Shown here: one piece after another, positions 1-34,888 of the stretch
Layout of the letters: the number at the start of each line of letters is the position of its first letter
How positions within the stretch are numbered: the first letter of the stretch is position 1
Origin: Opitutaceae bacterium
Lineage (GTDB): Bacteria; Verrucomicrobiota; Verrucomicrobiia; Opitutales; Opitutaceae
NCBI GenBank assembly: GCA_023269585.1
Contig: JAHFTC010000035.1
Coordinates: forward strand, 1 to 34,888
Length of the DNA: 34,888 bases
Direction of reading: 5' to 3'
The notes under the pieces: generated by a model
What the model was told of the DNA's origin: nothing
Database searches by the model: none
Seen by the model: the letters and a program-made list of their open reading frames with translations, nothing else
Translations under genes and position numbers: made by a program

Positions 1-394
1 TGTCCTGGTTGAGGAGCAGGTCGACGGCGTAGCGCACGCCGTGCTCGCGCACGGCACGCGCGGGCGCCTCGCCCTGGGTGACGATGCCGTTGCGGGTGAA
101 ACGCGGATCGGCCGGCGTGGTGTAGCGGGATTTCACCACCACGGTGCGCAGCCACGGCAGCTGGCCGAGGTAGAAACACTGCGCCTCCTCGACGGCGGCC
201 TCGCCGGATTCCGCGGGCTGGGCGTGGTTGAGCAGGACGAGGGTGTCGCCGTAGACCTCGGCGACGAGCTCGGGGTGGCCCTCAAGGAAGCCGTTGAAGA
301 GGCGAACGACGCTGTCGTGCGGTTCGGCGAGCAGGGCGGCGCGCGGTGCGAGTGCGGCGGCGAGGAGGGAGGAGAGGGAGGCGGCGTCCAACAT
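1..394 (-). CDS. RlmI-like class I SAM-dependent methyltransferase, N-terminal part (cut by window edge)
   Basis: Translating the minus strand from an ATG at 394 gives an open frame that runs off the window after about 131 residues. It has the N-terminal layout of the RlmI-like RNA methyltransferase group: a helical start, then RLFNGFLEGHPELV and VYGDTLVLLNHA (PUA-like region), KSRYTTPADPRF, and finally GVRYAVDLLLNQD, the segment that leads into the methyltransferase fold. The SAM-binding motifs lie outside the window, so activity cannot be checked here. By family it would methylate RNA, perhaps 23S rRNA cytosine; the exact substrate is inference. No clear Shine-Dalgarno sequence precedes the ATG, and a TTG at 436 in the same frame is a possible alternative. 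The gene is divergent from the DUF1800 operon. Confidence 0.7.
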   Translation of the reverse strand, partial: MLDAASLSSLLAAALAPRAALLAEPHDSVVRLFNGFLEGHPELVAEVYGDTLVLLNHAQPAESGEAAVEEAQCFYLGQLPWLRTVVVKSRYTTPADPRFTRNGIVTQGEAPARAVREHGVRYAVDLLLNQD

Positions 395-526
395 GGGCAG
401 GAACGGTGCAGCCTGGGCCGGGACGAGTCGATGCAAACGCTCCGCGGGCGCTAATCGGATGCTTTGGCGCCATGACGCTGCGCCCTGGACCGGCGGTGCC
501 CCTGGCGAAACGTGAGAACGGCGCAC

Positions 527-544
527 GTCAACCAATAGTTGACA
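527..544. promoter_or_regulatory. Inverted repeat GTCAAC-N5-GTTGAC overlapping a TTGACA box
   Basis: In the 398-bp gene-free stretch between the divergent methyltransferase and DUF1800 genes, positions 527-532 and 538-543 form a perfect 6-bp inverted repeat with a 5-nt spacer. The right arm is part of a perfect -35-like TTGACA at 539-544. No convincing -10 box follows at the usual distance, so either the hexamer is fortuitous or an unusual promoter is used. The geometry would suit an operator that blocks transcription toward the DUF1800 operon, but the site is about 250 bp from that start codon. The stretch also holds a 12-bp perfect palindrome (ACCGCCGGCGGT, 615-626). Nothing else was recognised in it. 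Confidence 0.3.
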
Positions 545-792
545 TGAGGCGCGGCGTTGTGCCTGTCGGCACGCGGGGTTGGGAGGGTGGGATGGTTGAA
601 TCCCCGAGTTAAAAACCGCCGGCGGTGGTCTCGCGTTTTTGGGGGGGGCGGGGAGTGCGGCGGCGCGATAAGGTGGGCTTTTGATCGGATTTTCGCTGCC
701 TGTGCGCTGGTGCTCTGCCGGTCGATCGGTACGGTCCGGCAGCCCGTCGCCTGTACACCCTACCCGGATGGCGACGGGAAACTCACCTCACC

Positions 793-3396
793 ATGCCCAC
801 TTCGAAGCGACTGCTCCCCGCGCTCTCGGCTCACTCCTCTGTGGTGCTCGCCGCCACCTTGTTCGTTGGAAGCTCGGTCGGGCGCGGCGCCATCGACCGC
901 GACCAGAATCAACAGAGCGACATCTGGCAACTGCGCTACGGCACGGGCAATCTGGTTCCGGGCGCCGACGAGGACGGCGACGGCTTCTCCAACCTGGCGG
1001 AAGCGGTGGCCGGCACCAATCCGCGCGACATCCGCTCGGCGCCCACGCTGGGCGTGGAGTCGGTTTCAGGAGGTGGGGTGCAACTCCAGTGGCTGTCGCA
1101 GGTGGGGAAGCGCTACGACGCGCAGCTGTCCACGGCGCTGGGCACGGGCGCGGTGTGGGCCAGCGTAGGCAGCCTACCGGGTGACGGCGCGGAGCGGCAG
1201 CTGTGGCTCGACCCCAGTGGAGCGTCCACCGGGTTCTTTCGACTGACCGTCGCCGATGTGGACACGGATGGCGACGGCCTGACTGACTGGGACGAGATTC
1301 AGCTCGGGCTCGACCGGAAGCGGGCGAATACAGACGGCTTCGGTTCCGCCTCGAACACCGACTACACGCGCGTGAACACCGCGCTCGGTGCGACGAATAC
1401 AGTGACGGTGGCGGCGCTCGACCCGGCGATGGCGGAGAACTGGCCCGATCCCGGCGTGGTCGCGGTCCGGCGGACCGGCAACCTCGATCCGATCACGGTC
1501 AACTTCAGCCTCAGCGGCACTGCGACGGAGGGGGCCGACTACACCGGTCCGGGCGGGCGCACGGTGACTCTCGGGCTGGGGGTTTCCGAGGTCTGGTTGA
1601 GCTTCCTCCCCCGGGCCGACACGGTCTCGGAGGCCGCGGAGACGATCAGCGTGACCGTGGCATCAGGAAGCGGATATGTCGTGGGAAGTCCGGCGTCCGC
1701 CGCGCTGGTCCTGACCAACACGCCGGCCGGGGCGGTGTCGGAGAAGGAGGCGGCGCGGTTCCTGGTGCAGGCGACCTTCGGGCCGAACCCGACCGACCTC
1801 CAGCGGGTGCAGCAGCTCGGGATCGCCGGCTGGCTGGACGAGCAATTTGCCCGGGCGCCGCAACTGCACCTGCCGCTCGTGCAGCAGTGGCAGACGGAGA
1901 TCGCCGCGGCGACTCCGGGGAGCAACGCCTCGTCGACGGAGCGCACCGAGGCGTGGTGGCGGCGGGCGTTGCAGAGCGATGGGGCCGCGGATCCGTTGCG
2001 GCAGCGGGTCGCGCATGCGCTCAGCCAGATCCTCGTGATCAGCGACCGCAGCAGCTTGTTGGAGTCGACGCCGCGCGGCATGGCGGACTACCACGACCTG
2101 CTGCTCACCCAGGCGTTCGGCAGTTTTCGCACCCTGCTGCGCGACGTGAGCCTGCACCCGACCATGGGGCTCTACCTGAGTCATCTTCGTAACCAGAAAG
2201 CCGATCCTGCGCGCAATCGCTATCCGGACGAGAATTATGCCCGCGAGGTCATGCAGCTCTTCTCGATCGGACTCTGGGAGCTCCAGTCCGACGGCTCGCG
2301 CAAGCTCGACGGCGCCGGCCTTCCGATCCCGACCTATGACAACACCACGATCGCGAACGTGGCCCGGGTCTTCACCGGCCTGAGCTATGCGCAGAAATTC
2401 ACCAGCGGGACCGATCAGACGATCATCCCGGCGACCGGCTTCTACGACAGCTACGGCATCGCCTGGGCGCCCATGCGCGGCTTCGATGCCCGGCACGATC
2501 TCGCCGCGAAACCACTGCTGGGCGGCGTGACTTTACCCGCGCGCACGGCGAGCAACCCCGACACCGGGGCGGCGACGCTGGCGGATGTCGAGGCGGCGAT
2601 CGACGTGCTCTGCAACCATGCCAACGTGGGGCCCTTCATCGGCCGGCAGCTGATCCAGCGCCTGGTCACTTCGAATCCGTCGCCACAGTACATTGCGCGC
2701 GTCTCGGCGGTGTTCGCGAACAACGGGGCCGGGGTGCGGGGCGATCTGCGCGCGGTGGTGCGGGCGATCCTGCTCGATCCGGAGGCGCGCGATCCCGCGC
2801 GCCTCGCCGAGGCGCAACACGGCATGCAGCGTGAACCGTATCTGCGCTATGTCGCCCTGGTGCGCGCGCTCGGCGGCACGACGAGCGACGGCCGCCGTCG
2901 CGGCTTCCGGAATCTCGACGCGGACTTTCTCCAGCGGGCCTACAGCTCGCCGAGCGTGTTCAATTTCTACCTCCCGGACTTCCAGCCGCTCGGCCCCTTG
3001 CAGGACGCAGGGCTGTTCGGACCCGAGTTCCAGATCACCAACGCGCTCACCGGCATCACTTCGCCCAACCGCTTCTATTCGGCGGCGACGCAAACGGTCT
3101 TCCGGCTCAACCCCTCGGGCGCGAGCGAAGCCGGCCTCGACACCGTGATCGATCCCGCGCCGTGGCTCGCCGACGCGACGAACAACCCCGAGAATCTCGT
3201 GGCCCGCCTCGACCGCCTCCTGGCCGCGGGGACGCTCGCGCCGGCGACATTGCGGCAGGTGGTGCGCGCCGTGCGGCGGCTGCCCGATCCCCTGGGCACC
3301 ACCGACCAGGCCGCGCGGACCACCCGGGCGACCGACCGGTTCCGCATGGCGCTGTATCTCGTCCTCATCAGCCCCGAATTCAGCGTGCTCAAATAA
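793..3396 (+). CDS. Exported DUF1800 protein with type-3 calcium repeats and a Calx-beta domain
   Basis: 867 residues. The first ~30 form a signal peptide (basic start, hydrophobic stretch, small residues before GAID). Aspartate-rich loops of the thrombospondin type-3 / EF-hand kind follow at about residues 35, 59 (DEDGDG) and 155 (DVDTDGDGLTD). Residues ~209-312 resemble a Calx-beta domain (GTATEGADY is typical). From ~317 to the end is a full DUF1800 domain (PF08811), with conserved stretches such as FLVQATFGPNPTDL, HPTMGLYLSHLRN, YAREVMQLFSIGLWEL, GRQLIQRLV and SPSVFNFY. The biochemical role of DUF1800 is unknown. It is regularly encoded next to DUF1501 in Planctomycetes and Verrucomicrobia, as here, where the next gene starts 10 bp downstream. 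The protein is probably cell-surface or periplasmic and binds Ca2+ (inference). Confidence 0.9.
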   Translation: MPTSKRLLPALSAHSSVVLAATLFVGSSVGRGAIDRDQNQQSDIWQLRYGTGNLVPGADEDGDGFSNLAEAVAGTNPRDIRSAPTLGVESVSGGGVQLQWLSQVGKRYDAQLSTALGTGAVWASVGSLPGDGAERQLWLDPSGASTGFFRLTVADVDTDGDGLTDWDEIQLGLDRKRANTDGFGSASNTDYTRVNTALGATNTVTVAALDPAMAENWPDPGVVAVRRTGNLDPITVNFSLSGTATEGADYTGPGGRTVTLGLGVSEVWLSFLPRADTVSEAAETISVTVASGSGYVVGSPASAALVLTNTPAGAVSEKEAARFLVQATFGPNPTDLQRVQQLGIAGWLDEQFARAPQLHLPLVQQWQTEIAAATPGSNASSTERTEAWWRRALQSDGAADPLRQRVAHALSQILVISDRSSLLESTPRGMADYHDLLLTQAFGSFRTLLRDVSLHPTMGLYLSHLRNQKADPARNRYPDENYAREVMQLFSIGLWELQSDGSRKLDGAGLPIPTYDNTTIANVARVFTGLSYAQKFTSGTDQTIIPATGFYDSYGIAWAPMRGFDARHDLAAKPLLGGVTLPARTASNPDTGAATLADVEAAIDVLCNHANVGPFIGRQLIQRLVTSNPSPQYIARVSAVFANNGAGVRGDLRAVVRAILLDPEARDPARLAEAQHGMQREPYLRYVALVRALGGTTSDGRRRGFRNLDADFLQRAYSSPSVFNFYLPDFQPLGPLQDAGLFGPEFQITNALTGITSPNRFYSAATQTVFRLNPSGASEAGLDTVIDPAPWLADATNNPENLVARLDRLLAAGTLAPATLRQVVRAVRRLPDPLGTTDQAARTTRATDRFRMALYLVLISPEFSVLK

Positions 3397-3406
3397 ACCT
3401 CACACC

Positions 3407-4939
3407 ATGAGCCAGCCAATCAACCGCCGCCATTTTCTCCGCCAAGCGAGTTGTGCCGCCGTGGGCAGCACCGCGATCCTCTCGACCATCCTCAACCTCC
3501 GGATGGCCGCTTCAGCGGCGGCCCAGGACCTGCCCGCCGCGCCGGGGGCCGAAGACTATCGCGCGCTCGTCTGTCTGTTCCTCTCGGGCGGGCAGGATTC
3601 GTTCAACCTGTTGGTGCCCACGGGAGCCGAGCACGCCGCCTACGCCGCCACGCGTGGCGGTGTGTACGAAGGCATCAGCAACCCCGACGGTCTCGCGCTG
3701 GCGCAGGCGAGCCTGCTCGCGCTGCCGAGTGCGGCCTACGCGCCCATGCGGCTCGGCCTGCACCCGAGCACGACAGGGATGCACAGCCTGTTCACCCGCG
3801 GCAAACTGGCCCTCGTCGCCAACGTCGGCACGCTCGTCGAGCGGACCACGAAGGCGCAGTACACCGGTTCCACGGCGCGGCTGCCGCGCGGGCTCTATTC
3901 GCATTCGGACCAGCAGCAGCAGTGGCAGACCTCGGTGCCCACGGACAGCGTGATGCTCGGCTGGGCCGGTCGCGCGGCGGACCTGTTGCACGCCGGCAAC
4001 GACGACCGGCGGATCGCGATGAACCTCTCGCTCGCCGGCAACAACATCTGGCAGAGCGGCCGCACCCTGCACCCCTACAGCGTGCGCGCCTCGGCGAGCA
4101 CGAACAACGGCGGGGTCTACACGCACACCGGCGGCGCGGTCGCCCTCAGCGACTACAACAACACCACCATCGGCGACACCAGCCGCACGGCGACCCGCAC
4201 GGCCGCCGTCAACAGTCTGCTCGCCCAACAGTACCAGAACCTCCTCGACCGCACCTTCGCCGCCAACTTCCGCGACTCCCTCGACAGTTCCGCTCTCTAC
4301 TCGGCGGCGCTGGCGGCGGAGCAGCCGCTTGCAACCAAGTTCCCCGGCGAGACCGGCTACAGCGCCGATCCGGCGTACGTGCCGACCTCCGATCCGGCGC
4401 GCACCCTCGCCGCGCAGCTCAAGCAGGTCGTCCGCAACGCTGCGGTGCGGGAGACACTGGGCCATCGCCGCGAGACGTTCTTCATCAACTACGGCGGCTG
4501 GGATCATCACGACGAGGTGATCGTCACCCAGGCCGCGATGCTCGACATCGTGAGCCGCAGCCTCGCCTCGTTCTATGCCGCGCTCGAGGAGCTTGGGCTC
4601 GCGGAGCAGGTGACACTGTTCACCTCGTCGGACTTCGGGCGCACGCTCACCTCCAACGGCAACGGCTCCGACCACGCCTGGGGCGGGAACCATTTCGTGC
4701 TCGGGGGGGCGGTGAACGGCGGGCGGGTCTACGGCACGTATCCGGATCTTTCGCTCAACGGGCCGGAGATCGTGACCGGACGCGGCGTGGCGATCCCGTC
4801 GCTCTCCGTGGACGAGTACTTTGCGGAGTTGGCGCTCTGGTTCGGTGTCCCGCCGGGGCGGCTGCTCGAGGTGTTGCCGCGGATCGGGGCCTTTTTCGTG
4901 CCGGGCCCGACAGGCCCGCTCGGGCTCATGCAGGCCTGA
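3407..4939 (+). CDS. Tat-exported DUF1501 family protein
   Basis: 510 residues. The N-terminus has a twin-arginine signal (NRRHFLRQAS, arginines 7 and 8) followed by a hydrophobic segment ending in AASAAA, so it is probably exported folded by the Tat system. The rest is a DUF1501 domain (PF07394): FLSGGQDSFNLLVPTG early, NYGGWDHHDE in the middle, and TSSDFGRT with DHAWGGNHFVLGG near the end. The aspartates and histidines in these motifs resemble the metal-binding residues of the sulfatase/alkaline-phosphatase superfamily to which DUF1501 is distantly related; that link is family knowledge and no substrate is known. Tat export suggests that a cofactor or metal is inserted in the cytoplasm (inference). 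It lies 10 bp after the DUF1800 gene and almost touches the next gene, so the three form an operon. Confidence 0.9.
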   Translation: MSQPINRRHFLRQASCAAVGSTAILSTILNLRMAASAAAQDLPAAPGAEDYRALVCLFLSGGQDSFNLLVPTGAEHAAYAATRGGVYEGISNPDGLALAQASLLALPSAAYAPMRLGLHPSTTGMHSLFTRGKLALVANVGTLVERTTKAQYTGSTARLPRGLYSHSDQQQQWQTSVPTDSVMLGWAGRAADLLHAGNDDRRIAMNLSLAGNNIWQSGRTLHPYSVRASASTNNGGVYTHTGGAVALSDYNNTTIGDTSRTATRTAAVNSLLAQQYQNLLDRTFAANFRDSLDSSALYSAALAAEQPLATKFPGETGYSADPAYVPTSDPARTLAAQLKQVVRNAAVRETLGHRRETFFINYGGWDHHDEVIVTQAAMLDIVSRSLASFYAALEELGLAEQVTLFTSSDFGRTLTSNGNGSDHAWGGNHFVLGGAVNGGRVYGTYPDLSLNGPEIVTGRGVAIPSLSVDEYFAELALWFGVPPGRLLEVLPRIGAFFVPGPTGPLGLMQA

Positions 4940-4954
4940 GTGCGAGGCGCGCCC

Positions 4955-5494
4955 ATGAACGGACCAACCCCAGCGCCCCGGGAAGAAACCCCGCGACCGC
5001 GGTGGCGGCGCCGCGCGGGCGCAGTTGGTTGCGCCCTGCTCGTGGGGGGCGTCGTGGCGTGGTGGTGGCTCGGCTGTGATGAAAGTGGAGATACTCCAAG
5101 CCCGGTGCGGACGGTTGCCGCCGGGCCGCCGCCGCTCGTCGATCCCGGCGCGTTGGCCGGGCTGCATGACCCGGGCACGGGGCCCCACGACGATCTGCGG
5201 ATCGTGGATGGGGCCTTGCGCAACTACCTGGAATCGGTGCGCGGTGCCGATGCGCCACCGCTGGGCTTCAACGAGGAGATCGTGCGGGCGCTGGCCGGCG
5301 CGAACCCGCTCGGGGTTGCGTTCATTCCCCCGCAGCATCCGGCGATCGACGGCGCCGGACGGCTCTGCGACCGTTGGGGCACGCCGTACCATTTCCATCC
5401 GTTGGCGGCCGCGGTGTTCGAAATCCGCTCGGCCGGCCCGGACCGGAGGCTTTTCACGGGCGACGATGGCGTGCTGGGCCCGACGGCGGAGTAG
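4955..5494 (+). CDS. Small membrane-anchored protein with pseudopilin-like C-terminus
   Basis: 179 residues from the ATG at 4955, which has GAGG 7 nt upstream. A GTG at 4940, directly after the DUF1501 stop, is an in-frame alternative that adds five residues. An arginine-rich N-terminus (RPRWRRR) precedes one hydrophobic helix (about residues 21-40, ending WWWLGC), so the protein should be anchored with its body outside the cytoplasm. The C-terminal third contains DRWGTPYHFHP, then FEIRSAGPDRRLFTGDDG. This resembles the tail of GspG-type pseudopilins (DPWGTPY...RSAGPDG...DD), which bind calcium. The N-terminus lacks the prepilin cleavage site and Glu5, so it is not a true pseudopilin. The product is otherwise unrecognised. 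Its position makes it a likely partner of the DUF1800/DUF1501 proteins. Confidence 0.75.
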   Translation: MNGPTPAPREETPRPRWRRRAGAVGCALLVGGVVAWWWLGCDESGDTPSPVRTVAAGPPPLVDPGALAGLHDPGTGPHDDLRIVDGALRNYLESVRGADAPPLGFNEEIVRALAGANPLGVAFIPPQHPAIDGAGRLCDRWGTPYHFHPLAAAVFEIRSAGPDRRLFTGDDGVLGPTAE

Positions 5495-5594
5495 GGGGCG
5501 GCCCGATTGTTGCGTGGTTGGGCCGTTGGACTGTTGTGGACGCGCTGGCGTTTCTGCCCGGCGTAACGAAGGCCCAAAGGCCTTCGGCGGAGAG

Positions 5595-5620
5595 TCGAAA
5601 CGCTCACGCGTTCCGCTACG
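5595..5620 (+). repeat. 26-nt hairpin repeat, family A, copy 1
   Basis: Begins TCGAAA, then triplet CGC, loop TCAC, complementary triplet GCG, then TTCCGCTACG. It shares its flanks exactly with the copy at 30811-30836, whereas the stem triplets differ in a compensating way. It lies in the 333-bp gene-free stretch between the DUF1501 operon and serC, which holds this repeat and the next one and no recognisable gene. Confidence 0.65.
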
Positions 5621-5686
5621 AGGAGAGGACGGGCGCTGGGGCGTGAGTCCGGCGGTAGCGGAGTCCGTGGGCCTTTGTTGGGGCAC

Positions 5687-5712
5687 GCGAAACGCTCACG
5701 CGTTTCGCGACG
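5687..5712 (+). repeat. 26-nt hairpin repeat, family A, copy 2
   Basis: A perfect 10-bp stem (CGCGAAACGC at 5686-5695 with GCGTTTCGCG at 5700-5709) closes a TCAC loop. It matches the family A template (GAAA, triplet, TYAC, complementary triplet) with a more complete stem than the other copies. It is in the same orientation as copy 1, 92 bp upstream of it in sequence order, and about 115 bp before the serC start. Confidence 0.6.
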
Positions 5713-5827
5713 CACGACGGATGCGTTTGGGCCGTTCTCGGCTGAAACCGGGATTGCGCCCGGCCGGGGCGGTGTTTCAACTCCGCGCTCCGTTTCCTCC
5801 GAAACAACCATCAGACCTCACGTCTCC

Positions 5828-6946
5828 ATGAAGCCTACGGTCAAACCGGCCAATCCGAACTTCTCCTCCGGTCCGTGCAGCAAACGCCCGGGCTACGCGC
5901 TGAGTGCGCTCCCGACCGATATCCTCGGTCGCTCGCACCGCTCCAGCCTCGGCAAGGCCCGCCTGACGAAGTCCATCGTCGACACCAAGGCGTTGCTCGG
6001 CCTCCCGGCCGACTACCGGCTCGGCATCGTGCCGGCGTCCGACACGGGCGCCTTCGAAATGGCGATGTGGACGATGCTCGGCGCCCGCGGCGTGGACGTG
6101 TTCCATTGGGAATCGTTCGGCGAGGGCTGGCTGACCGACATCCGCAAGCAGCTGAAACTTTCCGATGTGCGCGAGTTTACGGCGCCCTACGGCCAGTTGC
6201 CGGACATGAGCCAGTACGATGGCGCACGTGACTGCATCTTCACTTGGAATGGCACCACCGGCGGCGTGAAGGTGCCGAACGCCGACTGGATTCCCGACAA
6301 CCGCCAGGGGCTTACGTTCTGCGACGCCACCAGCGCCGTCTTCGCGATGGACCTGCCGTGGCAGAAGCTCGATGTCGTCACCTATTCGTGGCAGAAGGTG
6401 CTCGGCGGCGAGGGCGCGCATGGCGTGCTCATCCTGTCGCCCCGCGCGGTCGAGCGGCTCAAGACCTACAAGCCCGCCTGGCCGTTGCCGAAGATCTTCC
6501 GCCTGACGAAGGGCAACGAGCTGCTCGAGGAGATCTTCGACGGCTCGACGATCAACACCCCCTCGATGATCGCCAACGAGGACTACCTCGACGCGCTCGC
6601 TTGGGCGAAGTCGATCGGCGGCCTGCCGGCGTTGATCAAGCGCAGCGAGGCCAACCTCGCGGCGTTCGCGGGCTTCGTCGCCACGCATCCGTGGATCAAG
6701 TTCCTCGCCGCAAAGCCGGAGCAGCGCTCCAACACCTCGGTGTGCTTCTCGATCGCCGCGACGCCCGACCAGGTGAAGAAGATGGTGAAGCTCCTCGAGA
6801 GCGAGAAAGCCGCCTTCGACTGCGGCGCGTACAAGGACGCCCCCCCGGGACTGCGCTTCTGGTGCGGAGCGACCGTCGAGACCGCCGACATCGAGAAGCT
6901 CTTCCCCTGGCTCGAATGGGCCTACGCCGAGGTGACGAAGGCCTGA
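5828..6946 (+). CDS. serC: Phosphoserine aminotransferase
   Basis: 372 residues from the ATG at 5828; the frame is open further upstream, but that stretch is repeat sequence and not homologous. The enzyme converts 3-phosphohydroxypyruvate and glutamate to O-phosphoserine and 2-oxoglutarate (serine and pyridoxal-phosphate synthesis) with PLP as cofactor. Supporting motifs are [12 protein letters not shown] at the N-terminus, [34 protein letters not shown], and [13 protein letters not shown] with the Schiff-base lysine at residue 190. These features and the length fit the short SerC type common in alphaproteobacteria and Verrucomicrobia (TIGR01365-like) rather than the E. coli type. It is monocistronic: a hairpin terminator follows. 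pdxJ, which shares the vitamin B6 pathway, lies near the far end of the window but is not linked. Confidence 0.93.
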
Positions 6947-6974
6947 GCGCCTCCGCCAACTGGTGACAAACTTC

Positions 6975-7008
6975 CGCCCGCCGGACCGCAAGGTCGGCGG
7001 GCGTTTAC
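6975..7008 (+). terminator. Rho-independent terminator after serC
   Basis: CGCCCGCCGGACC pairs with GGTCGGCGGGCG across a GCAA loop, with one bulged base, and is followed by a short T-rich run (TTTACATTT). It begins 28 bp after the serC stop. Confidence 0.75.
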
Positions 7009-7169
7009 ATTTGGGAGCGGCGCCGATAAACTCGTCCAGCATGCTGCGTTTCGGTGGCGGGCGGAGTTGAGGGATGCAGGCAGGGACCTCTGCGCCACGC
7101 GGCGGAGCGCCGGATGCGGATCGGCCGTGGCTAACTGCGGCGCGGAAAGCGGTGTTGAACGTCGGACAC

Positions 7170-7207
7170 GAAAAACAAAAAGCCCCGCGGCACGGAGGCC
7201 GCGGGGC
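7170..7207 (-). terminator. Rho-independent terminator after groEL
   Basis: On the minus strand a perfect 10-bp stem (GCCCCGCGGC with GCCGCGGGGC, positions 7182-7207) with a 6-nt loop is followed by TTTTTGTTTTT. This is a textbook terminator 55 bp past the groEL stop, ending the chaperone transcription unit. The 160 bp between it and the serC terminator hold nothing recognisable. Confidence 0.92.
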
Positions 7208-7262
7208 GAAGAGGGGAGCGCTGCTCTCGCGAGCAGCGCCACTTTGATGCTAGCGGACGGGC

Positions 7263-8900
<1,638 letters not shown>

Positions 8901-8936
8901 GGTGATTAGGGATGGAAGTTGAGGTTAGCGGAGGGC

Positions 8937-9239
8937 TCAGGCGATCACGCCGAGGATGTCGTCTTCGTTGACGATGATGAGGGTCTGGTCACCGAGCTTC
9001 ACCTCGGTGCCGCCGTATTTGGAGATCAAGACGCGGTCGCCGGCCTTCACTTCGAAGGCGATGACCTTGCCGTCGTCGGTCTTCTTGCCGGTGCCGACAG
9101 CGATGACTTCGGCCTCCTGCGGCTTTTCCTTGGCGGAGTCGGGGATGATGATCCCGCCTTTGATTTGTTCCTTCTCTTCGACGCGCTTGAGGAGGATGCG
9201 GCCGCCGAGGGGTTTGATGGTCTGTTTGGCAGTGCTCAT
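8937..9239 (-). CDS. groES: 10-kDa co-chaperonin GroES
   Basis: 100 residues from the ATG at 9239; the frame is open further upstream, but that part is low-complexity spacer. It forms the heptameric lid of the GroEL chamber. [17 protein letters not shown] at the start, the mobile loop [17 protein letters not shown], and [18 protein letters not shown] near the end are all typical. It is co-oriented with groEL (36-bp gap) and downstream of dnaK (160-bp gap), so the three could share a heat-shock transcript. The upstream gap contains no CIRCE element (TTAGCACTC-N9-GAGTGCTAA), so HrcA control acting directly here is unlikely. Confidence 0.97.
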
Positions 9240-9280
9240 GGATGAGTTGCTTGGGTTACTGTTTTGGTTGGGAGGTTGGA

Positions 9281-9297
9281 TCGGCGCCAGGCGCCGA
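9281..9297. promoter_or_regulatory. Perfect 8-bp inverted repeat upstream of groES
   Basis: TCGGCGCC and GGCGCCGA flank a single A in the dnaK-groES gap, about 42 bp before the groES start. No T-run follows on either strand, so it is not a classical terminator. An operator or an attenuating hairpin is possible. The same gap holds two copies of TTTTCGATTG (9312-9321 and 9333-9342), part of a degenerate tandem tract. Confidence 0.3.
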
Positions 9298-9310
9298 TGG
9301 AGAGGGGGAG

Positions 9311-9345
9311 CTTTTCGATTGTGGATGGCCGATTTTCGATTGGCG
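9311..9345. repeat. Degenerate tandem tract between dnaK and groES
   Basis: On the minus strand short units of the form CAATCGAAAA / CCACAATCGAAAA follow each other imperfectly. It is one of several low-complexity tracts with 10-12-nt units that sit just before minus-strand genes in this window (others at 13804, 14475, 19405 and 29773, and one inside glnS). Confidence 0.45.
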
Positions 9346-9399
9346 GAAACGGAGAACCCGGAGCGCGGGCTGAAGCGCCGCGCCACGGGTCAGCGGTGA

Positions 9400-11361
<1,962 letters not shown>

Positions 11362-11450
11362 TTGAAAGTCCTCAGAAGTGCTGTGCGCGGTGGTGTGCCG
11401 GTGCGTGGTTAGTCCTCCCTCTGCAAAGGTGGTGCCAGCAGCCGGGAATA

Positions 11451-11479
11451 GTTTTAAAGTCCGGATTATTAATGACTAA
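11451..11479 (-). promoter_or_regulatory. Possible promoter of the dnaK block
   Basis: An AT-rich patch (about 11449-11480) stands out in this GC-rich DNA some 90-120 bp upstream of dnaK. On the minus strand TTAGTC (11479-11474) and TAAAAC (11456-11451) are 17 bp apart, the right spacing for -35 and -10 boxes, but TTAGTC matches the -35 consensus poorly (TAAAAC matches 4 of 6). No sigma-32-like or CIRCE signal was seen. Confidence 0.2.
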
Positions 11480-11619
11480 CGCGCGGCACGTGCGATTCAG
11501 CGGGGCGGTTTCGTGTGTCATCAACTTGGTGTGGTGTGCCACAATGGCAGCCGGTGTTGCGGGTGTCTCATTCTGTCGTGGCACAGTGGCCGGGAGCGTC
11601 GTTCGCCGGTCGGGGTAAT

Positions 11620-11650
11620 GTGCGCCGGGTCGCACGGGATCTTCGTCCCG
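11620..11650. repeat. Two adjoining short hairpins
   Basis: GTGCG-ccgggt-CGCAC (11620-11635) is followed immediately by CGGGA-tcttcg-TCCCG (11635-11650), sharing one base. They lie in the 726-bp gene-free stretch 11362-12087 between dnaK and the binding-protein gene. The stretch also contains the hairpin at 11698-11740 and the palindrome at 11870-11883. I found no plausible protein gene there. Confidence 0.4.
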
Positions 11651-11697
11651 CAACGATGTCGGCGGGGTTTGGGGGGAGCCGATGAGTGCCTGAGGCG

Positions 11698-11740
11698 AGG
11701 ACGCAGATTTTCGTCCGACCGCGACATGAATTTGCGTCCT
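11698..11740. repeat. Long imperfect hairpin
   Basis: Outer arms AGGACGCA (11698-11705) and TGCGTCCT (11733-11740) are perfectly complementary. The pairing continues inward through G-T, A-T, T-A and T-A, then after a small internal loop through GTC/GAC. No T-run follows, so it is not a standard terminator. It may be a REP-type element or part of a structured RNA. Confidence 0.45.
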
Positions 11741-11869
11741 TGGTTCTACTGATTGGGAAAGCTCCCTCTCGGAACGCCGCTTCTGTTGAACCGGCGAAGA
11801 GGCAAAACTTGGGCCTGAGCACGCCCAGGTTTCACGTTCTGAGCTGTGTTCACGCAATTGCCGCGAGCC

Positions 11870-11883
11870 CACGAGCGCTCGTG
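11870..11883. repeat. 14-bp perfect palindrome
   Basis: CACGAGCGCTCGTG reads the same on both strands. It stands among other repeat-like relics, including GGGCCGTTCGACCCGCTCAGGG nearby, which is the kind of sequence found in dispersed intergenic repeats of GC-rich bacteria. It could be a protein-binding site or a relic of a mobile repeat. Confidence 0.35.
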
Positions 11884-12087
11884 CCGATGGTGAAACCGTC
11901 GGTCGGCGTCCTTGCACGCGCTTTTCAGAGCGCGGGCCGTTCGACCCGCTCAGGGCGGGGCGAATCCGCGAGCTCGCTGACCGATGCGGCAATCTGATCG
12001 TTACGTGGAGCCGCGGTCCGGGGCTCGGCATCTGGCTCCGCCTCGCGTGGTGCGCCGGGCGAGTGCGGTGCGCCACCAGCCCGGATG

Positions 12088-13722
12088 CTACGGGGCGAGC
12101 CAGAGCTGCTTGAGGGGGCGGCGGTCCATGGGGTTGCCGGACCAGCCGCGCACGGCGGGATGCACGAGGTAGAAGTTCGTGTAGTGGTAAAGTGGGATGA
12201 TCGGCGCCTCGGCGAGCAGGAGCGCCTCGGCGCGGCCGAGGGCGGTGGTGCGCGCGGCGGGATCGGCGCTGTCGCGCGCGGCGGCGAGGTGCGCGTCGTA
12301 GGTCGAGTTGGCCCAGCGCGTATGGTTGTTGCCGCTGGTGGAGGTGAAGACGTCGAGAAACGTGAGCGGGTCGCGGTAGTCGGCGGTCCACGAGGAGCGG
12401 AGGAGGTCGTAGTCGCCGAGCTTGCGGGCCTGGCGGACCATCTTGTCCTCCTGGTTGGCGAGCTCGATGCGCAGGCCCAGGTCGCGGCGCCACATCTCCT
12501 GAATCGCCTCGAAGACCGCGCGGTGCTGGTCGGAGTTGTTGTAGAGCAGCTGGAGCGGACGCAGACCGGCGCCCTCCGGGTAACCGGCGTCGGCGAGCAG
12601 GCGGCGGGCCTCGGCGAGCGCGAGGGTCTGCCCGGCCGGCGTGGCGTAACCGGGGAACCCGGACGGCACGAGCGTGGACGCCGGGCTCTTCGTGCCGAGG
12701 AGCACGCGGGCGGCGAGCTGCGCGCGATCGATGGCGAGGGCGAGCGCGCGGCGCAGGCGCGGGTCATCGAGCGGCGGGCGGGAGGTGTTGAGCCGGAGAA
12801 AATCGGTGCCGAAGTAGGGCACGGTGCGCAGGGCGGGCGAGTCCTGTCTCCGCCACTCGGACACGCGCCCGGTGGCCAGCGCGCTGACGACGTGGAGCTG
12901 GCCGGCGCGGAACATGCGTTCTTCGGTTTCCAGGTTCTCGGTGAGCTGGAAACGCACGCCGTGGAGGCGGACGTGGGCGGCATCGCGGTAGCCGGGGTCG
13001 CGGGCGGCTTCGATCTGCTGGCCGTACAGCCAACGGGTGAGGCGGAAGGGACCGTTGCCGACGAAGGTGACGGGCTTCGTCCAGGGGTTGCCGCGGCGAT
13101 CGGCGACACCGGTTTTCCCGATCACATGCAGAGGAACGGGGAACAGCGGCGGGATCGCGAGGATGGCCGGCAGCTCGGGCGTCGGGTGCGTGACGCGGAG
13201 ATCGAGGGTGTGGTCGTCGCGGGCGGTCACGCCGACCGTTGCGAAGTCGGCGGTGCGTCCGCGGTGATAATCCTCCGCGCCAGCGATGCAGTGGAGGAGG
13301 CTGGCGTAGTCCGCGCCGAGCGCAGGGGTGAGCAGACGGCGCCACGAGGCGACGAAGTCCTGGGCGGTGAGCGGGCGGCCGTCGCTCCAGCGCGCGGCGG
13401 GTGAGAGATGGAAAGTCCAGGTCCGGCCATCGGCCGAGGTTTCCCAGCGCTCGGCAATGGCGGGTACAGGTTCGAGCGTGGCGGGATCGAGGTCCGTGAG
13501 TCCCTCGAAGAGGGCGAGCAGGACGTTGAACTCGCCGACGCTGGTGGCGAGCTGCGGGTCGAGGTCGGTGAGGCCGGAGCCGGCGCTGACGAGGAGGATC
13601 TGGTCGCGGTTGGCACGCTCGACCGAGGTCTCGCGTTTGCCGCAGCCGGCGAGCGCCAAGGCGAGGGTGAGGGCGCACGCGGCGAGCGGGGCGAGGGTCA
13701 GGATCTGGCGGAGCGGGCGCAT
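12088..13722 (-). CDS. Oligopeptide ABC transporter substrate-binding lipoprotein (OppA family)
   Basis: 544 residues. The N-terminus is a lipoprotein signal with lipobox LAGC and acylated Cys27. The rest is an SBP_bac_5 family-5 solute-binding protein: TDLDPQLATSVGEFNVLLALFEGL, the hallmark LxPxxAERWETSADGRTWTFHL, ARWSDGRPLTAQDFVASWRR, VGNGPFRLTRW, RRALALAIDR, and PIIPLYHYTNFYLVHPAV at the end. It should bind oligopeptides outside the membrane and pass them to a permease. No permease or ATPase genes of this system are adjacent, so it must use components encoded elsewhere. The ATG at 13722 starts a good signal peptide. The gene is flanked by repeat-rich spacers on both sides. Confidence 0.93.
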   Translation of the reverse strand: MRPLRQILTLAPLAACALTLALALAGCGKRETSVERANRDQILLVSAGSGLTDLDPQLATSVGEFNVLLALFEGLTDLDPATLEPVPAIAERWETSADGRTWTFHLSPAARWSDGRPLTAQDFVASWRRLLTPALGADYASLLHCIAGAEDYHRGRTADFATVGVTARDDHTLDLRVTHPTPELPAILAIPPLFPVPLHVIGKTGVADRRGNPWTKPVTFVGNGPFRLTRWLYGQQIEAARDPGYRDAAHVRLHGVRFQLTENLETEERMFRAGQLHVVSALATGRVSEWRRQDSPALRTVPYFGTDFLRLNTSRPPLDDPRLRRALALAIDRAQLAARVLLGTKSPASTLVPSGFPGYATPAGQTLALAEARRLLADAGYPEGAGLRPLQLLYNNSDQHRAVFEAIQEMWRRDLGLRIELANQEDKMVRQARKLGDYDLLRSSWTADYRDPLTFLDVFTSTSGNNHTRWANSTYDAHLAAARDSADPAARTTALGRAEALLLAEAPIIPLYHYTNFYLVHPAVRGWSGNPMDRRPLKQLWLAP

Positions 13723-13803
13723 CGGGGCCGAAGATTCAGGGTGGTCACAGAGGGCACGGAGCCGGAGGAGGCCACAGAAAGACGGACGGTGGAGAAAGAG
13801 TTA

Positions 13804-13830
13804 AACGCAAAGAACGCAGAGATCGCAAAG
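13804..13830. repeat. Degenerate tandem tract upstream of the OppA-like gene
   Basis: Units resembling CGCAAAGAACGCAGAGAT repeat imperfectly here. The 268-bp gap between ispF and the binding-protein gene holds this tract and the hairpin repeat at 13965-13990, and no gene. Confidence 0.4.
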
Positions 13831-13964
13831 AGCAGGGGATACGCGAGCAGGAGGAGCTCTCTTTGCGGTTAACAGTGATTGGGCTTCGCGAAAGGCACGA
13901 AGAAGGAACGTCAGGTTGGTCCGTGGTGGCGGACTCGGAATCTCACGCGAGAGCACCATCGGGC

Positions 13965-13990
13965 GGGTCGCCCTGAAGGGACGACCCACG
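13965..13990. repeat. 26-nt hairpin repeat, family C, copy 1
   Basis: GGGTCG-CCC, loop TGAA, GGG, a bulged A, then CGACCC and ACG. It directly abuts the ispF stop codon (13991), so on the minus strand it forms a hairpin right after the gene. The copy at 17249-17274 has the same shape with paired base changes (T-A to G-C, and C-G to T-A). It may act as a 3'-end hairpin, although no T-run follows. Confidence 0.6.
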
Positions 13991-14467
13991 TCAGGCCCGC
14001 GCGATGAGGGCCACGGCGTGGGCGGCGATGGCGAGGCCGCGGCCGATGTCGTCGCTGCCTTCGTTGGTCGTGGCCTTCACGCCGATCTGCTCAGGCGCGA
14101 GGCCGGCGGACTTCGCGAGCGTCGCCTTCATCGCGGCGAGGTGCGGGGCGATCTTCGGCTGCTCGGCGATGAGCGAGGCGTCGATGTTGGCGATCTTCCA
14201 GCCGCGGGCGGCGAGGTCGGCCACGACGCGCTGGAGGAGGAGCTGCGAGTCGATGTTCTTGAACGCCGGGTCGGTGTTCGGGAAATGGTGACCGATGTCG
14301 GGCAGGCCGGCGGCGCCGAGCAGCGCGTCGCAGATGGCGTGCGTGAGGCAGTCGGCGTCGGAGTGGCCGTCGAGGCCGAAGGGGCAGTCGAAGCGCACGC
14401 CGCCGAGGACGAGCGGGCGACCGGCGATGGTGCGGTGGATGTCGTAGCCGTGGCCGATGCGGAGCAT
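13991..14467 (-). CDS. ispF: 2-C-methyl-D-erythritol 2,4-cyclodiphosphate synthase
   Basis: 158 residues, normal length. It forms methylerythritol 2,4-cyclodiphosphate and CMP from the CDP-ME 2-phosphate intermediate of the non-mevalonate isoprenoid pathway; it is trimeric and zinc-dependent. Visible motifs: MLRIGHGYDIH with metal ligands Asp9 and His11, GHSDADCLTHAICDALLGA with ligand His43, GLPDIGHHFPNTDP, and the C-terminal KATTNEGSDDIGRGLAIAAHAV. The ATG at 14467 is the natural start. The partner genes ispD and ispE are not adjacent. The gene is single and framed by repeats: a degenerate tandem tract just upstream and a hairpin repeat touching its stop codon. Confidence 0.96.
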   Translation of the reverse strand: MLRIGHGYDIHRTIAGRPLVLGGVRFDCPFGLDGHSDADCLTHAICDALLGAAGLPDIGHHFPNTDPAFKNIDSQLLLQRVVADLAARGWKIANIDASLIAEQPKIAPHLAAMKATLAKSAGLAPEQIGVKATTNEGSDDIGRGLAIAAHAVALIARA

Positions 14468-14474
14468 GGGGGAG

Positions 14475-14511
14475 AAAGGCTGAAGGCTGAAAGCTGAAGG
14501 ACTGAAGAGGG
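14475..14511. repeat. Degenerate tandem tract upstream of ispF
   Basis: Imperfect copies of the unit GCTGAAGGCTGAAA run back to back (GGCTGAAGGCTGAAAGCTGA is the clearest part), ending 8 bp before the ispF start codon. It belongs to the same class as the tracts at 9311, 13804, 19405 and 29773. Confidence 0.5.
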
Positions 14512-14542
14512 AAACCGCGAGGCGATTGCGGAGACCTGGGAG

Positions 14543-15019
14543 CTATGTGGTGGAAACCGCGGAGGAATGTTGGTGGGCTAACCAAGCGCGGCTCTTTGGG
14601 GTGCAGATAACCCGATAGAATAGAACTGCGTTCAGGCTCAGGAAGGCTGATACCGCAGAGAGGCGCCAAATCACCGCGATATTCTCGTTCGGGTCTGAGT
14701 CGCTGAAGATGTGCGGCGAAAGAAGGGTTCCGAGAGCAACAACTAGCAGAACCAATGAAAGCCCTGTGGTGATTCCGAACGCCCAAGCTGCGCGTCGAAA
14801 GGATAGACACTTGGGCAATGCCAAGCTCATTGCTGCGATACCAAAACCCAGGGCGATGGCGAAACGCACGGCGCTGGCGATGCCTTGCTCGTTGCCGGCT
14901 GGGCCTGTCCCCAACTCGAGGGGAGAAGGAGAGCATGACCAGATTGAAACCGCAGCCCACACATTCTGCAGTGTCAGCAACGCCAATAGCGCAGTCAGTA
15001 AGGTGAGGCGCTTTGGCAT
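14543..15019 (-). CDS. Hypothetical four-helix membrane protein
   Basis: 158 residues; family not recognised. Four hydrophobic segments are visible at about residues 5-27, 48-66, 75-101 and 112-136, with short polar loops and a hydrophilic C-terminus. No catalytic or binding motif was found. Base composition is visibly lower in G+C than all neighbours, and codon choice is more mixed (AAT, TTT and ATT codons are common). This suggests a recently acquired or weakly constrained gene. It sits alone between ispF and glnS on the same strand. The ATG at 15019 begins a plausible membrane helix. The reading frame is probably real because the hydrophobic pattern is coherent, but expression is unproven. 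Confidence 0.6.
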   Translation of the reverse strand: MPKRLTLLTALLALLTLQNVWAAVSIWSCSPSPLELGTGPAGNEQGIASAVRFAIALGFGIAAMSLALPKCLSFRRAAWAFGITTGLSLVLLVVALGTLLSPHIFSDSDPNENIAVIWRLSAVSAFLSLNAVLFYRVICTPKSRAWLAHQHSSAVSTT

Positions 15020-15042
15020 GGTGTAGGGTGTTGTTTTGCTCT

Positions 15043-15078
15043 CGAGGTCGGTTGACCCGGAGCCCCGTTACGACCTCG
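15043..15078. repeat. Inverted repeat with 8-bp arms and 20-nt loop
   Basis: CGAGGTCG (15043-15050) and CGACCTCG (15071-15078) are perfect complements. The repeat lies between glnS and the orphan membrane-protein gene. There is no T-run; function unknown. Confidence 0.35.
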
Positions 15079-15121
15079 GAAGTCTTCTTTGCGAATGCGG
15101 TGTCTTCTTCGGCCAAAAGGG

Positions 15122-15148
15122 CATGGCGGGCGTAAAGCCCGCCCCACC
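15122..15148. repeat. 27-bp palindromic repeat, family B, intergenic copy
   Basis: Contains GGCGGGC-GTAAA-GCCCGCC, a perfect 7-bp stem with a 5-nt loop, flanked by CAT and CCACC. All 27 bases are identical to 28441-28467, which lies inside the nnrD reading frame. Here it sits 9 bp beyond the glnS stop codon and might also serve as its 3'-end hairpin. Confidence 0.75.
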
Positions 15149-15156
15149 ATTCGGAA

Positions 15157-17028
15157 TCACTTCGCCCAGGTGTCTTTGAGGGTGATGGTGCGGTTGAAGA
15201 CGAGCTTCGAGCCGGGGACGGCGTCCTCGCTGTCGAGGGCGAAGTAGCCGAGGCGCTCGAACTGGAACCGGTCGTCCTTCGTCGCGGCGGCGAGCGAGGG
15301 CTCGAGCTTGGCGATGATCACCTTCAACGAATGCGGGTTGATCGCCTTCTTGTAGTCTTCCTCGGCGGCGGGCTCGGCGACGGCGAAGAGCCGGTCGTAG
15401 AGGCGCACCTCGGCGTCGACGGCATGGCTGGCGCTGACCCAGTGGATCGTGCCCTTGACCTTCTTCGACGAGTTGGGCTCGCCGGCGCGGGTATCCAGCT
15501 GCGCGGTGCAGCGGAGCTCGACCAGATTGCCGGCGGCATCCTTCACGACCTCGTCGCACTTGATGATGCAGGCGTACTTCAGGCGCACTTCGCCGCCCGG
15601 CTTGAGGCGGAAATACTTCGGCGGCGGGACCTCGGCGAAATCCTCGCGCTCGATGAACACCTCGCGCGTGAACGGCACCTTGCGCGTCGTGGGCGTCTCG
15701 CTCTGCGGGTTGTCGGTGGCGTCGACCAGGATGGTCTCGCCGGCGGGAATGTTGGTCAGGACGAGCTTGATCGGGTCGAGCACGGCGAGGCGGCGGAGCG
15801 CCTTCGTGTTGAGGTCGTCGCGTACGCAGTGTTCGAACACGGCGTAGTCGGTCACGCTGTTGAACTTCGTCACGCCGACCGAGGTGACGAAGGCGCGCAG
15901 CGCGCTGGCGGGAATACCGCGGCGGCGGATGCCGCTGACGGTGGGCATGCGCGGGTCGTCCCAGCCGGTGACGACCTTCTCGTTGACGAGCTGGATGAGG
16001 CGGCGCTTGGAAACGAGGGTGTAACCAGGAATCAGTTTCGCGAATTCGTACTGGTGCGGCAGCGGGCGCGGCAGGCCGAGCGCCTCGAGCAGCCAGTCGT
16101 AGAGTGGGCGGTGCACCTCGAACTCGAGGGTGCAGATGGAGTGCGTGATGCCCTCGATGTAGTCGCTCAGGCAGTGCGCGTAGTCGTAGAGCGGGTAGAT
16201 GCACCACTTGTTGCCGGTGTGGTGGTGGGCGGTGTGGCGGATGCGGTAGAGCAGCGGGTCGCGCAGCCAGACGTTGGGCGCGGCCATGTCGATCTTCGCG
16301 CGGAGGGTGCGGGCGGCGTCCGGGAACTCGCCGGCGCGCATGCGCTGGAAGAGGTCGAGGTTCTCCTCGATGGAGCGGTTGCGGAAGGGTGACTCGCGGC
16401 CGGGTTTGTCGGGCGCGCCGCGGTACTCGTCGGTGTCCTTCGGCGTGAGATCGCAGACGTAGGCCTTGCCGGCGCGGATTAATTGCAGCGCGTATTCGTA
16501 GAGCTGGTCGAAGTAGTCGGAGGCGAAGAAGGGCTCCAGATGGAGTGCGGATTGCGGAGTGCGGATTGCGGATTGGACGGAAGGCGCCTCGGTAGCGGTG
16601 GCGTGGGCGGCTTTCTCGGCGGGGGTCTCGTGGTGGCCGATCACCGCGGGCATGTAGAAATCAGTCTTGTCACCCACGGACTGCGCGGTGGGCGTCGCGC
16701 CGTGGGCCTTGAAGCCGAGGCAGTGATCGGCCCAGCCGGCGATGAGCCACTGGACGTCCTCGATGATGGACTCGACGTACTCGACGTCCTCCTTCGCGGG
16801 GTTGGTGTCGTCCATGCGCAGGTTGCAGCGGCCGCCGTTTTCGCGGGCGATGCCGAAGTTGAGGCAGATGGACTTGGCGTGGCCGATGTGGAGGTAGCCG
16901 TTGGGCTCCGGTGGGAAACGCGTGACGATCTGCGGGTAGCGTTTTTCGGCGACGTGGGCCGCGACGATGTCGCGGATGAAATCGGAGGGCGCGGGAGCGG
17001 GCGTGGCGGCGTTGGTCGGCTCGGACAT
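15157..17028 (-). CDS. glnS: Glutaminyl-tRNA synthetase with an insertion of about 70 residues
   Basis: 623 residues from the ATG at 17028 (MSEPTN, homologous to other GlnRS starts); an upstream ATG at 17070 adds 14 unrelated residues. The enzyme charges tRNA-Gln with glutamine using ATP. Motifs: PPEPNGYLHIGHAKS (HIGH, residues 47-50), NLRMDDTNPAKEDVEYV, GNKWCIYPLYDYAHC, ITHSICTLEFE, the KMSKS-like VSKRR (from residue 339), and WDDPRMPT; the C-terminal anticodon-binding barrels end in FNRTITLKDTWAK. It is about 70 residues longer than E. coli GlnRS, essentially because of an insertion at residues ~98-168, between EDVQWL and ASDYFDQLY in the catalytic Rossmann fold. Part of the insertion is encoded by a degenerate tandem tract. 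Confidence 0.97.
   Translation of the reverse strand: MSEPTNAATPAPAPSDFIRDIVAAHVAEKRYPQIVTRFPPEPNGYLHIGHAKSICLNFGIARENGGRCNLRMDDTNPAKEDVEYVESIIEDVQWLIAGWADHCLGFKAHGATPTAQSVGDKTDFYMPAVIGHHETPAEKAAHATATEAPSVQSAIRTPQSALHLEPFFASDYFDQLYEYALQLIRAGKAYVCDLTPKDTDEYRGAPDKPGRESPFRNRSIEENLDLFQRMRAGEFPDAARTLRAKIDMAAPNVWLRDPLLYRIRHTAHHHTGNKWCIYPLYDYAHCLSDYIEGITHSICTLEFEVHRPLYDWLLEALGLPRPLPHQYEFAKLIPGYTLVSKRRLIQLVNEKVVTGWDDPRMPTVSGIRRRGIPASALRAFVTSVGVTKFNSVTDYAVFEHCVRDDLNTKALRRLAVLDPIKLVLTNIPAGETILVDATDNPQSETPTTRKVPFTREVFIEREDFAEVPPPKYFRLKPGGEVRLKYACIIKCDEVVKDAAGNLVELRCTAQLDTRAGEPNSSKKVKGTIHWVSASHAVDAEVRLYDRLFAVAEPAAEEDYKKAINPHSLKVIIAKLEPSLAAATKDDRFQFERLGYFALDSEDAVPGSKLVFNRTITLKDTWAK
16540..16581. repeat. 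Degenerate tandem tract inside glnS
   Basis: On the plus strand the unit GTGCGGATTGCGGA recurs (GGAGTGCGGATTGCGGAGTG is the densest part). In the glnS frame it encodes SVQSAIRTPQSAL (residues ~150-162). This is the same type of low-complexity tract that elsewhere in the window is intergenic. Confidence 0.6.
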
Positions 17029-17248
17029 AAGGAAGCGCGGAGGATGGCGGGGCGCGCGGCGCGGAGGCAATGGCGGAGTGCGCGATGAGGACAGGCGGAA
17101 GGTGCGGCGTGTGGGGTGAGGCGACGGAGGGGATGTAGGGGGTGAACGCGAGGAAAGGGAAGGAGTCGGGTACGCGGCGAGATGCGCTGCCAGCGCGTGC
17201 AGGGAATCGCAGTGAACGCGTAAGCCGGGGGGGCGGCTGGAGTCGAGC

Positions 17249-17274
17249 GGGGCGTCCTGAAGGAGCGCCCCACG
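17249..17274. repeat. 26-nt hairpin repeat, family C, copy 2
   Basis: GGGGCG-TCC, loop TGAA, GGA, a bulged G, then CGCCCC and ACG. It has the same architecture and length as 13965-13990 with compensating stem changes. It lies 13 bp beyond the stop of the minus-strand permease gene, the same position relative to a gene end as copy 1. Confidence 0.6.
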
Positions 17275-17286
17275 GCGGGCTCGGGC

Positions 17287-18495
17287 CTACTCGAAGCGGA
17301 GGGCTTCGATGGGGTCGAGTTGCGCGGCCTTCCAGGCGGGGAAAAAGCCGAAGACGATGCCGACCAGGCCGCTGATCCCGAAGGAGAGCACGGACCAGAA
17401 GACCGAGATCTCGATGGGCCAGCCCATGTTGGCGGCGATCAGGTGCGAGGTGCCGATGCCGACCCCGACGCCGATCAGGCCACCGAAGGCGGCCAGCGCG
17501 AAGGCCTCGGCGAGAAACTGGAGCATGACATCCTTCCCGTGGGCGCCGACGGCGAGGCGTGTGCCGATCTCGCGGGTACGCTCGGTGACGGAGACGAGCA
17601 TGATGTTCATCACGCCGATGCCGCCGACGACCATCGAGATGACGGCCACCCAGAGCAGCAGGGCGCCGATGGTCTTCGAGGTGGCGGTGGCCATCTGGGC
17701 GAGCTCGACCTGGTTGCGCACCGTGAAGTCCGGTTCGCGGCCTTTGCGGCGCTGGGTGAGCAGATCGGTGATCTGCTGCTGCACCTGGTCGATCTCCTCG
17801 GCGGAGCGGGCCTGGATGAGGATGGAGCCGAGGTTGGTGCGGCGCGCGATGCGTTTCATGTGGCTGGTGTAGGGGACGATGACGACGTCGTCCTGGTCCT
17901 GCCCGAAGAGGTTGAAGCCTTTCGCGGAGAGCACGCCCACGATCTTGAACGGGATATTGCGGATACGCAGCGTCTGGCCGAGCGGGTCCTCGTGCGGGAA
18001 GAGTTGGTCGGCGACGGTTTTTCCGATGATCGCGACCTTGCCCATGGCGCGGACATCCTGCTCGGAGAACGTGCCGCCGTCGGAGAACGGCCAGGCGCGG
18101 ATCTGGAGGTAGTCGGGGGATTCGCCGAGGACCTGGGTGTTCCAATTGAGGCCGTTGGCGAGAACCTGTTCGCGGCTGCGCGATTCGCAGCTGACGGCGA
18201 CCGCGCCGGGGACCTCGCGGGCGATGGCTTCGGCGTCCTCGACGGTGAGTGACGAGGCGCCGCCCCAGCCGGAGCGCATGCCGCCGGAGGTGAAGTTGCC
18301 GGGAAAGACGGTGACGACGTTCTGGCCGAGGGAGGCGACCTGGGCCTCGACCTGGGACTTGGCGCCGTCGCCGATGCTGACCATGGCGATGACGGCGCCG
18401 ACGCCGATGATGAGGCCGAGCGCGGTGAGGAGGGAACGCAGCTTGTTGCGGCGCAGCGCACGGAGGGCGACCTTGGTGGTGTTGGCGAAGCGCAT
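17287..18495 (-). CDS. MacB-type ABC transporter permease
   Basis: 402 residues. The order is typical of MacB/FtsX-like permeases: an N-terminal transmembrane helix (NKLRSLLTALGLIIGVGAVIAMVSIG), a large periplasmic domain (about residues 45-270, MacB_PCD type), then three C-terminal helices (IGALLLWVAVISMVVGGIGV; FLAEAFALAAFGGLIGV; FWSVLSFGISGLVGIVFGFF), ending PAWKAAQLDPIEALRFE. NIMLVSVTERTREIGTRLAVGA is the conserved cytoplasmic coupling segment. Unlike E. coli MacB the ATPase is not fused but encoded by the preceding gene, 92 bp upstream. It should act with that ATPase and the adaptor protein to move substrates or lipoproteins from the periplasm outward. No outer-membrane TolC gene is present. 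Confidence 0.93.
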   Translation of the reverse strand: MRFANTTKVALRALRRNKLRSLLTALGLIIGVGAVIAMVSIGDGAKSQVEAQVASLGQNVVTVFPGNFTSGGMRSGWGGASSLTVEDAEAIAREVPGAVAVSCESRSREQVLANGLNWNTQVLGESPDYLQIRAWPFSDGGTFSEQDVRAMGKVAIIGKTVADQLFPHEDPLGQTLRIRNIPFKIVGVLSAKGFNLFGQDQDDVVIVPYTSHMKRIARRTNLGSILIQARSAEEIDQVQQQITDLLTQRRKGREPDFTVRNQVELAQMATATSKTIGALLLWVAVISMVVGGIGVMNIMLVSVTERTREIGTRLAVGAHGKDVMLQFLAEAFALAAFGGLIGVGVGIGTSHLIAANMGWPIEISVFWSVLSFGISGLVGIVFGFFPAWKAAQLDPIEALRFE

Positions 18496-18587
18496 ATCGT
18501 CAAAGGGAGGAGCGATTTCGAGCGCAGATCGCCTGCGAGCAGGCTCCTACAGGGGAAACGATGAGGCGGGCGGGGGGCATGGCAGGC

Positions 18588-19352
18588 TCAGCCGGAGATG
18601 AGGCGGGCGTCGGCCTCGGCGGCGCGGAGTTTGGTGAGTTCCTCCGGGGCGAGAAGGCGTTTGGCGACCTGGGTGTCGGCGACCAGGCGGCCGTCGCGCA
18701 GCACGAGGTTGCGGCGGCAATACTGGGCGATGTCGAGCTCGTGCGTGACCATGACGATGGTGATGCCCTGGTCGTTGAGTTGCTGGAACACGCCCATGAC
18801 CTCGACGGAGGTCCTGCTGTCGAGGTTGCCGGTGGGCTCGTCGGCGAGGAGGAGCTCGGGCTTGTTGGCGAGGGCGCGGGCGATGGCGACGCGCTGCTGC
18901 TGCCCGCCGGAGAGCTGGTTGGGGAAATGGTCGGCGCGGTTGGCGAGGCCGACGATCTCGAGGCACTCGAGCGCGCGGCGGCGCATGTCGCGGCCGGAGA
19001 TGCGGCGCGGGCCGTACATCATGGGCAGCTCGACGTTCTCGAGCGCGGTGGTGCGGGCGAGGAGGTTGAAGCCCTGGAACACGAAACCCAATTTCTGGCT
19101 ACGGAGATCGGCGAGCTGGTCGCGGTTGAGCCCGGCGATGTCGGCCCCATCGAGCCGGAAACGGCCGCGGGTGGGGCGGTCGAGGCACCCGAGGAGGTTC
19201 ATCAACGTGGATTTTCCGGAGCCGCTCGCGCCCATGAGGGCGACGAACTCGCCGCGGCGGATCTCCAGCGAGACGCCACGCACGGCGTGCACGGGGACCT
19301 CGCCGGAGTCGTAGATCTTGTGGATCTCCTCGAGTTGGACGACAGGGGACAT
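18588..19352 (-). CDS. MacB/LolD-type ABC transporter ATPase
   Basis: 254 residues, a complete nucleotide-binding subunit. Walker A is GASGSGKST (residues 41-49), the Q-loop is in GFVFQGFNLL, the signature is LSGGQQQRVAIARAL, Walker B is LLLADEPTGNLD, and the switch histidine is in MVTHELD. The sequence type (HAVRGVSLEIRRGEFVALMG, then LGCLDRPTRGRF) is that of the MacB/LolD/FtsE group, which powers mechanotransmission permeases. It lies between the adaptor gene (155 bp upstream, across a degenerate repeat tract) and the permease gene. The C-terminal extension of about 25 residues (RLLAPEELTKLRAAEADARL) is unremarkable. The substrate cannot be deduced. Confidence 0.95.
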   Translation of the reverse strand: MSPVVQLEEIHKIYDSGEVPVHAVRGVSLEIRRGEFVALMGASGSGKSTLMNLLGCLDRPTRGRFRLDGADIAGLNRDQLADLRSQKLGFVFQGFNLLARTTALENVELPMMYGPRRISGRDMRRRALECLEIVGLANRADHFPNQLSGGQQQRVAIARALANKPELLLADEPTGNLDSRTSVEVMGVFQQLNDQGITIVMVTHELDIAQYCRRNLVLRDGRLVADTQVAKRLLAPEELTKLRAAEADARLISG

Positions 19353-19404
19353 GGTTGCGGAGGCCTAAGGCGGAAGGAGGAAGGTCGAGAGAGGAAGGGC
19401 GGAG

Positions 19405-19450
19405 TGGTGCGAACCTTGAACACTGAACTTTGAACACGGAACGCTGAACT
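19405..19450. repeat. Degenerate tandem tract between adaptor and ATPase genes
   Basis: Units resembling GAACACTGAACTTT repeat imperfectly (TTGAACACTGAACTTTGAAC is the clearest part). This tract fills much of the 155-bp gap inside the efflux operon. Confidence 0.5.
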
Positions 19451-19507
19451 CTTGGCAGCGGAGAAGCGGCAGGACGCGGGAGCGAGGAGGAGAGCGATTG
19501 CGCTGAT

Positions 19508-20953
19508 TCAGCGGCGCGGGCCAGCCATGCGGGACGGGGCGAAGGGGTTGTTGCCGGCGGCCGCGGCGGCGGCGGGACCGGTCGAGACGGCGGTGACGAG
19601 CACGTCGCCCTCGGCGAGGGTGTCGAGGACTTCGGTGTTGAGGCCGTCGGTGATGCCAAGCTTCACGGTGAGCACTTGGATACGCGCGTTGGCGGCATCG
19701 GTGCCGACGAGCTTGAAGACGGTGCGGGTGACCGGGGCGTTGGAGACCTGCGGGGTGGCGCGCTGGCCTTCGCCGCCGCCGCCGAAGCCGCCCGGACCGC
19801 CGCCGGGGCGTCGGGCGAAGTCGATGTCGAGGCCGCGGGCCTTGGCGATGTCCTTGGCCTTGGCGAGCACCTCGGGCGAGGGCGGGCCGTTGAAGGTGAA
19901 GCCGGCCTCGCGCAGGATGTCGCGGCGCGCGGTGCGCAGCTCGTCCTCGGTGAGCGTCTTCGGCGCGGCGGGGGCGCCGGGGGCGGCGGCGGGCGGCTCG
20001 GCGCGGCGGGCGGCAAGGAGGTCGTCGGGGAGGCGCAGGCGTAGAGAGGAGTTGGCGACGAGGAGCGCGCCGGTGCGGCGGGCGACGACGATGGAGACGT
20101 TGGCCGTCATGCCCGGACGGAGCTTGAGGTCGGCGTTGTCGACGGCGACGACGGTCTCGTAGGTGACGACGTTGGAGACGGTCTTCGGGGCGTTGCGTAT
20201 CTGGGAAATGGTGCCGGTGAAGGTGCGGTTCGGGAAGGCGTCGACGGTGAAGGTGACGGGCTGGCCGGACTCGACGGTGCCGACGTCGGCCTCGGCGACA
20301 GCGGCGACGATCTCCATCTTGGTGAGGTCGTTGACGATGGTGAAGAGGGTGGGGGCGTTGAAGTTGGCGGCGACGGTCTTGCCCTTTTCGGTGGCGCGAT
20401 CGAGGACGATGCCGTCGATCGGGGCGGTGATGGTGCAGCGGTCGAGGTCGACGCGGGCGTTGGCGAGCGAGGCCTGTTTGGTGAGGAGGCCCGCCTCGGC
20501 TTGCGCAAGCTGCGCCTCGGCCTGGTCGAGCTCCTGTTGCGAGACGAGGTTCTTGGTGCGCAGCCCGCGCATGCGGTCGGTGTTGAGGCGGGAGAGCCGG
20601 GTGGAGGCGGTGGTGGAGGCGACCTCGGCCTCGGCCTGTTTCACGCGCTGCTGGTAGGTGGAGGGGTCGATGCGGGCCAGCACGTCGCCGGCGCGGACGG
20701 GGGTGTTGTAGTCGACGAGCACATCGGCAATGAGGCCGGAGATCTGGGAGCTCACCTCGATGCTGGTGACCGACTCGAGCGTGCCGGTGGCGGTGACGTT
20801 CTGGGTGAGGTCGCCGCGAGCGACGGCGGTGGTCGTGAAGACCGGAGCCGGGGCGGGCCGACGTTGCCACCAGTAGACACCGCCGGCGACGAGGGCGACG
20901 GCGGTGAGGAGGAAGACAACTTTGGTGAGGACGGATCCGGAGGAGCGAGCCAT
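19508..20953 (-). CDS. MacA/HlyD-type periplasmic adaptor of the efflux operon, with an inserted segment
   Basis: 481 residues from the ATG at 20953; the longer open frame upstream runs through repeat sequence. One N-terminal membrane helix (about residues 10-28) anchors it to the inner membrane. Then come the first lipoyl half (GTLESVTSIEVSSQISG), a helical hairpin (about 96-165, heptad-like AEAQLAQAEAGLLTKQASLANA), the second lipoyl half (ITAPIDGIVLDRATEKGKTV), the beta-barrel domain (EADVGTVESGQPVTFTVDAFP) and the membrane-proximal domain. Residues ~312-408 are unusual: Ala/Pro-rich, then helical, then a Gly-rich run (RRPGGGPGGFGGGG), after which the normal fold resumes with VFKLVG. It should connect the permease to an outer-membrane channel. 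First gene of the operon. Confidence 0.92.
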   Translation of the reverse strand: MARSSGSVLTKVVFLLTAVALVAGGVYWWQRRPAPAPVFTTTAVARGDLTQNVTATGTLESVTSIEVSSQISGLIADVLVDYNTPVRAGDVLARIDPSTYQQRVKQAEAEVASTTASTRLSRLNTDRMRGLRTKNLVSQQELDQAEAQLAQAEAGLLTKQASLANARVDLDRCTITAPIDGIVLDRATEKGKTVAANFNAPTLFTIVNDLTKMEIVAAVAEADVGTVESGQPVTFTVDAFPNRTFTGTISQIRNAPKTVSNVVTYETVVAVDNADLKLRPGMTANVSIVVARRTGALLVANSSLRLRLPDDLLAARRAEPPAAAPGAPAAPKTLTEDELRTARRDILREAGFTFNGPPSPEVLAKAKDIAKARGLDIDFARRPGGGPGGFGGGGEGQRATPQVSNAPVTRTVFKLVGTDAANARIQVLTVKLGITDGLNTEVLDTLAEGDVLVTAVSTGPAAAAAAGNNPFAPSRMAGPRR

Positions 20954-21139
20954 GGCGGGGAGGAAAGGAGATCGGACCAACCGCAGGAGCGGGAAGGTGA
21001 GGCGAAGGACGCGGGCGCGGCGAATGAAGTTACAGCGGAGTACGGGGCGGCGGGCAAGAATCCGCGGGGATGGAAAGGCGCGCCGCGCCGGTCTCCGAAC
21101 GGCGCGCGGTGCCCAGCCGCGCTTGAGGCGCGAAGCATT

Positions 21140-21166
21140 TATCCTCGGTGATCCGGCTCTCGTCGC
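21140..21166. repeat. 27-bp perfect repeat, family D, copy 1
   Basis: Begins TATCCTCGGTGATCC and ends GGCTCTCGTCGC. All 27 bases recur at 27369-27395 in the same orientation. Here it lies 35 bp before the coaD stop codon, in the 247-bp gap between coaD and the efflux operon. The rest of the gap holds nothing recognisable. Confidence 0.75.
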
Positions 21167-21200
21167 TCGGCTCTCGACGCGCGACTGATTGATCGGCTGC

Positions 21201-21683
21201 TCAGGTCGACGCGTAGACGGCGGCCAGCGCCTCGGCGACGTTGGGCGGGACGAACTTGCTGACACCGCCGCCGTGCCGGGCGACCTGCTTCACGAGCGAG
21301 CTGCTCGTGTAGGAGAAATTCTCGTTGGGCATGACGAACACCGCCTCGATCGAGCCCTTCAGGTGGCGGTTCATCAACGCCATGTTGAATTCGAACTCGA
21401 AATCCGAGAACGCACGCAGGCCGCGGATGACGGCGACGGCGCCCTCCTGCTCGGCGAAGTCGACCATGAGCCCCTCGAAGATCTTCACGCTCACGTTGGG
21501 CAGCGCGGCGATGCTCGGCTGGATGAGGTCGACGCGGCGCTCGGCGGTGAAGAGCGGCCCCTTGCCGGGATTTCTAGCGACACCGATGACGACGCGATCG
21601 AACAGCCGGATCGCGCGCTGGAGGACGTCGAGGTGGCCGTAGGTGATCGGGTCGAAGGTGCCCGGGAAAATGCAGGTGCGCAT
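21201..21683 (-). CDS. coaD: Phosphopantetheine adenylyltransferase
   Basis: 160 residues from the ATG at 21683, giving the classic N-terminus [19 protein letters not shown]; the upstream in-frame ATG would add 27 unrelated residues. It transfers AMP from ATP to 4'-phosphopantetheine, the penultimate step of coenzyme A synthesis. The nucleotidyltransferase signature TFDPITYGH includes His17. [21 protein letters not shown] and the C-terminal [16 protein letters not shown] are also diagnostic. The length is typical. The gene is single and divergent from pgsA-pgpA, with a 140-bp intergenic region between them. Confidence 0.97.
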
Positions 21684-21823
21684 GAAAGTGCGGGAAGGAA
21701 AGAGGACGAGTGGGAGACCGGCGATGGCGGCCGCGGAAGCGAAGGGCCATCTCCGGAGTTGCACCGGAGGTTAGTGGTGTTTGCACTGCGCGCGCAATCT
21801 TTGCGACACGCACCCGCCACGGA

Positions 21824-22432
21824 ATGAACCTGCCGAATCTCATCACGCTCTCGCGCATCCCGCTGACTTTCGCGGTCGTGCTGCTGATCTACTGCGAATG
21901 GACCGGGGCGGCGACGGCGGCCTTCCTTCTCTTCATCGTCTGCGGCATCACCGACTGGCTCGACGGCCACCTCGCGCGCAAACACGGCGCGGTGTCGAAC
22001 TTCGGCATCTTCATGGACGCGCTGACCGACAAGATCGCGGTGCTCGGCGTGCTCGTGGCGTTGACGGATGCGCGACTGGTGTTGCCGCACTCGCGGATCA
22101 TCCCGGTCATGATGCTGCTGCTGATCCTCACGCGGGATTTCATGGTCACGGGCATGCGCTTGATGGCGGCGAAGGAGGGCGTGGTCGTGGCGGCGGAGAA
22201 GGGCGGCAAGTTCAAGACGATCCTGCAGATCGTCGCGCTCAGCGCGCTGCTGCTCGTCCCGGCGGTGGAGCGCGACCTGAACCATTTCCTGCAGGCCGAT
22301 CTTTCGCCGGTGATGCCGTGGCTGCGGTGGTTCGCGTTCGGCACGTATGCGGTGGCGACATTCCTGACGCTGGATTCGGGTCTGCGCTACGTCCTGAAAT
22401 ATCGCTACCTGTTTGCGGAGAAGAAGCCGTGA
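21824..22432 (+). CDS. pgsA: CDP-diacylglycerol-glycerol-3-phosphate 3-phosphatidyltransferase
   Basis: 202 residues. Integral inner-membrane enzyme that makes phosphatidylglycerol phosphate from CDP-diacylglycerol and glycerol 3-phosphate. It starts MNLPNLITLSRIPLTF, the usual PgsA N-terminus. The CDP-alcohol phosphotransferase signature is complete: DGHLARKHGAVSNFGIFMD followed by ALTDK, with the aspartates in D-G-x2-A-R-x8-G-x3-D-x3-D spacing. KGGKFKTILQI is also conserved. Several hydrophobic helices are evident. Its stop codon overlaps the GTG start of pgpA, whose product acts next in the pathway, which supports the assignment over other CDP-alcohol transferases. Confidence 0.95.
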   Translation: MNLPNLITLSRIPLTFAVVLLIYCEWTGAATAAFLLFIVCGITDWLDGHLARKHGAVSNFGIFMDALTDKIAVLGVLVALTDARLVLPHSRIIPVMMLLLILTRDFMVTGMRLMAAKEGVVVAAEKGGKFKTILQIVALSALLLVPAVERDLNHFLQADLSPVMPWLRWFAFGTYAVATFLTLDSGLRYVLKYRYLFAEKKP

Positions 22433-22944
22433 CGTTGAAACAACCGCAATGGCCGCGGCGCTGGCCGACGGAGTTGGTGGTCGGGTTGGCGACGCTCGGG
22501 CCGCTGGGCCGGATCCCGTGGGCCCCCGGCACCTGGGGCACGCTGGCCGGCGTCGCGTTTTTCGCCGGCGTGCTCACGTCGCTGCCGACGGCGGCCCTGA
22601 TCGCGGTCGCGCTGCTGCTGTCGTGGGCGGCGGTGGGCATCTGCGGCGAGGCGGAACTGCGTCTGGGCCGCAACGATCCCGGCTGTGTGATCCTCGACGA
22701 GTTCGCGGTGATGCCGCTGTGTTTCCTCGGCTGGCCGGAGCTCGCCGCGATCGTGCCGTCGCCGTGGGTGGTGTTCGCGCTGGGTTTTGCGCTCTTCCGT
22801 CTGCTCGACATCCGCAAGCCGTTCGGAATCGGCGCGGTGCAGGCCTTGCCGGGCGGCTGGGGCGTGGTGGCGGATGATCTCGCCGCGGCGCTCGGCACGT
22901 GCCTGCTGCTGCATATCGGCATCCGCTTCTACTCGGTGTTGTGA
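22429..22944 (+). CDS. pgpA: Phosphatidylglycerophosphatase A
   Basis: 171 residues, almost identical in length to E. coli PgpA (172). It removes the phosphate from phosphatidylglycerol phosphate to give phosphatidylglycerol at the inner membrane. Motifs: GRIPWAPGTWGTLAGV near the N-terminus, DPGCVILDEFAVMP with the likely catalytic acidic residues, and LFRLLDIRKPFGIG ... LPGGWGVVADDLAAA near the end. The start is a GTG at 22429 that overlaps the pgsA TGA (GTGA, 4 bp), implying translational coupling. A TTG two codons later is an alternative. Hydrophobic segments match a membrane protein. A strong bidirectional hairpin follows immediately. Confidence 0.93.
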   Translation: MTLKQPQWPRRWPTELVVGLATLGPLGRIPWAPGTWGTLAGVAFFAGVLTSLPTAALIAVALLLSWAAVGICGEAELRLGRNDPGCVILDEFAVMPLCFLGWPELAAIVPSPWVVFALGFALFRLLDIRKPFGIGAVQALPGGWGVVADDLAAALGTCLLLHIGIRFYSVL

Positions 22945-22946
22945 CA

Positions 22947-22968
22947 AAGCCCGCCGAGGGGCGGGCTT
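22947..22968. terminator. Bidirectional terminator hairpin between pgpA and the esterase gene
   Basis: AAGCCCGCC pairs perfectly with GGCGGGCTT around a GAGG loop, 3 bp after the pgpA stop and about 58 bp beyond the stop of the converging esterase gene. The A/T ends on both sides are short, so efficiency is uncertain, but the convergent position fits a shared terminator. Confidence 0.7.
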
Positions 22969-23026
22969 CGTGGGGCAGCGGGTGGGGTGCGCGAGGCGAG
23001 GTCGCGCCCGAGGCGGGGCGCCGGTG

Positions 23027-24382
23027 CTACTTCAACCCGAGCGTGCCGCACACCCAGGTGTTGATGGCGTCCCATTGTTCGGGCGTGTAGTTGTGCGCGA
23101 GCTCGAGGGTGACGGCGAACTGCTTGGGGGCGGTGATGACGTTGAAGGCGGCCCAGACGGAGGTGGGCGGGCAGACATCGTCGTTGTAACCCCAGCAGTA
23201 GAAACCGGGGACCTTGAGGCGGCGGGCGAAGTTGACGGTGTCGTAGTAGGCGGTGGTGGCGATCTTCGCGGGTGTGGCGTGGAAGGGCGGTTGGCCCGCC
23301 GTGTACGTCTTGAACGGATGCGGCCACCCGCCGGCCCGGCCGTGGAGTTCGCCGGTGAGGTCGCAGGCGGCCGGGTGCGTGGCGGCGAGCGCCGTGACCC
23401 GCGGGTCGAGCGCGGCGGTGACGATCGCGAGCTGGCCGCCCTGGCTGGCGCCCATGACGAGGAGATGGCGGCCGTCCCAGGTTTCGCGGGCGGTGAGGAA
23501 GTCGTTGGCGCGGATGCAGCCCTGGTAGATGCGGCGGTAGTAGTAGGATTTCGGATCGTCGAGGTTGAAGACCCAGTAGCCGGAAAGCGGGCCGGCATAG
23601 AGGCTGTCGTAGACCTCCGGGGCGAGCGTCACGGGCAGGCCGTGGACGCCGATCTCCAGCACCACCGCGCCGCGCTCGGCGAGGGCGGTATCACCAGCAT
23701 ACGGACGCACCCCGGCGCCGGGCACCTTCAGCACGGCGGGATAACGGCCCGGGGCCTTCGGCTCGCAGAGGATGCCGTAGATCCGGGCCTGGCGGTTCAT
23801 CCACGCCGGGCCCGGGACGCGGAAGCTCACGTGGTAGACATTCACCTTCGGCGTGCAGCGCTCGGGCAGGAGCGTGACGTTGGCATCGACCGGCATGGCC
23901 GCGAGTTCCTCCTTGGCCGTCTGCCAGAACGGGTCGAAGTCGGCCGGCTCGGTCTGGGTCGGGATGATCTTCTCGGGCTCGAACGCCGCGGTGGCCGCGC
24001 CCTTGTAGGTGCGCCCGGCGAACTCGGCCGTCACGGTGCAGCGCAGGAAGCCGGGCACCTGCATCGTGCCGCCCTCGAGGGTGAGTCCGGCGAGCGGGAC
24101 GGCGGCGGTGTGCGTCTCGGCCGGCATCATCTCGGGGCCGATGGCGTAGGTGATGGTGGCGTGGTCGAGCGGGGTGTTGTCGGCCACGACGGAGACGGTG
24201 AACCGCACGGGCTCGCCGAGCCGGTAGGTCCAGTCCCGGTGGTCGGGCGCGACGCGTACCTGAACAGTGGCGACGCGCAGCTGGGCCTGCGGCGGCACGG
24301 GGGCGAGGGCGGTGGCGGCGCCGCGCGGGGCGCCGACGAGCGCGAGGAGCAGGGCGGCGACGAAGAGGAGACGGCGTGGCAT
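23027..24382 (-). CDS. Exported acetyl xylan esterase-like hydrolase (CE7 / AXE1 family)
   Basis: 451 residues. A signal peptide (MPRRLLFVAALLLALVGAPRG) leads to an N-terminal beta-sandwich-like region of about 140 residues (TYRLGEPVRFTVSVVADNTPL). An alpha/beta-hydrolase domain of the AXE1 type follows. The nucleophile is in VMGASQGGQL (Ser313); candidate acid and base are Asp401/Asp402 in YNDDVCPP and His430 in ELAHNYTP, in the CE7 order. FDPFWQTAKEELAAMP is a typical CE7 start of the catalytic unit. By family it deacetylates xylo-oligosaccharides or similar acetylated sugars. Export and the divergent beta-helix protein gene suggest work on plant or algal polysaccharides (inference). The natural start is the ATG at 24382. 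Confidence 0.88.
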   Translation of the reverse strand: MPRRLLFVAALLLALVGAPRGAATALAPVPPQAQLRVATVQVRVAPDHRDWTYRLGEPVRFTVSVVADNTPLDHATITYAIGPEMMPAETHTAAVPLAGLTLEGGTMQVPGFLRCTVTAEFAGRTYKGAATAAFEPEKIIPTQTEPADFDPFWQTAKEELAAMPVDANVTLLPERCTPKVNVYHVSFRVPGPAWMNRQARIYGILCEPKAPGRYPAVLKVPGAGVRPYAGDTALAERGAVVLEIGVHGLPVTLAPEVYDSLYAGPLSGYWVFNLDDPKSYYYRRIYQGCIRANDFLTARETWDGRHLLVMGASQGGQLAIVTAALDPRVTALAATHPAACDLTGELHGRAGGWPHPFKTYTAGQPPFHATPAKIATTAYYDTVNFARRLKVPGFYCWGYNDDVCPPTSVWAAFNVITAPKQFAVTLELAHNYTPEQWDAINTWVCGTLGLK

Positions 24383-24441
24383 GACCCCAGAGAAGCGCGG
24401 TCGGCCCGACGGGCAACTTGCGACTTCGGTTCGCCCCGGCG

Positions 24442-24461
24442 GCATACGTACGTTAGCATGC
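24442..24461. promoter_or_regulatory. Possible operator between the divergent esterase and beta-helix genes
   Basis: The 213-bp divergent spacer (24383-24595) contains GCAT...ATGC ends (24442-24445 and 24458-24461) enclosing the palindrome ACGTACGT. The whole is only partly symmetric. Its central position between the two starts would suit a shared regulator, but no binding family can be named. No convincing -35/-10 pair was seen. Confidence 0.2.
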
Positions 24462-24595
24462 GTCGTTGCTTGCCGCTCCCCGGTGGGCGCACACCCTGTC
24501 GGATTGTGCGTCGCCGCGGTGCGGTTCGCTTTTCTCCCCCTAACGCTTACACCCCAGTCGTCCGACCTCCTCCCGGCGCGGATCGTTTTCCCCCT

Positions 24596-26461
24596 ATGAA
24601 AAAAACCCAGTACTGTCACTCGAGCCCGTCCTTGATGCGTACGCTCGTCATCGCAGTTGCCGCCCTCGGGGCGCTTCTTGCCAACGCCGCACCTTCGGGT
24701 GGTCCCTATGGTCCGATGCCGCAGCGGTACGTCGTCCCTGCGGACGCGGCGCATGTCTACTATGTCGCCCCCGACGGCAAGGCCGAGGCCACCGGCGCCA
24801 CGGTTGCCGAGCCCACCACGTTGGCCGCTGCGATCGAGCGCGTGGTGACCGGTGATGCGATCATCATGCGCGGCGGCGAGTACCGCACCGGCAGCCTCAA
24901 GCTCAACCAGGGCGTCGTCATCCAGCCCTACGCCGACGAGAAGCCGGTGATCAAGGGCACGAAGCTCGCCACCGACTGGACCAAGCAGCGCAACGGGCTG
25001 TGGCGCAAGGCGTGGCCGACGCTGTTCCCCGCCCGGCCGGCGGATTGGTGGAACCGCGGGAGCGTCGGCGAGACGACCCCGATGCATCGTTTCAACAACG
25101 ACATGGTCTTTGTCGACGGCAAGCCGCTCCAGTCCGCCGCCTGGGAAGGCGAGCTGAACGAGGGCAACTACTACATCGATTACGAGAACGGCCAGGTCTA
25201 TCTCGCGGTCGATCCGGCCAAGCATGTCGTCGAGATCACGGCGCACGACGGCGCGATCACCCGCGTGACGGGCGAGGCGCACGGCAAGAAGTCCGACAAG
25301 AAAGGATACACGCTGCGCGGCCTCACCTTCACCCAGTTCGCCTACCGGGCGCTCGAGGTTGAGGGCGTCGAGCCGGAGGGCGTCGCCGATCCGGCCACTT
25401 TCGGCAAGGATGTCGTGGGCACGCTCATCGAGGACTGCACGATCACGCACTGCTCGCGCGTGGGGGGCTATTTCCGGGGCGACGGTTTCACCATGCGCCG
25501 TTGCCGGGTGAGCGACACCTCGACCGAGGGCATCTATCTCATCTCCTCCTCCGACTGCCTGTTCGAGAAGAACGTCTTCACGCGCAACAACGTCGAGAAG
25601 ATCGTCGGCTATTTCCCCTCGGCCGTGAAGATCTTCAACCAGACCCGCCGCGTTGTCTGCCGCGACAACCTCGTCATCGACCAGCCCGAGTCCAACGGCA
25701 TCTGGTACGACGTGGGCAACATCGACGGCGTGTTCGTCGACAACTGGATCGAGAACTGCACCGACGGTTTCTTCTTCGAAATCTCCAAGAACGCGATCGT
25801 CGCCGGCAACGTCTTCGTCGACTGCGAGAAGGGCGTGCGCTCGCTCAACAGCTCGGGCGTGCGGGTCTATCACAACACTTTTGTGAATACCGGGGCGGCG
25901 TTCGAGCGCGATGGGCGCAGCGCGGTGGGCGACCATTTCGGCTGGCATCCCGCCACCGGCCCCGAGGTCGAGGAGCGCGTGGACCATGTGTTCATGGGCA
26001 ACCTCCTGGTGGCCGACAAGGCGCTGCCGCGGCCCGCCTGGAGCTATCGCGTGGCCGACGCCCCCACCTCCACTCCGATGGTGGTCTTCGGCCAGCCGCA
26101 GAAGCTGGCGGATCGGCTCAAGATGTCCCACGTGACCGCCTTCGACGGCAACGTCTACGTGCGCAGCGGCACGGCCCTGGCCGGAACCGTTGTGGCCTGG
26201 AGCCCGTCCGTGGGCGAGAAGACGACCGTCGAGTACGCGACGTTGGCCGACTTCCGCAAGGTGCAGCCGGCGTTCGAGGCGCGCAGCCAGGAGTTCGAAC
26301 TGCAGTCGAGCGCGGTGGTGCGCAGCGTGTTCCTGAAGAACTTCGAGCTCGTGCCCAGCTTCAAGGCGACGGTGCCCGCGGAGACGCTCCCGGCGGACGT
26401 GCAGAAGCTGCTTGGCTGGTCGGCGGCTGATGCCACGACCCCCGGCGCCTACCGGCGCTGA
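24596..26461 (+). CDS. Exported right-handed parallel beta-helix protein (polysaccharide lyase- or hydrolase-like)
   Basis: 621 residues. The ATG at 24596 or the one at 24635 (MRTLVIAVAALGALLANAA) gives a clear signal peptide; the second gives the more usual length of N-region. After a short linker comes YYVAPDGKAEATGATVAEPTTLAAAIERVVTGDAI-type sequence, the usual opening of secreted beta-helix proteins (DUF1565/pectate-lyase-like). Then come many short turns with Asn, Gly and Val spacing (residues ~220-440: IEDCTITHC, CLFEKNVFTRNN, VVCRDNLVIDQPESNGI, FVDNWIENCTDG, IVAGNVFVDCEKG). Such folds bind or cleave polysaccharides. No catalytic residues could be assigned. It is divergent from the CE7 esterase and followed by a strong terminator. 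Confidence 0.85.
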   Translation: MKKTQYCHSSPSLMRTLVIAVAALGALLANAAPSGGPYGPMPQRYVVPADAAHVYYVAPDGKAEATGATVAEPTTLAAAIERVVTGDAIIMRGGEYRTGSLKLNQGVVIQPYADEKPVIKGTKLATDWTKQRNGLWRKAWPTLFPARPADWWNRGSVGETTPMHRFNNDMVFVDGKPLQSAAWEGELNEGNYYIDYENGQVYLAVDPAKHVVEITAHDGAITRVTGEAHGKKSDKKGYTLRGLTFTQFAYRALEVEGVEPEGVADPATFGKDVVGTLIEDCTITHCSRVGGYFRGDGFTMRRCRVSDTSTEGIYLISSSDCLFEKNVFTRNNVEKIVGYFPSAVKIFNQTRRVVCRDNLVIDQPESNGIWYDVGNIDGVFVDNWIENCTDGFFFEISKNAIVAGNVFVDCEKGVRSLNSSGVRVYHNTFVNTGAAFERDGRSAVGDHFGWHPATGPEVEERVDHVFMGNLLVADKALPRPAWSYRVADAPTSTPMVVFGQPQKLADRLKMSHVTAFDGNVYVRSGTALAGTVVAWSPSVGEKTTVEYATLADFRKVQPAFEARSQEFELQSSAVVRSVFLKNFELVPSFKATVPAETLPADVQKLLGWSAADATTPGAYRR

Positions 26462-26500
26462 GCGGCGAAGCCGCCAACGCTTCTTCCCTGATCCTTCGAC

Positions 26501-26531
26501 AGGCGCGGCTTCGGCCGCGCCTGTTTTGTTT
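26501..26531 (+). terminator. Rho-independent terminator after the beta-helix gene
   Basis: AGGCGCGGC and GCCGCGCCT form a perfect 9-bp stem with a TTCG tetraloop, followed by GTTTTGTTT. It starts 39 bp past the stop codon. Confidence 0.93.
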
Positions 26532-26719
26532 ACACCAACCGGGCACAAGATGGCGGAAGGATAAGGGAAATCTGGAACTCAAGAACTCAGGAAGCGGAGT
26601 CGCTTTTTGCGGCGGCTCCCGGCGGGATGGAGACCTCGTCGCGACCGCCTAGGCGTGCGATTGGGCGGGCGAATAGTCCGGGTCACAGTGCGGCGGGGAG
26701 CGAGCGCCGTCGCTTCGTC

Positions 26720-26740
26720 GCGGAACCGAAACGGTTCCGC
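26720..26740. repeat. Perfect 9-bp hairpin downstream of the hemerythrin gene
   Basis: GCGGAACCG and CGGTTCCGC surround an AAA loop. On the minus strand it lies 22 bp beyond the hemerythrin stop codon, with no T-run. It could be a 3'-end hairpin or another palindromic repeat. Around 26560-26590 the gap also holds a short degenerate tract (GGAACTCAAGAACTCAGGAA). Confidence 0.5.
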
Positions 26741-26762
26741 CGGGATCAAGGACACCCGGGGC

Positions 26763-27161
26763 TCAGCCGGCGCGGGGGCAGCTGCGCAGTCCCATGTCGA
26801 TCTTCAGGATGTGGCTGGTGATCCACGCGACGAGTTCCCCGTGCACCTGGCGGGCGACCAGCGCGCTGGCCGCAGGGTTCTGGAGCTTCTCCTTGGCCTT
26901 GGCGAAGGTCTGGCGGAACTGCGCGTGCGCCGTGACGTTGGCGGCGGCGGTGGGGCATTTGAGCCGGTGCATGCACGTCTCCTCGCGAGCGAAATGCTCG
27001 TTGGCGTAGCGCTCGAGGAAGTCGAGCACGGCCGGGATGCCTTCGGAGCCGCGGCCGGTCTGCAGCAATTCCTCGAGCTTGTTGAGACCCTCGGCGAGCC
27101 GTTTGTGGTCGTGGTCCACTTCGGCCACGCCGGTGTCGAATTCGGGTTTCCAGACGATCAT
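26763..27161 (-). CDS. Bacteriohemerythrin with one metal-ligand substitution
   Basis: 132 residues from the ATG at 27161 (MIVWKPEFDTGVAEVDHDHK). Four-helix protein that normally holds a di-iron O2-binding site formed by five His, one Glu and one Asp. Visible ligands: His19 (VDHDH), His56 and Glu60 (EHFAREE), His79 (TAHAQF), His117 and Asp122 (SHILKID). The histidine normally four residues before His79 is Asn75. The protein may still bind two irons with altered geometry, or act in oxygen/iron sensing or storage; this is inference. Helix order and length are otherwise normal for single-domain bacteriohemerythrins. It is a single gene with no signal peptide, so cytoplasmic. Confidence 0.9.
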   Translation of the reverse strand: MIVWKPEFDTGVAEVDHDHKRLAEGLNKLEELLQTGRGSEGIPAVLDFLERYANEHFAREETCMHRLKCPTAAANVTAHAQFRQTFAKAKEKLQNPAASALVARQVHGELVAWITSHILKIDMGLRSCPRAG

Positions 27162-27368
27162 GGTGCGGGGGAGTTCGTGGGCCCGGACCGGCGCGGTGGT
27201 CGCAGCGCGTTCCGGGCTTCTCTCCCGCATCGGCACCAGACTCCGCGACTTTAGCGCGCTGCGCGAACCATGGAGACAGCCGGTTCTGCCGCTGCAGACG
27301 AGAGTTGGGTGTCGAGGGACGAGCGCCGGCGTCGGTGCCAGAAACCGAGTCGCTCGGCCTCTACGGTC

Positions 27369-27395
27369 TATCCTCGGTGATCCGGCTCTCGTCGC
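27369..27395. repeat. 27-bp perfect repeat, family D, copy 2
   Basis: Identical over 27 bases, same orientation, to 21140-21166. It lies in the 301-bp gap between the divergent hemerythrin and antitoxin genes. Apart from this repeat and CG-rich flanks that loosely resemble those of copy 1, nothing was recognised in the gap. Confidence 0.75.
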
Positions 27396-27462
27396 GCGGC
27401 CGCGACGGACGGGCGACGGGTCGTGGCTTGACCGAGAGCGGGCCGGTATTACGGTAACACCG

Positions 27463-27702
27463 ATGCCGATTCTCACGTTCAAAGTCAGCACCGCCGAGGC
27501 GCGGACGATCCGCGCCCGGGCCCGGAGCGAAAAGGCCGCCTCGGTCTCGGCCTACCTGCGGAAAGTGGCGCTCGGGACGGAGGCTGCGACGGCCCCGATT
27601 GAGCGCCGCCGGCATCCCGTTTCCGGTCTGCCCTACAATGCGGCGACAGGGCGATCGGTCAGCGCCGAGGAGATCCGGGCTGCGCTCGCCGACTTCCCAT
27701 GA
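27463..27702 (+). CDS. Putative antitoxin (ribbon-helix-helix-like) of a PIN-domain toxin
   Basis: 79 residues. The N-terminal half (LTFKVSTAEARTIRARARSE, then a Ser-Ala-Tyr-Leu helix) has the strand-helix-helix pattern of ribbon-helix-helix antitoxins that bind DNA as dimers. The C-terminal half (residues ~45-79) is polar and would wrap around the toxin. The stop codon overlaps the ATG of the PIN-domain gene by 4 bp (ATGA), the usual antitoxin-toxin coupling. Assignment rests mainly on that context; the family is not otherwise recognised. It presumably represses its own promoter, for which no clear operator was found. Confidence 0.65.
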   Translation: MPILTFKVSTAEARTIRARARSEKAASVSAYLRKVALGTEAATAPIERRRHPVSGLPYNAATGRSVSAEEIRAALADFP

Positions 27703-28079
27703 AGTACCTGCTGGATGTGAATGCGCTCGTCGCGTGGGAACACGCCGGCTCGCCCCATCACGCGATCTTTCATGCCTGGGCCAAGAAAGCCGGCCGGCGC
27801 AATCTGGGCAGCTGTGCCCTGGTGGAACTCGGGTTCCTCCGCGTCTCGATGCAGGTGTTCGGTTATACGGTGGAACAAGCGCAGGAGGCGCTGGCGGCCA
27901 TGAAGCCGCACCTCGGCGGATTCGTCGAACAGGCACCGTCGCCGCGGTTGCCCGGTTGGGCGACGACGGCGGCGAAGACCACCGACGCCTACCTTGTCCA
28001 GGTGGCGACAGCACAGGGGTTGCAACTTGCAACCTTTGACGCGGCTTTGAGTGATCCGGCGGCGCTGCTGATTCGCTGA
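27699..28079 (+). CDS. PIN-domain ribonuclease toxin (VapC-like)
   Basis: 126 residues. The PIN fold is clear: MKYLLDVNALVAW with Asp6, LVELGFLRVS with Glu43, KTTDAYLVQVA with Asp96, and LQLATFDAAL with Asp114. These four acidic residues form the Mg2+-dependent nuclease centre. The family inhibits growth by cleaving RNA, often tRNA or rRNA, when not held by its antitoxin. It is encoded directly after the putative antitoxin with a 4-bp overlap and ends 22 bp before the converging nnrD stop. The sequence type (TDAYLV, ATFD) is that of the TA-system PIN subgroup, so a VapBC-like module is the best reading. The target is unknown. Confidence 0.87.
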   Translation: MKYLLDVNALVAWEHAGSPHHAIFHAWAKKAGRRNLGSCALVELGFLRVSMQVFGYTVEQAQEALAAMKPHLGGFVEQAPSPRLPGWATTAAKTTDAYLVQVATAQGLQLATFDAALSDPAALLIR

Positions 28080-28101
28080 CCGGGCGGCCGCGCGCGGCGT
28101 G

Positions 28102-29772
28102 CTACGGTTCGTTGAGCGCCGGGGCGAGGTGGGTGAGCAGATCGGTGGCGACGGCTGAAGTTGCTCCTTGGTGACGGGCGAGGTGGTCGGCGGCCAGACC
28201 GTGCCAGAGGAGGCCTTGGGCGACGCGGACGAGCGGCGAGTCGCCGCCGCCGGTGGCGAGGCGGCCGGCGATGAGGCCGGCGAGGAGGTCGCCGCTGCCG
28301 CCGCGGGCGAGGACCGGGCCGCCGGCCAGGCTGTGCCAGACGGCGTGGCCGTCGGTGAGGCGGGAGAGCGGGCCCTTGAGGACGGCCAGCACGTTGCGCT
28401 CCATGGCGAAGTCGATGAGTTCGGCGTTCTCGACGGAAGGCATGGCGGGCGTAAAGCCCGCCCCACCGGGCGGAACTGGCATGGCGGGCGAAAAGCCCTC
28501 TCCACCGGGCGAAGCGGACACGGCGGGCTCGACAACCGCCGCGCGCTTCGGCCCGGAGCCGCGCAGGCGGAGGAACTCGCCGAGGTGCGGGGTGATGACG
28601 ACGGGGCGGTTCTCCCGCACGCCCAGGGTGTCGAAGACCTGGGGACGGAGCGCGTCGGCGTCGAGAACCACGGGGCATTCGGCGAGCGAAAGGATGCCTT
28701 GGACGAGCGCCTGGGTTTCGCGCTCCTGGCCGAGGCCGGGGCCGATGAGGACGGCGGTGGCGCGCCCCAGGTGCGGGCGGAGCGCGGTGAGGTTCTCGAG
28801 CGCGATGGCGCCGTCGGGCGTCTCCGCGGCCGGGAGCCACATCGCCTCGGGGGCGCGGGCGGCGAAGGCGGGGATGAACGTCTCCGGCACGACCGCGGTG
28901 ACGAGGCCCGCGCCGCTGCGCAGTGCGCTGAGCACGGCCATGAGCGCGGCGCCGGGCATGGTGCGCGAGCCGGCGACGACGAGGAGGTGGCCGAAGGTGC
29001 GCTTGTCGCAGCCGGCCGGGCGCAGGTCGCGCAGCGGGTCGAGGACGCCGGAGGTGAGCACGTGCTGGTGGACGAGCGCGGGCTCGGCGGCGTCGAAGAA
29101 CCCGAGGTCGAGGTAGCGCAGGCGCCCAACCCACGGGGCGGATACAGCGCGCAGGACCGGCTCCTTCACGATGCCGGTGGCGTAGGTGAAGTCGGCGCGG
29201 AAGGCGACGGGAGCGTTCTCCTCGCCCACGCCGGTGGGAAGGTCGAGGGCGACGCGCAGGCCGAAGGAACGGTGCTCGTTGAGCGCGGCGAGGAGGTTGG
29301 CGAGGTCGGCCGGGAGCGGGAGGCGGAACTGGAGACCGAGGATGCCGTCGAGGCAGAGATCCCATTCCTCCTCGGCGGCGAGGCGTTCGCGCAGGGTGCG
29401 GGCGCTCACGATCTCGAGGCGGCCCGGCGCAGCCTCGAGGAGTTCGCGCCAGGCGCGGGCGGCGAGCGGGCGGAAGGCGCGTTCGCCGAAGACGGCGAGC
29501 ACTGTTGCCGTACCTTGGGGACAGGCGGCGAGCAGGGCGCGGGCGGCGAGCAGGGCGTCGCCGCCGTTGTGGCCCTTGCCGGCGAGGATGAGGAGGCGGG
29601 CGGCCGGGCGCAGCCCGCCGCTCTCGGCGCTGTCACGCAGGATGGCCTGGGCGACGCCACGACCGGCGCGCTGCATCGCGGCCCATTCGGCGGGCTCGCC
29701 GCCGATGAGCTGGCGGCGTTCCCAAGCGAGGGCTTCCTTGCAGGAGAAAACGGGATGGGCGTAGCGGTGCAC
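28102..29772 (-). CDS. nnrDE: Bifunctional NAD(P)HX epimerase / ADP- or ATP-dependent NAD(P)HX dehydratase, with repeat insertion
   Basis: 556 residues. The N-terminal half (~1-220) is NnrE/YjeF_N: LAGKGHNGGDALLAARAL is the nucleotide loop and ALDLPTGV a conserved strand. The C-terminal half (~240-556) is the NnrD/carbohydrate-kinase-like dehydratase: VVAGSRTMPGAALMA, IGPGLGQE, VVLDADALRP, TPHLGEFLRL, and ARGGSGDLLAGLIAG as the phosphate-binding loop. The enzyme repairs hydrated NADH/NADPH. Between TPHLGEF and the strand NVLAVLKGP lies an extra segment (about residues 420-444) with two imperfect copies of PGG-G-F-PAMP, encoded by the dispersed repeat at 28441-28513. acpS lies 107 bp upstream on the same strand. 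Confidence 0.93.
   Translation of the reverse strand: MHRYAHPVFSCKEALAWERRQLIGGEPAEWAAMQRAGRGVAQAILRDSAESGGLRPAARLLILAGKGHNGGDALLAARALLAACPQGTATVLAVFGERAFRPLAARAWRELLEAAPGRLEIVSARTLRERLAAEEEWDLCLDGILGLQFRLPLPADLANLLAALNEHRSFGLRVALDLPTGVGEENAPVAFRADFTYATGIVKEPVLRAVSAPWVGRLRYLDLGFFDAAEPALVHQHVLTSGVLDPLRDLRPAGCDKRTFGHLLVVAGSRTMPGAALMAVLSALRSGAGLVTAVVPETFIPAFAARAPEAMWLPAAETPDGAIALENLTALRPHLGRATAVLIGPGLGQERETQALVQGILSLAECPVVLDADALRPQVFDTLGVRENRPVVITPHLGEFLRLRGSGPKRAAVVEPAVSASPGGEGFSPAMPVPPGGAGFTPAMPSVENAELIDFAMERNVLAVLKGPLSRLTDGHAVWHSLAGGPVLARGGSGDLLAGLIAGRLATGGGDSPLVRVAQGLLWHGLAADHLARHQGATSAVATDLLTHLAPALNEP
28441..28513. repeat. Family B repeat, two near-tandem copies inside nnrD
   Basis: Copy one (28441-28467) is identical over 27 bases to the intergenic element at 15122-15148. 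Copy two starts at 28480, 39 bp later, and keeps CATGGCGGGCG-AAAA-GCCC but its right arm has decayed. A third fragment (CACGGCGGGC) begins at 28519. All are read in frame on the minus strand as part of NnrD. Confidence 0.75.
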
Positions 29773-29830
29773 GTTCGGTGGACGGTGGTCGGTGGACAGT
29801 GGACGGTTGCCGGTGGTCGGTGGGGGCAGG
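29773..29830. repeat. Degenerate tandem tract between acpS and nnrE-nnrD
   Basis: Imperfect units of GGTGGACGGT / GGTGGTCGGT / AGTGGACGGT run for about 55 bp directly before the nnrE start codon on the minus strand. Nothing else was recognised in this 107-bp gap. Confidence 0.55.
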
Positions 29831-29878
29831 TGACCAAGGAACGCCGGAGCGTGTCATCCGCGAGTTCGCGGAAGGCAA

Positions 29879-30301
29879 TTAGGGTTCGGGGTCGTCGCAG
29901 CGGACGATGGCGGCGAAGGCGGTGGCGACGGTGTCGCAGTGGGCGAGGCTGAGGAGGATGCGCGTGCCGCCGACGTGCGCGAGCAGCGCGAGGCCCTTCT
30001 CGTCGAGGCGCACGAGCGGTTCGTGGCGTGTGCCGTGGTAGACGGACATGGACGTCCAGCCCAGTTCCGCGCCGATGCCGGTGGAGAAGGCCTTGGAGAT
30101 CGCCTCCTTGGCGGCGAAGCGCGCGGCGAGGTGTTTCGCCGGATACTTCATCGCGAGGCAGTAGGTGCGCTCCTCGTCGGTGAAGACGCGTTGGAGGAAA
30201 CGCTCGCCCTGCCGCTCGTAGACGCCGGCCACGCGGGAAATTTCGATCACGTCGGTGCCCAGACCGATGAGGATGCCGCCGGGCGGGAGCTGCAAATTCA
30301 C
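29879..30301 (-). CDS. acpS: Holo-[acyl-carrier-protein] synthase
   Basis: 140 residues from a GTG at 30301 (MNLQLPPGG). No ATG lies close to the conserved start IGLGTDVIEISRV; a TTG two codons on is possible. The enzyme moves 4'-phosphopantetheine from CoA to the serine of acyl carrier protein. The two family signatures are present: GTDVIEISRV with Mg2+ ligand Asp17, and RFAAKEAISKAF with Glu66. FTDEERTYCL and the C-terminal LSLAHCDTVATAFAAI also fit. The length is slightly above the usual ~125 because of the N-terminal nine residues and the tail. Upstream the frame stays open through sequence that is not homologous. It probably shares a transcript with nnrE-nnrD. Confidence 0.92.
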   Translation of the reverse strand: MNLQLPPGGILIGLGTDVIEISRVAGVYERQGERFLQRVFTDEERTYCLAMKYPAKHLAARFAAKEAISKAFSTGIGAELGWTSMSVYHGTRHEPLVRLDEKGLALLAHVGGTRILLSLAHCDTVATAFAAIVRCDDPEP

Positions 30302-30506
30302 GGGGCGGAGAATGCGAAGCGAGAAAACGATCCGCCAGACGAAAGTCCGGCGAGTGGCTCCAAGCGGGCCGCCCCCCAGCGGAGGGGCTGGCAGCCGGGA
30401 GGCCGCAGCGTTGCCATGTGCGGGCGATTCCGATTCAAAGAGACACCGCCGGGGGAGGCACTCCGTCTCCACCGGCACCACAACCGCAGGAGCGAAAGGT
30501 ACCAAC

Positions 30507-30635
30507 ATGGGCGACAGATCCCCGAAGTCGGTGAACAAGCAGGCCACGCAGAAACAGACCAAGGCCACCGCCGTTCAGGCTGGAAAACAGCAGGCCATCG
30601 CCGCGAAACAGGCGGGCAACCTGAAGAAGAAATGA
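30507..30635 (+). CDS. 42-residue lysine/glutamine-rich protein (MGDRSPKS type)
   Basis: A short reading frame, MGDRSPKSVNKQATQKQTKA then AVQAGKQQAIAAKQAGNLKKK. It is highly basic and rich in Lys, Gln and Ala, with no hydrophobic core. AGGAG (30488-30492) and AAAGG (30495-30499) precede the ATG, a better ribosome-binding region than most genes here have. Small proteins beginning MGD(K/R)SPKS occur widely in Planctomycetes, Verrucomicrobia and other bacteria; their function is unknown as far as I know. It is likely disordered, and could be nucleic-acid-binding (inference). The gene stands alone, divergent from acpS across a 205-bp gap. Confidence 0.75.
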   Translation: MGDRSPKSVNKQATQKQTKATAVQAGKQQAIAAKQAGNLKKK

Positions 30636-30770
30636 GCCTCTCCCGGGCAGCCTCCGCCGGTACTACGCTGCGTTGGGGGTTGTCCGGGGCGACGTCGTTC
30701 GCCTGACGTGGCGGCAATCTGGAGCTAGGCTGGATGTTTCACGCTTCAAGCCTGGTGGGCGTCGGATTGC

Positions 30771-30796
30771 CGTGGCGGAATTCGTAAGAATTTCGA
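30771..30796 (-). repeat. 26-nt hairpin repeat, family A, copy 3
   Basis: Read on the minus strand: TCGAAA, triplet TTC, loop TTAC, complementary triplet GAA, then TTCCGCCACG. It is in inverted orientation to copy 4, which starts 14 bp later, so the two form a head-to-head pair. Confidence 0.65.
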
Positions 30797-30810
30797 CCCT
30801 CGGCGCCCCG

Positions 30811-30836
30811 TCGAAAGCCTTACGGCTTCCGCTACG
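30811..30836 (+). repeat. 26-nt hairpin repeat, family A, copy 4
   Basis: TCGAAA, triplet GCC, loop TTAC, complementary triplet GGC, then TTCCGCTACG. It lies 14 bp downstream of the stop of the sensor-kinase gene on that gene's 3' side, and pairs head-to-head with copy 3. Confidence 0.65.
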
Positions 30837-30850
30837 GTGAAATATCCGGA

Positions 30851-33800
30851 CTAGTGATCCGCCGGCGGCGGAGCGGCTGGAGCCGGCACGCCGGGCAGTG
30901 TGAAATAGAAAGTGGCACCCTGGTCGGGCGCCCCTTCGGCCCAGACCTGGCCGCCGTGGCGGGCGACGATGCGGCGGACGTTGGCCAACCCAATGCCGGT
31001 GCCCTCGAACTCCTTGGCGGAGTGCAGGCGCTGGAAGACGCCGAAGAGGTTGGCGCTGTACTTGGGATCGAAGCCGGCGCCGTTGTCGCGCACGAAGAAC
31101 GTGTGGTGGCGCGGATGCGCAGGGTCCACGAGCGTGCCGACGGTGATGAGGGCGGGGCTGCGACCTCGGGTGAATTTCAGGGCGTTGCCGACGAGATTGG
31201 CGAAGACCTGGCGCAGCAACGTGGGGTCGCCGACTACGGAGGGCAGGGCGCCGAGCTGCCAGTCGATGTTCCGGCCGTTCTGCTCGGTGGCGAGGTCGCG
31301 CCTGACGGTCTCGACGAGCGATTGCAGTTCGACCGGCACTTCCTTGAGTTCCGCCCGGCCGAGCCGTGAGAAGGCGAGGAGACTGTCGATGAGCTGGCTC
31401 AGGCGGACGGCCTCGTTGGCGACGATCCCGAGGAACCGTGCGCTTTCCTTGTCGATCACGGTGGCCACGCGCTGCTGCAACAGGCTGGCGAAACCGCTGA
31501 TGTTGCGCAGCGGCGAACGCAGATCGTGGGAGACGGAGTAGGAGAAGGCCTCCAGCTCGCGGTTGGCGTCGACGAGTTTGGCGTTGGCGTCCGCCAGTGC
31601 GGCCGTGCGTTCGGCGACCCGCTGCTCGAGCTCGGAATTGAGGACCCGGTAACGTTCCTCGCTCTGGCGCAACTGGGCCGTGCGGTGCGACACGAGGTAC
31701 TCAAGCCGCGAGCGGTCGCGCCGGGCCAGGAACGACCAGCCCGCGGCGGCGCCCCCGATCGTTGCGAGGCCGATCAGGATGTACAGCAGGTAGGCCCAGG
31801 TCGTTCGGTACCACGGCGGGCGGATCACGAAGGCCTGCGTGGTGGGCGCGCCGACCGTCTTGCCGGAACGCGGCCGGACCTCGAACACGTAGCTGCCTTC
31901 CTTGAGCCGATTGAAGGTCACCGAACCGAGGCTGCCGCAGGGGGTCCAGTCTTCGCCGGTACCCTGCAGCCGGGTTTCAAAAGTGACCGGGTTGGCGAAG
32001 GGGTTTCCTCCAGCGAGAAAATGCACGGTCAGGGAGTTGTCCGCGTAGGCGAGCGGGGGGAGGCGGCCGTCGACGGGAAAGAGCAGGCGGCTCCCGGTGG
32101 TCAGCGTGACGTGGGTGATCTGGGTGCGCGGCGCCGTGGCGCGTGGAGCGGGGAGCGACGGATCGAAGCGGGCAAACCGATGCTGGGCATGCATCCAGAC
32201 CACGCCGCCCTCGAAGGTGAAATAGTACGGCGCGAATCCGACCGGCACATGCAGAGGCACCGGCGCCCACTGTTCACCGTGTTTTTCGAATACGCGAACA
32301 GTCCCTTCGCTCGTCAGCCACACCCGGCCGGCCGTATCCAGGGCGGGACGCCCGAAGATGACGTCGACCCCGGGGAACTGCCGGGTGAACTCCCCGGCGG
32401 CGACGAACCGCTGGCCCGCCTCGTCGAACCGGAGGACGCGGTCGGCGAAGTTGGCGGCGATCGTTCCGTCGATGGTGAAGAGCTGCGGCCAGGAGGGCAG
32501 GGTGCCGTGTTCGGGGCCGAAGAGCTCGGCATGCGGCCGACCGGCCGCGAGCCGCAGCCGGACGACCCGGCCAAGGCCCAGCTCAAGCCAGATGCTGCCC
32601 GCGCGGTCGGCCACGGGCTTGTTGAAGGAGTCTCCGAGGCCCGGCACGGGGATGCGTTCGGCAATCTCGACCCGCCCGCCGCGGACACGGAGCAACCCGA
32701 TCTCGGCGGTGGCCGCGTAGAGCCAGCAGCCGTCCTCCGTGTGCAGCGGGAGGACACGCAGGCTGCGGATCCCCGGGGCGAATGGCTCCCAGCCGCTCGC
32801 TCCGCGGAAATAGGGACCGGCCTCCGAGCCGGCAACGGGCACGGTCTCAGCCGTGGAGAGGACGTTGATGAATTCCAGGCCCGGGGCGTCGTCGTCGAGG
32901 CCGGCGAGGCGGCCGTCAGAGTCGTAGCGGCCGCGGTAGACCTTGCCGTCGGCGTGGATCCAGAGCCGGCCGCCGATGCGCAACGGATGCACGGTCGTGA
33001 GTCCCGCGCTCAGCAGCGGTTCGAAGTTGGACACCGGGGCCGGAAACGCGATGCGCACCACGCCGCCCTCCAGCAGACCCCAGATCACGCCGCCCGGCTC
33101 GGTGACGAGCCGTTTCACGCGGGCGAGGCGTTGGTCGAGGAATCGGTCGGCGGTCTGGAGGACGCGGCCGTCACGGTTGAAGAACAACACGCCGAGATTA
33201 TCGAGGGCGGCGGCGAAGAAGGGCCCCTCGGTCGAGCACAGATCGATGATGCGGGTGCCTCCCGCCAGCGGTCCGGTGGCAGTCAACGGGGCGACCGTGC
33301 GTCCGTCGAAAACCTGAAGGCCCCTTCCGTAGGTGCCGACCAGCAGGCGGCCTTCGCCCAAGGGCACCGTGGCCGTGATCGCGGTGAAGGTGCCGGCTTT
33401 CAGGATCGTATCGTGTTGCTGGTCGCGCAGGCGCGACAGGGGGCCGCCGTCGCGCTCGCTGAGCAGGATCTCGCCCTCGAATTCGAAGACTTGTTCGAAG
33501 CTCTCGGCCGCCCCGAGCAGGCGGGGGGATTCGCCTGGGCGCCACGCGACCAGCGGCCCGGTCTGGCTGTGCCAGATCCAGTGGCTGCCGGTGTTGGTCA
33601 CGCGGGCCTGCGGGATGGAGAGCGGCGGCGCACCGGCGGGCGCCCACGGGGTGACCGGGGCCAGTCGCCAGAAGCCGTCATCCGTGAATTCGATACGAGC
33701 GATACCGGCCGCGGTGCCGAGGTAAATGCGGCCGTCGTGGTCGATCGCCGCCCCCGGTCCGGCTTCGGTCGGGTCGGCGGGGGATTGGTGGAACGTCTTC

Positions 33801-34087
33801 CAGCGCACGCCATCCCCCAGTGCGATGACCCGCGGGGCCAGCAGGAAAATCCGACCGTCGGGCATCCGCTGCAAATCGGTGGGGACGGCGTCCAGCCCGA
33901 TAGACTCGATGCCCATGACGACAAAGGCGGGGCTGCCGGTTTCGGTGAGCTCGGCGGCTGCGGCCACGATCTGCTCTCCGGAGGCACAAGTCGGGACGAG
34001 GCCGAGGAGGAAAAGGGTGGACTGGGCCCAGCACCGGGCGAGACGCCGCAAAGCGTGCACGGCCTTGAGGCCGTGGGACCTGCGCAT
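30851..34087 (-). CDS. Orphan membrane sensor histidine kinase with periplasmic propeller and Y_Y_Y domain
   Basis: 1078 residues from the ATG at 34087 (MRRSHGLKAVHALRRL); a TTG at 34165 is an in-frame alternative but less likely. A signal-type N-terminus (residues ~14-36, ending CASGEQ) exports the large sensor part. Residues ~40-650 contain repeated W-and-G rich blade motifs (DGRIFLLAPRV, GRIYLGTAAGIARIEF, GRVWLTSEGTVRVF), the two-component-regulator propeller type. Residues ~660-755 are a Y_Y_Y domain (FNRLKEGSYVFEVRPR). One helix at ~764-785 follows, then a coiled-coil linker, HisKA (YSVSHDLRSPLRNISGF, phospho-acceptor His854), and HATPase_c (N-box NLVGNALKFT, DNGAGFDPKY, GTGIGLANVRRI). 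There is no receiver or DNA-binding domain, and no response regulator nearby. Confidence 0.93.
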   Translation of the reverse strand: MRRSHGLKAVHALRRLARCWAQSTLFLLGLVPTCASGEQIVAAAAELTETGSPAFVVMGIESIGLDAVPTDLQRMPDGRIFLLAPRVIALGDGVRWKTFHQSPADPTEAGPGAAIDHDGRIYLGTAAGIARIEFTDDGFWRLAPVTPWAPAGAPPLSIPQARVTNTGSHWIWHSQTGPLVAWRPGESPRLLGAAESFEQVFEFEGEILLSERDGGPLSRLRDQQHDTILKAGTFTAITATVPLGEGRLLVGTYGRGLQVFDGRTVAPLTATGPLAGGTRIIDLCSTEGPFFAAALDNLGVLFFNRDGRVLQTADRFLDQRLARVKRLVTEPGGVIWGLLEGGVVRIAFPAPVSNFEPLLSAGLTTVHPLRIGGRLWIHADGKVYRGRYDSDGRLAGLDDDAPGLEFINVLSTAETVPVAGSEAGPYFRGASGWEPFAPGIRSLRVLPLHTEDGCWLYAATAEIGLLRVRGGRVEIAERIPVPGLGDSFNKPVADRAGSIWLELGLGRVVRLRLAAGRPHAELFGPEHGTLPSWPQLFTIDGTIAANFADRVLRFDEAGQRFVAAGEFTRQFPGVDVIFGRPALDTAGRVWLTSEGTVRVFEKHGEQWAPVPLHVPVGFAPYYFTFEGGVVWMHAQHRFARFDPSLPAPRATAPRTQITHVTLTTGSRLLFPVDGRLPPLAYADNSLTVHFLAGGNPFANPVTFETRLQGTGEDWTPCGSLGSVTFNRLKEGSYVFEVRPRSGKTVGAPTTQAFVIRPPWYRTTWAYLLYILIGLATIGGAAAGWSFLARRDRSRLEYLVSHRTAQLRQSEERYRVLNSELEQRVAERTAALADANAKLVDANRELEAFSYSVSHDLRSPLRNISGFASLLQQRVATVIDKESARFLGIVANEAVRLSQLIDSLLAFSRLGRAELKEVPVELQSLVETVRRDLATEQNGRNIDWQLGALPSVVGDPTLLRQVFANLVGNALKFTRGRSPALITVGTLVDPAHPRHHTFFVRDNGAGFDPKYSANLFGVFQRLHSAKEFEGTGIGLANVRRIVARHGGQVWAEGAPDQGATFYFTLPGVPAPAAPPPADH

Positions 34088-34248
34088 TTTCAGGGAGGGA
34101 GTGGGAGTTCGGGCGCGCACTTTCCGGCTGCAACCTGAAGATTCGTCCGTCCGAAGCAGCACCAAAATGACCGCAGTTTTCCGCTCCGCCAGGTGACCGG
34201 CGACGTGTGGTGCAGGGAACGGCCCCGCTGCCTCGTGGAGTCCCCTGC

Positions 34249-34888
34249 CTAACTCGCGGCGTTCATGCGGCGCTTCATCTCGCGTACCGCCTCGTCGATG
34301 CCGGCGAGGAGGGCGCGGCAGATGATGCTGTGGCCGATGTTGAGCTCGTGCAGGCCGGGGATCTGGCGGACCTCGGCGATGTTCACGTAGTTGATGCCGT
34401 GGCCGGCGTTGACGGTGAGGCCAAGTTGCTGGCCGAGCGCGGCGGCGCGGCGGAGGCGGGTGAGTTCGGCCGCGACGGCGGGAGTGAAGTACGCGTGGGC
34501 GAAGGCGCCGGTGTGGAGCTCGACGAAGGGGCTCCGCATCTCGGCGGCGGCTTCGAGCGAAGGTTCGTCGGGGCCGATGAAGAGGCTGGTCTTGATGCCG
34601 GCGGCTGTGAGCGCGGCGACAGTATCGCGAACGCGGGCACGCTGGCCCACGACGTCGAGCCCGCCCTCGGTGGTGACCTCGGTGCGGTTTTCGGGGACGA
34701 GGCAGGCGAACTCCGGCTTCAGCTTGAGGGCGAAGGCGACCATGGCGTCGGTGCAGGCCATCTCGAGATTGAGGCGGGTCTTGATCGACTCGCGCAGGCG
34801 CCAGACGTCGCGTTCCTGGATGTGGCGGCGGTCCTCGCGGAGGTGGACGGTGATGCCGTCGGCCCCGGCGCGTTCGGCGGCGAGGGCG
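34249..34888 (-). CDS. pdxJ: Pyridoxine 5'-phosphate synthase (5' part outside the window)
   Basis: The frame is open to the window edge and encodes about 212 residues of the C-terminal part. It starts inside AGADGITVHLREDRRHI, the conserved segment of PdxJ, and continues with RLNLEMACT, VPENRTEVTTEGGLDV, GIKTSLFIGPDE, FVELHTGAFAH, and TVNAGHGINYVNI with LNIGHSIICRALLAGID at the end. PdxJ condenses 1-deoxyxylulose 5-phosphate with the aminoacetone phosphate derivative to pyridoxine 5'-phosphate, as a TIM barrel with a final glycine-rich phosphate site. Only the first ~25-30 residues are missing, judged from the usual length near 240. The sensor-kinase gene follows after 160 bp with no terminator visible. 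Confidence 0.96.
   Translation of the reverse strand, partial: ALAAERAGADGITVHLREDRRHIQERDVWRLRESIKTRLNLEMACTDAMVAFALKLKPEFACLVPENRTEVTTEGGLDVVGQRARVRDTVAALTAAGIKTSLFIGPDEPSLEAAAEMRSPFVELHTGAFAHAYFTPAVAAELTRLRRAAALGQQLGLTVNAGHGINYVNIAEVRQIPGLHELNIGHSIICRALLAGIDEAVREMKRRMNAAS

Follow-up and report, generated by a model that had tools for sequence, protein, structure and literature searches.

The window analysed here, a stretch of 34,888 nucleotides (positions 1-34,888, forward strand, of contig JAHFTC010000035.1) from the 4.47-Mb, 92% complete draft genome of an Opitutaceae bacterium (GCA_023269585.1), carries a bifunctional nnr gene whose dehydratase portion (nnrD) contains two units of a tagged palindrome (Table 1). 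Directly beside nnr, on the plus strand (27463-28079), a small NikA-like protein, matched below threshold, precedes a PIN-domain protein that overlaps its end; the pair is possibly a VapBC-type toxin-antitoxin. One of the two nnrD units is identical over 29 bp (GGCATGGCGGGCGTAAAGCCCGCCCCACC) to an intergenic copy which, according to gene calls and Pfam, lies 13 bp downstream of the end of a Glx-tRNA synthetase gene. The preliminary description had given this identity as 27 bases (15122-15148), which is exact as far as it goes but slightly short. The degraded copy which it placed 39 bp away is also present, with three mismatches to GGCATGGCGGGCGTAAAGCCCGCCCCACC; this unit, first in coding order, has lost stem pairing on one side. 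The two units lie 39 bp apart in register, agree at 33 of 39 positions over the unit, and are in frame on the minus strand, where they read as ASPGGEGFSPAMP and VPPGGAGFTPAMP. Shuffles of the window yielded no match to the palindrome, and an Rfam search of the window returned no match at gathering thresholds. An in-frame insert of some 25 residues had been proposed; the frame stands, and the length does not, as the protein is a net 35 residues longer than that of the nearest congener, because 14 further residues (GPKRAAVVEPAVSA), unaccounted for by the repeat, precede the first unit.

Table 1. Positions in the window of the nnr gene, its repeat units and the matching intergenic copy.
Feature	Position	Strand	Basis
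nnr gene, bifunctional NAD(P)HX epimerase (YjeF_N) and dehydratase (Carb_kinase), 556 aa; proposed insertion host	28102-29772	-	Pfam PF03853 and PF01256
Intact GTGG-tagged REP unit, second in coding order, reads PPGGAGFTPAMP	28439-28467	-	Exact repeat; covariance-model E 4.6e-6; frame
Degraded REP unit, first in coding order, reads SPGGEGFSPAMP	28478-28506	-	3 mismatches; covariance-model E 5.3e-6; 39-bp unit comparison
Whole nnr segment without counterpart in relatives, ~114 bp, GPKRAA to AMPS in coding direction (approximate ends)	28436-28549	-	Protein alignments; AlphaFold
Intergenic copy of the nnr REP	15120-15148	-	Exact repeat; gene calls; Pfam of neighbour

On the minus strand the unit reads GTGG-GGCGGGC-TTTAC-GCCCGCC, that is, a tag, a 7-bp stem and the 5-nt loop TTTAC. 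Across the aligned stem, 97% of cells are paired, and changes on both sides preserve pairing, as they also do in a second subtype with the stem GTCGGGC/GCCCGAC. The conserved end across 39 aligned copies is GGTGG, which rules out a CGTC-tagged REP of the Rickettsia RPE-4/6 kind. A pattern search allowing up to three mismatches found 76 copies in the draft genome, and the same search with a reversed control pattern found none genome-wide; a covariance model gave 101 matches at E ≤1 and 88 at E ≤0.0125. The genome count, a check suggested in the preliminary description, therefore stands at about 90 copies, mostly intergenic, and identifies a dispersed repeat. Since the unit is dispersed genome-wide, the intergenic copy of the nnr repeat is not a fragment of nnrD. 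Intergenic positions, often shortly past a stop codon, account for most copies, and 14 of 21 close pairs are tag-outward (HH) inverted dimers. Copies avoid genes: only 13 of 98 fall inside predicted genes, which make up 81% of the sampled DNA, genes having been called approximately, by means of a codon-usage script, in 0.5 Mb of sequence surrounding the copies. Three same-orientation matches spaced 164-165 bp on contig C142 (2-372), and a pair at 167 bp on contig C163, belong to a longer tandem unit that contains the REP. The repeat is expanded in this genome: 76 strong copies were counted, compared with 3 and 2 in two congeners and 0 in the majority of the family. In G021, which belongs to another genus, 103 copies lie within one mismatch of the pattern, the matches listed being of the GTCGGGC subtype. 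A GTAG-type tag outside the stem (here GTGG), a stem within the range of 5-13 bp with a short loop (here 7 bp and 5 nt), and many dispersed intergenic copies with predominant HH dimers are all found, and the repeat is a GTGG-tagged REP of the GTAG superfamily.

Protein alignments show the segment to be absent from the NnrD of both congeners (85% and 78% identity) and from every other homologue among the relatives examined, the best-matching named NnrD record being that of Verrucomicrobia bacterium WAS_Bin_16. This comparison had been set in the preliminary description as the test capable of refuting an insertion, and the insertion survives it; the broader proposal that small palindromes insert into genes is borne out by a dispersed repeat that is in frame here and missing from the congeners' NnrD. 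Species differ in the loop itself, so that neither a target-site signature nor an exact junction is definable at nnr; in the empty-site search for the intergenic copy, congener similarity stops at the synthetase gene end. The AlphaFold model of NnrD has a mean pLDDT of 92, with only residues 410-439, between helices 397-403 and 449-459, below 50, and the closest solved structure, Thermotoga TM0922, has 12 residues where this NnrD has 47. The insert is predicted to form a disordered loop in an otherwise well-folded enzyme, in keeping with the earlier suggestion that the palindrome survives as a peptide insert in a loop, here of a predicted protein.

Other genes of this genome hold in-frame copies as well, as emerged on listing copies inside coding regions, a further check that had been proposed. 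The recD2 gene has two direct copies, spaced 48 bp, between the HHH and AAA domains; the site is absent in both congeners, whose sequences pass from query residue 305-306 directly to 341 with only 6-9 bp between. Further in-frame copies occur in a cation P-type ATPase, at two sites in a periplasmic-binding protein and in a modBC fusion, within its linker. Of these, the P-type ATPase and modBC sites carry less weight than nnr and recD2, because these linkers vary between congeners in length and sequence. Copies at the N-terminus of eutC and ureD may be untranslated leader, and an ORF with a copy on contig C41, which looks like an artificial fusion, was not counted as a gene. A separate kind of repeat, degenerate and heptamer-like (CGGAAAC/CGGAGAC, giving ETGNRRPETGNS...), occurs around residues 590-640 of L087 (3013-5637), in a P-type ATPase linker, and at the N-terminus of L227; a similar peptide is present in congener proteins.

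We favour, with a probability of roughly 0.88, the reading that the segment is a GTGG-tagged REP which inserted into nnr after the split from the congeners, was then duplicated in tandem, and has been tolerated. Under this proposal one REP unit, a short non-autonomous mobile palindrome, would have landed in nnr after that split, and would subsequently have been duplicated as 39 bp (13 codons); the insert may persist because it adds a multiple of three bases overall, is read in a stop-free frame and lies in a tolerant loop. The preliminary description had left open whether two close copies reflected repeated insertion or local duplication. Both units are flanked by GCCCG and GCC, a combination found in none of 97 other copies, which favours one insertion and a tandem duplication. 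Two independent insertions at neighbouring sites would have precedents in the double insertions reported in Opitutus terrae genes (Di Nocera et al., 2013; PMC3733652), and in the two units that lie 129 codons apart within one periplasmic-binding protein gene of this genome; this origin is nevertheless unlikely for nnrD units that share orientation, 33 of 39 positions and flanks unique among the copies. An ancestral segment, of which the intergenic copies would be fragments, would explain the exact identity of genic and intergenic copies equally well, but is refuted for practical purposes by its absence from all NnrDs examined, by the approximately 90 copies elsewhere, which include a second stem subtype, and by the 12 residues of TM0922 against 47 here. 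That the hairpin serves transcription termination or mRNA stability, and fell within a gene by chance, is likewise highly improbable: such roles have been proposed for REPs generally, and would suit the many intergenic copies soon past a stop codon, but the nnrD copies sit mid-reading frame between stretches of conserved domain sequence, and the stem of one has decayed.

The inserted peptide itself most likely serves no function under selection. The frame in which genic copies are read varies (PGGAGFTP, VGRALRPP, AGVKPAPP, GRKARPT), and therefore no single peptide is selected. Between the two nnrD units, four codon differences are nonsynonymous and two synonymous, as is expected under weak constraint. 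That the peptide influences the enzyme or its partners and has been retained by selection might be entertained given that at least five other Opitutaceae NnrDs carry tagged palindromes of their own in loops, and that Di Nocera et al. (2013) speculate on effects on repair proteins; the several frames, the codon differences and the predicted disorder of the segment make such a role very improbable. Nor do tagged hairpins show a clear excess in nnr, where 16 were counted in 127 kb versus 31 in 372 kb of flanks, chance matches included.

The palindromes of those other NnrDs appear as independent in-frame elements at L154:1869-1928, L192:4200-4256, L191:4246-4270, near L178:2144-2243 and near L167:4161-4274. 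Those of L154, L178, L191 and L192 lie in the beta-hairpin after LKGP, while L167 has them both in that hairpin and in the loop matching the window insert; in L154 and L192 they are dimers of the same stem-loop as here, bearing the GTAG tag in place of GTGG. In the NnrD of L211 a different loop, the one after LGFF, holds an insert of 33 residues that contains an internal repeat (NVLSDKFSD...NLISDKFSG). It is conceivable, if rather doubtful given that no excess over flanks was established in the same hairpin counts, that unrelated tagged palindromes have repeatedly landed in two NnrD surface loops throughout the Opitutaceae, making the enzyme a target that is preferred, tolerant or even benefiting, and not a random one.

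With regard to mobilisation, this genome encodes several RAYTs that score above the NCBIfam cut-off. None was found near this REP in this 92% complete draft (G000) or in G021, an absence which is provisional given draft sequence. In the MAG G057, a Y1-type transposase gene (L261:1264-1852) is flanked by inverted GTAGGAGGGGCTTTACGCCCCGAT with the TTTAC loop seen here, and is likely a REP-RAYT unit. Mobilisation of the REP in trans by a RAYT is plausible, in which case an HUH tyrosine transposase would catalyse its movement. A RAYT above the cut-off on contig C1 of the present genome (L085) is surrounded by four copies of another palindrome, of the GTAGGGACGCCGCTCCGTCGGCGTCC type, which is a second REP family in this genome.

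No copy of the present stem-loop within one mismatch was found in G005, which we take to be O. terrae, and in a 400-kb sample of that genome the GTGG-tagged hairpin seen most often (GTGGCACGGGCGTC...) has a different stem. A second, different tagged dimer elsewhere in the L192 NnrD (3322-3380; GTGGCACGGGTCTCC...) resembles that common G005 family. According to Di Nocera et al. (2013), GTAG-tagged REPs occur inside genes in frame most abundantly in O. terrae, often as dimers that add 20-30 residues; GTGG is reported as a variant tag for O. terrae GTAG-20, and nnr is not named as a target in the text consulted. The published elements and the repeat described here are alike in having a tag at one end, a 6-9 bp stem and a short loop, in forming tag-outward dimers, and in being mainly intergenic with some copies in frame, within the same bacterial family. 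GTAG-20 shares the GTGG tag; we assign the present repeat no family number. REP/REPIN-RAYT systems (Nunvar et al., 2010, PMC2817692; Bertels and Rainey, 2011, PMC3116915) likewise combine small palindromes bearing a tag, and inverted pairs of them, with RAYT genes of the same genome, but differ in that a RAYT flanked by this REP was not found here, a related REP flanking one in G057. Rickettsia palindromic elements, as summarised by Di Nocera et al. (2013), are similar as in-frame palindromes in protein genes, tolerated as added peptide, and dissimilar in their CGTC tag (RPE-4/6) and lineage, with no shared sequence claimed.

Empty sites in two congeners at two genes, nnr and recD2, indicate that tagged palindromes have recently moved into working genes, where they persist as added peptide that is predicted to be disordered. 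As natural in-frame insertions with clean outgroups, these sites are suited to measuring the cost of such events. The finding neither overturns nor opens a field: the nnr insert is a well-supported further instance of the in-frame GTAG REPs already published, formed by a repeat unmatched to a published consensus, and it carries what was observed in Opitutus in 2013 over to a further lineage, one in which the repeat family has expanded.
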